From positions 2,972,415 to 3,036,414 of the forward strand of contig CP054595.1 of the NCBI GenBank assembly GCA_013347225.1: DNA of 64,000 bases, read 5' to 3'. The position numbers and the translations under genes are program-made. Origin of the DNA: Candidatus Accumulibacter similis. GTDB taxonomy: Bacteria; Pseudomonadota; Gammaproteobacteria; Burkholderiales; Rhodocyclaceae. Numbering within the stretch: the stretch's first letter is position 1; the number at the start of each line of letters is the position of its first letter. The notes under the pieces are model-generated. The model saw only the letters and a list, made by a program, of their open reading frames with translations. It had not been told where the DNA came from and did not search any database. Of the stretch, positions 1 to 64,000 are shown piece after piece.

Positions 1-45
1 GTCGGAAGCCGACCCGGCCTGCTCAATCGCGGCGCAGAAGGACGT

Positions 46-603
46 TTACTGGCGACGACGGGTGGCGGCAAGACCGGCCATCGTCAGGCCCAGCAGGAGC
101 ATGGTGCCGGGCTCGGGGAGTTCGCCCGATACGGTCGTCCTCGTGTCGAGGCCGAGTGCGATCGATCCCAGGCCGCCGGGAACCTCGTTCTTGACGACCA
201 GCGCGAGCGAGCTGAACTCGCCGGCGATCGGAGCAAAGGCCAGTGCGATGTTGGTCAGGCCCGTGCCGTCGGCAGACGACCAGCTCCAGTCACCGACGTC
301 GACGTTGTTCACCAGTACGTCCCAGTCTACCGACTGACCCGGCGACAGCACATTCTGGGTCACGTTGAGATTCATCGACAGCGAACTGGGGTTGAACAGG
401 CCCGTAGCGAAGTAGTTCTCCGAGACGAGGTCGCCGCGTGCAACCGACCAGAAGTAGCCGATCTCCGTCGCACTGATGGAGCCAACCGAGCCCACGACCG
501 TAGCCGAACTCGTCGGGAACTGGACGGTTACACTCGCCGCGGTCGCCGCTCCGGCGACGGTGAGCAGCGCTGCAGCCAGGATGGTCTTGCGGAAGGACAT
601 CAT
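46..603 (-). CDS. PEP-CTERM sorting-signal protein (paralog of 58583-59143)
   Basis: A secreted 185-aa protein expected to be processed by an exosortase. It has an N-terminal signal peptide (MMSFRKTILAAALLTVAGAA) and a beta-rich body. The C-terminus carries the tripartite sorting signal: PEPGT motif, hydrophobic helix (MLLLGLTMAGLAA) and a basic end (TRRRQ). The start at 603 is chosen because AAGGAGAAG lies just before it; the longer frame lacks a ribosome site and would bury the signal peptide. The gene has its own sigma-54-type promoter and an upstream element (see 662-677 and 765-783). Its body is nearly the same as that of the protein at 58583-59143, including VQFPTSSATVVGSVG and VDWDVLVNNVDVGDWSWSS, so the two are recent paralogs. 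The molecular role of the mature protein is unknown. Confidence 0.93.
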   Translation of the reverse strand: MMSFRKTILAAALLTVAGAATAASVTVQFPTSSATVVGSVGSISATEIGYFWSVARGDLVSENYFATGLFNPSSLSMNLNVTQNVLSPGQSVDWDVLVNNVDVGDWSWSSADGTGLTNIALAFAPIAGEFSSLALVVKNEVPGGLGSIALGLDTRTTVSGELPEPGTMLLLGLTMAGLAATRRRQ

Positions 604-661
604 TTTCTTCTCCTTGGTGGTTGAGTGGGCGATCGCGTCCGGATCGCGGCGCAAGACCCAA

Positions 662-677
662 AGCAGTTTCCGTGCCA
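662..677 (-). promoter_or_regulatory. Sigma-54 (-24/-12) promoter of the PEP-CTERM gene
   Basis: On the minus strand this reads TGGCACGGAAACTGCT. It has the GG and GC dinucleotides of the -24/-12 boxes at the canonical spacing (consensus TGGCACGNNNNTTGCW); only the first T of TTGC is changed. It lies about 60 bp upstream of the start at 603. The same arrangement recurs at 46700-46715 and 59240-59255. Confidence 0.8.
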
Positions 678-764
678 GTAGCTGCAGAGCAGCTTCAAGT
701 GCTTGCTGCAATTGGATTGTGCGCCGGTCTGCGGGGCGCGAGCGAGCGACCGTTCGGCATCACC

Positions 765-783
765 CTGTAAAGTTTTTCGACAG
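765..783. promoter_or_regulatory. 19-bp upstream activator element (UAS), copy 1
   Basis: The plus strand reads CTGTAAAGTTTTTCGACAG, an imperfect inverted repeat with CTGT/ACAG ends. It is 87 bp upstream of the sigma-54 site at 662-677. The consensus CTGTAA-N7-CGACAG is also found at 46801-46819 and 59320-59338, always upstream of a PEP-CTERM sigma-54 promoter. It is probably the enhancer site of a sigma-54 activator; a PrsR-type regulator is inferred. Confidence 0.75.
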
Positions 784-1012
784 ACTCCAGCCTGCGGGAA
801 GGTCGACCTGCGTGTCTTCGCTGGCGCGGTCCGATCGCCAACATGGCGCGCGCGCCTGGCGGCGGTTGCGCGGCTTGCCACACTCGTGATCATCCACGGC
901 ACCGGTCACCGCGGTGTCCTCCTGCTGCCGGCCATGCTCGTCCCGCAGCTTCGGCTCGGGCCAAGGTGCGCAGTGAAGCGCCAGCCACGGCGTCTGCCGC
1001 AGCGAGCGGCGC

Positions 1013-1627
1013 TCAGACCAGGCGGACGAGTTGCTTGGCGAAATTCTGCCCGTGCAGCAGGCCGATGAATGCCGCCGGCGCGTTCTCGAGTCCCTGCGCG
1101 ATGCTCTCGCGATAGCGCAGGCGGCCGCTGGCGACGAGGCCGCCGAGTTCGCGCAGCGCCGGCGGCCAGAATTCCATGTGCTCGCTGACGATGAAGCCCT
1201 GCAGCTTCAGTCGCCGCAGCAGGATCGACGGCGTTTCGTGGAGCGGGATCGCCGCGCCGTCGTAGCCGGCGATCAGGCCGCAGATGGCGATGCGGGCAAA
1301 GGCATTGCAGCGCCGCATGACGGCGTCGAGGATTCTGCCGCCGACGTTCTCGAAGTGGCCATCGACGCCATCCGGGCAGGCGTCGGCGATGGCAGCGGCG
1401 AGCGCGCGGGTGTCGCCGTGCTGCCGGTGGTCGATGCAGGCGTCGAAGCCGAACTCCTCGACGACGGCGCGGCATTTCTCCGGCCCGCCGGCGATGCCGA
1501 CGACGCGGCAACCGCGCATCCGGGCGAGCTGGCCGACGACGCTGCCGACGGCGCCGCTGGCGGCGGAGACGACGATCGTCTCGCCGCTCTGCGGCCCGAT
1601 CAGCAGGATCTGGCGGTTCTGCGTCAC
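1013..1627 (-). pseudogene. N-terminally truncated MDR-family NADP-dependent oxidoreductase (CurA-like)
   Basis: The 204 residues match the nucleotide-binding half of zinc-independent medium-chain dehydrogenases of the CurA / leukotriene B4 12-hydroxydehydrogenase type. Visible features are SGAVGSVVGQLARMRGCRVV (Rossmann glycine motif), GIAGGPEKC, GVDGHFENVGG and the conserved C-terminal LVASGRLRYRESIAQGLENA. Family members are about 330-340 aa, so the GroES-like N-terminal 130 residues are missing. The frame begins seven bases after the stop of the metallo-hydrolase gene, with an unrelated 12-residue lead-in. It may still yield a stable fragment, but an intact reductase is not encoded. Confidence 0.8.
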
Positions 1628-1633
1628 GCTCGG

Positions 1634-2311
1634 TCAGTCATCGATGAAGCGTTCGATGAAGGCGGCGACTCTCGCCTTGCCGACGAAGATGCCGTAATGC
1701 CCTTCGCAGAGGATGTCGGCCTCGAGTGCCAGCAGCTTGCGCAGCGAGGCCCGGTAGTCGCGGACGTTCGAGCGCAGCGCGGCATGGATCGGACCGTGCA
1801 CGTCCTGCGCGAAGACGACGCGGCGATCGTCGGAGTCGACGACGAAGGCGACCGATCCGGGCGAGTGGCCGGGGATGTGGACCACCTCCAGTTCGCGGCC
1901 GGCGAGCGGGATGCGGTCGCCACCGGCGAGGCGCCGGTCGACCGGACACGGGTTCAGGTGGTCGCCGTACCAGCAGGCGGCGCTGACCTGGCTGTCGCCG
2001 GCTTCCAGCCAGGCGGCCTCGCGTTCGTGGATCGCCACCCGCCAGCCGAAGCGCTGCCGGAAGCTTGCCGCGCCACCGCTGTGGTCGTAGTGGCAGTGCG
2101 TCAGCAGCAGGTGCTCGATCTGTTGCGGCAGCACGCCGGCGGCTTCGATGTTCATCAGCACGCGGTCGCTGGCGCGGCCGCTGCCGGCGTCGATGAGCAC
2201 GGCGGCATCGGCGAAGTGGACGAGATAGATCGCCGCGTCGCTCTGGTCGGTCTGCCCCGGTCCGCCGACCTGGCAGATCTCGGAAGTGATGAAGCGCGTC
2301 TGTGGTCCCAT
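1634..2311 (-). CDS. Metallo-beta-lactamase-fold hydrolase
   Basis: A 225-aa cytoplasmic hydrolase. The metal-binding signature THCHYDH is at about residue 70. It is followed by the later ligands in HIPGHSPGS, FAQDVHG and the C-terminal EGHYGIF, so the binuclear zinc site looks complete. The substrate cannot be told from sequence; glyoxalase II-like or lactonase-like esterase activity is typical of the family. The start at 2311 is preceded by GAGAGGAAA. A start at 2341 would run into the preceding gene, which ends at 2319. The gene is the last intact one of the operon that begins with the aldehyde dehydrogenase at 7837. Confidence 0.85.
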   Translation of the reverse strand: MGPQTRFITSEICQVGGPGQTDQSDAAIYLVHFADAAVLIDAGSGRASDRVLMNIEAAGVLPQQIEHLLLTHCHYDHSGGAASFRQRFGWRVAIHEREAAWLEAGDSQVSAACWYGDHLNPCPVDRRLAGGDRIPLAGRELEVVHIPGHSPGSVAFVVDSDDRRVVFAQDVHGPIHAALRSNVRDYRASLRKLLALEADILCEGHYGIFVGKARVAAFIERFIDD

Positions 2312-2318
2312 CGGCTGG

Positions 2319-2585
2319 CTATTTCCTCTCGGTTTCGGCAAGGGCGGCGAGCAGTTCGCCGTCGCTGTCGGCGTAGTCCTCGTAGTGGCGGCCGGCGCTG
2401 CGCCGGTACCAGTAGCGGCTGTTCCAGGGGTCGCCCTCGACCTTGTGCAGGATGGCGTGGATCCAGCTCGCCAGCGGGTCGTCGAGTTCCTGGACGATGG
2501 CGTGCGCCTGCTGCCAGTCGCCGGCGAGTGCCGCCCTGACGGCCCGCGCGCAGTCGTCGCGCGCTGCTTGGTCAGTGCTGGTCAT
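2319..2585 (-). CDS. Conserved small hypothetical protein
   Basis: An 88-aa protein with the core WIHAILHKVEGDPWNSRYWY, a pattern I know from small uncharacterised proteobacterial proteins. It is soluble, with no membrane segment or signal. Its ATG overlaps the stop of the DUF4124-like gene by the ATGA arrangement at 2582-2585, which fixes the start and indicates translational coupling. A longer open frame extends upstream, but it is antisense or out-of-frame sequence of the neighbour. Function unknown. Confidence 0.8.
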   Translation of the reverse strand: MTSTDQAARDDCARAVRAALAGDWQQAHAIVQELDDPLASWIHAILHKVEGDPWNSRYWYRRSAGRHYEDYADSDGELLAALAETERK

Positions 2586-3376
2586 CGCGATTGCGAGCCG
2601 GCCTGCGGCAGCGGTAGCGGCAGGCCGGGATGCAGCAGCGGCGCTGGCGGTGGTGGCGCCGGCGTGGCACCGAGCGGCGGCGCTGACGGCATCGGCTGCG
2701 GCAGGCCGGGATGCACCACCGGCGACGGCACGGCGGGCGACGGCTGCAGCCCCGCCGGTGGCCGTGGCGGCACTGCGGCGGGTGGCCGATGCCAGGGCCG
2801 GCGCCGCTCGATGAACGCATGGCGCATCTGGAAGGTCACCGGCCGGGCGCGCAGCAGAACCCGGTCGGCGCCGTCGACGATCGCCGCGTCGAGCTGGTGG
2901 AACTGGTTGGGAGGCGGCAGCGTGTCGCCCCAGAATTCCGGCGGGATCATGAACTCGCTGGCGGTGAAGCGCTGTTCGACCGGCCGGCCGTTGATGGCGA
3001 CGACGAAGGCGTGGCCCTCGCCGAGCCGCAGCGGCGGATCGACCGCCAGGCGGACCTCGAACAGCGCGGTGTTGGCGACGACGGCGCCGCCATCCTCGGG
3101 GAAGAGGATCGCCAGGCGGCGGTAGCTTGCCGCCGCCGCTTCGCCCCGGCCGGCGGCGTCGCCGGGCGTGCCGCCCGCCGGCGTCGGCGGCCGGCCGACC
3201 GGTACCGGGTCCATGACGTTGGGCGGCGGCAACTGCACCGGCTTCGAGCCCGGCTGTGGCTTGTCGGAGAACACCGGGCCACCGGCGCCACGGGTCACGA
3301 AGACCTCGTCGGCCGGCAGCGCTGCCGGCGCCGCGAGCAGCAGACAGCAGCCGGCGAGCAGCAGCCTTGCCTTCAT
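2582..3376 (-). CDS. Exported DUF4124-like protein with proline-rich tail
   Basis: A 264-aa protein with a signal peptide (KARLLLAGCCLLLAAPAALP). A short DUF4124-like N-terminal segment follows (VFVTRGAGGPVFSDKPQPGS). The middle domain (about residues 85-190) contains LFEVRLAVDPPLRLGEGHAF. The last 70 residues are a low-complexity proline/alanine tail with repeats of HPGLP. It is probably periplasmic. Its start overlaps the stop of the lipase gene (ATGA at 3373-3376). DUF4124 proteins are widespread in beta- and gammaproteobacteria and have no assigned function. Confidence 0.8.
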   Translation of the reverse strand: MKARLLLAGCCLLLAAPAALPADEVFVTRGAGGPVFSDKPQPGSKPVQLPPPNVMDPVPVGRPPTPAGGTPGDAAGRGEAAAASYRRLAILFPEDGGAVVANTALFEVRLAVDPPLRLGEGHAFVVAINGRPVEQRFTASEFMIPPEFWGDTLPPPNQFHQLDAAIVDGADRVLLRARPVTFQMRHAFIERRRPWHRPPAAVPPRPPAGLQPSPAVPSPVVHPGLPQPMPSAPPLGATPAPPPPAPLLHPGLPLPLPQAGSQSR

Positions 3377-4305
3377 CGCCGGCTGTCCGCGGCCCCGTCG
3401 GCGGCGGCGAGCGCGGCCAGGAGCGCGATGGCGACGCGTGGCGAGAAGAGCATGGCGAGGTGACCGAGACCGTCAATCGCCCGCGCGGTGGCTCCGGGCA
3501 GCTCGAGGTTGGCTTGCGGCATCACGAAATTGTCATGCGGGCTGTAGATGACCACAGTATCGAGCAGCGGCGCCGGGTTGGCAAGAGCCCGCAGCCAGTC
3601 GCTGTGCGGCCGCATCTGGCGCGCGTTCTCGCCGGCGCCGATGTGCGCGAGCCGGCTGCCCTGATGCGGCGTGCCGAGCGTCACCAGCCTGGCCACCCGG
3701 GCACTGCCGCAGCGCTGCAGGTAGCGGCGCGCCGCCAGCCCGCCCATGCTGTGGCCGACGAGCAGCAAGCGGTCGGCGCCGGTTTGCGCCAGCACGGCGT
3801 CGATCCGCCGCGCGAGCGGTTCGACGTAGTCGTCGATGCTCGCGCAGACCGGTTCGAGGCTGATCGTCGCCACCGTCCAGCCGGCGGCCTCGAGCCGCCG
3901 CCGCAGCCACCACCAGGCGCCGCGCGAGCAGCCGTAGCCGTGCACCAGCAGGACCGGCAGGCGCCGCCGGGCAGCGCCGCCGGCGACCCGCGGCAGGCGG
4001 TCGGCACCCATCCAGCAGCGTTCGACGGGAAAGATGATGACGAAGCTGACGACGAAGGCGGCGTATTCGGCAAGGACCATGCGCAGCGCCTGCGTCGCGC
4101 GCAGCCGCGGCGCCGGCGAGCGCCAGGCGAACGCGCAGGCGTAGCTGGTCGCGACGAGCACGGCGCGCAGCCCGAGGACGCCCACCAGTGCCGCCGCGGC
4201 GGCGCGCGCCGGCGACGCGTCGAAGGCCAGCGTCGCGACGGCGACATAGAGCGCGGCTTCGAGCAGCAGCGACAGGCAGAGGGCACGCGCCAGCACGGCA
4301 GGCAC
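3373..4305 (-). CDS. Membrane-anchored alpha/beta-hydrolase (lipase/esterase)
   Basis: 310 aa. The first 100 residues hold three hydrophobic segments (LCLSLLLEAALYVAVATLAF, an alanine-rich span and FVVSFVIIFPV). The catalytic domain then starts with the oxyanion-hole motif VLLVHGYGCSRGAW. The nucleophile elbow is GHSMGG (about residue 182), followed by TLGTPHQGS, typical of triacylglycerol lipases. The acid is plausibly in YSPHDNFV and the histidine in GLGHLAM. It lies six bases after the GMC oxidoreductase stop and overlaps the next gene, so it is part of one operon. The substrate is presumably a lipid ester. Confidence 0.88.
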   Translation of the reverse strand: MPAVLARALCLSLLLEAALYVAVATLAFDASPARAAAAALVGVLGLRAVLVATSYACAFAWRSPAPRLRATQALRMVLAEYAAFVVSFVIIFPVERCWMGADRLPRVAGGAARRRLPVLLVHGYGCSRGAWWWLRRRLEAAGWTVATISLEPVCASIDDYVEPLARRIDAVLAQTGADRLLLVGHSMGGLAARRYLQRCGSARVARLVTLGTPHQGSRLAHIGAGENARQMRPHSDWLRALANPAPLLDTVVIYSPHDNFVMPQANLELPGATARAIDGLGHLAMLFSPRVAIALLAALAAADGAADSRR

Positions 4306-4311
4306 TCCCGG

Positions 4312-5919
4312 TCAGGGAATCAGCGGTGGCGGCCGGCCCGACAGCTCGGCGGCGAGCAGGGCGGCGTTGCGGGCAACGAGGCCGTAGATCGACAGCTGCG
4401 GATTGGCGCCGAGACTGGTCGGAAACAGCGATCCGTCGTGCACCGACAGGTTGCCGAGCCAGAAGTGCCGGCCGCGGTGATCGACGACGCCGCGCTGTGG
4501 CGTGTCGGCCATGCCGCAACCACCCATCACGTGCGCGCTGACGATGCGGCAGAGCAGCGGCTTCAGCGGCAGTTCGGCGATCCCCTTCTTCGCCTGTGCC
4601 CAACTCGAATAGAGCGGGGCGGTCTCGTGCACCGGCGTCACCGCGCGCGCGCCGGCAGCGAACTGGATCTCGGCCATCGCCAGCAGCGCCCGCCGCGCGG
4701 CCTCCCAGATCACCTCGCCGAGCGGGTAGTCGAGCAGCGGCAGGCCATCGCCACCGAGACGCACCTGGCCGCCCTGGCTGTCGGGATGAAAGCCGTCGCG
4801 CAGCAGCGCCAGGATCACATTGACGCGGGTGAACTCGCGCATCAGCGCGACATGGGCAGCGCCGAAACCCTGCAGGGTCGTCGCGTAGAGAACCGGGTGC
4901 AGCGGCGGCGTTTCCAGCTTGAAGCCGAGCGGACCGTCGATCGCCGCCTGCTGCAGGAAGAAGTCCGAGTACAGCGTCTGCGGCGCGCCGGCATAGGCGT
5001 CGACGCGCTCCGGCATCAAGGCCGAAGAGATCACCACCGGATGCAGGAAGGTGCGCGTGCCGAGCAGCCGATGCGGGTCGGGAACGCCGCTGCGCAGCAG
5101 CAGCGCCGGGCTGCCGATGGCGCCGGCGGCGACGACGAAATGCCGCGCGCGCAGTTGCACGCGCTTGCCCGATGGATGGATGCCGTCGGGTCGCAGCGCC
5201 TGGCAGTCGAGGGCGCTGATGCGGCCGCCACTGAAGCGCAGGCGCTCGGCCCGCAGCCGCGTGTACAGCGTCGCGCCACGGTTCAGCGCCGCCGGGATGG
5301 TCGTCAGCAACATCGACTGCTTGGCATTGGTCGGGCAGCCCATGCCGCAATAGCCGAGGTTCCAGCAGCCCTTGACGTTGCGCTTGATGGCGCCGATCGG
5401 GATGCCGAGCTTTTCCGCGCCGGCGGCGAGAACCTTGTTGTTCTGGTTCGGCGGCGTCTCCCAGGGCCGCACCCACAGCTTGTGCTCCATCACCGCGAAC
5501 CACGAACTCATCGATTCGACACTCAGCTGACGCAGACCGAAGTGACGCTGCCAGAAGGCGAAGACCTCCGGCGGCGTGCGGAAGCTGCTGGTCCAGTTGA
5601 CGGTCGTCGAGCCACCGACGCAGCGCCCCTGCAGGATGTTGATCGCCTTGTCGGTGGTCTTGCGCGCCGCCGAATCCTGGTACAGCTCCGGGTAGGCGTC
5701 GGACTCGCGCATGCGGAAGTCGGTCGACGAGCGCAGCGGGCCTTCCTCGACGAGGATGACGCGCAGGCCGGCGTCGCTGAGGATGTCGGCGGTGACGCCG
5801 CCGCCGGCGCCGCTGCCGACGATGACGACATCGGCCTCGACCGTCTGGCCCTTGCCGAGGGTCGAAGCGTCGATGTGCTTCCAGCCGGCAGCGAGACCGG
5901 CGCGGATCGGATCCTGCAT
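4312..5919 (-). CDS. GMC-family FAD-dependent oxidoreductase
   Basis: 535 aa. The N-terminal FAD site is VVIVGSGAGGGVTADILSDA (about residue 31 on), followed by VILVEEGP. GRCVGGSTTVNW and a cysteine-rich stretch GYCGMGCPTNAKQ are also seen. The C-terminus has SAHVMGGCGMA (the family histidine) and SLGANPQLSIYGL, as in glucose-methanol-choline oxidoreductases acting on large alcohols. The ATG at 5919 overlaps the stop of the Tat protein gene. A longer frame upstream is shadow. With the Tat-exported small subunit and the aldehyde dehydrogenase it suggests a two-step oxidation of an alcohol through the aldehyde to an acid. Confidence 0.92.
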   Translation of the reverse strand: MQDPIRAGLAAGWKHIDASTLGKGQTVEADVVIVGSGAGGGVTADILSDAGLRVILVEEGPLRSSTDFRMRESDAYPELYQDSAARKTTDKAINILQGRCVGGSTTVNWTSSFRTPPEVFAFWQRHFGLRQLSVESMSSWFAVMEHKLWVRPWETPPNQNNKVLAAGAEKLGIPIGAIKRNVKGCWNLGYCGMGCPTNAKQSMLLTTIPAALNRGATLYTRLRAERLRFSGGRISALDCQALRPDGIHPSGKRVQLRARHFVVAAGAIGSPALLLRSGVPDPHRLLGTRTFLHPVVISSALMPERVDAYAGAPQTLYSDFFLQQAAIDGPLGFKLETPPLHPVLYATTLQGFGAAHVALMREFTRVNVILALLRDGFHPDSQGGQVRLGGDGLPLLDYPLGEVIWEAARRALLAMAEIQFAAGARAVTPVHETAPLYSSWAQAKKGIAELPLKPLLCRIVSAHVMGGCGMADTPQRGVVDHRGRHFWLGNLSVHDGSLFPTSLGANPQLSIYGLVARNAALLAAELSGRPPPLIP

Positions 5920-6422
5920 CAGAAGTAGCCTCGCGGAGGGCCGGGGTAGGCAATCGCCTCCCAGGTATCGGGACGCGCGTACCAGGCGCCGAAGGTCAGG
6001 TCGTGCAGTGCTCCGTAGGCCCCCTGCAGCAGGGCGAGGCGGCTCGTCCGCCAGGACTGCAGGAAGTCGCTGACCTCGCCGAGCGTCGCCTCGCGCCACG
6101 GCTTGCTGACGCCGGCGAGGACCAGCCGCCCGGGCGCAAGGACCAGCAGCCCGAACAGTTCGCCGATCTCGCGCTGGCTGGCGAGCGACAGGCCGGCGAT
6201 CGTCGTCGCGATCCCATCGACGGTCAGCGCGATCAGCCGGCGCCTTTCCTCGCCGGCGGGCGGCAGCGCGCCGTCGAGCAGCGCGCCGCACAGCGCCGCC
6301 AGCATCTCGCGCTCGCCCACGCTGAGCTGCCGTCCGCCGGCGGCGTTGAGCCAGCCGGAGAAGGCAAGCAGCAGGCCGCCGGCGACGCCGGTCCGGATGA
6401 ACTGGCGGCGGCTGACGATCAT
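5919..6422 (-). CDS. Tat-signal small subunit partner of the GMC oxidoreductase
   Basis: A 167-aa protein beginning with a twin-arginine signal (SRRQFIRTGVAGGLLLAFSG), so it is exported folded. The rest is an alpha-helical domain resembling gluconate 2-dehydrogenase subunit 3. Those small Tat proteins accompany and co-export FAD-containing GMC subunits that have no signal of their own. The downstream gene is exactly such a GMC protein. ATGA overlaps at both ends (6419-6422 and the 5919 junction) support an obligate stoichiometric pair. An electron acceptor such as a cytochrome subunit is not seen nearby. Confidence 0.82.
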   Translation of the reverse strand: MIVSRRQFIRTGVAGGLLLAFSGWLNAAGGRQLSVGEREMLAALCGALLDGALPPAGEERRRLIALTVDGIATTIAGLSLASQREIGELFGLLVLAPGRLVLAGVSKPWREATLGEVSDFLQSWRTSRLALLQGAYGALHDLTFGAWYARPDTWEAIAYPGPPRGYF

Positions 6423-7837
6423 CGCAGCAGGATCCGCGTCAGGCGGTCGAAGAGCACACCGTAGGGCGGCTTGAAGAGACCGATCGCCGACAGCCGCGAC
6501 TGCCGGAAGACCGCCTTGCGGACGGAGAAGGTCTCGAAGCCGGCGAAGCCGTGGTAGCAGCCCATGCCGCTCGGACCGACACCACCGAAGGGCAGTTCCT
6601 CCTGCGCGATGTGCAGGATCGTGTCATTGACCGTGACGCCGCCGGAGACGGTTTCGTCGAGGACCCGTTCGATGTTGCCCTGGTCGCTGTCGAAGTAGTA
6701 CAGCGCCAGTGGCCGCGGCCGCTCGTTGACGCGGCGGATCGCCTGGCCGAGGTCGCGGTAGGGGATGACCGGCAGCAGCGGCCCGAAGATCTCCTCATGC
6801 ATGACGCGCAATCCGTCGTCGAGGTCGAGCAGCGCCAGCGGCGGCAGGTGGCGTCGCAGCGGATCGGCGGTCGCGCCCGGCACGAGGTCGACGACCTTCG
6901 CGCCGGCGGCGCGCGCTTCGTCGACGTAGCCGACGAGGCGCGCGTACTGGCGCTGATCGACGATCGCCGAGTAGTCGCCGTTGTGATCGATGTCCGGGTA
7001 GCAGCGGGCGAGAATCTGGCGCGCGTGGTGCACGAAGGAGTGCTCCAGCCCGGCCGGCAGCAACACGTAGTCGGGCGCTATGCAGGTCTGGCCGGCATTC
7101 AGGCACTTGCCGATGACGATCCTTTCGACGGCGTGCACGAAGGCGGGGCTGCCGGCCAGCGTCGGACCGATGATCGCCGGCGACTTGCCGCCGAGTTCGA
7201 GGGTGACCGGCGTCAGGTTGTCGGCCGCCGCATGCATCACCTGCCTCCCGACCGGCGTCGAGCCGGTGAACAGCAGGTGGTCGAAGGGCAGCGCAGCGAA
7301 CTCGCGCGCCACCGTCACGTCACCCTCGACGACCGACAGCTCGTCGTCGGCGAAGTAACGGCCGACGAGCGTGGCGAAGAGCGCTGCGGTTGCCGGCGTG
7401 ATCTCCGACATCTTCACCAGCGCCCGGTTGCCGGCCGCCAGAGCCGCCGCCAGCGGCGCCGCGGCGAGGAAGATCGGGTAGTTCCAGGGGACGATGATGC
7501 CGACCGCGCCGAGCGGCTGGTAACGCACTTCCGCCCTGCCGGGCTGGAACCACAGCGACACCGGCCGCGCCCGCGGCCGCAGCCAGCGCCGCAGGTGGCG
7601 GCGGGCGTGGCGAACGGCCTCGTGGCTCGGGAAGATCTCGAGCAGCCGCGTCTCGGCCGGCGAGCGGTGACCGAAATCCTGCCGCAGGGCGTCGGCGATC
7701 GCCGCCTCGTTGTCGAGCAGCAGGCGGCCGAGTGCCTGCAGGCGACGCTCGCGCAGCGCGCGCGGCGGGTTCGGCTCGCTGCGTGCCGCCGCCTGCAGGC
7801 GGGCAAAGCGGTTGGCCAACGACTCGGGATGAGGCAT
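6419..7837 (-). CDS. Coniferyl-aldehyde-dehydrogenase-type NAD(P) aldehyde dehydrogenase
   Basis: 472 aa, normal length for class 3-like aldehyde dehydrogenases. Visible are VGIIVPWNYPIFLAAAPLAA (cofactor fold), FTGSTPVGRQVM, the catalytic glutamate in LELGGKSPAIIG and the nucleophilic cysteine in NAGQTCIAPDYV. The C-terminal half has EEIFGPLLPVIPY. The subgroup lacking a long C-terminal arm is often annotated coniferyl aldehyde dehydrogenase, but it also oxidises medium- and long-chain aldehydes. First gene of the operon running to 1634. The 110-bp gap to the divergent gene at 7949 must carry the promoter. Confidence 0.93.
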   Translation of the reverse strand: MPHPESLANRFARLQAAARSEPNPPRALRERRLQALGRLLLDNEAAIADALRQDFGHRSPAETRLLEIFPSHEAVRHARRHLRRWLRPRARPVSLWFQPGRAEVRYQPLGAVGIIVPWNYPIFLAAAPLAAALAAGNRALVKMSEITPATAALFATLVGRYFADDELSVVEGDVTVAREFAALPFDHLLFTGSTPVGRQVMHAAADNLTPVTLELGGKSPAIIGPTLAGSPAFVHAVERIVIGKCLNAGQTCIAPDYVLLPAGLEHSFVHHARQILARCYPDIDHNGDYSAIVDQRQYARLVGYVDEARAAGAKVVDLVPGATADPLRRHLPPLALLDLDDGLRVMHEEIFGPLLPVIPYRDLGQAIRRVNERPRPLALYYFDSDQGNIERVLDETVSGGVTVNDTILHIAQEELPFGGVGPSGMGCYHGFAGFETFSVRKAVFRQSRLSAIGLFKPPYGVLFDRLTRILLR

Positions 7838-7948
7838 GCGCTGCTCCTGGCAGAGGTTCGGTCAGCAGCCAGTGTAGACGCTGCCGCTGCCCCCGGTTAG
7901 GCGACGGCCTCTAAACAGGGCGGAGCGGGCGGCGCATAATCCGCCCCC

Positions 7949-8677
7949 ATGGACGATGCAACAGTCTCGACCGAGAAGCAGGAGTGCGCAGCAGCGCTCC
8001 GGCAGCACCTGCAGACGGCCAAGCGGCTGCGACTGCAGGCGAACAGCGAGCCGGCAGCCGCGGCGAAGCGCCTGCGCCTGCGCGAGTGGCAGGCCGGACG
8101 TCTCGCGCGCACCCATGCCGATCTGCTGGCGAGCCCCCGTTTCGGCGTCGCGGCGCAATTCTTTCTCTCCGATCTCTACGGCCCGAAGGATTTCAGCAGC
8201 CGCGACGAAGAGGTCGAGCGCATCCTGCCGCTGCTGATCCGCATGCTGCCGGTCTCGGCGCTGCGGACCGTCGCCCTGGCGGTCGAGGTCGACGCGCTGT
8301 CCGAGGAGCTGGACTCGGCGATGGTGGCGGAACTCGAGCGTGCCGGGATGCTCGAGCACATCGACGAGGACGCCTATGCCGCCGCCTACCGCGCCGTCGG
8401 CTGTCGCGCGGAGCGGGAACGGCAGGTGACGCTGATCCGGCAGACCGGCGAAGCCCTTGACCGCCTCGCCCGCAAGCCGCTGCTCAGCACCATGTTGCGG
8501 CTGATGCGCGGCCCGGCGCAGCTCGCCGGACTCGGCGAGCTGCACGACTTTCTCGACCGCGGCTTCAACGCCTTTCGCTGCATGGGCCGGGCCGACGAGT
8601 TCCTCGAATCGATCGACGGCAAGGAGCGTGCGCTGCTCGCGCGGCTGTTCGCCGCGGTCGCCGATCCCTTCGTCTGA
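7949..8677 (+). CDS. Conserved hypothetical protein (FFLSDLYGPKDFSSRD family)
   Basis: A 242-aa soluble, helix-rich protein. The conserved block FFLSDLYGPKDFSSRDEEVE (about residues 70-90) marks a family widespread in proteobacteria with no established function. The N-terminus is charged and alanine-rich. There are no membrane segments. It is divergently arranged from the aldehyde dehydrogenase operon and followed by a rho-independent terminator at 8816-8856, so it is probably monocistronic. Confidence 0.85.
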   Translation: MDDATVSTEKQECAAALRQHLQTAKRLRLQANSEPAAAAKRLRLREWQAGRLARTHADLLASPRFGVAAQFFLSDLYGPKDFSSRDEEVERILPLLIRMLPVSALRTVALAVEVDALSEELDSAMVAELERAGMLEHIDEDAYAAAYRAVGCRAERERQVTLIRQTGEALDRLARKPLLSTMLRLMRGPAQLAGLGELHDFLDRGFNAFRCMGRADEFLESIDGKERALLARLFAAVADPFV

Positions 8678-9017
8678 TCGTCCGCTACACGTTGTGACAC
8701 AAAAGGCCAACTACTTCACAGATCCCGCGGGTTCAAGTCTGTAGCATTCGTTCTGTCGCCGGGGCACACCCCTCCCCTCCCCCTCCCCCAAAGTGGTCCG
8801 GCGACTGCTTCACCCGGCCCGCTCAGTCCCCCCCTGGCGGGCCGTTTCTTTTTCTGCCGTGCTTTGCAGGCGGGACCTTCGACAAACGGCCGACCGGCAT
8901 TGTGGAGCAACCACCCCACGCCTCTGCCGGGCGCCGCGCCGGCGACGACTTTTCCTTCTTGTCGGGCGCATTCTGTGAGCCCGTAGAGCCCAACACTGAT
9001 CTCCATGACGCAGCATC
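8678..9017. other. Intergenic region between hypothetical gene and IS remnant
   Basis: Contains a C-rich run (about 8766-8790) and the terminator at 8816-8856. No coding signal is seen. The left end of the IS remnant probably lies in the last 100 bases, but I could not identify an inverted repeat. Confidence 0.5.
8816..8856 (+). terminator. Rho-independent terminator
   Basis: A perfect 7-bp stem GGCCCGC/GCGGGCC (8816-8822 and 8837-8843) is followed by GTTTCTTTTTCT. It lies 140 bp after the gene ending at 8677. Confidence 0.75.
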
Positions 9018-9485
9018 ATGAGCCTGTGCGGCGAGTTTGCATTTCCTGCTGAAAGCCGAAGCCCGTAGCCTGTTCGTGGTCCGGGTTCTGGCCGTGAGTG
9101 ACGATGAGGCCCTGATCCGCCAGCTGCGCTGGGGCAAAGGGGAGTAGGTGGTCTGCCCGCACTACGGCATGGCGCACCGGCACTACTTCCGGCCGACCCG
9201 CAAGATCTGGCGCTGTGCGGGCTGCCAGGATGATTTCTCGGTCACTCCGGAACGATCTTCGCCTTCCACAAGCTGTCCCTGCGGCTGTACCTGGCGGCGG
9301 CGATCCTGTTCACCAACCCCGTCAAGGGCATTTCTGTCCTGCACGTGGGCCGCGACTTGGGCGTATCGTACAAGACCGATTACGTTCTGCTGCACAAGAT
9401 TCGCGAGAGCCTGCTGGTGCGCCGGGACGAATGCGCACTGTCGGGTGAGGTTCACGTCGACGGGGCGTACATGTCCGTCACGGCC
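9018..9485 (+). pseudogene. Degenerate IS1595-family transposase fragment
   Basis: Translation of consecutive frames gives MSLCGEF, then LLKAEARSLFVVRVLAVSDD, QLRWGKGE, a stop codon, VVCPHYGMAHRHYF, RPTRKIWRCAGCQDDFSVT (zinc-ribbon N-terminus), and after another frameshift IFAFHKLSLRLYLAAAILFT, LGVSYKTDYVLLHKIRESLL and GEVHVDGAYMS. These are successive blocks of IS1595/ISXO2-like transposases. At least two frameshifts and one internal stop are present, and the sequence ends shortly after the first catalytic aspartate (VHVDGAYM). It cannot produce an active enzyme. The 3' part has been replaced by the gene on the opposite strand. Confidence 0.85.
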
Positions 9486-9881
9486 GGCCGGGACCAAGGT
9501 CCCGCTACGCTGCAGGCCACGCAGCACGTCAATGGCGTTGTTCCGCATCTGCTTGATCATGACGGTGGTCGCCTCCAGTCCCCGGCGGGCCGTCAGCGCA
9601 TCGCCGATCTGGCGGCTGCTCAGCGCCGCATCTTGCGCCTCGCCGAAAATCTCGAGGACCATGCGCCGGCATTCACCCGGCCGGAACAAGCGGTTTCGCA
9701 CCCGACGGGCCTTGATCCAGATCGTCCGCAGGTCGATTTCCGGGGAAGACAGCCTGAGGGTCGCGTCGAGGTGGGCCAAGTCATCGGCCAGACGTCCCAT
9801 TTCCTTCCGGTGATGCTCGATCAGCCCCGTCAGTTCCGCGCGTTTGGTGATCAGGGCCGCAACGACGTGGCTCTCTGCCAT
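9471..9881 (-). pseudogene. Small mobile-element-associated hypothetical protein, 3' end disrupted
   Basis: The first 135 residues (MAESHVVAALITKRAELTGL..., later FRPGECRRMVLEIFGEA, SSRQIGDALTARRGL and LRGLQRSGTLVPAGRDG) are a coherent, charged, helical protein. I know this type as a short conserved protein often found near mobile elements. The reading frame continues past about 9471 only as the antisense of the transposase remnant, so the natural C-terminus (a few residues) is lost at the junction. Whether a run-on protein of 232 aa is made is unknown. Function unknown. Confidence 0.55.
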
Positions 9882-9932
9882 GAGAAATGTTCGCGCCTGC
9901 CAGTCGTGAGCTGGGCGATGACCACCAGCCAG

Positions 9933-10889
9933 TCACTTGGTCAGCCGGACCAGGATCGCGTCCCCGGCCAGCACGCCGGCCGCCGCAACGCGCCGACGCT
10001 GCCGCCGCCAGATCCCCGCGAAGCGCCCCACGCCCGCCACCAGATCCGCGAGGCGTTTCACCCTGCCCACGCGGCGGCTTGGGCCATAAGACACCAGCTT
10101 GAAGGCGCCCATGGCAAAGCGCAGCGGCGAGGCCGGGGGCGAAAACAGATCACATTCACAGTCCAACCTCCTGGCCAGCGCGCGGTAGGCTGTCGGATTC
10201 CACCGGCCCAAGTGGTGCGGTGGATGGTTCAGCACATCGAACCACTCCGACTCGAACGACATCGGGGAGTTGGGCGTGCTGACCCATAGCGATCCTCCGG
10301 GCTTCAAGAGCGAGAGCATCTGCTCCACGAACTCCACCGGCTGCTCGACATGTTCCAAGCAGTGGAAAGAGGTCACGGCGTCCAAGGACTGCATAGCCAC
10401 GAATCCCGCGCCCAGGGCGGACTCGATGCTGCCGCAATGGCTGGGCAGCCCCTTCGCCTCGCATTCGCGAATGGCCAATGGGCTGAAATCCAGGGCGTGG
10501 CGGGCCTTGATGGGAAGAAAGTTCAAGGAGGACAGGAACCGTCCCGATCCGCACCCCACATCCAACACCGTGAACCCGTCGGTTCGGCCTGCGGATTCAG
10601 CACGCAAGCGATCCGCCACCTCGCGATACTCCCAGCGCGTCCCCGGGTAATAGAACGGGAACCCGCCGATCCACTGGTAGAACACCTCCGAACCCGCCCT
10701 TGGCGGCCAGGCAAATTCAAAGTCTGTTTCGACACAGCGCCAAAGCGAGTAGTCACACTCCACAGCTGTCGCAGGCGGTGGTTCTTGAAAATACTCCTCG
10801 AGAGACTTCCGAAGAAGGACCTCGGGCAGGTCGCGAACCCGCTGGGGCGGGCGGTCGCTCAGCGGGCTTTTCGGGAGATGCTGTGTCAT
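9933..10889 (-). CDS. Class I SAM-dependent methyltransferase
   Basis: About 318 aa. The SAM-binding motif I is VLDVGCGSGRFLSSL. It is followed by ALDFSPLAIRECEAKG (motif II), SLDAVTSFHCLEHVEQP and LLKPGGSLWVSTPN, a Methyltransf_11/23 pattern. Enzymes of this type in polysaccharide loci methylate sugars or glycolipid intermediates. The position between IS debris and the eps locus fits an accessory modifying enzyme, but the substrate is inferred. A GTG start at 10901 is an alternative to the ATG at 10889; no strong ribosome site decides. Confidence 0.85.
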   Translation of the reverse strand: MTQHLPKSPLSDRPPQRVRDLPEVLLRKSLEEYFQEPPPATAVECDYSLWRCVETDFEFAWPPRAGSEVFYQWIGGFPFYYPGTRWEYREVADRLRAESAGRTDGFTVLDVGCGSGRFLSSLNFLPIKARHALDFSPLAIRECEAKGLPSHCGSIESALGAGFVAMQSLDAVTSFHCLEHVEQPVEFVEQMLSLLKPGGSLWVSTPNSPMSFESEWFDVLNHPPHHLGRWNPTAYRALARRLDCECDLFSPPASPLRFAMGAFKLVSYGPSRRVGRVKRLADLVAGVGRFAGIWRRQRRRVAAAGVLAGDAILVRLTK

Positions 10890-10950
10890 CACTGCGCTCA
10901 CTAGAAAGGTTCAAGAAGGATGGGAGATCCAACGGCACATTCGCAGGTAG

Positions 10951-11754
10951 TCAGGGCACGTGCATCAATCCCATGAAAGATCGAGGAATCGAGCGTGCAG
11001 GCTGTCGGAAGTCGTGGCGATGCGGCGGTGCAGCGGAGATGAGCCGATAGGGCGACAGATCGCTATCGGCCAGCCGCAGCCCCGCGCCATAGACAGGCGG
11101 CAGCGGAGCCGGCGCGATCGCTGCGTCGCCGTAGTCGCGGAGAACCCGCGCCACGTAGCCGCGGGTCTCGGCATAGGGCGGAATCTGGTTGCCGTGGCGC
11201 ATGACGGCCCCTTCGCCGGCGTTGTACGCCGCCAGCGCCAGCGGCACGCTGTTGAAGCGGTCGAGCAGCAGCCGCAGGTAGGCCGTACCGGCACTGACAT
11301 TGCTCTCCGGGTGCTCGCGGTCGGCGACGCCGAAGCGACTGGCGGTGGCGGGCATCAGTTGCATCAGGCCGACTGCGCCCTTGGGCGAGACGGCGTCCGG
11401 CCGATAGCCCGACTCGGCGCGGATCACCGCATGGACCAGCCCCGGATCGACGCCCCTGGCGCGCGCCTGCCGTTCGATCAGCGGCGAGAACGGGTTCGTC
11501 ACCCGCAGCCGCTGCGCTGCGCCACTGCCACTGCCGCTGCCGACGGGCCGGCCCGCGGTGCCCTGCAGCACGTACTCCGAGCGCTGGATGCTCAAGCGGA
11601 AGGGGCCAGGTTCGCTCGCCACCCTGGCCGACGGAACCGGGGGTCGCAACTCGGCAGCTGACGGCGCAGCCGGCAGCGGCGGCGCCGCGAGCAGCAGCGC
11701 CGCCGACCAGAGTGCGCGCAGCCGCAGGCGCCGACCGTCAATACGCACCGGCAT
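10951..11754 (-). CDS. Lytic transglycosylase (SLT domain)
   Basis: A 267-aa exported protein. A signal peptide (LWSAALLLAAPPLPAAPSAA) is followed by a linker. The SLT fold spans about residues 95-215: VHAVIRAESGYRPDAVSPKG with the catalytic glutamate, GLMQLMPATASRFGV, and ALAAYNAGEGAV. It cleaves peptidoglycan glycan strands in the periplasm. The start lies 17 bp inside the end of the sugar transferase gene, so the two are co-transcribed. Such SLT proteins are regular members of EpsA/XrtB polysaccharide loci, perhaps opening the wall for the export machine (inference). Confidence 0.9.
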   Translation of the reverse strand: MPVRIDGRRLRLRALWSAALLLAAPPLPAAPSAAELRPPVPSARVASEPGPFRLSIQRSEYVLQGTAGRPVGSGSGSGAAQRLRVTNPFSPLIERQARARGVDPGLVHAVIRAESGYRPDAVSPKGAVGLMQLMPATASRFGVADREHPESNVSAGTAYLRLLLDRFNSVPLALAAYNAGEGAVMRHGNQIPPYAETRGYVARVLRDYGDAAIAPAPLPPVYGAGLRLADSDLSPYRLISAAPPHRHDFRQPARSIPRSFMGLMHVP

Positions 11755-13126
11755 CCTTGAAGACGAGGGCGACGGTGCGGAAGATGATGTACAGGTCGAG
11801 CTTCAGCGACCAGTTGCGCAGGTACTCGAGGTCATAGGCGACTCGCCCTTCCATCTTGTCGAGCGTCTGCGTCTCGCCGCGATAGCCGTTGACCTGCGCC
11901 CAGCCGGTGATTCCCGGCTTCACCTTGTGCCGCACCATGTAACCCTTGATCAGCTTGCGGTAGGTCTCGTTGTGCGCAACCGCGTGCGGCCGTGGGCCGA
12001 CGATGCTCATCCTGCCCTGCAGGACGTTGAAGAACTGCGGCAACTCGTCGAGCGATGTCTTGCGCAGGATGGCTCCCGCTCGCGTCACGCGGGGATCGCC
12101 GCGGCACGCCTGTGCCACCAGCGGCCCGTCCTCGCAGACCGACATCGAGCGGAATTTGTAGACGATGATCTCCTTGCCGTCGAGCCCGTAGCGGCGCTGC
12201 TTGAAGATCACCGAGCCGGGTGAGTCGAGCTTCACCAGCAGCGCCACCAGGAGAAGGATCGGCGAGATGAGGACGAGGATCAGCAGCGAGATGACGATGT
12301 CGCTGCACCGCTTGACGATCCCGTTGAGCCCGGCGAAAGGAGTGTCGCGCACAACCATCACCGGTACGCGCCCGACCGCGTCCATGCGCGCCTGGATGAG
12401 GTCGGTAACGAAGACATCGGGAACGAAGTAGACCGAAGCGGTCGTGTCGCGCAGCGCGTCGAGCAACGACAGGATGCGTGGCTGCGTCGCCATCGGCAGC
12501 GCCAGGTAAATCGCATCGACGGCCTGCTTCTTCGCGTAATCGGCGACGTCGGCAAGGCGCCCCTTGAGCTGATCGGCGGCAATGCCGAGGCGCTCGACTT
12601 CGCGATCATCAAAATAGCCGTCCAGTTTGATCCCCAACATCGGATGCGCCGCAATCTGCGCCGCCAGGTGTTTGCCCAACCCGTTGCAGCCGACGATGAC
12701 TCCCCGCCGCGCCGGCCCGCTGGCGCGCAGCAGCAGGGGCATCACCTGCCGCAGGAACAGATGACCACTCAGCTGCAACAGCGGCGTCAGCCACAGCAGG
12801 CCAAGCAGGACTTCCGGTGGGAAAACCTTGTAGAGACTGGTCGCCCAGCCGAAGAAAACGAGCAACGAAGCGTTTGCCAGCCAATTGAGGAACACTTCAC
12901 GGACAACGTGCCGCAGCCGCAGCTGAATCAGGCTTTTTCCCGGGAAACCGACGGCAAAGAGAAGAACGCCGAATACCAGATAATGGTTGTAGGCATCATC
13001 ACCGGACCAGTACATCAGCAGGACAAGAGCAACGATCTGCGCCGCTGGGTCAACCAGCGACTCGACGAACTGGAACAATGATCCGCCTACCCTATTGACG
13101 CCGAAAAATGGTCTGTTTCTGGCCAT
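11738..13126 (-). CDS. epsB: Undecaprenyl-phosphate sugar phosphotransferase (WcaJ/EpsB type)
   Basis: 462 aa, the usual length of polyprenyl glucosylphosphotransferases. Four to five hydrophobic segments fill the first 130 residues. Next comes a nucleotide-binding-like domain ([20 protein letters not shown]). The C-terminal bacterial sugar transferase domain starts at [17 protein letters not shown] and includes [32 protein letters not shown] and [15 protein letters not shown]. It loads the first sugar phosphate onto undecaprenyl phosphate at the inner membrane, initiating the repeat unit. The ATG at 13126 gives family length; a longer frame upstream has no family similarity. Confidence 0.93.
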
Positions 13127-13539
13127 CGCAATCGCTTCCCGCAAGAAAATGCACGTCTGTTTAATCTCCCAGACGCGTTTCGCCCCGCGCCAGCCGGCCG
13201 GGTCGATGAGTCTGTCATCACACGGCCATTCTATAGACTGAAAGCGCCGCCACCGTGACGTAGTTCTCACCGGGGAAATCGACCGCATGGCAAGCTTCGC
13301 AGCGTCGGAAATGCGGAAAAGACGTAATCGGCGCCAGGCAACATCAGGCTGTCGATCGCGGTCAGACATCCGCATCGGACGATGGCGCTCGCGGACGAAA
13401 CAAGCTGCTGGCAAGCCAAGGCGGCAGAGCACTTGGCAGCACGAGAGGGCCTGCCGGGGCGTCCGCAGGGCGGCCGATAACGATAATCGGTGATCGCGGC
13501 TACCGACAGGCAGGCGAGTTTCACCAACAGAGAAACCAG
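13127..13539. other. Divergent intergenic region between epsB and epsA
   Basis: No gene is seen. It must hold the promoters of the minus-strand epsB-SLT unit and plus-strand epsA. No sigma-54 site or the 17-bp eps element was found in it. Confidence 0.5.
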
Positions 13540-14343
13540 ATGATCCTGACTTCATCGGCAAACGACTTCGACAGCGCCCTGCTGGTGAGGACGATGCGCG
13601 CCTCGCTGGCGGTGGAAAGTCACCTGAGCCTTCTGCTGTGGTTGCAGGGGGACGTCCGCCGCATGATTCCGCACGACGTGCTTGTCTCCTGCAACGGGTC
13701 GCTCGGTAGTGAAGCCTATCACTACGATATTGTTTCGGCGATTCCGGGACTGCGCACCTCGCTGGTGCCTCCGCGCACGGTGCAGATATTCGCCGAGCGG
13801 ATTCACGAGGACTGGGCTGCGGCCGCGAACAATGCCGGTCCGGCCGCGCTCTCCCGTGACTTCGCACGCTACCTTGCGGATGCAGAACCGCACGCCGCCC
13901 TGGCGACGATGAAACACGCCCTCTGCCACGCCATCCCGGATACGCGTGTCAGGGTCGATCACCTGTACATCCTGCTGCGGCAGCGAGAGGGATTCAGCAG
14001 CCAGGAACGGCGCCTGTTCGAGCTGCTGTTGCCGCACGTCGACGCCGCGTTCAGCAAGATCGAAGCCCTTCCGGTCCTGGCAAGGAGCCGTCCCGGCTAT
14101 ACGAGCGTGCTCGACTCGCTCGGTGTCAGCAGCCTCAGCAACCGTGAGCGCGAGATCCTGGAATGGGTCCGCCGCGGCAAGACCAATGTCGAGATCGGCA
14201 TGATCCTCGGCATCAGTGGCTTCACGGTCAAGAACCACCTGAAGAGCATCTTCCAGAAGATCAATGTCAGCAACCGGGCGCAAGCGGTGGGCAAGCTTGA
14301 AGCGCTGAACACTTCCAGCAGCCGCTCCCTCGTCACCGGCTGA
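13540..14343 (+). CDS. epsA: LuxR-type transcriptional regulator EpsA (XrtB/PEP-CTERM associated)
   Basis: 267 aa. The N-terminal 190 residues (LRTSLVPPRTVQIFAERIHE, CHAIPDTRVRVDHLYILLR) form the sensor-like domain specific to EpsA. The C-terminal LuxR/GerE helix-turn-helix spans about residues 200-255: LSNREREILEWVRRGKTNVE, IGMILGISGFTVKNHLKSIF, QKINVSNRAQAV. Family members sit beside exosortase-B polysaccharide loci and are thought to control them. The location opposite the initiating transferase fits. The signal it senses is unknown. Confidence 0.9.
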   Translation: MILTSSANDFDSALLVRTMRASLAVESHLSLLLWLQGDVRRMIPHDVLVSCNGSLGSEAYHYDIVSAIPGLRTSLVPPRTVQIFAERIHEDWAAAANNAGPAALSRDFARYLADAEPHAALATMKHALCHAIPDTRVRVDHLYILLRQREGFSSQERRLFELLLPHVDAAFSKIEALPVLARSRPGYTSVLDSLGVSSLSNREREILEWVRRGKTNVEIGMILGISGFTVKNHLKSIFQKINVSNRAQAVGKLEALNTSSSRSLVTG

Positions 14344-14608
14344 ACGGTCGTCGGCCGCACAGGCAAGCATACCGCTCAGCGCTCCGCCACCATCCCTCGT
14401 GGCAGCCACATAGGGCCGGAAGCGCTGTCGCGCCGCCTGCAGTCGTCAGGCGACGCTGGTTCCAGATTTGAGAGGCCGGGGCGTGACATTGCGGCCTTCG
14501 CGATCCGACGCAAGAAACAAGAAACCGCCATCGCGAGCGGCAAGGCGGCAGGTGAATAAGGTCTGAATTCGCCACCGTCCGCGCACGCAAACCACACGGG
14601 TCAACGGA

Positions 14609-14644
14609 AAAGCTTCCTGTTCCGTGGTCGGCACAGGAAGCTTT
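14609..14644. terminator. Hairpin downstream of epsA
   Basis: A perfect 12-bp inverted repeat AAAGCTTCCTGT/ACAGGAAGCTTT has a 12-nt loop. There is no strong T-run, so it is only a possible terminator, 265 bp after epsA. Confidence 0.35.
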
Positions 14645-14762
14645 CTGCCATCAAGTCGTACCTACCTGATCCCGGTTCAGTCAGCGACCCAGTCGGAACC
14701 AAATGATCCTGATCCAGCTCGCAGGCGGTACCGCAAGGAAGGCCCGGATCCAACGCCCGGAT

Positions 14763-14804
14763 CCGCGTCATTATGTTTGCGAGTCGCCTCGCATGATGAC
14801 GCGG
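14763..14804 (-). terminator. Hairpin after the eps-locus PEP-CTERM gene
   Basis: CCGCGTCATTATG pairs with CATGATGACGCGG (one wobble), and the inner stem GCGAG/CTCGC extends it. It begins 20 bp past the stop at 14825. A T-run is lacking, so terminator function is tentative. Confidence 0.45.
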
Positions 14805-14824
14805 AACACCACTCAGTCAGCGGC

Positions 14825-15493
14825 TCAGACGCCAGAGCGGCTGCGGCGACGGGCGATCGCTCCCACCAGACCAAGTCCAGCGAGCATCATCGCAAAGGCC
14901 TCGGGCTCCGGAACCTGAGTCGTCAGCAGGAAGTCCTGATGATTCGCGTTGGTCAGCTTGTCGGCGAAGAGGGTCGGCAAGGTCGAATTGATGTTGCCCC
15001 ATTGCGCATTCAGGTTGTTGATGGCGGTTTGCGTGCCGGCATTTCCACTGGTGGCCTTGAACGTACCGCTCGCGAGATTGTACGTACCGCCCGTCTCGTA
15101 AATTACTTCCCACACCGCCGATTGCATGGCTGCCGATTTGTCTGCCGAGTTGTTGAAGGTGGGGTTGGCGGCGAGCCAAGTAAGCAGCCGGCTCAGCCCC
15201 AGATAAACGGGGTTGGTCCAGGCCGTGGTACCAGAAACGATCGAATACGTGTAGCTCGTATTGAAGCTGAAGCTCTGCGTCAGTTCGGCGCAGAAGGTGG
15301 TGAAGGCGTTGCCGTCGAGGGTGCCCGAGAACTGTCCGGCTCCACCGCTATAACTCGGCGAAACGACGCTGACACTGGATGGTCCGCCATTGGTGTAACC
15401 AGTCATAAAGACCGTTGACGCGGCGGCTGGAGCAGCAAACGAGGCTGCCAGGCCCAGGGCGGCAATACCCCTGGCGATTTTTTTCAGTTCCAT
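14825..15493 (-). CDS. PEP-CTERM sorting-signal protein within the eps locus
   Basis: A 222-aa secreted protein. The signal peptide is ELKKIARGIAALGLAASFAA. The body is rich in Ser, Thr, Asn and Gly. The C-terminal signal is VPEPEAFAMMLAGLGLVGAI with the basic end ARRRSRS. AAGGAAAGGAAACC directly precedes the ATG. It resembles thioester-like or TED-type PEP-CTERM proteins in layout (LLTWLAANPTFNN, AVWEVIYETGGTYN), but I cannot name a function. Unlike the three other PEP-CTERM genes in the window, its upstream region shows no sigma-54 promoter or CTGTCG-N7-TTACAG element. Confidence 0.92.
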   Translation of the reverse strand: MELKKIARGIAALGLAASFAAPAAASTVFMTGYTNGGPSSVSVVSPSYSGGAGQFSGTLDGNAFTTFCAELTQSFSFNTSYTYSIVSGTTAWTNPVYLGLSRLLTWLAANPTFNNSADKSAAMQSAVWEVIYETGGTYNLASGTFKATSGNAGTQTAINNLNAQWGNINSTLPTLFADKLTNANHQDFLLTTQVPEPEAFAMMLAGLGLVGAIARRRSRSGV

Positions 15494-15747
15494 GGTTGGT
15501 TTCCTTTCCTTATTTATTCATAAAATCATGGCTTGTGATCAGGAAACTGGTTCTTCAGTCCCTATTCCACGGTTCCCAATCTACCGGCGCACTCCTCCCC
15601 CGACAATGGCCCGATCGGACTAGTCCCAATGGATGAGCGAACTGCCAAATAATTCTCGGATTGCAGCCCGTGGGCGCGCTATGCTGTAAAGATGATTCTG
15701 AGCATATTCATGAAGAATCATATTTAGCAATATCTTGGGCGGCTTAC

Positions 15748-16869
15748 TTGATTCCTTCTCCCACGACTGCCCAGCTTCCGGAGTACGCGCGCCTGCAGAG
15801 CCTGCAGGCCCTGCGCGGGATCGCTGCGCTGCTGGTGGTGCTCTACCACACGGGGACACTCTACGCCGTACATACCGGCCAAGTGCTGTGGCAGAACGCC
15901 TTCCGGGCTGGGTTCGCCGGCGTCGACGTCTTCTTCGTGCTCAGTGGGGTGGTGATCTGCTGCGCCCACGCCCAGGACATCGGCAGGCCGCAGCGTGCGC
16001 TTCGTTTCGCCGCCCGGCGCAGCTTCCGGCTCCTGCCGGTCTACTGGCTGGTGGTGGCGATGAAGGTGCTCAAGGATGGCGCCACCGTGCCGCTCGTTAC
16101 GCTCCTGGGCGCCGTCCTTCTGGTGCCGGTGCCACGGCCCTACATCACCGTCGCCTGGACCCTGTCGTACGAACTGCTCTTCTACACGCTGTTCTTCGGC
16201 TGCATTCTGCTGCCGTGGCGCCGCTGCGCGGCGCTCCCCCTTCTCGCCCTGCTCGTGCTGCCAATGCTGTCGCTGGCAGGGCCGGCCGATAGCCCGGCGC
16301 TGCAGCAGGCGGCGCGTTTCCTGTTCAACAACCACCTCCTGGAGTTCGCGTTCGGCGTCCTGGTGTATGGCCTGTTGCGACGCTTCGGTCCTCCCTCGGC
16401 GGCTGTCAGCGCCACGTTGGCCGTAGCCGGCGTGGCCGCCTTCGGCGTCGCGGCCGTGCTGGGAACCCGGATCAGCCAGTCGCTCATTGGCCAGATCGGA
16501 CTCAGCGCGCACGACGTGGCCGAGTTGCGGGGCAACGCTGTCCTCGAACAGGCGGTCTACTGCTTCGGCCTGCCCGCCGCCGTGGCGATCCTCGGGCTCA
16601 TCGGGCTCGAGCGCCATGACCGCCTGCGGCTTCCGTGGCAAGGCGGGTTGACGTGGATCGGGGACATCTCCTATTCGCTCTACCTGACGCACGGCTTCGT
16701 GATCAACTCCCTGCTGGGAGTGGGCTCGATACGCGACTGGATCGTGCGCCAGCCGTTGCTGTTGGTCGTCGTCTGGGCGGCAACGCTACTGCTCGCCTCG
16801 ATCCTCCATCGGGCCGTCGAGGTGCCGGCACTGCGCTGGGGCGGGGAGATCAGCAGGCGCCTGAGGTAA
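15748..16869 (+). CDS. Acyltransferase 3 family membrane O-acyltransferase
   Basis: About 373 aa with ten or so membrane segments. The family opening LQSLQALRGIAALLVVLYHT carries the catalytic-type R..H pair, followed by GVDVFFVLSGVVICC and RRSFRLLPVYWL. It would transfer an acyl, usually acetyl, group to sugar hydroxyls of the polysaccharide at the inner membrane. No ATG lies in frame upstream of the conserved block. I take TTG at 15748; an in-frame TTG at 15661 is an alternative, so the start is uncertain. It is the only glycan gene of the locus on the plus strand besides epsA. Confidence 0.85.
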   Translation: MIPSPTTAQLPEYARLQSLQALRGIAALLVVLYHTGTLYAVHTGQVLWQNAFRAGFAGVDVFFVLSGVVICCAHAQDIGRPQRALRFAARRSFRLLPVYWLVVAMKVLKDGATVPLVTLLGAVLLVPVPRPYITVAWTLSYELLFYTLFFGCILLPWRRCAALPLLALLVLPMLSLAGPADSPALQQAARFLFNNHLLEFAFGVLVYGLLRRFGPPSAAVSATLAVAGVAAFGVAAVLGTRISQSLIGQIGLSAHDVAELRGNAVLEQAVYCFGLPAAVAILGLIGLERHDRLRLPWQGGLTWIGDISYSLYLTHGFVINSLLGVGSIRDWIVRQPLLLVVVWAATLLLASILHRAVEVPALRWGGEISRRLR

Positions 16870-17112
16870 AGGCAACGGACAACAACTGGACGGCCAACTG
16901 GATGGGGTTCAACGGACGCCGACAGCGCTAGTGTCGGCGTCGGCCTTGAGCAACGCCGGAATCCGCGCGAGGATGCACGGCACCGGGCCAGCGCCCGTCC
17001 GGCGCGGATGACTTGACGGGGTGCTGCAGCGGCTGCACTCCGTCGCTTCTGGCGTAATGTCCGTGGCCAGGAGCTGGGCCGGGACGCCGGCGGTGGGCCA
17101 CGGCAGCGATCA

Positions 17113-17526
17113 TCAGCGGATCAGGATCTGGTTCGCTCCAACGACCACGCAGCCGTCCGGCGCATCGCGGGTGACGACCGCGTTGGCACCGATCGTGACG
17201 TTGTCGCCTATCCTGACCGGCCCGAGAATCCTGGCACCCGCACCGACATAGCAGCCCCGCCCGAGAGTCGGGGCCCCGTCCGGCTCGGTCAGGCTCTTGC
17301 CGCCGATGGTGACCTGCTGCATGACGGTGGTGTTCTCGCCGATGACCGCCTGACTGTGGATCATGATCCCGTACGGATGCGGAAACATGATGCCGTCGGG
17401 AAGATCGCAGTAAACGTCGCTGTTGAGGAAGACGCACACCAGCCGGTGCAATCGTGGGCGACTCCTCTTTCCCCTGGTGGCCCAGATGAGCAGTTTGGCC
17501 GCAGCCGGGTTTTCGACCTCCATCAT
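17113..17526 (-). CDS. Hexapeptide-repeat O-acetyltransferase (serine acetyltransferase-like)
   Basis: 137 aa with a left-handed beta-helix: IMIHSQAVIGENTTVMQQVT, IGGKSLTEPDGAPTLGRGCY, VGAGARILGPVRIGDNVTIG, ANAVVTRDAPDG. The catalytic-type histidines are in FPHPYGIMIH. It resembles the C-terminal half of serine acetyltransferases, as in EPS modifying enzymes that act on sugars. The start overlaps the upstream glycosyltransferase stop as ATGA (17523-17526). It is the last gene of the minus-strand run. 240 bp of non-coding sequence separates it from the convergent acyltransferase. Confidence 0.87.
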   Translation of the reverse strand: MMEVENPAAAKLLIWATRGKRSRPRLHRLVCVFLNSDVYCDLPDGIMFPHPYGIMIHSQAVIGENTTVMQQVTIGGKSLTEPDGAPTLGRGCYVGAGARILGPVRIGDNVTIGANAVVTRDAPDGCVVVGANQILIR

Positions 17527-18881
17527 TCATCTCCTCTGACTGTTCGTCCGCAGGCACCCGCTCCGCGAAGCTCGCGACGCGCCATGCCGGATAACTTGCC
17601 CAACGAAAGAGCCTGCTCCTGGGACACTGCTCGGCTCATCGCCACTGTTCGCCCAATGCGCGCCTCGACTGGCGCGTACACGGTTTCCACCCTGTCGTCC
17701 CACGAGGCCGCAAGCGCCCTGTCGCGTGCCCCTTCGCGCAAGCGGGCCAGCAACTCCGGGGACCTGGAGAAGTCGACCAGGGAGGCGGCAAGTTTCTCGA
17801 CCACACCTTGCTGATCGACACCCCGCGCCGCGATCGCCCGACCACAACTCCCATCCACCATCTCGGCGGGACCGCCAAGGTCCAGGCACAGCACCGGCAG
17901 ACCGCTGGCAAAGGCCTCGAGAACGACGTTGCCACTCGAGTCATGCAGGCTGGGAAAGAGGAGCAGGTCGTGCTCGCGATACCGTGCAAGAAGCTCCGCC
18001 TGCCTCAACTGCCCGCAGAAGGTGACCCGCGAGGCAATGCCGAGCGTCGCCGCCATCGTCTCCAGCTTCCCGAGAAGCGGCCCGCTGCCAACGATCGCAA
18101 AGTGGATGTCGACGCCGGCAGCCGCGGCTCTGGCCACTGCTGCGAGTGCCAGGTGAACCCCTTTCAGACCGATCAGCCGACCAGCGTAGAGGCAGCTGAG
18201 CTGGCCCGACACCGGCGGCCGCGAGCCTTTCGCGATGCGCTCGCGACCGATGCCGATCTCGAGCGAGACGGTCGCGCTGCCGCCAGCCCTGGCGACCCAG
18301 GCGGCCGTCTCGCGCGTCTTGGCAATGACCCAGGGCGACTCCCTGAGACAGCGGCGCAACGCCGGATTCCAGAGTGACGCGAGATTCACCGCGTAGCGCA
18401 GGAACTCGCTGACGCGCGACCACAGGTTCGGCATTCCGAGAACCAGCGGCCAGGGAGCCGTCTCACCGCCTCCGACAGGACCGAAAATAAACGGAATGCC
18501 CAGGCGATGGAGCAAGGTTGGCTGTCTCCAGACGCCGAAGGTCAGGTGATGTGCAACGTCAAAGCGTTGCCGCAGATGGGCGGCACGAGCGACCCCGACG
18601 ACGCCGCGTTGCCACAAGGCGTAGTACAGATGAACGCCGCGCCCCCCGCGTTTCCACCACGCCGCCCAGCGCGGCAGATCGTAGTAGAGAAAGTGAAGCC
18701 GCGAGAGGTAAGGCTCGCCAACGTGGCCAAGCGCTTCGCGGATCGCCGCGCGGTTGTTGCTCCGCGTCAGCACCCATACCTCGTGCCCGCGTCGGACGAG
18801 GGCGAGGGCCCAGTTCCAGCCGACTCCCGGCTCGGAACCCTTGGCAGGCTCACAGGCGTAAGCGGAAAGGAGGACCTTCAC
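17523..18881 (-). CDS. Glycosyltransferase family 4
   Basis: 452 aa. The N-terminal Rossmann domain begins VKVLLSAYACEPAKGSEPGV, a signature seen in EPS glycosyltransferases. FGPVGGGETAPWP follows. The C-terminal GT-B domain has LYAGRLIGLKGVHLALAAVA, FAIVGSGPLLGKLE and the nucleotide-sugar site LFPSLHDSSGNVVLEAFASG. The GTG at 18881, preceded by GAGGTACGCGGC, is preferred; the longer frame to 18950 shows no homology in its first 23 residues. It adds one sugar of the repeat unit on the cytoplasmic side. Donor unknown. Confidence 0.9.
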   Translation of the reverse strand: MKVLLSAYACEPAKGSEPGVGWNWALALVRRGHEVWVLTRSNNRAAIREALGHVGEPYLSRLHFLYYDLPRWAAWWKRGGRGVHLYYALWQRGVVGVARAAHLRQRFDVAHHLTFGVWRQPTLLHRLGIPFIFGPVGGGETAPWPLVLGMPNLWSRVSEFLRYAVNLASLWNPALRRCLRESPWVIAKTRETAAWVARAGGSATVSLEIGIGRERIAKGSRPPVSGQLSCLYAGRLIGLKGVHLALAAVARAAAAGVDIHFAIVGSGPLLGKLETMAATLGIASRVTFCGQLRQAELLARYREHDLLLFPSLHDSSGNVVLEAFASGLPVLCLDLGGPAEMVDGSCGRAIAARGVDQQGVVEKLAASLVDFSRSPELLARLREGARDRALAASWDDRVETVYAPVEARIGRTVAMSRAVSQEQALSLGKLSGMARRELRGAGACGRTVRGDE

Positions 18882-19030
18882 GCCGCGTACCTCATGCGCT
18901 TGCGCCCGACTGTACCGATCTGTGCTGCACCACCAGGTTCCCCTCCACACCGTCTGCGACCGTCATAGGAACATCTTAGGCCGGCTGCCGGCTGGCGACC
19001 GTGAGCAATTCCGCAGGCTGCAGCAGATCG

Positions 19031-19792
19031 TCAGCGGTGGCAGGCGAGTTGCCAGAATGCACGCACGAGGAAGACCGAATTGGTCACCAGATAACGCCGC
19101 CACAGTCGGCGCGGTTCCGAGAGCAGCCGATGCAGCCACTCGAGACCCGATCGCTGCATCCAGAGCGGTGCGCGCCTGGTCGTTCCGGCGTGGTAGTCGA
19201 AGGCGGCACCGACGCCGATCATCACGGCATTGATCTTGCCGCGGTGCGCGGCCATCCACCGCTCCTGCTTCGGGCAGCCGAGACTGACCCATACGGTACC
19301 GGCCCCGGCAGCATTGATCATGTCGACTATCGCCGAGTCTTCGGTCGCAGACAGCGTCCGGAACGGGGGCGAGAACGCGCCCGCAATGCGCAGTCCGGGA
19401 AAGGTGGCGAGCAGGCGCCCCTCCAGTGCATCGAGGGTTTGGTTGGTACCGCCGTAGAGGAAGATGGCTTCATCACGCTGTGCTGCCTGCTGGCAATACT
19501 TCCACATCAGGTCCGGCCCGTTGATGCGTGCCTGGCCGCGATGACCGGTCTGGCGCAACATCCACGCCACTGGCGCGCCATCGGGCGTCGCCATGTCGGC
19601 ACCACTGACGACCCGTTCGAAGTCCGGCGACTGGGTCGTCATGACCACCGAGTGAACGTTGGTTATGCAGACATAGCGGCTCTCCCTGGCGTCAGCCCAA
19701 GTCTGGATGCGATTGATCGCCTCATCCCAGTCGACGGCGTCGACCGTCGCCGCAAGGACCCGCCCGGTCCTGCGCGCAACTGCTGCTTTCAT
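19031..19792 (-). CDS. WecG/TagA/CpsF-family glycosyltransferase (GT26)
   Basis: 253 aa, normal length. Motifs of the family are ITNVHSVVMTTQSPDFERVV, ADMATPDGAPVAWMLR, INGPDLM, IFLYGGTNQTLDALEGRL, VWVSLGCPKQERWMAAHRG and VGAAFDYHAGTTRRAP. It transfers a sugar, often N-acetylmannosamine-type, to an undecaprenyl-linked intermediate, typically the second step of repeat-unit assembly. ATGA overlap (19789-19792) couples it to the preceding glycosyltransferase. A 149-bp gap separates it from the next gene downstream. Confidence 0.93.
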   Translation of the reverse strand: MKAAVARRTGRVLAATVDAVDWDEAINRIQTWADARESRYVCITNVHSVVMTTQSPDFERVVSGADMATPDGAPVAWMLRQTGHRGQARINGPDLMWKYCQQAAQRDEAIFLYGGTNQTLDALEGRLLATFPGLRIAGAFSPPFRTLSATEDSAIVDMINAAGAGTVWVSLGCPKQERWMAAHRGKINAVMIGVGAAFDYHAGTTRRAPLWMQRSGLEWLHRLLSEPRRLWRRYLVTNSVFLVRAFWQLACHR

Positions 19793-20949
19793 GTGACGTC
19801 CCCTTTCGCCTGCGCAATGGCTTCCTTGTAGATGGCCATCAACTGGTGGTAATTGCCGTCTGCAGTGAAGTGCGCTTCGTAATGCGAACGCGCGGCGCGA
19901 CCCATGCGCGCCATTTCTGCCGGGTGCGCATTCGCCCAGCGCAGCTTGCTGGCCAGGTCATCCGCATCGCGCGGTTCGAAAAGGAAGCCGGTCACTCCGT
20001 CGTCGATGAGTTCGGCCAGTGCTCCGATACGGCTCGCGATCACCGGCAATCCGCAGCCGAATGCTTCGACCAGAGTGCGCGGGAAATTCTCGTACCAGAT
20101 ACTGGGCAGGACGAGCGCGCTGGCAGCAACCATCCGTTCCCGAACCGCCGCCGACTGCAGGGCGCCGAGCCCGTCAATGTTGGCCACAGAAGTCAGCAGG
20201 CTCGCCTCCGGGCCGGAACCGGCGACCGCGATGCGTGCATCGGGAACTTTCGACGCGGCATCGACGAGGGTCCGGATCCCCTTCTCGGCCGACAGACGGC
20301 CGACGAAGAGGAACCCGCTGCGCTCGCCGGCTGGCGGCGGTGCGAAGTCAACGAAATTCGGTTTGACCAGAACCCGCTCGGCTGGCAAACCACCTTCGAC
20401 AAACTTCCGGCGGCAGAACTCGTTCAAGGCGATGTATCGTGCCACCTTGTTGCGCCACGTACCGAGCGCCCGGTGCGTCGTCAGCATTCCCGCCAGGACG
20501 GCACTCTGCCCCATGGACCCGCGATAACAGGCCCTGGTGACGCCGCGCCACGGCACATGCCCGAGACAGTCCTCACAGACGCTCTCATGGCGCAGGAACA
20601 TGGCCTGTGGGCAGAACAGGCGGAAGTTGTGCAACGTCTGCACCACCGGGATCCCGGCCCTTTCCGCCGCCCAATAGAGCGACGGGGAAATCAGCGGGAA
20701 CGTATTGTGGACGTGGATGACATCCGGGCGGGCGTGCGCCAGGATCCCGCCCATCTCGGAAATCGTCTGCTGCGACCAGATGGTCCCGGTCAGCAGGCGC
20801 AGGCGCGAGATGCCGGCAATGTCGCGGTTGTCCTTCTGATAAAGCTCGACCGCGTGCCCGTACGCACGCAGCAACTCGGTTTCCGCCTCGACCACGCTAT
20901 CTTCACCGCCTCGTTGCTGGTAGGCGTTGTGGACAATCAGTATGCGCAT
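19789..20949 (-). CDS. Glycosyltransferase family 4
   Basis: 386 aa. It starts with the family opening MRILIVHNAYQQRGGEDSVV and has VIHVHNTFPLISPSLYWAAE, a cysteine-rich CEDCLGHVPWRGVTRACYRG, FLFVGRLSAEKGIRTLVDAA, VAGSGPEASLL and SIWYENFPRTLVEAFGCGLP. The alternative ATG at 20985, one base after the preceding stop, adds 12 non-conserved residues; 20949 is chosen for homology. It is coupled by ATGA to wecG-like 19792. It builds the repeat unit in the cytoplasm. Confidence 0.9.
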   Translation of the reverse strand: MRILIVHNAYQQRGGEDSVVEAETELLRAYGHAVELYQKDNRDIAGISRLRLLTGTIWSQQTISEMGGILAHARPDVIHVHNTFPLISPSLYWAAERAGIPVVQTLHNFRLFCPQAMFLRHESVCEDCLGHVPWRGVTRACYRGSMGQSAVLAGMLTTHRALGTWRNKVARYIALNEFCRRKFVEGGLPAERVLVKPNFVDFAPPPAGERSGFLFVGRLSAEKGIRTLVDAASKVPDARIAVAGSGPEASLLTSVANIDGLGALQSAAVRERMVAASALVLPSIWYENFPRTLVEAFGCGLPVIASRIGALAELIDDGVTGFLFEPRDADDLASKLRWANAHPAEMARMGRAARSHYEAHFTADGNYHQLMAIYKEAIAQAKGDVT

Positions 20950-20986
20950 CTCGGAACCATGGTTGTCGGGTGAAGGGGAAGGCATG

Positions 20987-22252
20987 TCAGCGCGGCCTGA
21001 TCGATACCGTGGCGTCGCCGTTTGCGGCACGGCGCAGCGGCCAGCGGCCGTTGTCCCGGATGACTCCTGCCGCCCGCTCCGCCAGGGGCTCGTGCAGCAG
21101 ACGAAGCGTGCCCAGGCAGTCGGCGCAGTCCGCCACGACCTGGTCGCGGGCGTCGACCCCGCCGCTGGCCTCGACGTACATGCTCAAGGTGTCCAGAAGA
21201 TAGAGCCGGAACATCTGGGCGACTTGGGCGAGAGACGCATCGACCGCGGGCAGGACCGCCTGCAGGTGGGAGCGCCCAGCCTGCAGCAGGGCCATGAGGG
21301 GCCGCGGCCGCAGCCTGGATCGCCGCACCAGGACGCGCTGGATGCAGTGGAAGTGGAAGAAGTCGTGCAGCGGCGTCGCACTGTCCTGCGCGTACTCCCA
21401 GTCGAAGACGGTGATCGCCCCTGCGTCCCGGTTGATGTTCCAGGGTGCGAAGTCGCCATGGCCAATGCAGGTCGGAATCACCCGCCCGCGCAACTCCGAG
21501 TCGATCCGCTGCCAAGCCTCGAGCGGGCCTGCCAGTAGCGGCGAGGCAACGCTTTCGGAAAGGCGGAGAAAGCGACCATGCAGGCGCTGGCGCAACGGCG
21601 CCTCATCCCACAACCACTCGCTGCTGCTGGCCCGGCACAAGTGCTCGAGAAATCGGCGATGCCGGGGTCCCAGTTGAGCTGGCGATGGCAGCACGCTGGC
21701 AGCGGGCATCGTCAGGAAGCGTCGCCCGCTGGTGAGGCAACCGGCGCGTGCAAGTTCAGGGACGTAAGCCTTCAACTCGGCGATCTGCCCGAGGCGGGCC
21801 AGCCACGATGCTTCACCGGCCAGCAGTTCATCCGCCCCCGGACGGAACGCGACCTTGCTCACCCAGGCCCGGCCCGCCGGCGAGACGCTGAGTACGACGA
21901 CCTTCTGGAAGGGCCCGGGCGAGCCAAACTGGATCAGCACCGGCGATGCGCCGCTGTCTGCCGGTAGAACCTGCTGCAGCAGGTCGGCCTCTCCGCGAGC
22001 CATGAGGACCGCGCCATGCGGCCACGCCAGACCAAAGCGAGCGGCGTGCCAGGCGGTCCGCGCCAGCCATCGCCGCGCTCGAGAGCGCAGCAGATAAGCC
22101 AGCTCGGGCAAATGCTCCAGATCACCCCGGCAATAGAGCTGCCGGGCACTGACGGGCAACAGCGGCTGCCAGCCCATCCCATCCGGCGGGCCTGCAGGCT
22201 GCTGCTGGAGCGAGAGCGCGAGCCAGTCGCGCCATTCGCGTGCATCGCTCAT
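20987..22252 (-). CDS. APH-like phosphotransferase/kinase of the eps locus
   Basis: 421 aa. The C-terminal part has the aminoglycoside-phosphotransferase/choline-kinase catalytic signature: CIGHGDFAPWNINRDAGAIT, then VFDWEYAQDSATPLHDFFHF, with the catalytic Asp/Asn pair and the magnesium-binding DWE. The N-terminal half (VLIQFGSPGPFQKVVVLSVS, VSKVAFRPGADELLAGEASW) would be the nucleotide-binding lobe. It probably phosphorylates a small molecule or sugar used for the polymer, but the substrate is not known. It sits between two glycosyltransferases and overlaps GT2 by ATGA (22249-22252). Confidence 0.82.
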   Translation of the reverse strand: MSDAREWRDWLALSLQQQPAGPPDGMGWQPLLPVSARQLYCRGDLEHLPELAYLLRSRARRWLARTAWHAARFGLAWPHGAVLMARGEADLLQQVLPADSGASPVLIQFGSPGPFQKVVVLSVSPAGRAWVSKVAFRPGADELLAGEASWLARLGQIAELKAYVPELARAGCLTSGRRFLTMPAASVLPSPAQLGPRHRRFLEHLCRASSSEWLWDEAPLRQRLHGRFLRLSESVASPLLAGPLEAWQRIDSELRGRVIPTCIGHGDFAPWNINRDAGAITVFDWEYAQDSATPLHDFFHFHCIQRVLVRRSRLRPRPLMALLQAGRSHLQAVLPAVDASLAQVAQMFRLYLLDTLSMYVEASGGVDARDQVVADCADCLGTLRLLHEPLAERAAGVIRDNGRWPLRRAANGDATVSIRPR

Positions 22253-23079
22253 TCTGCTGCCGACGCCAGGTGGTAGGGTTTGAGCGCGGCGACGACGGAT
22301 TCATCGACGACCGCACCATAGCCGCCGGCGACGAGCTTCGCGCCGACCCGCAGTGCCGTTCCGGTCAGTCGGTTCAGCGGCTGCAGTCCCGGCCACGCGG
22401 CCAATCGGCAGCGGCTGCGAATCTCTTCGTCCTCCAGGCGTCCCTGCGGTCGCAGCGAACGCGTCTTCTGCTGCGGATAGAAGCGCATGCAGGAGAGGTA
22501 CTGCGGTATATGCGCGATCCGCGTATGGCGTGAGAATCGCTCCCAGAGATCACTGTCCATCGCCAGATTGAAGCGCGGATCGAGGCCGCCCACCTGCTCG
22601 TAGAGGCTCCGCCGCCAGAACATCGAAGGTTGTGGAATGAAGTTGTGATCGAAGAGGAAGGCGTGGCGGAAAAAGGCGCCCTCCTTCTTCGGCCGCAGGA
22701 AGTGGCCGTTCGCATCAATCCACAGCGAATCGCCGTACACCGCCTGCACGCCCGGATGGGTGGCAAAGAACGCTCCGACGCGGTGCAGGGCGCCGGGCAA
22801 CAACAGATCGTCCGAACACAACCAACCCTGCACTTCGCCGCGTGCGTGCGCGAATCCCTTGATCAGCGCGTCGGTCTGGCCGTGGTCGCGTTCGCTGACC
22901 CAGTGGGCGAGCGACTGCTGATGCCGCTCGATCACGGCTACGCTGCCATCGGTCGAACCACCGTCGATGACGATGTATTCGAGTCCGGGGTAACGCTGAT
23001 CGAGGACCGAGCGCAGTGTCGCGTCGAGGTACGCGCCCTGCTGATAGGAACAGGTGACGATCGAGATGGAAATAGTCAT
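22249..23079 (-). CDS. Glycosyltransferase family 2
   Basis: 276 aa with the GT-A fold: ISIVTCSYQQGAYLDATLRS, YIVIDGGSTDGSV, the metal-binding region GWLCSDDLLLPGALH and FNLAMDSDLWERFSRH. It transfers a sugar from a nucleotide donor. The start ATG overlaps the stop of the 56-residue open frame upstream (23076-23079, ATGA), and its stop overlaps the kinase gene. There is no membrane segment, so it acts as a soluble or peripheral enzyme. Confidence 0.92.
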   Translation of the reverse strand: MTISISIVTCSYQQGAYLDATLRSVLDQRYPGLEYIVIDGGSTDGSVAVIERHQQSLAHWVSERDHGQTDALIKGFAHARGEVQGWLCSDDLLLPGALHRVGAFFATHPGVQAVYGDSLWIDANGHFLRPKKEGAFFRHAFLFDHNFIPQPSMFWRRSLYEQVGGLDPRFNLAMDSDLWERFSRHTRIAHIPQYLSCMRFYPQQKTRSLRPQGRLEDEEIRSRCRLAAWPGLQPLNRLTGTALRVGAKLVAGGYGAVVDESVVAALKPYHLASAAE

Positions 23080-23246
23080 GGACTTGCGACCAGAAGAGTG
23101 ATCGGCCTGAACTGGACATCCAGCGCCGCAAAGGGTCCCCGACCGCCACCGTGACGGCCATCGGGTTCCGGAAACAGGATGCGCGCCGCCGCGCGCATGG
23201 TCTGGCTCACCCGGTTGGCGGCCAGCGAGCCGCTGACATCCATCAT
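23076..23246 (-). CDS. 56-aa open frame bridged by ATGA overlaps on both sides
   Basis: The frame starts MMDVSGSLAANRVSQTMRAA and ends ALDVQFRPITLLVASP. Its ATG overlaps the stop of the flippase gene (23243-23246, ATGA). Its TGA overlaps the ATG of the glycosyltransferase (23076-23079, ATGA). This double coupling matches the junction style of the whole operon and is unlikely by chance. It fills the only gap between the two neighbours. It resembles no family I know. It is basic, without a membrane segment, and could also be a leftover of a larger deleted gene. Confidence 0.55.
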   Translation of the reverse strand: MMDVSGSLAANRVSQTMRAAARILFPEPDGRHGGGRGPFAALDVQFRPITLLVASP

Positions 23247-24484
23247 GCGTTCATCCTCCGCAGTCGATGCAGGACGAACATTGCCTGCAGCGTCATCGCC
23301 GTCGCCAGGCTGAGCGATGTTCCCAGCGCTGCGCCCTGCATTGCATGGTTGCCGATCAGCCACAGACCGACGGTGAACGTCATCACGGTCGCCCCCAGAT
23401 TGCTGAACAGACCGGATCGCGAGTCGTGGAGTGCCAGCGCATAGGCCCCGAATACGGTTCCCATGAGCGAACACGCAGCGCCGATCGAAAGCGTGCCGAG
23501 AATGTCGGCGGCCGAGTCATAGCGACCGCCGTAGAGGAAATGCAGCACGGGCTCGGCGAACCAGCGAACCGCGACGACAAAGAGGCCGCCGGCGCATCCG
23601 GCAAGCAGGCTCGTGCGCAGGAGGTCACGGCGAAAGGCGGCGCTGCCATCCCGTTGCAGGATGGTCGCCGCATTGCCGGGTACACAGTTCGCCACGCTCT
23701 GGGTGATCAGGCCCAACAGGTTCAGCAGGTTGAGGCAGACCGAGAAACTGGCGACGGCCACGGGGCCAAGCGGGACGAGTAGGAACGGGTACAGCTGCCC
23801 GGCTCCCCAGATGGCGAGCACAGTCGCCAGCAGCCATTTGGACAGCGGCCACTGCTCCTCGATCACTTCCGTGACGGACAAATCGGCTGCCGGCTCCGGG
23901 TGCGTCCGCTCGATCCAGCGCAACGCCAGCAGGAAGGCAAGCAGCGACGATGCGGCCATGGCCAGGAATGCGCTCGCCGGGCTCAGGTAACCGAGAACCC
24001 CGAGTGGCAGCAGCACAACCAGTTGTCCGATATAGCTGATGATGTCATTCCAGAGCGCCAGTTCGTGGGCACCGGACGCATAGAAGAAGCGGCGCGCCGT
24101 TTCCTGCAGGAACATGCAGGCCAGGAAGATGATCGCCGAGGCGACCAGGCAGACATCGGCATCGAGAAAGAGGCCGCAGACGGCCACCAGCGAACCGGCC
24201 ACCGGAATCGCCACCCAGTGTGCCTCGAGAAGCGCGCGGGCGCGTGCCAGCTGCAGCCAAGGCCTGTCCCGATCCTGCAGCACCGCCATCGGCTGCGTGA
24301 ACACCGCTCGATGCAGGCCCGACAGGAAAAGGCACACCAGAAATGCCAGGCTGTAGTGGCCGAACGAGTCGCTGTCCAGCGTGCGTGCCAGGAACAACGC
24401 CGTCAGGAAATTGCAGCCGGAAACGACCACCTGGTCCGCCAGCGCCAGGAGCCCCGGTCGTATGGCCTCATTGGTCATCCTCAT
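23243..24484 (-). CDS. Wzx-type lipid-linked oligosaccharide flippase (1)
   Basis: 413 aa, about 12 predicted membrane segments, MATE/Wzx superfamily. It opens LLALADQVVVSGCNFLTALF then LARTLDSDSFGHYSLAFLVC. It would flip the undecaprenyl-linked repeat unit to the periplasmic face. A second, related flippase lies at 29646-30905 with a similar opening ([20 protein letters not shown]). It begins a sub-operon running to 17113, and the 458-bp region upstream contains the 17-bp eps element at 24850-24866. Confidence 0.88.
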   Translation of the reverse strand: MRMTNEAIRPGLLALADQVVVSGCNFLTALFLARTLDSDSFGHYSLAFLVCLFLSGLHRAVFTQPMAVLQDRDRPWLQLARARALLEAHWVAIPVAGSLVAVCGLFLDADVCLVASAIIFLACMFLQETARRFFYASGAHELALWNDIISYIGQLVVLLPLGVLGYLSPASAFLAMAASSLLAFLLALRWIERTHPEPAADLSVTEVIEEQWPLSKWLLATVLAIWGAGQLYPFLLVPLGPVAVASFSVCLNLLNLLGLITQSVANCVPGNAATILQRDGSAAFRRDLLRTSLLAGCAGGLFVVAVRWFAEPVLHFLYGGRYDSAADILGTLSIGAACSLMGTVFGAYALALHDSRSGLFSNLGATVMTFTVGLWLIGNHAMQGAALGTSLSLATAMTLQAMFVLHRLRRMNA

Positions 24485-24942
24485 GGCCAGTGCGGCAGCG
24501 TTCGTGGGCCAGGGCCACGCCCCTGCCTGCCGGTCGCGTCCGCCGTGCGGGTCCTGGGTGCAGTCCGTCTCCTGATCTCACCCGACTCATCGATGCACGG
24601 CGTGACCGCGTCAGAGACGTTGCGAGAGCGAGCAACGGTCCCCCCCTTGCCGCCTGAGTTCACCAAGGCGGTCCGCCGGGCTGCCGGCAACGGCGTCCGG
24701 CTGCGCCGGGAGCAGCAGGACAGGAAGCGCAGTATTGGTTGGGGCTTCAAGCTGACACCTGCGAGGAGAGGCCAGGGGCCGGTCATCGCGGGCCAAACCT
24801 GGCGGTCGTTTCAATCGAACGGATCATCCATCCTTTTTCTCTCCCGGCGCGTGTGCTAAGTCACAGGTCGCCGGCGTTTGCGGCAGCGGCTAGCGCCGTT
24901 GCCCGCCAAACGCGGTAGAGGAGTGCGGCGACTCGGCGGCGT
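24485..24942. other. Non-coding region upstream of flippase 1
   Basis: No credible gene was found on either strand. It contains the 17-bp eps element (24850-24866) about 365 bp before the flippase start, so a long leader or further sites are possible. No ops/JUMPstart (GGCGGTAG) is seen. Confidence 0.5.
24850..24866 (-). promoter_or_regulatory. 17-bp eps element, copy 1
   Basis: The minus strand reads CTGTGACTTAGCACACG. It matches 16 of 17 bases of the copy at 40573-40589 upstream of epsL, in the same orientation relative to the genes. It was found nowhere else by eye. It is probably a regulator site or promoter element of the two sub-operons. Confidence 0.6.
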
Positions 24943-26751
24943 TCATCGCGACAGCCAGGTGCTCGCGGCGGGCCCTGGGCGCGCGCCAGCACCCACGTTC
25001 AACGCTGGCACCCGCTGCGCCAGTGCAGCCAGCGGGCGCGCTGCGACAGCGCCCATCCTGCCACGCAGCGCGCTGTACCATGCGAGTTGGTCTGCCAGCG
25101 GCAGGCGGGCATCGGCCTCGCGACGTTTCCCCGTGGGCAGCGCGAGCCATTCGCTGTGGGCATCGAGACCGGTCTCGATCCACTCGGCCGTGCCCAGCTT
25201 GCGGTTCCAGCCGATGCGCAAGGCGTTTGCCTCGCCGTCGCCGGCGAACAAGTTGCCATCGCTCCGGTTGTCCGCCAGTGGCGCCGGCATCGTCAGGGCG
25301 ATCGCATTCCCCGCGATCACGTTGCCCGTCACCCAGTTGTTCCTAACCGAGAAATCCATCTCGCCGCGCGGATCACGCTGTCCCTCATCGACTATCGCTA
25401 TGCCGTCGAGCCCGTTGCTGGCGACCAGGTTGAACGCCAGGGTACTGAGTGAGGTCTGGCGCAGGTAGATTCCCCGCTGGCGATTGCCAACGACCACGTT
25501 GTTGTCCACCAGGAAGCCCTGGCACATCTCCAGGTGCAACCCGAAACCGGAGTTGAACGCCAACAACGAGTCGGTGACCCGGTTGTTGCGGTTCTTCCAG
25601 TCAAACCAGAGACCATCGCCCTGATTGTCCGTTGCCTTGAAGCGTGTGATCATCGAGTTGTTCAGACCACCGTCACCGACAAACTTGGCACCACCGGCTT
25701 CCCACCATTTGTTGAAGCCGCGGGTATTGTTGTGACTGACGGTCACGTCGACAATCTTCCAGCCCGAACCTCTGCCACCCAGTCCGGTCTGGCCGCATTC
25801 GCTGAAGGTGCTGGCGACGATTTCGTGATCGGCTCCATTGAGTCCCATGCAGGTGCCGTCGGCGCGACGAATGCGAACGTTCTCGATGCGGATGCTCCTG
25901 CCTTCAAGTTGAACGGCACCGCCACGGGTGATGGCGGTGGTATTCGAATGCTCGAAGCTGAGGTTCTTCAAAGATAGGCGCTCGACACCCGTCGCAAGAA
26001 CAAGCCGTTGCAGGGAGGCCACCTCGACGGTACGACCGGCGAGGCTGTCGACCGCCACGCGGATCATCACGTTGCCCAGCGCCCTGTCGTAGTGGAAGCT
26101 GTTCATGGGCATGCTCGCGCGGTTGCCGTCGACGCGCCCGGGCCAGATGCCGCCATTGCTCGCGTGCAGGGCCGCCAACGGGTGGTCCGGGCGGCCGGGA
26201 TAGCCGTCGAACACGCTGCCTCCGATCTGCTGCAGCGGCTGGTCATCGACGAACACCTGTGCAGGTTCGTGGCCTATCGGGGCGATGAAGCGACCCGGAC
26301 CCGCTGGCTGCCAAAGGCCCACGACGATCGATCCCTTGATCAGGGTTCGCCCTTGCGAGTCTCCCTCAATCACTGTGCGCGGGTTTCCTGCCCATGACCG
26401 GGCCGGAAAGAGCATCGGCTCCCGATAGACACCGGCGGCGATGAAGACATGGTCACCGGGTTGCAGGCGCCTCATCGCTTCGGCAATCGTCATCAGCGGT
26501 TGCGACCTGCTGGCAGCGCCGACATCGGAAGCATCAGGGTGCCGCGGGTTGACCACCAGAGTCGCAGCCAGGCCCGAGTTGGGGAAGATGGCAGGAACAC
26601 CCAATCCCAGCATCACTCTCCACACGACAGCCCGCAGCATCCGGTGCAAGGGGCGTCGCTGCACCACCGGTCCGGCATCGGCTGCAGACGCGGGCGCGAG
26701 GTCTGCGGATGGCAGCGCGGGCGAAATGGGAGAGCACCGCCTCAGCGCCAT
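24943..26751 (-). CDS. Right-handed parallel beta-helix protein
   Basis: 602 aa. A hydrophobic stretch (about residues 38-62, VVWRVMLGLGVPAIF) probably serves as the signal, with LAATLVVNPRHPDASDVG as the start of the mature protein. LMTIAEAMRRLQPGDHVFIA and AGVYREP are the usual opening of pectate-lyase-like folds. Coils follow in INGADHEIVASTF-like repeats, for example VSHNNTRGF, NSMITRFKATDNQGDG and FLVDNNVVVGNRQRGIYLRQ. Such proteins in polysaccharide loci are lyases or epimerases acting on the polymer. No catalytic residues are assigned. The first ATG overlaps the previous gene by 10 bp; ATG codons further in are possible starts. Confidence 0.85.
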   Translation of the reverse strand: MALRRCSPISPALPSADLAPASAADAGPVVQRRPLHRMLRAVVWRVMLGLGVPAIFPNSGLAATLVVNPRHPDASDVGAASRSQPLMTIAEAMRRLQPGDHVFIAAGVYREPMLFPARSWAGNPRTVIEGDSQGRTLIKGSIVVGLWQPAGPGRFIAPIGHEPAQVFVDDQPLQQIGGSVFDGYPGRPDHPLAALHASNGGIWPGRVDGNRASMPMNSFHYDRALGNVMIRVAVDSLAGRTVEVASLQRLVLATGVERLSLKNLSFEHSNTTAITRGGAVQLEGRSIRIENVRIRRADGTCMGLNGADHEIVASTFSECGQTGLGGRGSGWKIVDVTVSHNNTRGFNKWWEAGGAKFVGDGGLNNSMITRFKATDNQGDGLWFDWKNRNNRVTDSLLAFNSGFGLHLEMCQGFLVDNNVVVGNRQRGIYLRQTSLSTLAFNLVASNGLDGIAIVDEGQRDPRGEMDFSVRNNWVTGNVIAGNAIALTMPAPLADNRSDGNLFAGDGEANALRIGWNRKLGTAEWIETGLDAHSEWLALPTGKRREADARLPLADQLAWYSALRGRMGAVAARPLAALAQRVPALNVGAGARPGPAASTWLSR

Positions 26752-27725
26752 GCGGCATACAGTCGCGAACGGATCCTGCTCAACCAGCCGACGGTTCGCG
26801 CTTGCAGCCGTGAAGCGGCCAGTCTACTCGTGAACTGAACCGAGGGCGATTCGAGATTGGCCACGCAGCTTTCCCTGCTCGATGTTGCAGCAATCGCATC
26901 GATCCTCGAGCGGCTTCCGCGCGACCGCAGGCCGTGCACCGGAGCCAGCAGGACCCACGAGTTGGGAACGTAGAGCCAGCGTTCGAAGCAGTCTTCCTGT
27001 GGCATGGGTACGATCCCCCGCTTCTTCAGGACCAGACTCCACAACGCCTGGTCGTGACGGTGACCACGAAAGAGCGCATGCTGCCGTTCCGGCACATGCG
27101 CGTCAGTGATCAACTCGCCCTCGGTTGCCCACGATGCCCATTCGGCGATTTGCTCACGCACGGATGCCGAGTTGCGCAGGCCGAACCAAGTGGCCTGGAT
27201 CTGCCGCGACGCCATCACCGGGTCCTGCCAATGCCCGATTATCGCCTCGGCGGCCTCGCGCTTGCACCATCCGAGTTCGGGAAAATCAATCTCGAAACAC
27301 AGGACGCCGCGCGCGCTCAGTTCGCGGTCCAGTGCGGCGAACCGCTCGGCACCGATGCTGGACAGTTCGCAGCCGGCATCCAGGTAGTAAAGGTGTGCGC
27401 CCTCCGGAAGTGCAGAGAGCATGGCCTGCACCAGCAGGGGTTTCCATCGCCAGTAGCCGTAGCCCCGAGGATGGCTGCGCGCAAATTCCGCCTGCTGGCT
27501 GGCAAAGGCCGACATCGCCGGATGATCGGCGGCCGGGTGCAGGATGGTGACGGTATCGAACCAGCCCGTCGCCCGAGCCTGGCGACCGAGACGTTCGGCG
27601 GCCAGCGAAAAGGGATGACCCGAGTGAAAGCTCACCAGATGGCGCTCTGCTGGCAGCCAGGTTGCCGCAGATGGGCGAGACATGAAAGCCGGTGGCGAAT
27701 CAATGTAGATCTTCTCTTTTCCCAT
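26742..27725 (-). CDS. Probable glycosyltransferase (DAGC motif) of the eps locus
   Basis: 327 aa. Visible: LVSFHSGHPFSLAAERLGRQ, YGYWRWKPLLVQAML and LPEGAHLYYLDAGCELSSIG. The region near YLDAGC resembles the DxD-type donor-binding region of capsular polysaccharide and OCH1-like transferases, so it is likely a sugar transferase; the donor is unknown. The ATG at 27725 is preceded by GAGGAAATGGC. The longer frame to 27872 lacks a ribosome site and homology. Its end overlaps the beta-helix gene by 10 bp. Confidence 0.65.
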   Translation of the reverse strand: MGKEKIYIDSPPAFMSRPSAATWLPAERHLVSFHSGHPFSLAAERLGRQARATGWFDTVTILHPAADHPAMSAFASQQAEFARSHPRGYGYWRWKPLLVQAMLSALPEGAHLYYLDAGCELSSIGAERFAALDRELSARGVLCFEIDFPELGWCKREAAEAIIGHWQDPVMASRQIQATWFGLRNSASVREQIAEWASWATEGELITDAHVPERQHALFRGHRHDQALWSLVLKKRGIVPMPQEDCFERWLYVPNSWVLLAPVHGLRSRGSRSRIDAIAATSSRESCVANLESPSVQFTSRLAASRLQARTVGWLSRIRSRLYAAWR

Positions 27726-27843
27726 GCCATTTCCTCGTCCCGCACATGCCGTCGCCGCGGTCATGCTCCATGTCGGCGGGCTGCCGGGAGCGGCGGGCAA
27801 TCCGCCCGTGCCGTACTCGTTGACTACCACGTCCGCAGCCGGA

Positions 27844-29184
27844 CTAGGCGATGCCGACGTCGGCCCGTGCATCGCTTCGTCCCACCAGTTGCGAACCCGT
27901 CGCCTGGGACGACCCTGCAGATTCCTTCTCCGGGCACACCAGCGCGCACATCAATGCGGAACAGAGCCAGTAAACGTAACTGCTGCTCGCACTGTTCAAG
28001 ACGGGATTGAATGCCATGACCGTCAGGCCGCTGGTGATGATCAGAAAGTACATGGCCAGCTGTGCTCGGGCGAAGCTTGGCTCCTGCTCGCCGGAAACCC
28101 AGTTCCTTGCCAGCACCTTCCAGGCCGCAAGGAGGATCGAAAGCAATCCGAGAACGAAAGGAATGGCGGCCAGCAAACCGCCGTTGGCCAGTATGTCCAG
28201 TGGATCGGAGTGCGTCGGCAATGACTGGGTACTTGAATTGACGACGAACAGATCGAAATGGTCGACCGCCGACGCGGCAAAGGCGCGTCCCCATAACCAT
28301 GAATCCAGAAAACGGTCGATTGCCATCTGGTAAGTGTGCAGGCGGTAGACCGTGTTGCCGTCGGGCAGGTGCGATTTCGTCGCCTGATACAGGAATACCA
28401 CTCCCAGTATGCAGCACATGCCGAGCAGAGCACCCAGGATCCGCCGCAAGCCGGCGCGAACGCGGTCTGGGTCCCTGGCAGTCCGGATCATCAGTTCGTC
28501 GACGAATACCCAGGCGAAGACCATCACCAGGACGATGTATCCAGTGATCTTGTTTGGCGCCACCGCTGCCAGTATGCACAACAGTGCACCGGCCAGGCGG
28601 ACAAGAGGCTTGCGGCCAGCAATGAGTGGCATGGCAACGGCGACCAGGACCACATGCTCCATCGCGTGATAGATGATGGCGCCAAAATGGATCGTGTTCA
28701 TGAGCACACCAAGCAATGAAACACCGATCAGGGCAATCGTGACGTTGCGCACGAGAATCGCCGGCGCGCGCGATGTCCTGATCAGCCACAGGTTGACCGG
28801 GCCGCCGAGAATCAGGGACATCCCCATGAGGAGGAAGGAACTGTCGATCGCGAGGGCGAACCTGGCATACATGCTGCCGCCGGTCACGAAGACGGCGAAG
28901 AGGAGCAAGCCGCGGTAGGTGCGCACGACGGCGCCGAGTTCTGGACGCAGGTCGGGCCGGAACAGCAGGCGACCCGCAACGCACAGAAGCGTCGCTGCGA
29001 TCGCCAGGGTGGTCGGCAAATGACGGGTGAGCGCGCGTCGCCAGAGTTCGATGGCGAAGGGATCGACCGCCCACAGCACCTGCAGGGCGATGGCGAAGAC
29101 CAACAAGCCATCGGTGAAGTCGATCGACGGCCTGCGCACTGCCGCAACAGCAGTTCGCGTCGGAAAAGAGGACATCTGGGTCAT
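27844..29184 (-). CDS. Wzy-like polymerase / O-antigen ligase family protein
   Basis: 446 aa with about 11 membrane segments and a large periplasmic loop (FLYQATKSHLPDGNTVYRLH, then WLWGRAFAASAVDHFD and LPTHSDPLDILANGG). The HSDPLDI-type motif and overall plan are those of the O-antigen polymerase/ligase superfamily. It would link flipped repeat units into the polymer in the periplasm. The start at 29184 is chosen because GGAG lies 9 bases upstream; the open frame reaches 29442 by antisense of the next gene. Confidence 0.82.
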   Translation of the reverse strand: MTQMSSFPTRTAVAAVRRPSIDFTDGLLVFAIALQVLWAVDPFAIELWRRALTRHLPTTLAIAATLLCVAGRLLFRPDLRPELGAVVRTYRGLLLFAVFVTGGSMYARFALAIDSSFLLMGMSLILGGPVNLWLIRTSRAPAILVRNVTIALIGVSLLGVLMNTIHFGAIIYHAMEHVVLVAVAMPLIAGRKPLVRLAGALLCILAAVAPNKITGYIVLVMVFAWVFVDELMIRTARDPDRVRAGLRRILGALLGMCCILGVVFLYQATKSHLPDGNTVYRLHTYQMAIDRFLDSWLWGRAFAASAVDHFDLFVVNSSTQSLPTHSDPLDILANGGLLAAIPFVLGLLSILLAAWKVLARNWVSGEQEPSFARAQLAMYFLIITSGLTVMAFNPVLNSASSSYVYWLCSALMCALVCPEKESAGSSQATGSQLVGRSDARADVGIA

Positions 29185-29203
29185 CAGTGCTCCATGCGAC
29201 AGG

Positions 29204-29644
29204 TCATTGGCAAGTGGGTCGCGGCCCGTGTTCATCGTCCTGCTGGCCATTGCGAAACTTGACGACGCGCGCCGGAACACCGGCGACCACGGCGTACTGC
29301 GGGACGCTGCGAGTGACGACGCTGCCGGCAGCAATGATCGCCCCGTCATCGATGTGAACACCGGGCAGGATGATGGCACGGGTACCGATCCATACGTCGT
29401 TGCCGATGCGCACCGGCCGGCACGGCGCCGCTCCCTGGGCAATCATCGGAAGGTCCAGGCGGCTGACCTCGTGCGAGTTCGACATGACGACCACATCCGG
29501 CCCCATCATCACGTCGTCACCAATCTCGACATCATGGTCGATGCGGCACCCATGCCCAAGTTGCGAGCCGTGGCCAAGCTTGACGTGCGTTCCGCTCCCG
29601 AAGTAGGCGCGGCGCTTGATGATCATGTTGGAAAGGTTCTTCAT
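29204..29644 (-). CDS. Hexapeptide-repeat acetyltransferase (CatB/maltose acetyltransferase-like)
   Basis: 146 aa of left-handed beta-helix: [86 protein letters not shown], and the closing [13 protein letters not shown]. The catalytic histidine is in MSNSHEV. It acetylates a sugar hydroxyl or amine of the repeat unit. The ATG at 29644 lies one base after the stop of flippase 2. An upstream start at 29668 would overlap that gene. Confidence 0.9.
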
Positions 29645-29645
29645 T

Positions 29646-30905
29646 TCAGCCTCGCCGAACGTCGTCAATCATGCCGAAGACCAGGTAGAGCAACGCGGTC
29701 AGCGCTCCGAGGACGGTGCTCCAGACCAGCCCGATGGCCCCGAACTCGCTCGCCATGACGATCACCAGGAGCGTCGAGACAGCGGTTCCGAGCAATGCCG
29801 AGACGGCGATGCGCTTTGTCTGCAAACGCGCACGCTCATGGTAGTTGGCGACTCTGCTGGCGTAGAGGACGAAGACGTAGAGTGCCTGTCCCCAGAGGAT
29901 CTCTGCGTAGGCGCTGTAGGCATCTCCCAGCAGGAGGCGAACGATCGGTTCGGCGAAGTAGGCCAGCGGCGGCAGCACCAGGGCCGGTATGCCGAGCACC
30001 GCGGCAGAGAGACGGGCGGCGTACTGGCGCAACGCGGCGCTGCCCCCCGTTCGATAGACCTCGGCGAAACGGATCGGCATCATGTTGTCGAGCGTTGTGC
30101 CGATGGCGTTGGTGAAACCGAGCAGGCCGGCGATCGAGCGATACGCCCCGACGCCGGCCGCCCCGACCACCGGCACGGCCAGATAGACCATGCCCTGCGA
30201 ACCGAGCCATTGCGCCTGGAATGGCACAATGAAGTCCCGCGCGAGTCGCCAGTTCTGGGTCATGAACGAACGCGCAGCGGAGAACACGCAGGGCATCCGC
30301 AGGCGCACGGCAGCACCAATTGCAACCGGGACGCTTGCCGCGCCCCAGAGCAGGACGCCCAGGTCGAGCGTCATCAACCCCGAATTCGCCAGCAGGAAGG
30401 CCACGATCAGGATCGGCAGATAGGTCAGCGCGTCGAACGTGAGCAGGGCCGCGCCGTCCCGGTTGAGAAAGCAGAGCTGCCGGCACCACCCCAGCAGGGG
30501 GAGCGCGAAGGACGAAGCCGCCAAGCCGAGTACGGCCCATCCAGAGATGCCGGCAGCACCGCTTGCCAAGCAGAGCGACAGGCCCCCGGCCGCGACCAGC
30601 GCCAGGGCGCCACTGATTACGAACTGGGCCGACAGGCTGCCCGCGATCAGCCGTGCTCTCTCTTCGTGGTCCTCGACATGCGGTGCCCGGGTCACCATTG
30701 GGTTGGCGACCAGCGATACGCTGACACTGACGAAGTACTGCTGCGCAACGGTGATCAGAGCATAAATGCCGAAAGCCGTTGGCCCGAGGGTGCGGGCATA
30801 GATGATGGCGAGAACGAAGTTGCAGCCGCTGACCAGGATCTGGTCGGCGAGCACCCAGTGCACATGCCTTGTCCGCGGCAGCAGTCGCTGCAGCCAGCCG
30901 CTCAT
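29646..30905 (-). CDS. Wzx-type lipid-linked oligosaccharide flippase (2)
   Basis: 419 aa, about 12 membrane segments. It opens [20 protein letters not shown] then [20 protein letters not shown] and [18 protein letters not shown]. It is clearly related to the flippase at 23243-24484 but strongly diverged. Its presence in the same locus suggests two substrates, or one flippase being redundant. The ATG at 30905 is preceded by AGGATGTGGCC. The longer frame to 31064 is antisense of the next gene. Confidence 0.87.
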
Positions 30906-31005
30906 GGCCACATCCTGGTGCCGCTGTGTGCCGGTGTCGCTGCACCCGGGCGCTGCCGCAGCGTCATGGCTGGCTCGCGTAGCGGCAGGTCGCTCCCATG
31001 CCACA

Positions 31006-32397
31006 TCAGAGCAACCGCCGCAAGGTGCTCTGCGCACGGACCCCGAGTCGCTCGCGCACGGCACAGACGGCCGCTTGCATGGTCTGCTCGACCGAGGTGC
31101 CCGAATCGATGATCACGGCGTTCGGCAGTCGATGCGCCAGCGCTGCGTAGGCCGCGGTCAGGGAACGGGCCGACTCCAGCGATATCTCGCCCTTGCGTGC
31201 GACGAGCTTCTCCGCCGGAGCGTCCAGCACCAGCCACAGGTCCGGTTGCGGTATCAGAGGCGATATCCACCGCGGCAGGGCAAAGCGTTCGGGCAACCGG
31301 TAACGCCGCCGATCGACGAGCAGGTCATGGTAGTAGCGGTCGAAGACGATCAGCGTTGAGCGGATCTTCGACGGCATCACTTGGCGCAGCCAGCTCGACC
31401 AGTAATCCGCGACAAACATGCCGATCTTCAGGCAACTGGCGAGTCGGCCGCGAGGCTCCTGCGCGTGCGGATCGCTGACCGTCGTTCCGCCTGCCGTTCG
31501 CCCGAAGTGCGGGCGCAGGTGGAAGCGCCTGACGCCACGGAAAGCGCATGCAAACTCCTTCTCGATGTGCTCGATCACCGTCGTCTTGCCACTGCCGTCG
31601 GGTCCCAGGATGGCAACGATGAAGCCGGTGGGATTGGTAACGCGCCGGAAGATCCGCAGGCACTCCTGAGCCCTGCTGCGCATCCGGCACGGCATCGACT
31701 CCCTCGGTACCCCCGCGCGCAGCCATCTGGCGAGCGCATCCTGCCGCGTGCGGAACCAGTCGACATCCGTTCTCGCAACCGCGCTGGCGACCTCCTGCAC
31801 GAGTTCGGCGGGAAACATTCGCCGCAGCGACTCGCGGCAACCGCTGGCATCCTCGTTCAACAGGTTGCCAAGCTGCTGCAGGTGACGCAGTTCCACGCAC
31901 TTCTTTTCCACCCGCTTGAAGAGATAGTATTCAAACTCGACTGCCGCTGCCGGGATCCAGAAACCCCCGGGTGAGCGCCGTCGCGTCGCGAGAACAGACT
32001 CGCTGCGCAACCACAACCGGGCGTCGAAGCGATAGCTGGCCGCCGAATCCGGGTGCAGGTAGGCAATCCGCCCGCCCTCCTGGCGTGCGAGGACGAAGTA
32101 ACGTGCCGATATTTCATGTTCGAGAATCTGGACGATCTGCGCACCGCTGACGCACTCCGGCGCGCTGAGGATCGCCGGGAGTCTGGCGAAATCACGCTCG
32201 CAGACCATGAAGTCGATATCGGAAGCGATCCTTTCCGGATAATCCCGATGGCCGGCGAGGATCACGTACGGAATGTCATGCGATTCCAGTGCAGCACAGA
32301 ACTCGATGAACATCTGCTTGCGGACGGCGTCAAGGCGGCTTGGTCTGGGCGATACGCTTCCTGCCTGATCAAGATCGGCAGCGACTGCAGTACTCAT
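31006..32397 (-). CDS. Nucleotidyltransferase-like / P-loop (thymidylate-kinase-like) fusion protein
   Basis: 463 aa. The N-terminal domain (FIEFCAALESHDIPYVILAG then DYPERIASDIDFMVCERDF) resembles minimal nucleotidyltransferases, with the acidic DIDF pair. The C-terminal half is a P-loop kinase: FIVAILGPDGSGKTTVIEHI (Walker A) and TLIVFDRYYHDLLVDRRRYR (DR.Y as in thymidylate kinases). The fusion is found in polysaccharide loci. It may activate or phosphorylate a glycan or lipid precursor, but no reaction is established. AAGGAGAACCAGGA precedes the ATG at 32397. The next gene starts about 100 bp further on. Confidence 0.8.
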   Translation of the reverse strand: MSTAVAADLDQAGSVSPRPSRLDAVRKQMFIEFCAALESHDIPYVILAGHRDYPERIASDIDFMVCERDFARLPAILSAPECVSGAQIVQILEHEISARYFVLARQEGGRIAYLHPDSAASYRFDARLWLRSESVLATRRRSPGGFWIPAAAVEFEYYLFKRVEKKCVELRHLQQLGNLLNEDASGCRESLRRMFPAELVQEVASAVARTDVDWFRTRQDALARWLRAGVPRESMPCRMRSRAQECLRIFRRVTNPTGFIVAILGPDGSGKTTVIEHIEKEFACAFRGVRRFHLRPHFGRTAGGTTVSDPHAQEPRGRLASCLKIGMFVADYWSSWLRQVMPSKIRSTLIVFDRYYHDLLVDRRRYRLPERFALPRWISPLIPQPDLWLVLDAPAEKLVARKGEISLESARSLTAAYAALAHRLPNAVIIDSGTSVEQTMQAAVCAVRERLGVRAQSTLRRLL

Positions 32398-32459
32398 TCC
32401 TGGTTCTCCTTCAACGTCTTCCCTTTCGCCCCGTATCTCATCAAATGCTCTCTCCACCA

Positions 32460-33194
32460 TCAGCGAAGCCATTGCCGGAGGCCGCGGTAGGCCGCTTCCG
32501 GAAGAAGTGCCCTGGCGACTTGGTTCCTGGTGAACTTGATCTGGCGCGCGTAATCCGATCGGATCAGCCGAAGAAAATCCTTGTCGGACGTTCCACGCAA
32601 AATGTTGTTGCGTCGGAGCAGTTTTGAGGCCTGGAAGGGCGGGCGGTTGACGCCCCAGTCGGTCGTCAGCAGGTATTCAAAGCGGGCATCAAGTGCTGCG
32701 CGCACCACCTCATGGTGATAGCCGCCGCCGGGAAAGGCGAGTGCATCGACGCGATGCCCGAGGATGTCTTCGAGAATCTCCTTGCTGCGGAAGATCTGCC
32801 GACGCGATTCGTCGCTGCTCAGGATGTCCAGTTTGACGTGATCGTGCGAATGCGAACCCACCTTCATCCCGAGGCGCTCGAGTTCACGAACCTCATGCCG
32901 ATCGAGATAGCCCGTGCTGCCGATGTTGGCCGTGGAGATGAAGAACCAGCCGGTGAAACCCTTCCTGGCCAGGCACTCCGCGTTGATGAGGTCACTCCTG
33001 TAACCGTCGTCGAAGCTGATGCCGATCCGGTACCCGTCGTCGGCGAAATCCAGCCTGTGCGAACGCAGGACGCCTAGCCCGGACTGGACGATGAGGTCGA
33101 CCTGATGGCCGAATTCGTCGTGCGTCAGCACGTAGACATCCTTGCCAGTGGTTACCGCTTCGGTACGGTGATAGGTTATGAACTGCAGTGGCAT
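32460..33194 (-). CDS. Polysaccharide deacetylase (NodB-homology)
   Basis: 244 aa with the NodB motifs: ISFDDGYRSDLINAECLARK (catalytic Asp, Asp), KVGSHSHDHVKLDIL (the two metal His) and the later ALAFPGGGYH (FPGGGY). It removes acetyl groups from amino sugars of the polymer or its precursors. No signal peptide is evident at MPLQFITYHRT, so a cytoplasmic or lipid-intermediate substrate is possible. Placed between epsI and the P-loop fusion gene. 170 bp upstream to epsI hold nothing recognisable. Confidence 0.9.
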   Translation of the reverse strand: MPLQFITYHRTEAVTTGKDVYVLTHDEFGHQVDLIVQSGLGVLRSHRLDFADDGYRIGISFDDGYRSDLINAECLARKGFTGWFFISTANIGSTGYLDRHEVRELERLGMKVGSHSHDHVKLDILSSDESRRQIFRSKEILEDILGHRVDALAFPGGGYHHEVVRAALDARFEYLLTTDWGVNRPPFQASKLLRRNNILRGTSDKDFLRLIRSDYARQIKFTRNQVARALLPEAAYRGLRQWLR

Positions 33195-33364
33195 GGATCA
33201 CTCGCGTCAATGGCTTTGCTGAATGTTGCCGGCGGCAGACCGGAGATCCGCTCCCCGTCCTGCGCGCCATCGGCGTCCCGGGGAGGCAACCGCTGCCGGC
33301 CGACAGTGCCCTGGCCGGCGATCGTTGCTCGGGATGCGCTGATGCTCATGGTCGATCGGCAGCG

Positions 33365-34051
33365 CTAGCGTGTCGTGCGCCCAGCCAGCCGGATCCGGTC
33401 CTCGGCCGTGGTTGCCGCGAGCATGTCGCTGATGAACTCGTCGTGAAGTGCGTAGGCACCGGCGTCCTGCTCACTGATCGACGACACGCGCACGAGCATT
33501 CCGTCCGGAACCTTGCCCGTGATGCCGTAGCGCAGTTGCAGCAGCTTGCGGCTGAGCCCCGGCAGGGCGACCTGGTCGCCAACCGTTATCCAGTAGGTGA
33601 TCGGCTCGGTTCTCCTTCCCTGCGCGGCGACGAGTCGGCGGACGGGAAGGACGCCGGTGGACATCGCCAATTCACTCTCGAAACTCTTCGAGAGATGAAA
33701 ACCCTGCGCGGTGTAACAGAACTCCGGACGGTGAACCTGCGTCTTGTCGCTCCCCTGGTCTCCCCCATAAGCAATCGAGAGCATGACGCGCTGCCCGCGG
33801 CTGTTGACGTAGGTCCGCCCCAGGGTCTGGTCGTAGATGGCGTCCAACCTTTGCTGGACGTCAGGGCTTACCGATACCGGAACGAGCAGGGGGTCGATCT
33901 TCCAGTCACCAAAGCGTTGCGGAATCGCCTTTTCGAGATCGATCCGCGGCCCATGGTCGGCAATCCGCTGTGTCGGCTTGAGCGCGATGGCCAGCCCGGA
34001 CGCGGCGAGCATGAGCAGCAGCAGAACGACATGGCGCAGGCAAGGCTTCAT
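33365..34051 (-). CDS. epsI: EpsI, exosortase B-associated protein
   Basis: 228 aa. An N-terminal membrane anchor (LRHVVLLLLMLAASGLAIAL) is followed by a periplasmic domain with QRFGDWKIDPLLVPV, GQRVMLSIAYGGDQGSDKTQ, VHRPEFCYTAQGF and YWITVGDQVALPGLSRKLLQ. These are signatures of the EpsI family, adjacent to exosortase genes in many genomes. Its ATG overlaps the xrtB stop (34048-34051, ATGA). The exact role with the exosortase is not known; a partner in export of the polymer or of the PEP-CTERM proteins is likely. Confidence 0.93.
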   Translation of the reverse strand: MKPCLRHVVLLLLMLAASGLAIALKPTQRIADHGPRIDLEKAIPQRFGDWKIDPLLVPVSVSPDVQQRLDAIYDQTLGRTYVNSRGQRVMLSIAYGGDQGSDKTQVHRPEFCYTAQGFHLSKSFESELAMSTGVLPVRRLVAAQGRRTEPITYWITVGDQVALPGLSRKLLQLRYGITGKVPDGMLVRVSSISEQDAGAYALHDEFISDMLAATTAEDRIRLAGRTTR

Positions 34052-34959
34052 GGCGTCACCCCAGGCGTAGGCACCGCGGCACCTTCGATTCGGCGCACAA
34101 CCCAGTGAATCAGCGAATCGACGCCAATGATCAGCAGCAGCGCCGAGAGGAACAACACCATGCCGGCGAAGCTGTGCAGGAACCCCTGTCCCGCCTCGTC
34201 ACCGAAATGGTAGGTGATCAGCGTCAGCACCATGACGCGAATGACGTTGGCGGTAAAGGAGATCGGTACGATCAGCACGGCCAGTGTCACGTTGCGCAAC
34301 AGCGAGTCGCGACGGACGATGTTGAGATAGAGCAAGCCGAGCGCCTCAAGCGTAAACAGCGTGTGCAGGCCGGCACATGCGTCAGCCACGAGCAGCTTGT
34401 ACTGGCCGATCTGCAGGATCACGCCCATGCGCGAGATGGGATAGCCGGCCCAGAAGAGAATGTGCTCGGCGACGTAGGAAACAGCCGCCTTCATCGGCAT
34501 CGTCAGCGTCTCGACGATCGAACCGGGCAGGGGAATCATGAACAGCATGAAGAACAGCGGAAACCACTGTGCCCTGAGAGCTGGCGCCCCACGCGTGAGC
34601 AACAGGATGGCAGCCAGCAGCCAGATGATCGAGGCGATCTCGAAGAGCACGATGTCCTGCGAGCGGCCGACGATGTAGAGCAGCAGGCCAACACTCAGGG
34701 TACCCCAGCCCCACGAACTGGGACTGGCGCCTTCACTCGCCTGCCACATTCCCGGCCATTTCCGCCAGGCGAGCCAGCAGGCGATCGACAACACGATCGG
34801 GCCATGCCTCTGCTCGTCGCTCGCCCAGGTCGTGCGAGACAGGTCCAGCAGGCTGGGCACGTAGAGCACCAGCAGGCCGGCGATGATCGGCAGCCACGCC
34901 AGCCACTGCCCGGTCGAGGGGACTGTCGTCGGCGCGATCGCCCGCGTGCCAAGGGCCAT
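34048..34959 (-). CDS. xrtB: Exosortase B
   Basis: 303 aa with about eight membrane segments. The exosortase residues are visible: Cys195 in VADACAGLHTL, Arg241 in SFTANVIRVMVL and His262 in LHSFAGMVLF, the Cys-Arg-His set known for exosortases and archaeosortases. It should cleave at PEP motifs and transfer the PEP-CTERM proteins on their way to the surface. The ATG at 34959 is chosen because a GGGGAG-like site precedes it; the upstream extension to 35028 is proline- and glycine-rich with no homology. Four candidate substrates are in this window. Confidence 0.95.
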   Translation of the reverse strand: MALGTRAIAPTTVPSTGQWLAWLPIIAGLLVLYVPSLLDLSRTTWASDEQRHGPIVLSIACWLAWRKWPGMWQASEGASPSSWGWGTLSVGLLLYIVGRSQDIVLFEIASIIWLLAAILLLTRGAPALRAQWFPLFFMLFMIPLPGSIVETLTMPMKAAVSYVAEHILFWAGYPISRMGVILQIGQYKLLVADACAGLHTLFTLEALGLLYLNIVRRDSLLRNVTLAVLIVPISFTANVIRVMVLTLITYHFGDEAGQGFLHSFAGMVLFLSALLLIIGVDSLIHWVVRRIEGAAVPTPGVTP

Positions 34960-35073
34960 GCCGGCGCTACTCCCCGTACGCCTGCGGCCGCAGCCCGCTG
35001 CAACGCAGCCGGGTGGGCACTGGTGCAAGCTTGTCGCTGCCGTTGGGCAGGAATTTCCAGGCAGACATTTGAT

Positions 35074-35943
35074 CTATCCCTGGTTGAGGACCGAGCCGAC
35101 GACCACCGTGCCGCCGTCCTGCAATGAACGGAGGAGTGCCTGCAGGCGCTGCGCCGAGCTGAGATGCTTGCGGGCAACGACGATCGCCCCGCGGGTCCGG
35201 CTGGCGATGGGCTGGTGATCAGCGCTCTTGGCGGCCGGTGGTGTGTCTACGATGACCACATCGTAACGCCCGCACAGGATGCCGATCAGCGCGCCGAACT
35301 GCGGTCGGCTCAACAGCTCCTGTGGATTGGGCGGCACGGCGCCGGCCGGCAGGACCGAAAGCTCGTTCAGGCGGGGGATGCGGCTGATGCACTCGGGCAG
35401 TTCGGCACGGCCGGCGAGTATGCTCGAGAGGCCGAGCTTGTCGGGAGTCCGGAACAGCCGGTGCTGGCAGGGACGGCGCAGATCGGCGTCGACCAGCAGC
35501 GTGCGCTGGCCGAGCTGGGAGAAGACCACCGCCAGGTTGGCGGCGACAAAGCTGCGGCCCTCGCCCGCGTCGGGACTGAGTACCGCCAACGCGCGGCCGC
35601 CGGCGTCGACGTCGAACCAGCGCAGCAGCAACTGGCTGCGCAGAATGCGCAGTTGCTCGACGACCGGACTGAACGGCTTGAAGGCCGCCACGACCTCCTT
35701 GCTGACGCTGTCGTCGTCCGGCATCAGGTAGGTGTAGTCATACTGGCGGGAAAGCACCTGCTGGATGTCGTCTTCGCCGAGCAGCCCGAGCTGCAGCGCC
35801 GCGTCACCGAAGCGGATGCCCTGTTCCTGCTGCAGGCGCACGATCCGCTCGGCCGCGTCGATCGTCAGCCGGCCACTGTCGATCAGGATGGCACCGATCG
35901 ACGGCCCGGCACCGGTGTGGAGTTTTTCGGTCATGGCGTTCAT
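35074..35943 (-). CDS. epsG: EpsG, chain-length tyrosine-kinase-like ATPase
   Basis: 289 aa. An N-terminal EpsG-specific extension (SIGAILIDSGRLTIDAAERI, YDYTYLMPDDDSV) precedes the BY-kinase fold with P-loop VLSPDAGEGRSFVAANLAVV, Walker A' TLLVDADLRRP and VVIVDTPPAAKSADHQ. In common tyrosine kinases the P-loop has a lysine (GEGKS); here it is GEGRS. There is no tyrosine-rich C-terminal tail. It partners the Wzz-like EpsF to control polymer length at the inner membrane. It lies 7 bases after epsF. Confidence 0.9.
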   Translation of the reverse strand: MNAMTEKLHTGAGPSIGAILIDSGRLTIDAAERIVRLQQEQGIRFGDAALQLGLLGEDDIQQVLSRQYDYTYLMPDDDSVSKEVVAAFKPFSPVVEQLRILRSQLLLRWFDVDAGGRALAVLSPDAGEGRSFVAANLAVVFSQLGQRTLLVDADLRRPCQHRLFRTPDKLGLSSILAGRAELPECISRIPRLNELSVLPAGAVPPNPQELLSRPQFGALIGILCGRYDVVIVDTPPAAKSADHQPIASRTRGAIVVARKHLSSAQRLQALLRSLQDGGTVVVGSVLNQG

Positions 35944-35949
35944 TGCGCA

Positions 35950-37380
35950 TCAAGCCTCGGAAACCTTCAGTTGCACACCCCGTCCGTTGCGCCGGGCCCG
36001 GAGACGACGCCAGAGACGCCACTTGTCGTCGGCCTGTGGCGTGGTCGCGGGGTCGAGTGTGGCGAGGACGGGAACGGACATCGCCAGCGCCAGATCAGCA
36101 GCCGAACGGATTCGCGGCTGCGCCAGCTCGATGCCCAGCGCCACCGCCACGGCCAGCACCAGGCCAGCGGCAAAGGCGACGAGCACGTTGAGGAAGACCT
36201 TCGGGCCGGACGGACTGAGTGGCTCGAAAGCCGGCGTCAAGACCGAGACGTTGGTCTGCAGCGACTGCGCTTCGAGCGTGCTCTGCGTCATCCGCTGGCC
36301 GATCGCGTCGAAACCGCGTTGCGCCGTCTCCACCTCGCGTGCCAGCACGCTGATCTCGTCGCGCTGTCTCTTCAGGTCGAGCACCTTCTTCCGCTGTGCC
36401 TCGATGGCCGCCTGGAGTTCGACCTCCTTGGCCTGGCTGACGCGGCCGGCGGTACCGATGGAGCTGGTGACCTTCACCGTCTCGCTCTTCAGCCGCGCCT
36501 TGAGTTCGTTGACCTCCGCCAGCGTGCGCTGGTACTGCGGATGGTTCTCGCCGAGGTTGCCCGAAAGCTCCTTGAGACGTGACTCGAGACGCGCGACATC
36601 GGCCTTGAGCTGGTTGATCAGCGGGTTGGTCATGACCTCCTGCAGCGTGTCCGAGCTGCCGAACTTCTGCTTGCTGGCGGAATCGGCCCCCTGCGACTCG
36701 GCCTGCGTGAGCTGTGACGAAAGCTCGTTGTACTTCTGCATTTCGTAGTCCAGCCGCTCATCGGTGGCGATGATGCCGCTTTCCTGCTGAAAATCGGACA
36801 GCGCCTTCTGCGCAGCCTCGAGACGCTCGCGTTGCGCCTTCACCTGGCTGTCGAACCAAGTTGCGTACTGCCTTGCCGGTTCGACACGCAGCTCGATCGT
36901 CGTGTCGATGTACGCCTGTGCGAAGGCATTGGCAACCGCCGCCGTGAAGGCCGGCTCCTGACCGGTGAAAGCGATGTTGATGACGTTGCTTTCGCGCGAC
37001 GGCTGGACGCTGAGCTTCTTCTGCAGCAGCTCCGCCAGCCAGTGGGTGATCTCCCCCCTGCCCTCCGTCGCCTGCAGCCACTGCTCCCGGATCAGCGGGC
37101 TCTCATCCATGCGTAGCAGCTTCACCACCCGCTGTGCAGTCCGGTCGCTGTTGACGATGTCGACCTGCGTCGCCATGTAGCCCGGCGCCATCATTCCCGG
37201 CAGCACCATGCCGGCGATCGGATCCGGCGACTTGACATCGACGACCACCGCCGTCGAGGCCTTGTATTGCTTCGGCAGCAACAGGCTGACGACCAGCGTC
37301 GCCAGGACCGTCAGACCCAGAATGGCCAGCGCCGGCTTGCGTCGCGCCCAGAGAATCAGGAGGAGTTGATGCAGCGTCAT
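35950..37380 (-). CDS. epsF: EpsF, polysaccharide chain-length determinant (Wzz family)
   Basis: 476 aa. Two membrane segments flank a long periplasmic coiled-coil domain: LAILGLTVLATLVVSLLLPK near the start and VFLNVLVAFAAGLVLAVAVA near residue 415. The second is preceded by the proline-rich PAFEPLSPSGPK typical of Wzz. The C-terminal cytoplasmic part (RSAADLALAMSVPVLATLDP) is followed by a basic tail that docks EpsG. Helical repeats (LESRLKELSGNLGENHPQYQ) are typical. The ATG at 37380 opens MTLHQLLLILWARRKPALAI. It sets chain length and couples polymerisation to export. Confidence 0.92.
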   Translation of the reverse strand: MTLHQLLLILWARRKPALAILGLTVLATLVVSLLLPKQYKASTAVVVDVKSPDPIAGMVLPGMMAPGYMATQVDIVNSDRTAQRVVKLLRMDESPLIREQWLQATEGRGEITHWLAELLQKKLSVQPSRESNVINIAFTGQEPAFTAAVANAFAQAYIDTTIELRVEPARQYATWFDSQVKAQRERLEAAQKALSDFQQESGIIATDERLDYEMQKYNELSSQLTQAESQGADSASKQKFGSSDTLQEVMTNPLINQLKADVARLESRLKELSGNLGENHPQYQRTLAEVNELKARLKSETVKVTSSIGTAGRVSQAKEVELQAAIEAQRKKVLDLKRQRDEISVLAREVETAQRGFDAIGQRMTQSTLEAQSLQTNVSVLTPAFEPLSPSGPKVFLNVLVAFAAGLVLAVAVALGIELAQPRIRSAADLALAMSVPVLATLDPATTPQADDKWRLWRRLRARRNGRGVQLKVSEA

Positions 37381-37405
37381 GGTAATCTTTCTGTCGCCGA
37401 TTTGA

Positions 37406-38218
37406 TCAGAAGAGGCTTTCCTGCACCTGGATGACGTCATCGGCGCGCACCAGGTCGGATTTCTCGGGAGTGATCTCGCTCACCCTGCCGTCCGCTCCGC
37501 GGCGATGGATGCGCATGCTGCGCTCGGTGCCGCGCACCGTCAGGCCACCGCCCTGGACCAGCGCCTGCAGCACCGTCATGTCGCGCTCGATGCGGTAGGG
37601 ACCGGGGCGCTGCACCTCGCCGTAGATGTAGAACACCGGTGCACGATGGACGTAGATGACGTCGCCACCGGCGACGAGGACATCCTCATTGCTCCGGTCG
37701 GGGCCGAACAGCGCGGGGACATCGATCTCGCGGCGAAACGGCCTGCCTTCGCGGATGCCCGACAGGATGACGACGTCGGAACCACCCGGCACCGCCCCGC
37801 CGGCGGTCGCCAGCATGTCGGACAGACGCGTGTTGCCGGTCTCGATCGGGTAGCGTCCGGGGCGGCTCACCAGTCCCAACACCGACACCTGGTTGCCACG
37901 GACCTGGATCAGCAGGATGTTGACTTGCGGCTTCTGGACGAAACCGCCTTCGCGCAGCTTGTCGGCGATCGCCTTCTCCGCTTCCGGAATGGTGTTGCCG
38001 CCGAGCTGGACAGCGCCGATCAGCGGATAGGTGATGATGCCGCTGTCGGCAACCCGTGTCTCGACGGTCAGGTCCGGGTTCTGGAAGACGCTGATCTTGA
38101 TCGCGTCGCCAGCGCCCAGGCGATAATCGGCCCCTCTGTCCTGCGCCTGTGCCTGGACCGCGATGATCAGGTTCAGCGTGAAGAGAATTCCCAGCAGCAG
38201 TTTCTTGCAATGGTTCAT
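37406..38218 (-). CDS. epsE: EpsE, polysaccharide export protein (Wza-like)
   Basis: 270 aa. The signal peptide NHCKKLLLGILFTLNLIIAV has no lipobox cysteine. The polysaccharide export domain follows: YRLGAGDAIKISVFQNPDLT, ADSGIITYPLIGAVQLGGNT, NILLIQVRGNQVSVLGLVSR and PGRYPIETGNTRLSDML, with SLBB-like repeats and the closing DVIQVQESLF. It forms the outer-membrane or periplasmic channel for the polymer. A GTG start at 38236 overlaps the epsD stop as GTGA and adds six residues; the ATG at 38218 gives the clean signal peptide. Confidence 0.92.
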   Translation of the reverse strand: MNHCKKLLLGILFTLNLIIAVQAQAQDRGADYRLGAGDAIKISVFQNPDLTVETRVADSGIITYPLIGAVQLGGNTIPEAEKAIADKLREGGFVQKPQVNILLIQVRGNQVSVLGLVSRPGRYPIETGNTRLSDMLATAGGAVPGGSDVVILSGIREGRPFRREIDVPALFGPDRSNEDVLVAGGDVIYVHRAPVFYIYGEVQRPGPYRIERDMTVLQALVQGGGLTVRGTERSMRIHRRGADGRVSEITPEKSDLVRADDVIQVQESLF

Positions 38219-38232
38219 GGTCGTCTCACTTC

Positions 38233-39150
38233 TCACTTGAGGCCGGCAACGCCCTTGTTGATGACCGCTTCGCTGGCGGTCGGCGCGGCTTTCTCGGCAA
38301 CCGGCGCCGCCGGCTTGCTGCCGGCGAAGTCACCGGCGTACTCGATCTTCGCCTTGGCGCGCAACTGCTTCATGGCCTCGGTTGCACGTTCGGACTTCTG
38401 CTTGTTGATGAGGTAGCTTTCGATGTAGGACGATGCCTTCGTTTCGTCCATCGGCTCCGGTTTCGTCGCCAGCACCGTGACGATCGCCGCCTTGCCAGCG
38501 TCCTCGAAGAGCTGCGGCTGCCCCTCCTTCGCCGTTGCCAGCCGTGGCAGCGCGTCCAGGGATATCTGCTCGGCCGCCTTGACCGCGACGCCGCCGCTGA
38601 CGACGACGTTGTCGGCCCGCAGAGCGGCGAGCACCTCGGCCGAGGTCTTGCCCCTGGCCAGCTGTTCCTTCACCCTGCCGACGAGTTCCGGCGTGCCGGC
38701 GAAGTTGATCTCCTCCAGGCGATAGACCTTGCGCTTGGCGAAGAGATCGGGATGGTCGTTGTAGTAGGCCCGGATTTCCGCTGCCGCAGGCTTGACCCCA
38801 CCCCCGCCAGCCTGCTCGAGATAGGCGCGCGCCAAGACCTCGCGCCGCGATGCCTCGAGCATCTGCATGACGTTCGGCGTGCGATCGAGCTTCGCCTCGA
38901 CCGCCTGCTGCACCGCCAGTTCCTGGTCGATCAGCCCTTCCAGAACCTGTCGTCTGGCGCTGTCAACCTGGTCCGCCGGAATCGACGGCGTGTGCTGCAG
39001 GACGAAGTTGATCTGGTGCACGGAAACCTCGCCGCCATTGACCTTGGCCGCGACCTGGGTGGCGGCTTTCTTTTCCGATGAACCGTCGCCGCAGGCAGTG
39101 ATGGCGAGCGCCGAGACAAGCAGGGTGAGGATCGTTTTCGGGGCGTTCAC
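38233..39150 (-). CDS. epsD: EpsD, peptidyl-prolyl cis-trans isomerase lipoprotein
   Basis: 305 aa. The lipoprotein signal is LVSALAITACGDGSS (lipobox ITAC). The domain that follows (VSVHQINFVLQHTPSIPADQ, LEGLIDQELAVQQAVEAKLD, AAAEIRAYYNDHPDLFAKRK) is SurA-like/parvulin and specific to eps loci. It likely assists folding or insertion of the export barrel. The ribosome site AGAAAGGA touches an ATG at 39156 but is ideally spaced from the GTG at 39150, which I take as the start. It is separated by 42 bp from epsL and overlaps epsE. Confidence 0.9.
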   Translation of the reverse strand: MNAPKTILTLLVSALAITACGDGSSEKKAATQVAAKVNGGEVSVHQINFVLQHTPSIPADQVDSARRQVLEGLIDQELAVQQAVEAKLDRTPNVMQMLEASRREVLARAYLEQAGGGGVKPAAAEIRAYYNDHPDLFAKRKVYRLEEINFAGTPELVGRVKEQLARGKTSAEVLAALRADNVVVSGGVAVKAAEQISLDALPRLATAKEGQPQLFEDAGKAAIVTVLATKPEPMDETKASSYIESYLINKQKSERATEAMKQLRAKAKIEYAGDFAGSKPAAPVAEKAAPTASEAVINKGVAGLK

Positions 39151-39192
39151 GTGCATCCTTTCTGAACTGATGATGGAAGGTGTCGACTGGCT

Positions 39193-40386
39193 TCAATACT
39201 GCAGCGTGGCGGACACGAAAGCGGTGCGGTCCCTGTACTCATAGATGTCGTAATTCGAGTCGCGCTTCTGCAGGGTCACACCGGCCTTGAACTGGAGCCA
39301 GCGCGCTGCCTGGTACGCGACATCGACAGCGAGTCGTGCGGTGTTGTCTTCGCGCTGCGGGACACCGGCCGGCAGCGGGATGATCGCACCACGATAATCC
39401 TGGCGCCCATAACCGAGCAGACCATTGACGGTGATCTTGTTCGTCGCCAGCCACTGCGCCGACAACGCCACATCGTCAAGGACGTAATAGCTGGTGGTGA
39501 GCTGCTGATAAGCCTCGAGAGCCCGGATATAGGCCAGCGTCAGGGTGGTCTTGCCACTGATCGCATAGGCGTACTGCAGGTTGGCCGCCACTCCTGAGTA
39601 ATCGCGTTGCGAAAAATGCTGATACTCACGGTCGAGATACTCGATGCGCCCGCGAATCTGGCTGAGGCCGCTGACACGCCACGAAAGATCGAGCTGGTAA
39701 TTGTCCTGTGTGAAACCGTTGTCGAACTGGAAGAAACTGTCGAAAGGCCGCTTCAAGTAATTGCCCTCGAGATGGATGGCACGCGCGGTCAGCGAGTTGC
39801 CGGAGGCGCCCAGATAGCGCAGGCCGAAATTGTAGCCATCCGCCTCGTAGTCCCCGTCGACGCCCGTGGGGACCTGATTGTCGAGGCTGGTCCGCAAGAC
39901 GCCGGCGAGAGCCGCCCAGCTCGAATGGAACCAGTAATTGGCCTCGAAGCGGTTGAGCTGGTAGGTCTGCACGTTTCTCCGGCCCAGCGTGCGGTCGTTG
40001 GCGTAATCGTTCGGCAACTGGCTGCGCTGGAATGCGAACTCGCCCGTCCACCGGGTGCCCGCGGCCCACAGCCATTTGGCGTCGTAGTTGAAGGCGAGAA
40101 AGTCGAGGTAATCGTTGCGGCTGTAGCGATAATCGATCATCTTGACGTTGGCAAGCACGCGCTGCAGACCGATCGACTTGTCTAGGTTGAGGCCAACGGT
40201 CGTCGTCGTGATCGTCTCCGACTTCGGGTCGGCCGACGATGGCACGCGGAAGAGGTTGTCATCCGACAACACGGAGACACCCGCACTCAGATTGAACACA
40301 TCGCCCGCATCCGCCCACGACAGTGACGGCTGGATCAGGGCGCAGCAGGAAACCATGGTCAGAAGCTTTCCACAAGAAATCATCAT
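39193..40386 (-). CDS. epsL: EpsL, exopolysaccharide outer-membrane beta-barrel
   Basis: 397 aa. The signal peptide (SCGKLLTMVSCCALIQPSLS then WADA) is followed by a large beta-barrel of alternating hydrophobic strands: NLSAGVSVLSDDNLFRVPSS, GYNFGLRYLGASGNSLTARA, ANLQYAYAISGKTTLTLAYI and the C-terminal VSATLQY ending in an aromatic residue, as in outer-membrane proteins. The family is the exosortase-B-associated EpsL barrel, probably the outer-membrane part of export. The ATG at 40386 is the first of two; the longer frame to 40569 is not supported. It is the first gene of the main eps operon. Confidence 0.88.
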   Translation of the reverse strand: MMISCGKLLTMVSCCALIQPSLSWADAGDVFNLSAGVSVLSDDNLFRVPSSADPKSETITTTTVGLNLDKSIGLQRVLANVKMIDYRYSRNDYLDFLAFNYDAKWLWAAGTRWTGEFAFQRSQLPNDYANDRTLGRRNVQTYQLNRFEANYWFHSSWAALAGVLRTSLDNQVPTGVDGDYEADGYNFGLRYLGASGNSLTARAIHLEGNYLKRPFDSFFQFDNGFTQDNYQLDLSWRVSGLSQIRGRIEYLDREYQHFSQRDYSGVAANLQYAYAISGKTTLTLAYIRALEAYQQLTTSYYVLDDVALSAQWLATNKITVNGLLGYGRQDYRGAIIPLPAGVPQREDNTARLAVDVAYQAARWLQFKAGVTLQKRDSNYDIYEYRDRTAFVSATLQY

Positions 40387-40966
40387 CAATGCATGCCACC
40401 TGTTCCGCGAGAGGCTCTCGAGATTGCGGCCGGGCTCACGTTCCCCGGACCGGTACCGATTGCTCGCCACCCTGTCCACGCTGCCGGGAATCAGGCCTTG
40501 GCAAGCCCTCGCAAAAAGGTGCTGCCTGTAGATCCAATGCCGCATATCTTCCATGGTTCCCCTTTGCAAGGCCGTGCGCTAAGTCACAGCCCGATATCGA
40601 TTCATCGATCGTTGTGTCGCGGCGGACGGCCGCAGCCGCCCCCTGGTATCGGCGCCGGACACCCCATCCCGCGCACAGTCTACAATGCGCGGCCTGATTC
40701 ATTGCGGAAAGGGTCGGCCCGACCGGCTTCCGGATCGTACCGGATGCTGCGCGCGCAGCGGCTGATCGCCAGACTCGACGTTGCCGGGGCGGGTCGCGGA
40801 TCGGCCGCGAAAGACGGAACCTTGCTTCACGGAGGCCGTCAGTGTGCGTACCATCCGCTCGTCGGCGAGCAGCCTCGCGGCGTCACCTGGGCGGCAGACG
40901 CGAGCGCCACCGAAGCCCGCGGCCATGTGGCCGACGACAGACCCGCAACAATATGGAAATCCGCAC
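40387..40966. other. Divergent intergenic region epsL / Na-Ca exchanger
   Basis: Holds the 17-bp eps element (40573-40589) and must carry both divergent promoters. No gene is seen; the long upstream frame of the exchanger has no homology. Confidence 0.5.
40573..40589 (-). promoter_or_regulatory. 17-bp eps element, copy 2
   Basis: The minus strand reads CTGTGACTTAGCGCACG, 187 bp upstream of epsL. It differs by one base from 24850-24866. A sigma-54 site (AGCGCACGGCCTTGCA) overlapping its end was considered, but its -24 box lacks the GG. Confidence 0.6.
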
Positions 40967-42052
40967 ATGATGCTTCTGTTCTTCGTCCTCGGCCTTGCGG
41001 CGCTGATCGCCGGCGCCCAGTTCCTGGTCCGTGGCGCCTCGAAGCTGGCGCTGTCGTTCGGTATCTCGCCGCTCGTCGTCGGCCTCACGGTCGTCGCCTT
41101 CGGTACCAGTGCCCCGGAGCTGGCCGTATCGCTGCGCTCGTCCTTGGCCGGCCAGGTGGACATCGCGCTCGGCAACGTCGTCGGCAGCAACATCTTCAAT
41201 GTCCTCTTCATCCTCGGCGTGTCGGCGCTGATGACGCCGCTGGTGGTTGCGCCGCAACTGATCCGGCAGGAAGTGCCGATCATGATCGGCGCCTCGCTGC
41301 TGGTCCTGGCGCTGGCGCTCGACGGCCAGGTCGGGCGCCTCGATGGCGGGTTGCTCTTCGGCCTGCTGCTGGGGTACACGGTGTTCCTGGTGCGGCAGAG
41401 TCGCCGCGAGAGTCGCGAGACGCAGGCGGGCTACGGCGAGCAGACGGTTGCCGGCGACGCGTCCGACTGGGACCGGCACTGGAGCGTGCAACTGCTGCTG
41501 ATCGCCGGCGGGCTGGCGCTGCTGGTCGTGGGTGCCGGCTGGCTCGTCGATGCCGCGGTGAGCTTTGCCCGCATCCTCGGTCTGAGCGAAATGGTCATCG
41601 GCCTGACCATCGTCGCCGCCGGCACGTCGTTGCCCGAAGTCGCGACGTCGCTCGTCGCCACCCTGCGCGGCGAGCGGGACATCGCGGTCGGCAACGTCAT
41701 CGGCAGCAACACCTTCAACCTCCTCGGCGTCCTCGGACTTTCGGGCCTGCTGGCGCCGGCGGGGCTGCCGGTGGGTCCGGCAATGATTGCCTTCGACCTG
41801 CCGGTGATGATCGCCGTCGCCCTCGCCTGCCTGCCGATCTTCTTCAGCGGCCACCTGATCGCCCGCTGGGAAGGCGCGCTCTTCCTCGCCTATTACGTCG
41901 CCTACACCACCTGGCTGTTGCTCGCGGCGCAGCAGCACGCGGCAACCGCCACCTACGGCAGCGTCATGCTTGGCTTCGCCCTGCCGCTGACGGCGGTGAC
42001 GCTGGGCATCGTCGCCTGGCGCGAATGGCGCACGCGCCGCGGCGGGCCATGA
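40967..42052 (+). CDS. Calcium/sodium antiporter (CaCA family, YrbG-like)
   Basis: 361 aa with ten membrane segments in two inverted halves. Both halves carry the alpha-repeat: VVAFGTSAPELAVSLRSSL with IALGNVVGSNIFNVLF, and IVAAGTSLPEVATSLVATL with IAVGNVIGSNTFNLLG. The acidic residues (E in APEL and LPEV) are those that bind cations. It exchanges Na+ (or H+) for Ca2+ across the inner membrane. The start at 40967 is the first of two ATGs (MMLLFF); the longer frame upstream has no homology. Confidence 0.92.
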   Translation: MMLLFFVLGLAALIAGAQFLVRGASKLALSFGISPLVVGLTVVAFGTSAPELAVSLRSSLAGQVDIALGNVVGSNIFNVLFILGVSALMTPLVVAPQLIRQEVPIMIGASLLVLALALDGQVGRLDGGLLFGLLLGYTVFLVRQSRRESRETQAGYGEQTVAGDASDWDRHWSVQLLLIAGGLALLVVGAGWLVDAAVSFARILGLSEMVIGLTIVAAGTSLPEVATSLVATLRGERDIAVGNVIGSNTFNLLGVLGLSGLLAPAGLPVGPAMIAFDLPVMIAVALACLPIFFSGHLIARWEGALFLAYYVAYTTWLLLAAQQHAATATYGSVMLGFALPLTAVTLGIVAWREWRTRRGGP

Positions 42053-42152
42053 AGACAGGAGAGGTGCCGCCACTGGTGCCGGTGGCCCTCGCCGTGCCCT
42101 GCGGACTGCCACCAACGCTGCAGCTGCCGGCGCTCCGGGTCCTGCTGCGCAG

Positions 42153-43187
42153 TCACAACGCCGCCGCCGTCGGCAGGCGGCGATAACCCGCAGCGGTGCC
42201 GCTGATCTCCCGCCAGAGTTCGCCGACCGGCACACGATTGCGCACCGTCTGGTCGACCCACTCGGTCGGTGCCGCCGTGCCTGGGTGGAAACGGATTCCC
42301 CAGATCGGCTCGAAGGAATCGCGCGAGAGCGAGTAGCGAGCGTCACCGATCACGCTCGCATCGCTGTCGGAAGGTGCGGTCCAGCCGTCGGAAAAATGGC
42401 TGAAGCGGGCGAAGTCACGCCGCACGCGCGCATCGGCCGCTGCCGCCGCTGGCAGGTCGGCGGCGAGCAGCAGTTGCAGCTTGCCGCCGGGTTTCCACAG
42501 GCTGCCCGCGCTGCCGAGAACGCGCAGCCGGTCGCTGTGCAGGGTCGTCCCCGACTGATAGACAGACCGCCAGACAAACGGATTGCCGACAGTGGGAAAC
42601 ATCTCGGCGCGCGTCACCGGGTGGCCGCGCGCGGCAGCGATCAGCGCCTGCAGATCGAACGCACGCTCGCGCTGCCAGGCCGCGACGCCGACATAGGCGA
42701 GAGCGAACAGCAACGACAGTACCGCCGGCAGGCGCGATTGCCGACGCACGGCGACGAACAGCCCGGCGAGCAGCGCCAGCGTCAGCAAGGGCCCGATCGT
42801 CGTCAGCCAGTGCCAGGCGACGCGCAGCGGCGAGAATGGCCAGAGCAGGTGCGTCCCGTAGTTCGTGCAGGCGTCGAGCAGCCCGTGCGTCGCGCAACCG
42901 ATGGTCGCTGCGGCCAGCAGCGGTCGCCAGTCGGAACGATGGCGCCGCTGCACGAGCCAGGGTGACGCGGCGACGACGCCGCCGACGGGGATGAAGGCGA
43001 AGGCGTGCGTGAAATGGCGGTGATACTCGATCGCCAGCAGCGGATCGGCGGTGCTGCGGATGAGGATGTCGGCGTCGGGCAGGAGGCCTCCGACGGCGCC
43101 GGGCAGCCACGCCTGGCGACCGAGGCGGCGGCCGAGTATCGCCTGCGCGGCCGTCGCGCCGAGCAGGGCGTGCGTCAATGGGTCCAT
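42153..43187 (-). CDS. YdjM-like membrane metal-dependent hydrolase
   Basis: 344 aa. The N-terminal 160 residues are the YdjM/DUF457 domain: MDPLTHALLGATAAQAILGR, VGGLLPDADIL, AIEYHRHFTHAFAFIPVGG, GCATHGLLDACTNYGTHLLW. Histidines and aspartates are arranged as in phospholipase-C-type zinc enzymes, with membrane segments between. The C-terminal 180 residues form a periplasmic extension. Function in bacteria is not established; E. coli YdjM is LexA-regulated. It converges with the exchanger gene. Confidence 0.88.
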   Translation of the reverse strand: MDPLTHALLGATAAQAILGRRLGRQAWLPGAVGGLLPDADILIRSTADPLLAIEYHRHFTHAFAFIPVGGVVAASPWLVQRRHRSDWRPLLAAATIGCATHGLLDACTNYGTHLLWPFSPLRVAWHWLTTIGPLLTLALLAGLFVAVRRQSRLPAVLSLLFALAYVGVAAWQRERAFDLQALIAAARGHPVTRAEMFPTVGNPFVWRSVYQSGTTLHSDRLRVLGSAGSLWKPGGKLQLLLAADLPAAAAADARVRRDFARFSHFSDGWTAPSDSDASVIGDARYSLSRDSFEPIWGIRFHPGTAAPTEWVDQTVRNRVPVGELWREISGTAAGYRRLPTAAAL

Positions 43188-43486
43188 AGCAGCTCCAGTG
43201 GCGGAGGAATCGGCTGCCGCCCGTGCCCGGTCACGACGTGCCGCCGACGCCCGGCGGTTGCGGCCTTGCCCGCGAAGCCGGCGGCGCGCGCATTATCGCC
43301 GAAGGCGACGGAAACTCGGCGGGATTTCGCGCCGGGCCGTTCGATGATGGCAACGGCCGCATCGGGCGTGCTGTCGGCGATCTCTTCCTGGTCCGTGCGG
43401 AGGGCAACCCGCAGCGCTTCCACAGTCTGTCGGAGCAGATCCAGGGCGACGCGAATGCTGGCCGGCGACGGCATTGGTGCTAGCAT
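43175..43486 (-). CDS. Possible small hypothetical protein
   Basis: A 103-aa open frame. The N-terminal half is a plausible amphipathic helix (SPASIRVALDLLRQTVEALR then VALRTDQEEIADSTPDAAVA) and the rest is basic and low in complexity. It overlaps the start of the YdjM-like gene by 13 bp, so it could be the first gene of that unit and lies divergent from the amidase. There is no strong ribosome site and no recognised family. It may be spurious. Confidence 0.35.
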   Translation of the reverse strand: MLAPMPSPASIRVALDLLRQTVEALRVALRTDQEEIADSTPDAAVAIIERPGAKSRRVSVAFGDNARAAGFAGKAATAGRRRHVVTGHGRQPIPPPLELLWTH

Positions 43487-43568
43487 TGGCCGCTGCCCGC
43501 CTGGCGTCCCGCGGGCGTCCCCGCGATGCCCGGCATCGCGGCCCATCGAAACCGCCGAGGAGACACCC

Positions 43569-44525
43569 ATGACCCTGAGAATCGAAAACCACAAACTGGT
43601 CGGCGACCAGGTCAGCCATCGCGACACCCCGAACCGGGGTGGCGTCATGACCCCCAGCTATCTGGTACTGCACTACACCGCCGGCCGCTCGCTCGAAAGC
43701 TCGGTCGAATCGCTGTGCACCCGGAAGCCGCAGGGCAACGCTTCGGCGCACCTCGTCCTCGGCCGTGACGGGCGCATCGTCCAGCTCGCGCCCTTCAACA
43801 TCGTCACCTGGCACGCCGGCGTCAGCCAGTGGGCCGGACTGGTCGGTCTCAACAGCCACTCGATCGGCGTCGAGATGGACAACGCCGGCTTGCTGAAGCG
43901 GGTCGGCAGCCAGTATCAGGCCTGGTTCGGCAAGGCCTACCCCGAGGATGAAGTCCTGCTGGCCGCGCATCGCAATGGTGGCCCCGTTTCGCCCTGGCAC
44001 AGCTACAGCGAAGTGCAGATCGAGCGCGCGATTGAACTCGCCGACCTGCTGGTCGAGCACTACGGACTGAAGGACGTTCTCGGGCACGAGGACATCGCTC
44101 CCGGCCGCAAGAGCGACCCCGGTCCCGCCTTCCCGCTCGCCGCGCTGAAGAGCCGCGTCCTCGGCCGCGAGGAGGATTCGCCACCGCGTTACGTCGTCAC
44201 CGCCAGCAACCTCAACATCCGCAAGGGGCCGGACGCCAGCTTCGAGCCGGTGGCGGCGGCGCTCAGGAAAGGCACCGAAGTCTTCCTGCTCGAGGCGCGG
44301 GACCGCTGGAGCCTGGTCGAGGTGGTGAGCAACGCCGAGGTCGAGGGCTGGGTGAGCAACTCCTTCATCGCCCCGCTGACCGCTTCCCGATCGGCCCCGG
44401 CCAGCCCGTTGGCGGCGACCACAGGCGAGCCGGCAAGCAGCCGATCAACCCGGTCAGTGACCGAGGCGCCTGCGGAGAAGAAGGCACGGCAGGCAAAGAA
44501 ACACCGCCGAGCGAAGGATGCCTGA
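43569..44525 (+). CDS. N-acetylmuramoyl-L-alanine amidase with SH3 domain
   Basis: 318 aa. The amidase_2 domain (about residues 1-190) has YLVLHYTAGRSLESSVESLC (first zinc His), NASAHLVLGRDGRIVQLAPF, TWHAGVSQWAG and the C-terminal VLGHEDIAPGRKSDPGPAFP (zinc His and Lys). A bacterial SH3 domain follows (YVVTASNLNIRKGPDASFEP, VAAALRKGTEVFLLE). The last 50 residues are a Ser/Ala/Lys-rich tail. No signal peptide is seen at the start chosen by GAGGAGACACCC. It cleaves peptide from peptidoglycan. Alternatively it could serve phage-like or toxin-like lysis, but nothing around it supports that. Confidence 0.9.
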   Translation: MTLRIENHKLVGDQVSHRDTPNRGGVMTPSYLVLHYTAGRSLESSVESLCTRKPQGNASAHLVLGRDGRIVQLAPFNIVTWHAGVSQWAGLVGLNSHSIGVEMDNAGLLKRVGSQYQAWFGKAYPEDEVLLAAHRNGGPVSPWHSYSEVQIERAIELADLLVEHYGLKDVLGHEDIAPGRKSDPGPAFPLAALKSRVLGREEDSPPRYVVTASNLNIRKGPDASFEPVAAALRKGTEVFLLEARDRWSLVEVVSNAEVEGWVSNSFIAPLTASRSAPASPLAATTGEPASSRSTRSVTEAPAEKKARQAKKHRRAKDA

Positions 44526-44577
44526 CGCTGCCCGCAGCGTCGCGGCCCGGTACCGGCAGCGGCCGGGTTAGCGCGCC

Positions 44578-45645
44578 GTGGCACGACTGTTCATCAGCTA
44601 CCGCGCGGCGGACGGGCGCGACAAGGCGACGGCGCTGGCGCGCGACCTCGGCGAGTTGTTCGGTGATGCGCAGGTGTTCCTCGACAAGGAGGATCTGCGC
44701 GGAGGTGTGCGCTGGCGCGAGGCCATCAGCGCGGCGATCGCCGAGCGGCCGGTACTCCTGCTGTTGCTGACCCCGCAACTGCTGGCGGCCACGGACGAAA
44801 ACGGTGCCTTGCGCGTCGGCGACAGCGACGACCCGGTGCGGCAGGAAGTCGAGAGCGCACTGGCGGTCGGCGCGCAGATCGTTCCCCTGCTCTGCGACGA
44901 TCTGCCGGTACCCCCCGACTGCAGCCACCTGCCGCCACCGTTCGACCGCCTCGGCGAGTTCAGCTGGCGGCAGTTGCGGGCCTACGACTGGAAGAACGAC
45001 CTGCAGCGCCTGGTCGCCGATCTGCGTGCGCTGGGCGTCACCGCGGCGACGACAGGAGCGCCCGTCGCGAACACGTCCACACCGGCGACCGGCGGCCGCA
45101 GGCGACAGCGGGGCCCGCTGGCCATCGCGACGCTGCTCGCCGCCTGCCTGCTGCTGAGCGTTGCCGCCGGCTGGTACGCCACCCGTCGGCCGGCGCCCGC
45201 GACCGCCGCCGCGGGGCCCGGCGCCGTGGAACCCGCTGCACCGGCCCTCGACGGCAGCTGGCTCGGCGAGCTGGTGCCGGGCGAGCGCCTGCCGCTGTCG
45301 CTGCGCCAGTCGGGCAACGAGGTCGCGCTCGCCAGCGCGCCGGTCGACATCCGTCGACGGCCGGACTGGGAAGACTATCGCAAGTTCTGGCGCGAGCAGT
45401 CGCCGACTGCGCTCGACGCCATCGCCTACCGCGGCCGCGGCAGCGGTCACCGTGGCGCCGACGGCAGCACGATGTTCGGCATCGCCCTGGAAGTGGTCAG
45501 CAGCCCGGGCGAAACGCTGATCGACAGCGGCAACCTGCGTTGCACGCTCGCCGCCGATGGTGCCTTCCTCGACTGCCAGCTCTGGTTGAACAGCCTGCAG
45601 GCCGCGCGGCCAGTGCGGCTGTCGCGTTCGCCGGCGGGCGGCTGA
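44578..45645 (+). CDS. TIR-domain membrane protein
   Basis: 355 aa from a GTG start. The TIR domain (residues 1-150) shows LFISYRAADGRDKATALARD, VFLDKEDLRGGVRWREAISA (Glu48 is in the position of the NADase glutamate) and VLLLLLTPQLLAATDENGAL. One membrane segment follows at about 180-200. The 150-residue C-terminal part (LDGSWLGELVPGERLPLSLR, TMFGIALEVV, LRCTLAADGAFLDCQLWL) is presumably outside. The plan of TIR, transmembrane segment and extracytoplasmic sensor fits an enzyme activated by an external signal. There is no partner typical of an anti-phage operon. Its 3' end is duplicated at 46980-47178. Confidence 0.82.
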   Translation: MARLFISYRAADGRDKATALARDLGELFGDAQVFLDKEDLRGGVRWREAISAAIAERPVLLLLLTPQLLAATDENGALRVGDSDDPVRQEVESALAVGAQIVPLLCDDLPVPPDCSHLPPPFDRLGEFSWRQLRAYDWKNDLQRLVADLRALGVTAATTGAPVANTSTPATGGRRRQRGPLAIATLLAACLLLSVAAGWYATRRPAPATAAAGPGAVEPAAPALDGSWLGELVPGERLPLSLRQSGNEVALASAPVDIRRRPDWEDYRKFWREQSPTALDAIAYRGRGSGHRGADGSTMFGIALEVVSSPGETLIDSGNLRCTLAADGAFLDCQLWLNSLQAARPVRLSRSPAGG

Positions 45646-45776
45646 CGCGGCGCCGTCTCAGCTCTCGCGGCTGATCAGCACCACCGCTGCGCCGGCAATG
45701 CCCTCGCCGCGACCGACGAAGCCGAGACGCTCGAGCGTTTTCGCCTTGACGTTGTCGCAGTCGGTTGGCAACTGCA
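45575..45776. repeat. About 200-bp direct repeat, copy A (TIR tail plus ispF tail)
   Basis: The 3' end of the TIR gene (intact) is followed by the 3' end of ispF (truncated, minus strand). It matches 46980-47178 at roughly nine bases in ten, with a few small indels. Confidence 0.88.
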
Positions 45777-45817
45777 AACGCCAGGCGTCCGGCGACGCTC
45801 TGCGCCGCGAACCATCG

Positions 45818-45857
45818 AAAAAAAAAACATCGCGACGCGCAAATCGCGTCGCGATGT
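45818..45857 (-). terminator. Rho-independent terminator of the PEP-CTERM gene
   Basis: A perfect 13-bp stem ACATCGCGACGCG/CGCGTCGCGATGT with a 5-nt loop is followed on the minus strand by a run of ten T (45818-45827). It ends the gene at 45897 and the cassette inside the direct repeats. Confidence 0.92.
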
Positions 45858-45896
45858 CTTGTGCGGTCGCCAGAACGGCAGACCGCCCGATGGAGT

Positions 45897-46631
45897 TCAG
45901 CTCGGGAAGAAGCGCCGGCGACCGGCGAGCGAAGCAAGCGCAGCGCCAACCAGCAACAGCGTACCCGGCTCGGGGACGGTTCCATCGGATTTCACGTCGT
46001 GCTTCAGGTTGTCGAAGCCAATGCCGGCGCCGTCATCGTTGAAAATCGAAATGCCGGCGATATCGAAAGTGCCGCCATCGCGGCTGAAACCGTAAAACGC
46101 GTCAGCCAGTCCGCCCACGACGATGCGGTCGATAAGCGATCCGTCGCGGCGGAAGAAGTCGATGGTGGCCGACCCAGCGTTTCCGCCGACCAGCTGAAAG
46201 CCGAACTCCGATTGATCGGTCGAGAACAGGACGGCGAACGACCCCTCACCGATCGCGTTGAAGTCCGGGAAACCCGACGGACCCAGTCCGGTGAGGACTT
46301 GACTTCCAGCGTTGATGAAGACGTTCAGGTTCTGATTCGGGGCGCCGACGGCGAGTGACAGCGATGCAGTCGGAGCCCCGCTGAGAACATCGAAGCCGCC
46401 TGACGGCGTATTCGTCTGTCCGGCGAAGCGCTCGGCAAAGCTCGCGCCGCTCGAAACGAAGACGCCGTTGTAATTGGTTCCGGGCGCCGCGCCGCCGGCA
46501 ACGTCGTCGAAGGTGACGACTTGCGTCCCGGTCAGGGAAGCGTAGGCGACTTGATTGATCGGTGCGGCCTGTGCGATGGCACAGGTCGCCGCGGCACCTA
46601 ACGCTGCCACGAAACGCATCTTGATTTTCAT
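45897..46631 (-). CDS. PEP-CTERM sorting-signal protein (cassette gene)
   Basis: 244 aa. The signal peptide is KIKMRFVAALGAAATCAIAQ. A beta-sandwich-like body is rich in Gly, Ser, Asn and Phe (FAVLFSTDQSEFGFQLVGGN, IDFFRRDGSLIDRIVVGGLA). The C-terminal signal is VPEPGTLLLVGAALASLAGR with the basic end RRFFPS. AGGAGAG precedes the ATG at 46631. The unit is self-contained: terminator 45818-45857, sigma-54 promoter 46700-46715 and UAS 46801-46819. It lies between two copies of the same 200-bp sequence. Body unrelated to the other three PEP-CTERM proteins here. Confidence 0.92.
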   Translation of the reverse strand: MKIKMRFVAALGAAATCAIAQAAPINQVAYASLTGTQVVTFDDVAGGAAPGTNYNGVFVSSGASFAERFAGQTNTPSGGFDVLSGAPTASLSLAVGAPNQNLNVFINAGSQVLTGLGPSGFPDFNAIGEGSFAVLFSTDQSEFGFQLVGGNAGSATIDFFRRDGSLIDRIVVGGLADAFYGFSRDGGTFDIAGISIFNDDGAGIGFDNLKHDVKSDGTVPEPGTLLLVGAALASLAGRRRFFPS

Positions 46632-46699
46632 GTGACTCTCCTGTCTGGATCGATGACTGGCGAACGAGTGCACGCTTGACTCACTCCCCAAGACAAAAA

Positions 46700-46715
46700 A
46701 GCAAAATTGATGCCA
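46700..46715 (-). promoter_or_regulatory. Sigma-54 promoter of the cassette PEP-CTERM gene
   Basis: The minus strand reads TGGCATCAATTTTGCT with the -24 GG and -12 GC at correct spacing and a TTTTGCT -12 box. It is about 70 bp before the start. Confidence 0.85.
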
Positions 46716-46800
46716 GGCATCGACAACGTCTGAAATACAGCATGAATTCAGCTCATTGGTGATTCATGGATTGGGGCGTCGGCGGCCTTCAGGGCTTTAA

Positions 46801-46819
46801 CTGTAAGGAATTCCGACAG
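46801..46819. promoter_or_regulatory. 19-bp UAS, copy 2
   Basis: CTGTAAGGAATTCCGACAG on the plus strand, centred about 100 bp upstream of the sigma-54 site. It matches the consensus CTGTAA-N7-CGACAG. Confidence 0.75.
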
Positions 46820-46979
46820 TCTGTCCGCGGCGCCCGGGATCACCCGAGCAACGTGGCTCCGACCGGCTCGAACACGAGATCGCAGACGCCGTGACGCTCA
46901 TGTTCACACCCGGCGTGGAACCGCTTGGTCGACCGCTCGCACAGCGGGCGGCGCGGTTCGTTCGCATTGCCCGTCGACC

Positions 46980-47178
46980 GCCAGCTCGGGTTGAACAGCC
47001 TGCAGGCCGCGCCAGTGCGGCTGTCGCGTTCGCCGTCCGGCGGCCGACGCGGCACCGTCTCAGCTCTCGCGGCTGATCAGCACCACCGCTTCGCCGGCAA
47101 TGCCCTCGCCGCGACCGACGAAACCGAGACGCTCGGCCGTCTTCGCCTTGACGTTGACGCAGTCGGGCGGCAACTGCA
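46980..47178. repeat. About 200-bp direct repeat, copy B (TIR tail remnant plus ispF tail)
   Basis: Matches 45575-45776. Here the ispF part is the functional 3' end and the TIR part (46980-47059) is a leftover. Copies A and B flank 1.2 kb that contains the PEP-CTERM unit. Confidence 0.88.
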
Positions 47179-47539
47179 GATCGGCGGCGATGTTGCCGAC
47201 CATCTGCGGCAGATACGGCGCCAGCCGCGGCTGCTGGGCGATGATCGTCGCGTCGACGTTGCCGACGCGCCAGCCGGCCTGCGCCAGCAGCGCTGCCGTG
47301 GCGCGCAGCAGTTGCCGGCTGTCGGCGCCGCGATGACGCTCGTCGCTGTCCGGGAAGTGGCGGCCGATGTCGCCGAGCGCGGCGGCGCCGAGCAGGGCAT
47401 CGGTGATCGCGTGCAGCAGCACATCGGCGTCGGAGTGACCGAGCAGCCCGGAATGATGGGCAATCTCGACGCCACCCAGCAGCAACCGGCGGCCGGGCAC
47501 CAGCGCGTGGATGTCGCAACCCTGGCCAACGCGGATCAT
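47060..47539 (-). CDS. ispF: 2-C-methyl-D-erythritol 2,4-cyclodiphosphate synthase
   Basis: 159 aa, the normal length. The metal site DIH ([20 protein letters not shown]) and the strong [31 protein letters not shown] and later [20 protein letters not shown] are family signatures. It makes cyclodiphosphate in the non-mevalonate isoprenoid pathway, which also supplies undecaprenyl phosphate for the polysaccharide. The ATG overlaps the ispD stop (47536-47539, ATGA). Its last 118 bases (47060-47178) are duplicated at copy A. Confidence 0.97.
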
Positions 47540-48234
47540 TCGCCCCACCTCGCCTGCGCCTGCAGGATCATTTCCGCCAGCCGCAGGTCACCGGCGAAGG
47601 TCACCTTGAGGTTGCTGGCGTCGCCGCGCACCAGCCGCGGCCGCAGGCCGGCGGCCTCGACCGCCGACGCCTCGTCGGTGCCGCCCGGGTGTTCGGCGAG
47701 GACCCGGACCAGCAGACCGTAGCGGAACATCTGCGGCGTCTGCGCCTGCCAGAGGCCGTCGCGACACTCGCTGCGGGCGACGCGCTGGTCGCCGTCGGCA
47801 CGCTTCAGCGTGTCGGCCACCGGCACCGCCAGCAGGCCGCCGATGGCATCGTCGGCCAGTTCGTCGCACAGCGCGGTAAGCATCGCCGGCGACAGGCACG
47901 GCCGCGCAGCGTCGTGCACCAGCACCCAGTCGTCATCGTGTGCGACGGTGGCCGCTGCGCGCAGCCCGTTGGCGACGCTCTCGGCACGCGTCGCGCCGCC
48001 ACAGAAGACGGTCTCCAGCTTGTGGCCGAGACTCGTCCAGTCGTACTGGCGCCACCAGCCGTCATCTGGCGCGAGGACGACCCAGACCCGCTCGATCGAG
48101 CGACAGCGGCAGAGTGTCGCGAGACTGTGATGGAGCAGCGGCAGCCCGGCGAGCAGCTGATACTGTTTTGGCGCCTCGCCGCCGAGGCGGGAACCGCTGC
48201 CGGCGGCGGGAACGATTGCGTAGTGAGCTGACAT
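47536..48234 (-). CDS. ispD: 2-C-methyl-D-erythritol 4-phosphate cytidylyltransferase
   Basis: 232 aa. The nucleotidyltransferase opening [20 protein letters not shown], then [40 protein letters not shown] and DTLKRADG are all as in IspD. It makes CDP-methylerythritol in the MEP pathway. Translationally coupled to ispF. The 65-bp gap to the divergent AmmeMemoRadiSam genes carries the promoters. Confidence 0.97.
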
Positions 48235-48299
48235 GGGCTAATTTTAAGCTATCGCGCCGGCCCGGCGCAGCCAGACACCCGCGCAGGAGGATCAACGTG

Positions 48300-49124
48300 A
48301 TGCACGCGACAGCGCATACCCGCCCGGCAGCGGTCGCCGGCATGTTCTATCCTGGCTCGGCGACCGCCCTCGCCCGCGACATCCGGCAGATGCTGGCCGC
48401 CAGCGCACCGCCGGCGACGACCCGCGGCCAGCGCGTGAAGGCGATCATCGCCCCCCATGCCGGTTACATCTACTCCGGGCCGATCGCTGCCAGCGTCTAC
48501 GCGCCGCTGGCGAAAGTGGGCGCGGGCATCCGGCGCGTCATCCTGCTCGGGCCGACGCACCGGGTGGCGGTCAACGGTCTGGCACTGCCGGCCGCCGGCG
48601 CCTTTGCCACCCCACTCGGCGTCGTTGCCGTCGACCAGCAGGCGGTGGCGGCGATCGCCCACCTGCCGCAGGTCGTCGTCAGCGACGCCGCGCACGCGGC
48701 CGAGCACTCGCTGGAAGTGCAACTGCCGTTCCTGCAGACGGTTCTCGGCGACTTTGGCCTGCTGCCGCTCGCCGTCGGCCGCGCCTCACCGGCTCAGGTG
48801 GCGGAGGTGCTCGAATGCCTCTGGGGCGGCGACGAGACGCTCTTCGTGATCAGCTCGGATCTGTCGCACTACCTGCCCTACGACGCCGCGCGGGCGACCG
48901 ATGGCGAGACCGCCGGCCACATCGTCGCCCTCGACGCGCATATCGACCATCAGCAGGCGTGTGGTGCGACACCGGTAAACGGCCTGCTGCTGGCAGCCCG
49001 GCGGCACGGACTGCAGGCACAACTGATCGACCTGCGCAACTCCGGCGACACCGCCGGTGATCGCTCGCGGGTCGTCGGTTACGGCGCCTTCAGCTTCAGC
49101 GAGGAGGACGCCAGTGCCCGGTGA
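48300..49124 (+). CDS. amrB: AmmeMemoRadiSam system protein B (Memo family)
   Basis: 274 aa. Memo signatures are RPAAVAGMFYPGSATALARD, AIIAPHAGYIYSGPIAASVY, LLGPTHRVAVNGLALP, EHSLEVQLPFLQTVLGDF and FVISSDLSHYLPYDAA, with the histidines that bind metal. An AGGAGG site serves either the ATG at 48300 or a GTG at 48297. It overlaps the next gene by 11 bp. Families A, B and radical SAM always occur together; the biochemical role is not known. Confidence 0.95.
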   Translation: MHATAHTRPAAVAGMFYPGSATALARDIRQMLAASAPPATTRGQRVKAIIAPHAGYIYSGPIAASVYAPLAKVGAGIRRVILLGPTHRVAVNGLALPAAGAFATPLGVVAVDQQAVAAIAHLPQVVVSDAAHAAEHSLEVQLPFLQTVLGDFGLLPLAVGRASPAQVAEVLECLWGGDETLFVISSDLSHYLPYDAARATDGETAGHIVALDAHIDHQQACGATPVNGLLLAARRHGLQAQLIDLRNSGDTAGDRSRVVGYGAFSFSEEDASAR

Positions 49125-49655
49125 TGTCGGCGACCGCCTCGGCATGGCGCTGCTGGTCGCCGCCCGCAACGCCATCGCGCAGCACTTCGGCCTGCCGACA
49201 CGGCCGCTCGGCGTACTGCCCGAACTCGGCGAACCGGGCGCCACCTTCGTCACGCTCACCCGCAGTGGCCAGTTGCGCGGTTGCATCGGCAGCCTTGAAG
49301 CGCACCGGCCGCTCCTGGTCGATGTCGGCGAGAACGCCCTCGCCGCTGCCTTCCGCGACCACCGCTTTGCGCCGTTGACCGCCGACGAGTTTGCCACGAC
49401 ACGGGTCGAGGTCTCGCTGCTGACGGCCGCCGAAGCCTTCCCGGTGGTCGACGAGGTTGACGCGATCGCCCGCCTGCAGCCAGCGGTCGATGGCCTCGTC
49501 CTGGCCTATCGGCAGCGGCGCGCCACCTTCCTGCCGCAGGTCTGGGAGTCACTCCCCGACCCGCGCCAGTTCCTCGCCCAACTGAAGCTCAAGGCGGGGC
49601 TGCCGGCCGACTTCTGGCATCCGGACATCCGCCTTGCCCGCTACGGAGTACGCAA

Positions 49656-49671
<16 letters not shown>
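49114..49671 (+). CDS. amrA: AmmeMemoRadiSam system protein A (AMMECR1 family)
   Basis: 185 aa from the GTG at 49114 with GAGGAGG upstream. AMMECR1 motifs are PGATFVTLTRSGQLRGCIGS then LEAHRPLLVDVGENALAAAF, DHRFAPLTADE, VEVSLLTAAE and FLPQVWESLPDPRQFLAQLK, with the strictly conserved LRGCIGS. It is coupled to the Memo gene on one side and the radical SAM gene on the other (overlap 49656-49671). Confidence 0.95.
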
Positions 49672-50761
<1,090 letters not shown>

Positions 50762-50765
<4 letters not shown>

Positions 50766-51463
50766 CCGGCGCCCTCGCCTTCCCGAGGCAGACGCCGATT
50801 GCGCTTGCCGCCGGTCACGGATCGCTGCAGGGATTGCTGACGCTGCCGGAGCGGCTGGCGGCGCTGGTCGTCCTGACGCACGCCGGGCCGGCTCCGGCAG
50901 CGCGCGACGACGCCCTCGCCGTGATCCTGCAGCACGCCGGCATCGGCACGCTGACGCTGGATCTGCTGACGCCGGCGGAGGAGCGCTTCGCGGATCTGCA
51001 GCACAACGTCTCGCTGCTCGCCCATCGTCTGCTCGACGGCCTCGCGCTGCTCAAGCAACGGATGCTTCTGGGCGAACTGCCGACGCTGCCGATCGGCCTC
51101 AGTGCCGGCGGCGACTGCTCGCCGGTGGTGTTGCGCGTTGCCGCGCTGCGCGACCAAGACATCTACGCAGTCGTCTGCCGCGGCGGGCTGATCGATCTCG
51201 CCGGCGTCCTCTATCTGCGCTCGCTGGCCTCACCGCTGCTGGTCCTCGTCGATGAAGACGACGAACTCGGCACGACGAGCAACCGCCGCGCGCTGCGCGA
51301 ACTGGACTGCCCGCACGAGCTGCGAACCCTGGCCGCCCAAACCGACTCGCCCACTTCGGCAGCGGCTTTCGAGCTGGTCGCGCGCGCCACCGCGCGCTGG
51401 TTCATCGACCGCCTGCCGGCCGCCAGCCAGGCAACCGCGGCCGTGACGCCGGCGGCCGGCTAG
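50762..51463 (+). CDS. Alpha/beta-hydrolase-like protein after amrS
   Basis: 233 aa. The opening strand LQGLLTLPERLAALVVLTHA and the nucleophile-like GLSAGGDCS indicate a dienelactone-hydrolase-type fold. PLLVLVDEDDELG is the acid-containing strand. A catalytic His is not evident near the C-terminus. The TTG start overlaps the amrS stop by TTGA, so it is translated with the AmmeMemoRadiSam genes. It may be an uncharacterised accessory of that system. Its stop shares a CTAG with the stop of the convergent repeat gene. Confidence 0.75.
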
Positions 51464-51795
51464 TCGGGCGGCAACGCCGGATCCGGCGGCACCGCGTCGG
51501 GAGAGAGCACCGGTGATGCGTCGGTCTCGTCGGGCGCGAGCGCCCTGTCGGGCCGCACCGCGCCCGGCGACCACACCGGGCCGGCATCGGTCTGATCGGG
51601 TGCCAATGCCGTGTCCGGACGGACTGCCCCCGGCGAGAGCGCCGGCTCGCCGACGCTTTCATCGGGCGACAGCACCCGGTCCGGACGCACCGAGCCATCA
51701 CGGCGATACTCCTGCGCCTGTACCGGCGGCAGACCGGCGACCGCCATGGCCGCCCACAGCAGCACCCACGACGGGATGCGACGATTCAACCGCAT
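51460..51795 (-). CDS. Exported protein with 22-residue tandem repeats
   Basis: 111 aa. The signal peptide is NRRIPSWVLLWAAMAVAGLP with VQAQ cleavage. The mature part is made of near-identical 22-residue units, with AVRPDTALAPDQTDAGPVWS as the clearest, in about three and a half copies. They are proline/aspartate-rich, probably extended, secreted or surface-exposed. No family is known to me. The DNA repeats (66 bp) are diverged in synonymous positions, which suggests selection on the protein. Convergent with the hydrolase; the stop codons overlap in CTAG. Confidence 0.75.
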   Translation of the reverse strand: MRLNRRIPSWVLLWAAMAVAGLPPVQAQEYRRDGSVRPDRVLSPDESVGEPALSPGAVRPDTALAPDQTDAGPVWSPGAVRPDRALAPDETDASPVLSPDAVPPDPALPPD

Positions 51796-51889
51796 GCTCC
51801 TCCTCCCCTGAAGGCAGTGCCGACGTGACGGCCGGCGCCGTGACTTCGATGTTCGTCAAGACGGCAACGGTCGCGGCACTTCAGCCACA

Positions 51890-52180
51890 TCATAGCCAGT
51901 CCTCCATCGCACAGGCAAGACGGACTCCCGGGACGGCCACCAGTGATCCAACCAGACGGCCAATCCGCTTCCCAGCCCGCGTGCCAATGCCCAGTGACCC
52001 GAGGCGCGCCGACAGCAACGCCGGGATGAGGCACCAGAGCGTTCCGTCGAACCTGAAGATCGTGCCACGGAACATGAAAGCGAGCGGTTTGTCTGGAGCG
52101 GAGGGTTCGATGAACTGCGGAACGACGGCGAGGAAGAACAAGGCCGCATTTGGATTCCGGACTCGTGAGTACCCAGCGTC
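51890..52180 (-). pseudogene. LysE-family exporter, C-terminal fragment
   Basis: Residues RNPNAALFFLAVVPQFIEPS, PLAFMFRGTIFRFDGTLWCL and IPALLSARLGSLGIGTRAGK match the second half of LysE/RhtB exporters (the NPKVALFFLAFLPQF block and the two closing helices). The first half, about 110 residues, is missing. The upstream in-frame codons belong to no LysE sequence and run into the hydrolase gene. It is a decayed remnant. Confidence 0.8.
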
Positions 52181-52262
52181 ATCCAGTCCTGAGCTATGAA
52201 CCGCGAGCTTTCGACCCCACCCTGGCATCGAACTTCTCCTTGAAGAGGCGCGTTCATCCGCC

Positions 52263-53054
52263 CTACGGAACGCCGCTTTCGGCAAGGAACGAGCCGACGA
52301 GCTTGAGTACCTCGCCTTCCCTCTCGCGGTGGGGAACGTGACCACACGCAGCGAGAATCTCCATTCTTGCCGGCCCGGCGACACCTTCCACGATGCGGCG
52401 AGGGAACGCACAGGATCCGAATTCATCCGAGTCCCCGTGCATCGCGAGAACCGGGCAATGCACCTGCCCTAGGTAGGGATCCAGCGACCACTCGCGAAAC
52501 CGGGCAGACAGCCAGACCTCGGTCCAGGCATCCAATACCCACTTGGCTCGCTCACCGTGCCACCTGGCGATCCTGGAAAACTGGGCGCCGTCGACGAAGG
52601 AATTCCTCGCCTCCCGGATACCGGACAGGGTTCGATCCTCGACGAATGCCTGGGCGGACTCGGCAATCACCGCCAGACAGCGATCTCCGGCGACGGCGGC
52701 AGCGGCCAACGCCATTCCGCCACCCACACTGTGCCCAAACAGCACGTACTGGCCGAGCCCAAGAACGCCGGCGATGGCGGGCCAATAGACCAGTGCCTCG
52801 TCGTCGATGAACCCCGGCTCTGCAGGTGCCGTCCGCCTGCTGGACTGGCCAAATCCGAGACGGTCATAGGCCATGACGGGGCGACCGGTCCGGATGGCCA
52901 GAGTCTGCGGGAAGCTGCGCCACTGTTCCACAGAACCCAGGGAGTCGTGCAACAGGACGATCGGCGCATTCGTGGCGCCATCGGGCTGCCAGTGGCGAAC
53001 GAAGATTCGGCCACCAGGCACTTCGACAAACACGTCACTCAGTGCGACCGCCAT
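52263..53054 (-). CDS. Alpha/beta-fold hydrolase
   Basis: 263 aa. The oxyanion region is IVLLHDSLGSVEQWRSFPQT, then VMAYDRLGFGQSS, the nucleophile elbow FGHSVGGGMALAAAAVAG, the acid in VLAMHGDSDEFG and the His in AACGHVPHRE. This is a complete catalytic triad for an ester/lactone/haloalkane-type hydrolase; the substrate is unknown. GAGGAG precedes the ATG at 53054. The longer upstream frame has no homology. The gene and the small frame before it lie in a stretch with the LysE remnant, so the segment may be acquired. Confidence 0.88.
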   Translation of the reverse strand: MAVALSDVFVEVPGGRIFVRHWQPDGATNAPIVLLHDSLGSVEQWRSFPQTLAIRTGRPVMAYDRLGFGQSSRRTAPAEPGFIDDEALVYWPAIAGVLGLGQYVLFGHSVGGGMALAAAAVAGDRCLAVIAESAQAFVEDRTLSGIREARNSFVDGAQFSRIARWHGERAKWVLDAWTEVWLSARFREWSLDPYLGQVHCPVLAMHGDSDEFGSCAFPRRIVEGVAGPARMEILAACGHVPHREREGEVLKLVGSFLAESGVP

Positions 53055-53077
53055 CTCGACTCCTCTCCCGGCAGATC

Positions 53078-53239
53078 CTACGATCCCGACTTCAACCATT
53101 TCCTCAACGCGGCCTGACGTCGGGCTCTCGCCAGAGGCTCGTCGCGCCAAAAGACCTCCCCCACTGATGGCTTCGTCAATCGCCCCCCAATCGATGCCTC
53201 GACCCATGCGAACCAACCGCCAGCGTCGTCGTTCATCAT
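53078..53239 (-). CDS. Possible 53-aa small protein upstream of the hydrolase
   Basis: MMNDDAGGWFAWVEASIGGR, then LTKPSVGEVFWRDEPLARAR and RQAALRKWLKSGS. It has the composition of a folded small protein with a basic C-terminal helix, and GAAGG precedes the ATG. It ends 23 bp before the hydrolase start, as an operon partner would. I know no family; it may be chance. Confidence 0.4.
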   Translation of the reverse strand: MMNDDAGGWFAWVEASIGGRLTKPSVGEVFWRDEPLARARRQAALRKWLKSGS

Positions 53240-54176
53240 GGGCGCCTTCGGGAAATTGGCAGCTTCCACCCCCTGTGGCGGATCCGACCTGATACCCGAC
53301 GGATTGACCCGCAGCGCGCGGCCTTTGCGTTGAAGTCCGCGTCGAATGTGGCGCCAATGCAAAATTGTTGCACCCTGCATTCTACAGAGCTCTCCGCCCC
53401 ATCGGATGTAGCGGCCGTTCCCCTTGTCCGGATAGGCATTTCCTGAGGTATCCCTGCATTTGCCGGAATTGCACGACTGGATCCGGGAGGGTTGCAGTCC
53501 GGGGCTCTCAAGGGGACCGGAACACTGCTCGACATGCTCCGGTTGGACATCACCGCCATGGCATTTCGCAATTTGACGCGCGCTTGCCTTTTCCAAGGAC
53601 AACAAGGACGCCGGCAACCCCGACAAGGTGTGCGCCTGGAACAGCACCAGGCACTTCGGTGCTGGCTCGCTGGCCGCAAGGCACAGGGTTTCGCGCATAC
53701 CCGCCAGTCGCACGGCGAAGCGCTCCAGGACCCGGCGGGCACGCCCTCACGGCAACGTGCATGCCGCTGGCTGCAACACGCGCGCATCTGGCTACGGTCC
53801 GTACGCCCCTGGCTCGAACTCGCACACCCTTGGCTCCAACTCGCACGCACCGCTACCGGGCTCGCACCGTGCCGGCAACGTCGTGCGCGCGGCAGCCATC
53901 CGGAGCGCTGCCGCGCTACCGGAAACCGGCAAAATGGTTTATATTGCGCCGCAACAGACGCGCCCGTCGCAGCACCGGCGGCTTGCCACCAGGCTTGCAG
54001 CCGCCCGCCGGCCGGCGTTGCGTCTCACCCCGGCCATCGCTACCATGCGCGCGCCTGCGGCCTCCTGACCCCGCCCCGTCGTCAGCCGGGCGGCGCCGGA
54101 GCCGCCCGGCAGCCACGGCAAGGCCGTGACCGGACCCGAGAACACCCGCCAGCGCGGCAGACACCAGGAACCATCC
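53240..54176. other. Gene-free region with a 21-bp tandem array
   Basis: No gene is supported on either strand. Holds the 21-bp tandem array (53769-53852) and otherwise mixed-composition sequence. The DUF2760 gene begins at its end. Confidence 0.55.
53769..53852. repeat. Four-unit 21-bp degenerate tandem array
   Basis: Units start with ggct: GGCTGCAACACGCGCGCATC(T), GGCTACGGTCCGTACGCCCC(T), GGCTCGAACTCGCACACCCT(T), GGCTCCAACTCGCACGCACC(G). Copies three and four are nearly identical. It would read as a seven-residue repeat in any frame, but no gene spans it. Confidence 0.65.
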
Positions 54177-54749
54177 ATGAAAGCAGCCAACCCATCCCTG
54201 TTGAGCAGAATCTCGATTGCCTTCGGCACCTTCTTCGCCATCCTTGCCGACGGCGACCTCGCGGCACGCATCCAGGCCTTGCGCAACGGCGACGAGCGCC
54301 GCGAACCTGCAGCGCCGACGGCCCCGCCTGCCCCTGCGACCGGGCCGACGCCGCCGCCGCTGCTCGCGGCGGCGCCCGACGGTGCGCTGCAACTCCTCGG
54401 ACTGCTGCAGCGCGAAGCGCGCTTCATCGACTTCATCCAGGAGGATGTCGCCGCCTACGGTGACGCCGACATCGGCGCCGCCGCACGCGTCGTCCATGAA
54501 GGCTGCCGCAAGGTACTGCGCGAGAATTTCAGCATCGAGCCGGTGCGCGACGAGCCCGAAGGCAGCCGTCTGACGCTGCCGGCGGGATTCGACGCCGCGG
54601 CGATCCGCGTCACCGGCAACGTCGTCGGTGAACCGCCGTTCACCGGCAGCCTGACGCATCGGGGCTGGCGGGTGCGGGAAACCCGCCTGCCGCGCCTGGC
54701 GAGCGGCCACGACCTGCACATCGTTGCTGCGGCGGAGGTGGAACTGTGA
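54177..54749 (+). CDS. DUF2760-domain protein
   Basis: 190 aa. A hydrophobic N-terminus (SRISIAFGTFFAILADGDLA) is followed by a proline/alanine linker. The conserved DUF2760 domain shows ALQLLGLLQREARFIDFIQE, DVAAYGDADIGAAARVVHEG, CRKVL and GSLTHRGWRV. It is found next to Hsp70-like proteins and may be a partner. The stop overlaps the next gene by GTGA. Confidence 0.85.
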   Translation: MKAANPSLLSRISIAFGTFFAILADGDLAARIQALRNGDERREPAAPTAPPAPATGPTPPPLLAAAPDGALQLLGLLQREARFIDFIQEDVAAYGDADIGAAARVVHEGCRKVLRENFSIEPVRDEPEGSRLTLPAGFDAAAIRVTGNVVGEPPFTGSLTHRGWRVRETRLPRLASGHDLHIVAAAEVEL

Positions 54750-56593
54750 ACGAACCCGCCTTCTCGATCGGCATCGACCTCGGCACCACCCACTGCGCCC
54801 TGTCCTATGTGGACCTCGCAGGCTGTGACGGCGAGCAGGTCAGCCAGCACGTGCTGCCGATCCCGCAACTCACCGCGCCCGGCTCGGTGGAGTCACTCGG
54901 ACTGCTGCCCTCCTTCATCTACCTGCCGCACGCGAGCGAACTCGCCAGCGGTGATCTCAGCCTGCCGTGGACGACCGAACAGGACTACGCCGTCGGCGAG
55001 ATGGCGCGCAGCCGCGGCGCGGCGACGCCGATCCGCCTCGTTGCCAGCGCCAAGAGCTGGTTGTGCCACGCCGGCGTCGACCGCCGCGCCGCCATCCTGC
55101 CGCACGATGCGCCACCCGAGGTCGCCCGGCTGTCGCCGCTCGAAGCCTCTCTGCGCTATCTCTCGCACCTGCGCGCCGCGTGGGACACGGCACAGCCGCA
55201 AGCGCCCTTCGTCGAGCAGGAGATCGTCGTCACCATCCCTGCCTCGTTCGATCCCGCAGCCCGCGAGCTGACTGCCGAAGCGGCCCGCGCCGCCGGCTGC
55301 GAGCGGATGATCCTGCTCGAGGAACCGCAGGCGGCGCTCTACAGCTGGATCGAGAAGAGCGGCGGCAACTGGCGCAAGCAGGTGCAGCCCGGCGACATCA
55401 TCCTCGTCGTCGATGTCGGCGGCGGCACCAGCGACTTCTCGCTGATCGCCGTCCTCGAGCGTGCGGGCAACCTCGAGCTGCACCGGGTTGCGGTCGGCGA
55501 ACACATCCTGCTCGGCGGCGACAACATGGACCTGGCGCTCGCCTACGCCGTTGCCGGCAAGCTGGCGGCACAGGGCAGCAAGCTCGACGCCTGGCAGTTG
55601 CGCGCCCTGACGCACGCCTGCCGCGCAGCCAAGGAAGCGCTGCTCGGCGATCCCGAACTGGCGTCGGTGCCGCTGGTCATCGCCAGCCGTGGCGCACGGC
55701 TGATCGGCGGTTCGCTGCGCAGCGAGCTGACGCGGGACGAGCTGACGGCCACCCTGATCGACGGCTTCTTCCCGCCGGCGGCGATCGGCGACCGGCCGCA
55801 GGGTCGCGGCCGTGGCGGCCTGACGCAGCTTGGCCTGCCGTACGCGCAGGATGCCGCCGTCACCCGCCACCTCGCCGCCTTCCTCGCCCGGCAGGTGGCG
55901 GCAACCGCCGAACTCGAGGGCTTCAGCAGCCGCTTGCCGGCCGATGCCAGCTTCCTGCATCCGACCGCCGTCCTCTTCAACGGCGGCGTCTTCAAGTCGG
56001 CGCTGCTCGCCGAACGCACCCTGGCGACCATCAACTCCTGGCTCGCCGCCGAGGGCGCAGCAGCGGCACGCCTGCTTGCCGGCGCGGACCTCGACCTTGC
56101 CGTCGCCCGCGGCGCCGCCTACTACGGCTACGTCCGGCGCGGCCAGGGAGTCCGCATCCGCGGCGGCACGGCACGCGCCTACTATGTCGCCGTCGAATCG
56201 GTGATGCCCGCCGTTCCCGGCATGGAACCGCCGGTGCAGGCACTCTGCCTGGCGCCATTCGGCATGGAGGAAGGGAGCGAGGCGGCGCTGCCGGCAATGG
56301 AGTTCGGGCTGGTCGTCGGCGAGCAGGTGCGCTTCCGCTTCTTCGGCTCGTCGGTGCGCCGTCAGGACCAGGTCGGAACGCTGCTCGAGGAATGGGAGCC
56401 CGACGAAATGCAGGAACTCGACGAAATCCAGACGACACTGCCAGCCGACGGCCGCGTCGCCGGCGAAGTCGTGCGCGTCCGCCTGCACGCGCGCGTCACC
56501 GAAGCGGGCACCCTCGAACTCGAGGCGCTGCCGCACGACGGGGCGCAGCGCTGGAAGGTCGAGTTCGACGTGCGCGCCGGCGCCGGCGACTGA
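54746..56593 (+). CDS. Hsp70-family chaperone-like ATPase
   Basis: 615 aa from GTG. The ATPase domain has IGIDLGTTHCALSYVDLAGC (phosphate 1), VVTIPASFDPAARELTAEAA, VDVGGGTSDFSLIAV (phosphate 2) and a late adenosine-type motif VLFNGGVFKSALLAER. Beyond residue 480 it diverges from DnaK (VRFRFFGSSVRRQDQVGTLL), so it is not the housekeeping DnaK but a member of the family found with DUF2760. No substrate is known. In other genomes I recall a second Hsp70-like gene following; here the next element is a hairpin and a group II intron. Confidence 0.9.
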   Translation: MNEPAFSIGIDLGTTHCALSYVDLAGCDGEQVSQHVLPIPQLTAPGSVESLGLLPSFIYLPHASELASGDLSLPWTTEQDYAVGEMARSRGAATPIRLVASAKSWLCHAGVDRRAAILPHDAPPEVARLSPLEASLRYLSHLRAAWDTAQPQAPFVEQEIVVTIPASFDPAARELTAEAARAAGCERMILLEEPQAALYSWIEKSGGNWRKQVQPGDIILVVDVGGGTSDFSLIAVLERAGNLELHRVAVGEHILLGGDNMDLALAYAVAGKLAAQGSKLDAWQLRALTHACRAAKEALLGDPELASVPLVIASRGARLIGGSLRSELTRDELTATLIDGFFPPAAIGDRPQGRGRGGLTQLGLPYAQDAAVTRHLAAFLARQVAATAELEGFSSRLPADASFLHPTAVLFNGGVFKSALLAERTLATINSWLAAEGAAAARLLAGADLDLAVARGAAYYGYVRRGQGVRIRGGTARAYYVAVESVMPAVPGMEPPVQALCLAPFGMEEGSEAALPAMEFGLVVGEQVRFRFFGSSVRRQDQVGTLLEEWEPDEMQELDEIQTTLPADGRVAGEVVRVRLHARVTEAGTLELEALPHDGAQRWKVEFDVRAGAGD

Positions 56594-56605
56594 GTTCCGC
56601 TGCCG

Positions 56606-56651
56606 CCCCTTCGCCCTGACGCTGCGCCATGGCAGCGTCAGGGCGAAGGGG
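56606..56651 (+). terminator. Perfect 20-bp hairpin after the Hsp70-like gene
   Basis: CCCCTTCGCCCTGACGCTGC pairs with its exact complement at 56632-56651 across a 6-nt loop. It starts 13 bp after the stop. No T-run follows, so it may act as a transcription barrier or a bidirectional terminator; the intron's 3' end is 23 bp further on. Confidence 0.7.
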
Positions 56652-56674
56652 CCGGCGCGCACCACACGACTGTA

Positions 56675-58513
56675 ATCGGGATAGGGGCGGTCGGTTTTCC
56701 TGACCGACCCCTCCCACACCACCCGGCATGCGGGTCCGCACCGGGCGGTTCGAGTAGTTGAGGTCATGAGAGTCGGGGTACGCCGAGTCGGTCGAAGTAG
56801 GCGATGGGCATGAGCCTGTTCAACTCAAGCCGGCTGTTGTGCCACCAGCGAGTGGCATTGCCCGCCACCCTCGCCGCTTGGTCTGAACTGGCACCCAATA
56901 CCCGCAATTCCCGATAGATCGTCGTTCCCCGTCGCCAATGCTTGAGCTGCAAAGCACGCAGGCGGTGTCGCAGCCATTCGTCCAGGCCACGAAAGACCCC
57001 GGGCGTCTGCGCCAATTGGAAATACGCTTTCCAACCGGGCAGGTAACGCCGCAGTTCTTGCGCGACTTCGTCGAGGCTGCGTCCGCACGTCCGGCGAGTG
57101 ATTTGCCGGATGCGCTGCTTGAAGGTGTCGATGGCCTTGGCTGCCACTGACCGCTTGACCTCACCCCCTGCGGCACGCCACAGAGCATATCCGAGGAACT
57201 TGCGGCCCGTCGCGCGAGCAACGGCAGTCTTGGCTTCATTCACCTTCAGGTGAAGTCGGTCATAGAGTTTTCGCAGCCCGTCCAGCACTCGCTCGCCCGC
57301 TTTCCGACTGCGCACATAGACATTGCAGTCGTCAGCATAGCGCACGAACCGATGGCCACGTCGCACCAGTTCCCGATCCACTTCGTCCAGCAACACGTTG
57401 GCCAGAAGCGGCGATAGCGGTCCGCCTTGCGGGGTGCCCTCGTATCGCTCCATGACCACGCCGCCGTCCATGATGCCCGCCGCAAGGTAGCGCCGAATCA
57501 GCCGAAGAACAGCTTTGTCGTCGATCCGCTTGGCGAGCCGATCCATGAGTACGTCGTGACTGACCCGATCAAAGAACTTCTCCAAATCAACATCTACCAC
57601 CACCTTCCAGCCTGCTTGCACATGGCTCTGCGCTTGCCGCACCGCATCATGCGCACGTCGGCCCGGTCGAAAGCCGTAGCTGTGATCGGAAAACGTCGGA
57701 TCGATCACTGGTTGCAGAACTTGCAGCAGGGCTTGCTGGATCAGCCGGTCGATCACGGTGGGTATCCCCAGTTCCCGCACCCCGCCTCCGGATTTGGGTA
57801 TCTGCACCCGGCGTACCGGCCGCGGCCGGTAGCGTCCCGTTTGCAGGTCTTCCCTGATCCGGAGCCAGTGCGTCTTGAGGTACTCCGAGGTGGCTTCGAT
57901 CGTCAGTCCATCTACCCCAGCACTGCCGCGATTGGCCCTGACGCGCTTCCACGCCAGAACCATATTCCCTCTCGCGAGCGCCTGCGTCAGCAGGTCGCTT
58001 CGCCCCAAGCCTTCGCTTCCCTGTCCCGCCAGCCGTGCTTCATCGCGTCCGATTCCCGGCAAGGCTTCACCCAGCCCTCTTTCGGTTCGCCCCGGTTGCC
58101 CAGGCTGCTGATGCACTGCACGTCCAAGAGACATGGTTGTCGGCTCTCCTTCTCGTTCGGCCCTTCACTCCACGCAGGCAGCTACTATGGCCTCTGCTGA
58201 CTCCTCGCTCCGCGTTTCCGCGTCGACCTTTCAGCCATGAGGCGAGGTCTCCCCAGGTAAGAACACGATCCTTCCCCGCACAGCCGCCAGATTTACGCCG
58301 CCTGAGCCTTGGCCACAAGAGCTTCGCGGAACGTTGCCCGCTCGCCCTGCTCGGCTACGCCTCATATCTGGTTCTTGTCCATCGGCTCGCGGTTTCGCTC
58401 CACGCTTCCTCCCCACACTCGGTCGCCCTCATGCAGTTGCGCTTCGCTTCGTTTGCTGTGGCCAACTTACGGGAGGACTTCCACCTCCAAGATCGCGCCC
58501 ATGCTGGGCGCAC
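56675..58513 (-). mobile_element. Group II intron (class C-like) with reverse transcriptase
   Basis: The 5' end on the minus strand is GTGCGCCCAGCATGGGCGCG (58513 down), matching the GUGYGCCCGGCAUGGG start of bacterial group II introns. The 3' part has domain V at about 56751-56716 (GAACCGCCCGGTGCGGACCC then GCATGCCGGGTGGTGT), a domain VI hairpin (GGTCGGT/ACCGACC) and the end CCTATCCCGAT near 56675; the last base is approximate. The intron starts 5 bp after a terminator hairpin (58519-58548), the insertion preference known for class C introns. Length about 1.84 kb. Confidence 0.9.
56764..58134 (-). CDS. ltrA: Group II intron reverse transcriptase/maturase
   Basis: 456 aa. The reverse transcriptase blocks are YRPRPVRRVQIPKSGGGVRE, LGIPTVIDRLIQQALLQVLQ, DHSYGFRPGRRAHDAVR, DVDLEKFFDRVSHDVLMDRL, GTPQGGPLSPLLANVLLDEV and the active site FVRYADDCNVYV (YADD at 266-269). 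The maturase X domain follows (LPGWKAYFQLAQTPGVFRGL, LDEWLRHRLRALQLKHWRRG). There is no HNH endonuclease, as usual for class C. The open frame is intact, so the intron could be active. It lies in domain IV. Confidence 0.95.
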   Translation of the reverse strand: MSLGRAVHQQPGQPGRTERGLGEALPGIGRDEARLAGQGSEGLGRSDLLTQALARGNMVLAWKRVRANRGSAGVDGLTIEATSEYLKTHWLRIREDLQTGRYRPRPVRRVQIPKSGGGVRELGIPTVIDRLIQQALLQVLQPVIDPTFSDHSYGFRPGRRAHDAVRQAQSHVQAGWKVVVDVDLEKFFDRVSHDVLMDRLAKRIDDKAVLRLIRRYLAAGIMDGGVVMERYEGTPQGGPLSPLLANVLLDEVDRELVRRGHRFVRYADDCNVYVRSRKAGERVLDGLRKLYDRLHLKVNEAKTAVARATGRKFLGYALWRAAGGEVKRSVAAKAIDTFKQRIRQITRRTCGRSLDEVAQELRRYLPGWKAYFQLAQTPGVFRGLDEWLRHRLRALQLKHWRRGTTIYRELRVLGASSDQAARVAGNATRWWHNSRLELNRLMPIAYFDRLGVPRLS

Positions 58514-58518
58514 AACGC

Positions 58519-58548
58519 AGAGGGCGGGCCGCAAGCGACCCGCCCTCT
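58519..58548 (-). terminator. Terminator hairpin of the PEP-CTERM gene, intron insertion site
   Basis: AGAGGGCGGG/CCCGCCCTCT, a perfect 10-bp stem with a 10-nt loop, 35 bp after the stop at 58583. The group II intron begins 5 bp past it. Confidence 0.85.
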
Positions 58549-58582
58549 TCCTGCGCGCTTCCTGCGTTTGGCGAAGACTACC

Positions 58583-59143
58583 CTACCGACGACGCGTGCT
58601 GGCGAGGCCGGCCAGCGTCAGGCCCAGCAGCAGCAGCGTGCCGGGTTCGGGAGCTTCGTTCGACACGGTCGTTGTCGTGCCGAGCCGCAGCGAGATCGAG
58701 CCGTCGCCGCCGGGAACCTGATTCTTGACGACCAGCGCGAGCGAGCTGAACTCGCCGGCGATCGGCGCGAAGGCGAGCGCGATATTGGTCAGACCCGTGC
58801 CGTCGGTCGACGACCAGCTCCAGTCACCGACATCGACGTTATTCACCAGTACGTCCCAGTCCACAGACCGCCCCGGCGCCAGGTTGTTGGAGGCCACGTC
58901 GAGATCCATCGACAGCGAACTGGGGTTGAACAATCCCGTGCCGAAGTACGCCTGCGAGACGAGGTCACCCCGGGAAACCGACCAGAAGTAGCCGATCTGC
59001 GTCGGGTTGATAAAGCCAACCGACCCCACGACAGTGGCCGAACTCGTCGGAAACTGGACGCTCACGCTCGCCGCGTGCGCCGCGCCGGCAGCGGCAACGC
59101 TCAGGGCAACGGCTGCCGCCATGTTGCGCAGACAATGTTTCAT
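58583..59143 (-). CDS. PEP-CTERM sorting-signal protein (paralog of 46-603)
   Basis: 186 aa. The signal peptide is KHCLRNMAAAVALSVAAAGA. The body shares most residues with the protein at 46-603. The C-terminal signal is APEPGTLLLLGLTLAGLAST with the basic end RRR. AGGAGGT precedes the ATG at 59143. It carries the full regulatory set (sigma-54 59240-59255 and UAS 59320-59338). The group II intron sits directly after its terminator, so the gene itself is unharmed. Confidence 0.93.
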   Translation of the reverse strand: MKHCLRNMAAAVALSVAAAGAAHAASVSVQFPTSSATVVGSVGFINPTQIGYFWSVSRGDLVSQAYFGTGLFNPSSLSMDLDVASNNLAPGRSVDWDVLVNNVDVGDWSWSSTDGTGLTNIALAFAPIAGEFSSLALVVKNQVPGGDGSISLRLGTTTTVSNEAPEPGTLLLLGLTLAGLASTRRR

Positions 59144-59239
59144 TTTCCCTACCTCCTGATGAATGAAAAAGGCGAGCGTCCGCCACAGCAACTCCGGGGC
59201 AATCCTTCCTTGTCGCTTGCCCGCTCGTGCCGTCGTCAA

Positions 59240-59255
59240 AGCAAGAACTGTGCCA
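59240..59255 (-). promoter_or_regulatory. Sigma-54 promoter of the second PEP-CTERM paralog
   Basis: The minus strand reads TGGCACAGTTCTTGCT, a full match to TGGCAC-N5-TTGCW, about 97 bp before the start. Confidence 0.9.
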
Positions 59256-59319
59256 CATGCGAATAAAGCTTTTCAATTCAGCAGTCGGGCGCTGTCCAAT
59301 CGGCTGCCGCTGATGGCAA

Positions 59320-59338
59320 CTGTAAATTCTGCCGACAG
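59320..59338. promoter_or_regulatory. 19-bp UAS, copy 3
   Basis: CTGTAAATTCTGCCGACAG on the plus strand, 64 bp upstream of the sigma-54 site. Same consensus as 765-783 and 46801-46819. Confidence 0.75.
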
Positions 59339-59452
59339 GTCGCAGCGTGCCCTTCGCTGACCACCGCCCTTGGTTCAATGGCCAGGCGCCGGCACCACAG
59401 CCGCAGCCGACCGCCGATGCCGGCTGCGTTGACGGTCGGCACGGTCCGCGCC

Positions 59453-59650
59453 ATGCTCGCAGCTGCGCGGACCGTGCACAGCCGGCGCCCGCTGGCGAAG
59501 CGCGTGTCGAGTACTTGCGCGATCCGGCGCATGCGGCGTTGCGCACCAACCGCTCGGCCCTTGCGCGTTGTACGCTCAACGCGTCAAACTTCCGACGAGT
59601 CGTGTCGTCGGCGAATGGCTGGCGAGCCGTGCCGTCGCGCCGACGCCACG
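59453..59650 (+). pseudogene. Broken copy of the exported protein at 62115-62705
   Basis: VEYLRDPAHAALRTNRSALA then RCTLNASNFRRVV corresponds to VEQLRDPARAALRVDRSALT and RCTLGEADYRRVVG of the intact gene. A 5-bp insertion (TCGTG repeated) then shifts the frame, and the continuation GEWLASR is read in another frame. Homology fades after about 59650. It begins near an ATG at 59453. Not functional. Confidence 0.75.
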
Positions 59651-59808
59651 CGGGGCTTCCGCCCCTCCGCGGCTGAAGCGGCGGTTCATGCCGAGACACC
59701 TGGCTGTGCAACAGCCGGGCACCTACCGACTTCGCGCGCACCGCGCCTCGTCCGCAGCGCGGTTGTGACTCAGCCAAGGATCTCGTCTCCGTTACCAGAG
59801 AACTGAGC

Positions 59809-60654
59809 ATGTCGATGACTCTGAAAGAAACGCCGGGATGCCTCACCGTACCCGAGTTGAAGGATCTGGTGGGCTACCTGCGGGGCGGCGCAAGCAGCGC
59901 ACGCAAGGACGACCGGATCGAGCGAATCCTCGTCGCCATGCTCGGATCTGACCTGGAGACAGCCTGGACGCTGCTCGACGAGACGCAGCAGGCTGCCGTC
60001 GCCGAAGCGGCGCACCACCCGCTCGGCGAGTATTCCGATTGGAGGTTTCGCGCCAAGTATCAGCGCGCACCGGCCTTTCAGGTCGCCGCGGCGAAATCGT
60101 ACAGCTATTCGGCAGGCAAGAGGACTGCCTGGTGCCTGTTCATCCAGTACGCGCCGGATGAGGGGCGCCACGTGCCGACCGACCTGCGGCCCCACCTGCA
60201 GGCGTTCGTGCCGCCCCCTGCACCGCCAGCTCAAGGCTCTCGGCATGCCGCCGGCACAAGTGCTGCGCGGGCTTTGGCAGAAGTGGCTGAAGACGACCCT
60301 GTTCGACGAATTCAGCCGTGTTGACGAGGCGAGAATTCGCTGGCCGCTATCGAAAGAGGCCACGACATCGCCGAACTGAAGGGCTTTCTCGAAAGCACCG
60401 GTGGCTCGCCGCTGCCCGAGCCGATCGAATCGTTCATCGCGCTCTGCGAGCACAACGGCAAGGCGCTGAAGACGCTGTGCAGCGCCCTGCTGATCGAGCG
60501 CCGCGACGCGGAAACCGCGGCGCAGATTGCCGCCCGGCCGGAAACGTCCTCGCTGTGTCTGCGCGCCGGACCCAGGACGCTGGTGGTTCGCACCAACCAG
60601 CTCGCCAAGTTCCGCGAAAGGGTCCGCTCGATCGGCTTCGGCATGGTCTCCTGA
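59809..60654 (+). pseudogene. Decayed helicase-associated (XPB/Ssl2-type) gene
   Basis: The first 140 codons (MSMTLKETPGCLTVPELKDL then VGYLRGGASSARKDDRIERI) read cleanly. A frame change near 60210 gives LHRQLKALGMPPAQVLRGLW and QKWLKTTLFDEFSRVDE. The original frame then resumes at about 60330 with AIERGHDIAELKGFLESTGG, SPLPEPIESFIALCEHNGKA and ending LRAGPRTLVVRTNQLAKFRE, RVRSIGFGMVS. The last block matches the C-terminal domain of large helicase-associated proteins (several hundred residues longer). The middle is therefore deleted and the gene is broken by two frameshifts. Confidence 0.75.
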
Positions 60655-60757
60655 AGCAACGCCTTGCTTGCGCGGTCACCGACCGCGGACGCCGCCTGGC
60701 GACGACGCCAGCGACCGGAGCCAAGCCGGCGTCACACGCCCGCGGCGCGAATGAACG

Positions 60758-61573
60758 CTAGGGCTGCCCGGCGCGCAGCTTCGCGATGCGTTGTGCCACC
60801 AGCAGCGACCACTTGTCGAAGGCATCGCGGGCATAGGTCCACGCCTCGAACGAACTGAGGTAGCCGTTCGCCCAGGTCTGCGCCGCTCCGGCCGCCGACG
60901 AATTGGTGTCGACCGCGTACTTGCGGCCGATTTCGGTATCGCGGCACTCGCCGAGGATCCTGCCCGTGGCGCCATCGCGGAACTGCATCTCCATGCCGGT
61001 CTCGCCCATGTACGGGGTCGACCCGGCCGGCCGGCCGGTGGCGACACCGGAGCCAGCCTCGGCGACGAAGGCGTAGGGAATCAGCGTCCCCGCCAAGCTG
61101 TCGGTGACCTTCGTCGGCACCAGATCGGTGAGTGCGACGCGCAGCACGATGACCCCCGCTCCCGGCTGTTTGGCGATCTGCATCTGCGGCTGCAGCGCCT
61201 TGACCAGGGCGTGGTGGAAGTAGTCGGTGAGCGTCGCCAGGTCCTTCGGATCGAAGGTCTGCTGCCCGCCGTCGCGGGGCCGGAGCGAGACGTCGATCCG
61301 CGACACCAGGATCGCGCCGTAGCGCGAGGCATCGAGACTCGGATCGCGCCAGCACTCGATCCCATGCCCCCAAGCGGTCGGCCGCAAACGCGCGTAGTCC
61401 GAGAGAAAGCCGCTGCGCGTCAGCCGCGCCGTATCCGAGGCGACGACCGTCGTACCTCCGCCCAGCAGGTTGCCGTCGCTGGCGCAACCCGCAAGGAGTG
61501 CGCAACCGGCAAGAGTGATCGCCCCGATGATGCGGCGGCGGCCCGCCGCATGAATAACCTTTGCTCGCTGCAT
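60758..61573 (-). CDS. DUF3313 family lipoprotein
   Basis: 271 aa. The signal with lipobox is AITLAGCALLAGCASDGNLL. The family opening SGFLSDYARLRPTAWGHGIE is followed by ILVSRIDVSLRPRDGGQQTF, LATLTDYFHHALVKALQPQM, VIVLRVALTDLVPTKVTDSL and MEMQFRDGATGRILGECRDT. DUF3313 lipoproteins are anchored in the outer membrane and have no known function. The ATG at 61573 is chosen because the lipoprotein signal starts there; the long upstream frame has no homology. It is isolated from other genes. Confidence 0.88.
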   Translation of the reverse strand: MQRAKVIHAAGRRRIIGAITLAGCALLAGCASDGNLLGGGTTVVASDTARLTRSGFLSDYARLRPTAWGHGIECWRDPSLDASRYGAILVSRIDVSLRPRDGGQQTFDPKDLATLTDYFHHALVKALQPQMQIAKQPGAGVIVLRVALTDLVPTKVTDSLAGTLIPYAFVAEAGSGVATGRPAGSTPYMGETGMEMQFRDGATGRILGECRDTEIGRKYAVDTNSSAAGAAQTWANGYLSSFEAWTYARDAFDKWSLLVAQRIAKLRAGQP

Positions 61574-62114
61574 CTTTTGCCCCTGAAGGAAGAGTGACGC
61601 CGGCAATGTTAGCACGTGCGGCGTTGCCGCTCGACATCGACAGGTGGCGCCGATGCGGCTGCCCCTGGGCGTTTGCTCGCGGTGCGTGGCGAGCGCTTTG
61701 ACAGCCTGCAGGGCGCCGTCGATAATCCCTGCCCATCGCCCGCGCTGCGGCGAGCCGATTCGCCGTGACGACAACGGGCCGGCGGCAGGCATCCCGATCA
61801 GCGAGGGCCGTCGGAGAAGGGCCCTTCCCCCCGTCCGGAAGCAGCACCGGATCCTGCGACACGGAATCGCGAGACGGAAGGTCAGCGTGAAGATTGGGCA
61901 ACACCTCGTCACCGACGGCAGCGCGACGCGGCCCAGGAGCGCCGGCGGCAGTCCGCGCGGCGTGGCGCGGCGGCAGCTCATCGGCGGAATCTGCAGCTCG
62001 CCGGTGCTGGCTGCCGCGCCGGCACCGATCGGGCAGCTCGCCCGCGAAGGGCAAGGGCTCGCCGCCAGCCGGCAAGCGCAGCGCCGTCGGCTGTCCAGTT
62101 GGCGCTGCGGCCGG
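61574..62114. other. Intergenic region
   Basis: 540 bp between divergent genes. No gene, terminator or recognised site is seen. Long overlapping open frames on both strands reflect the high GC content. Confidence 0.5.
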
Positions 62115-62705
62115 ATGCTGGCGCTGCTGCTCGCCGCGACGCAGCCGGCAGCGGCCTGCGAACCGCATGTCGAGCAATTGCGCGATCCGGCGCGTGCCGC
62201 ACTGCGCGTCGACCGCTCGGCCCTGACGCGCTGTACGCTCGGCGAGGCAGACTACCGACGGGTCGTCGGCGAGTGGCTGGCGAGCCGTGACGACGCGGCC
62301 GCCGCGCTCTCGTCGCTCGCCCTCGGCCGTGCCATGGACCACCCGTGGATCGCACGCCACCTGCTGGCGGCGGCCGCCCGGAGCAGTGAATGGACGCCGC
62401 GCCTGGCGCGCGCAACGACCGCCGCACACAACCGCTTCGTCGCCCAGGTACTCGCCGCGCCGGACTTTCTGCCGCGCCTCGATGCGCCCTTCGCGGGCAC
62501 CGCCTACCGGGTCGAGGGCATCACCGTCGAGAAGGTGCTGCTCGGCCCGCCTGCGGGCATCGCGCCGGCGCCTGCTGACAGCGGGCGCGCACTGCCTTAC
62601 GATGCGCAACTCTGGCTGCGGCTGGCGCCCAGGCGGGCGGCGGGTAGCGGCAGCGAAGGCGCTGCGCCGCCGCCCGCCGGCAGGGCGCGGGCGCAGCATG
62701 ACTGA
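62115..62705 (+). CDS. Exported hypothetical protein
   Basis: 196 aa. The short signal-like start is MLALLLAATQPAAACEPHVE. The body has QLRDPARAALRVDRSALTRC and TLGEADYRRVVGEWLASRDD, helical, with two cysteines that could pair, then FVAQVLAAPDFLPRLDAPFA. The C-terminus is Ala/Pro-rich. No family is known to me. A truncated, frameshifted copy lies at 59453-59650, so the gene has been duplicated within the window. The start is uncertain; the frame is open well upstream. Confidence 0.6.
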   Translation: MLALLLAATQPAAACEPHVEQLRDPARAALRVDRSALTRCTLGEADYRRVVGEWLASRDDAAAALSSLALGRAMDHPWIARHLLAAAARSSEWTPRLARATTAAHNRFVAQVLAAPDFLPRLDAPFAGTAYRVEGITVEKVLLGPPAGIAPAPADSGRALPYDAQLWLRLAPRRAAGSGSEGAAPPPAGRARAQHD

Positions 62706-62816
62706 CTGCTGCCCGCCGGCCCGGGCATGGCGAGTCGCGACGACGACCGGTCTGCCGGCGCGCCGTGCCGGACGCCGCTTTTCATGAACGTTGCCGAAGG
62801 AGTCGATCGATTGTCG

Positions 62817-63227
62817 ATGCGCACGCAGGTGGAGTTCGTTTCCGCCGACTTTCCGCCCTACCCCGGCGAGGAACACGACCTCAACCCCGGGCGCTACGGC
62901 ATCCGCCTCGCCGAGTTGCTGGCGCAGGAGCTGCCGGCGCACGGTTTTCCGGTGGAGTCGGTGACGGTCGAGCAATGGGGTGTCCGCATCGGCCTGCAGA
63001 ATCCGGCCTACCCGTTGTGGGTCGGCTGCGGCAACTACGAAGCGTACGAGAACGGTTTCCTGTGCTTCATCGAGCCGGCGAAGCCATACGTCCGCAAGTG
63101 GTTCCGCAAGCTGCCGAACGCGCCGACGGTCGAGCGGCTGGCGACGGCGATCGAGTCGATCCTGCAGGACAGCGGCAAGGTTTCCCAACTCCGCTGGTGG
63201 TTGGAGAACGAGCTCCGCAGCCCCTGA
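62817..63227 (+). CDS. Conserved hypothetical protein (FPPYPGEE family)
   Basis: 136 aa. MRTQVEFVSADFPPYPGEEH then DLNPGRYGIRLAELLAQELP, GFPVESVTVEQWGVRI, PLWVGCGNYEAYENGFLCFI and EPAKPYVRKWFRKL. It is an uncharacterised family of small soluble proteins found in many proteobacteria. AAGGAG upstream serves either a TTG at 62811 or the ATG at 62817; a longer frame reaching 62784 also exists. Function unknown. Confidence 0.8.
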   Translation: MRTQVEFVSADFPPYPGEEHDLNPGRYGIRLAELLAQELPAHGFPVESVTVEQWGVRIGLQNPAYPLWVGCGNYEAYENGFLCFIEPAKPYVRKWFRKLPNAPTVERLATAIESILQDSGKVSQLRWWLENELRSP

Positions 63228-63336
63228 GTGGCGCCCGTGGCGTGGCCGCGTTGCGACGTTTGACCGCTCGCCGGACATCGGTGATACTCCGCGCGCCAGC
63301 TCCCACCCGCAATCAGCAGAGAAATTGCACGCCGCC

Positions 63337-64000
63337 ATGCGTACCCGCCGCGTCTTCCTGAATCGCCTCGATCCGATCCGCGAACCGGTGGACGCGGTGG
63401 TGGTGATCGACGTCCTGCGCTCCTTCACCACCGCCGCTTACGCCTTCGTGGCCGGCGCCGGAACGATCTACCCGGTGGAGACGATCGCCGGTGCCTTCCG
63501 CCTGCAGCGGCAACTGCCCGATGCCGTGACGACCGGCGCCGTCGGCGGCGGCGACCCGATACCGGGCTTCGATTTCGGCAACTCGCCTGCCGAACTGCAG
63601 CACGTCCACCTGGCGGGCCGGCCACTGATCCAGACCACGGCCGCCGGCGTGCGCGGGCTGACCCGCTTCCGCCACGCGCGGGCGCTCTTCGCCGGCAGCC
63701 TGGTGGTGGCACGGGCGACGGCGACGGCACTGCTCGAGCTGCAACCGGCGGAGGTCTGCTTCGTCATCACCGGCGAGTGGGTGGACCGGGACGGCGACGA
63801 GGACATCGCCTGCGCCGACTACATCGATGCCCTGCTGCAAGGCGAGCAGCCGGATCCCGAGCACTACGCGGCGCGCGTTCGGGACTCCGATTTCGGCCGC
63901 CGGTTCCTTGCCGATGACAACCCCAACCTGCCTGCGCGCGATCTCCAGCTATGCGCGCAGGCCGACCGCTTCGACTTCGCCCTGAGCGCCGCCCATGTCG
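63337..64000 (+). CDS. ComB-family 2-phosphosulfolactate phosphatase-like protein (incomplete)
   Basis: A 221-codon open frame running past the window end. It starts MRTRRVFLNRLDPIREPVDA and has VVVIDVLRSFTTAAYAFVAG (the metal-binding DVLRS/FTT motif), FDFGNSPAELQHVHLAGRPL, TTAAGVRGLTRFRHA and VCFVITGEWVDRDGDEDIAC ADY. ComB enzymes dephosphorylate 2-phosphosulfolactate; in bacteria without coenzyme M the role is not known. The 3' end is outside the window. Confidence 0.85.
   Translation, partial: MRTRRVFLNRLDPIREPVDAVVVIDVLRSFTTAAYAFVAGAGTIYPVETIAGAFRLQRQLPDAVTTGAVGGGDPIPGFDFGNSPAELQHVHLAGRPLIQTTAAGVRGLTRFRHARALFAGSLVVARATATALLELQPAEVCFVITGEWVDRDGDEDIACADYIDALLQGEQPDPEHYAARVRDSDFGRRFLADDNPNLPARDLQLCAQADRFDFALSAAHV

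Follow-up and report, generated by a model that had tools for sequence, protein, structure and literature searches.

The PEP-CTERM box is, in all probability, a sigma-54 promoter combined with a UAS for an NtrC-type activator, likely PrsR, which would act across a short, helix-phased loop often carrying a probable IHF bend. Boxes, their link to PEP-CTERM genes, quantised UAS–promoter distances, an enriched and phased IHF-like site within the loop, and genes for all of the factors are observed directly. We also favor, with more reserve, a broader reading in which the box constitutes a three-part enhancer conserved across Proteobacteria, made up of a fixed-orientation PrsR site, a sigma-54 promoter and, between the two, an IHF bend, with arms that vary only by whole turns, such that the regulon records the helical repeat (~11 bp). 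The two-part box and its proposed PrsR activator are already known (Haft et al. 2006, PMC1569441). The present analysis adds two features, a spacing quantised by helical turns and an IHF-like site in phase within the loop; a search of open-access literature, which covers few subscription journals, returned no earlier description of either, a result that is not proof of novelty.

Three boxed PEP-CTERM genes in the window

The window comprises 64,000 nt of CP054595.1 from Candidatus Accumulibacter similis, the 5.04-Mb genome of which is a single contig. An initial annotation of this DNA had reported three UAS copies, each 64–88 bp upstream of a -24/-12 promoter and all preceding PEP-CTERM genes, and motif search places every one of these elements where it had been seen. 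All features of these three boxes and their genes lie on the minus strand. UAS 1, a copy of PEP-CTERM box motif 1, occupies 765..783 (CTGTCGAAAAACTTTACAG; motif search and sequence), with sigma-54 promoter 1 at 662..677 (TGGCACGGAAACTGCT), 88 bp past the 17-nt UAS core. Gene 1 (46..603) starts at the first in-frame ATG past this promoter, likely 603 (or 600), and ends in LPEPGTMLLLGLTMAGLAATRRRQ. UAS 2 is found at 46801..46819 (CTGTCGGAATTCCTTACAG; motif search and sequence), followed by promoter 2 at 46700..46715 (TGGCATCAATTTTGCT), 86 bp past the UAS core, and by gene 2 (45897..46631; likely start 46631; end VPEPGTLLLVGAALASLAGRRRFFPS). Finally, UAS 3 (59320..59338, CTGTCGGCAGAATTTACAG; motif search) precedes promoter 3 (59240..59255, TGGCACAGTTCTTGCT) by 65 bp from the core and gene 3 (58583..59143; likely start 59143; end APEPGTLLLLGLTLAGLASTRRR). 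Measured from the 19-bp UAS, the gaps are 87, 85 and 64 bp. The products of genes 1, 2 and 3 all exceed the TIGR02595 PEP-CTERM cut-off of 16, with 21.2, 22.2 and 24.0 bits, respectively.

CTGTCG-N7-TTACAG occurs in exactly three copies in the window, all on the minus strand (0.00 expected from shuffles), and TGGCAY-N5-YTGCW likewise in exactly three (0.24 expected); no unpaired copy of either motif is present within the 64 kb. A chance origin of the motif pairs is ruled out by these shuffle expectations and by a backward control pattern with 0 matches in 399 genomes. The three genes had also been described as unlinked, which holds insofar as they form separate transcription units; nevertheless, a stretch of 59 kb that surrounds an XrtB exosortase/EPS cluster contains all of them. 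This B-type cluster contains exosortase B (XrtB; 34048..35028, minus strand; TIGR03113, 439.6 bits, cut-off 275), the predicted PEP-CTERM sorting enzyme, the exosortase-associated B-type EpsI (33365..34051, minus strand; NF045609, 291.9 bits, cut-off 220), EpsG, EpsF, EpsE, EpsD and EpsL, and then glycosyltransferases. Elsewhere in the genome, a second exosortase (G000:C1:4742450-4743157) scores higher than XrtB on the general exosortase model.

A fourth PEP-CTERM gene of the window (14825-15493) has no box upstream. Consequently, the PEP-CTERM genes of this genome split into boxed and unboxed groups. Of the PEP-CTERM types, PEPxxWA is the closest to the product of the unboxed gene, which scores 33.3 bits against a cut-off of 35.

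The box and its candidate regulators across the genome

A pattern search for TGTCG-N7-TTACA returns exactly 24 copies in the 5.04-Mb genome. The pair had been taken to mark a PEP-CTERM regulon, and genome-wide the UAS motif is indeed not equally frequent before unrelated genes: 17 of the 24 exact UAS copies stand before a PEP-CTERM gene that scores above the curated cut-off, or 20 of the 24 by a lenient reading that admits three copies with a sub-threshold or variant C-terminus downstream (L018, L025, L026). The chance of preceding such a gene is ~0.4% per site, as estimated from 36 genes x 1.2 kb over both strands of 5.04 Mb. Among the four remaining copies, three (L012, L013, L016) have weaker promoters or none. 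Conversely, 20 of the 30 PEP-CTERM loci examined in the genome carry a strict or relaxed box, leaving out the off-phase L074. Near 5019793, a weak pair with an off-phase spacer of 79 was discounted as a chance match, since 6 of 150 shuffles contain a pair of this kind. In other genomes, a crude C-terminal pattern, which gives a lower bound, identifies PEP-CTERM genes downstream of at least 70 of 116 and at least 22 of 30 boxes.

PrsK, PrsR and PrsT are encoded in tandem outside the window, with PrsR in the middle. PrsR is the single protein over the cut-off of its model (728 bits, cut-off 503), among at least eight long matches in the genome. The genome further encodes one RpoN and one IhfA, as well as an HU. 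It also has three IhfB-like proteins (G000:C1:985576, 2689331 and 3634469), two of which pass both IhfB cut-offs while the third falls below that of TIGR00988 and exceeds that of NF001222.

Relation to known enhancers

Haft et al. (2006, PMC1569441) examined 167 PEP-CTERM genes of Proteobacteria and found the motif pair upstream of 99; motif 2 was identified there as a sigma-54 element, and PrsR was put forward as the protein that binds motif 1. The box described there shares with the present one a 17-nt motif 1 ending TTTACA (CTTACA in window copy 2), a sigma-54 motif 32–92 bp downstream (88, 86 and 65 bp in the window), a location in non-coding DNA before PEP-CTERM genes, and a genome with PrsK/PrsR/PrsT. 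The initial annotation had offered PrsR binding as its own inference; since both the box and this proposal were published in 2006, it is not new, and what the annotation correctly recognised is a regulatory box already on record. What differs is that the 2006 description is without helical classes or a third loop element: a search of its text returned no helical spacing, with a mean and spread alone (62.8, SD 10.6, 32–92 bp). The literature searched contains no demonstration of PrsR binding to the UAS.

In Aquincola tertiaricarbonis, the start of pepA was mapped by primer extension and is rpoN1-dependent, with a predicted enhancer upstream (Xia et al. 2023, PMC9850573). This PEP-CTERM gene shares the TGGCAC...CTGCTT promoter; it is a single gene, however, and the enhancer protein, spacing and IHF lay outside that study. 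A precedent for phased spacing, within a single orthologous gene family, is provided by the LuxO/sigma-54 qrr enhancers of Vibrio, in which 61 natural loops cluster ~11 bp apart (PMC4740811). Whereas qrr represents one orthologous RNA gene family of one genus, with tandem LuxO sites and loops of ~80–120 bp, the PEP-CTERM boxes belong to dissimilar promoters spread over several classes, and feature a single UAS, loops as short as 42 bp and an IHF-like site. The placement of an IHF site between the activator site and the -24/-12 element is shared with the IHF-assisted sigma-54 promoters of nifH, glnHp2 and the D. vulgaris orp operons (PMC3897727), where IHF binding is known by experiment; for PEP-CTERM boxes, we infer it from consensus and phase.

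UAS–promoter distances change by whole helical turns

Taking the spacer as the distance from the 17-nt UAS core to TGGCAC, the boxes of the organism's own genome group at 52–53, 63–65, 73–74, 84–88 and 97 bp, with R = 0.86 near 11.15 bp (n = 22), a value as large as which was seen in 0 of 20,000 jittered sets. GTDB genome contigs were then scanned with a gap-H-gap pattern over a wide range and without phase bias, which yielded 119 loci distributed over the alpha-, beta-, gamma- and deltaproteobacteria; similar spacers were dropped by shared 10-mers, six from each of two sets. After deduplication, the main classes of this set are 42–44, 51–55, 60–65, 73–76, 83–86 and 96–97 bp, with no spacers at 45–48, 66–72 or 77–82 bp (R = 0.71, n = 114). 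A third set, drawn from the order to which the organism belongs and cleared of promoters similar to those of the GTDB contig set, agrees, with R = 0.75 (n = 30).

Pooling all 166 spacers results in a period of 10.96 bp (95% CI 10.74–11.18) with R = 0.72, while the largest of 5000 jittered nulls is 0.31. The pooled spacers cluster at ~43, 52, 63, 74, 85 and 97 bp, and 154 of the 166 fall within 2.5 bp of the phase versus 76 expected. In the own genome, five held-out boxes that deviate from the motifs by one or two mismatches have spacers of 64, 52, 51, 85 and 63 bp, all in phase. The phasing is present in alpha- as well as in beta/gammaproteobacteria, with best-fit periods of 10.16 and 11.08 bp, respectively, on small numbers. 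A Lentilactobacillus match (L122, spacer 58) was treated as chance and kept out of the pooled test. Loop lengths clustered in whole helical turns, as in qrr-type sigma-54 enhancers, are thus found across the promoter sets. The orientation of the UAS also seems to be fixed: the reversed arrangement occurs 0 times in 27 genomes that carry 43 forward boxes.

An IHF-like element within the loop

The sequence YAA-N4-TTGA(T)W recurs in many spacers; on the opposite strand it reads as the IHF consensus WATCAR-N4-TTR quoted in PMC3897727. The exact form YAANNNNTTGAW is present in 25 of 116 spacers versus 1.5 in dinucleotide shuffles, in 7 of 30 of the held-out order-level set (0.6 shuffled), and in 4 of 22 of the own genome (0.2 shuffled). 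Control stretches yield 1 of 144 upstream of the UAS and 0 of 142 downstream of the promoter, compared with 26 of 110 in the first 60 bp of the spacers. Allowing a match of at least 7/8, about half of the loops carry the element (53/116 in the larger set; 21/30 in the other). On its 3' side, facing the promoter, lies an AT-rich tract, as expected for IHF in that orientation.

Across the family, the site is not only above chance but also in phase with both ends of the loop. The 36 exact sites lie 9–11, 19–23 or 31 bp from the promoter (one at 17) and 20–21, 30–32 or 41–43 bp from the UAS (two further). Spacers of 52–53 bp split either 20+21 (L085) or 31+11 (L108 and L027, the latter with the site CAACTCATTGAAT), and those of 73–74 bp split 41+22 (L138) or 31+31 (L028). 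Since one spacer class can be split in differing ways, an extra turn can be accommodated in either arm.

In the window promoters themselves the element is weak, with one in-phase 7/8 match, one off-phase 8/8 match and one loop without a site. In the loop of promoter 2, the element (46747..46758, minus strand, CAATGAGCTGAA, 7/8) follows the family phase, with the UAS core 43 bp upstream and the promoter 32 bp downstream. The 8/8 match in the loop of promoter 1 (694..705, minus strand, CAAGCACTTGAA) is doubtful, being 17 bp from the promoter and off the family phase, and the loop between UAS 3 and promoter 3 (59240..59255) has no clear IHF-like site. The element is therefore a property of the family, and is not established for each of these three promoters.

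Sphingomonad boxes often carry TTAACC(A), a CtrA half-site-like sequence, in place of the IHF-like site (e.g., L079, L101, L128, L134, L141, L142, L151 and L155). It is found in 14 spacers, 10 of them with the sequence 25–26 bp before the -24 element.

Proposed mechanism and alternatives

Upon a signal from PrsK, PrsR would bind TGTCG-N7-TTACA, the outer bases of which (TGT-N11-ACA) form a partial dyad. PrsR would then contact sigma-54 polymerase via a short DNA loop and promote promoter opening, with the centre of the UAS predicted at about -78, -88, -98, -110, -120 or -132. A loop too short for the DNA to twist freely would hold UAS and promoter on fixed helix faces, such that the distance changes by whole turns. 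Where its site is present, IHF is probably the protein that sits in the loop and bends the DNA, and both arms, from UAS to site and from site to promoter, would themselves be quantised in whole turns. Looping, PrsR as binder and IHF as occupant are inferred here. As counter-evidence, provided that its promoter is of the type described here, the Geobacter sulfurreducens PEP-CTERM gene GSU1943 goes up (~2.9-fold), not down, in ihf deletions (PMC7962754).

The box and its phasing may be right while the element in the loop belongs to something other than IHF, such as another protein, a helper site for PrsR, or an AT-rich bend beside the -24 element. The N4 between the half-sites prefers STCA, beyond the IHF consensus, which makes no such demand, and a protein other than IHF is therefore possible; in addition, the window promoters mostly lack an in-loop site, and in the own genome phasing is equally strong where no site is recognisable (R of 0.85 versus 0.77 with a site, at 10.75 bp). 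Set against this, the half-sites YAA..TTGA(T)W are exactly those of IHF and the AT-rich tract lies on the expected side, the genome encodes IHF, and sigma-54 enhancers with IHF placed between the UAS and the promoter form a known class (PMC4740811 introduction; PMC3897727). We consider an occupant other than IHF a somewhat unlikely but tangible possibility.

The UAS could be bound by a different NtrC-family regulator of the genome instead of PrsR. The long matches to the PrsR model would provide candidates, and prsK-prsR gave no complementation of an A. tertiaricarbonis mutant (PMC9850573); nevertheless, one protein alone passes the PrsR cut-off, and the distribution of the box across species tracked PrsR in 13 genomes (Haft et al. 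2006), which makes another binder improbable. Phased spacing could also be due to the common descent of a small number of promoters, without selection, and some promoters of the sets are homologous, as the removals for shared 10-mers attest. This origin is very hard to reconcile with classes of 52, 64, 74, 86 and 97 bp before different genes in one genome, with the agreement of deduplicated, taxonomically spread sets, and with an extra turn that may sit in either arm of the loop.

As regards the box, this genome is one more case of what was discovered in 2006. Through the rule for its spacing and the element within its loop, the PrsK/PrsR circuit, which is nearly undemonstrated, becomes directly testable, and a spacing filter should sharpen the prediction of exosortase regulons. 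The many unrelated natural promoters also represent evolution's sampling of the loop lengths permitted to sigma-54 enhancers.

One strong box in the genome (L029, G000:C1:3815411+), with a good promoter and a spacer of 85 bp, does not precede a PEP-CTERM gene. Downstream are a 126-aa Tat-like small protein and then a member of the PqqD family that belongs to the HPr-rel-A system (TIGR04353); the presumed regulon would here have a target other than a PEP-CTERM gene.
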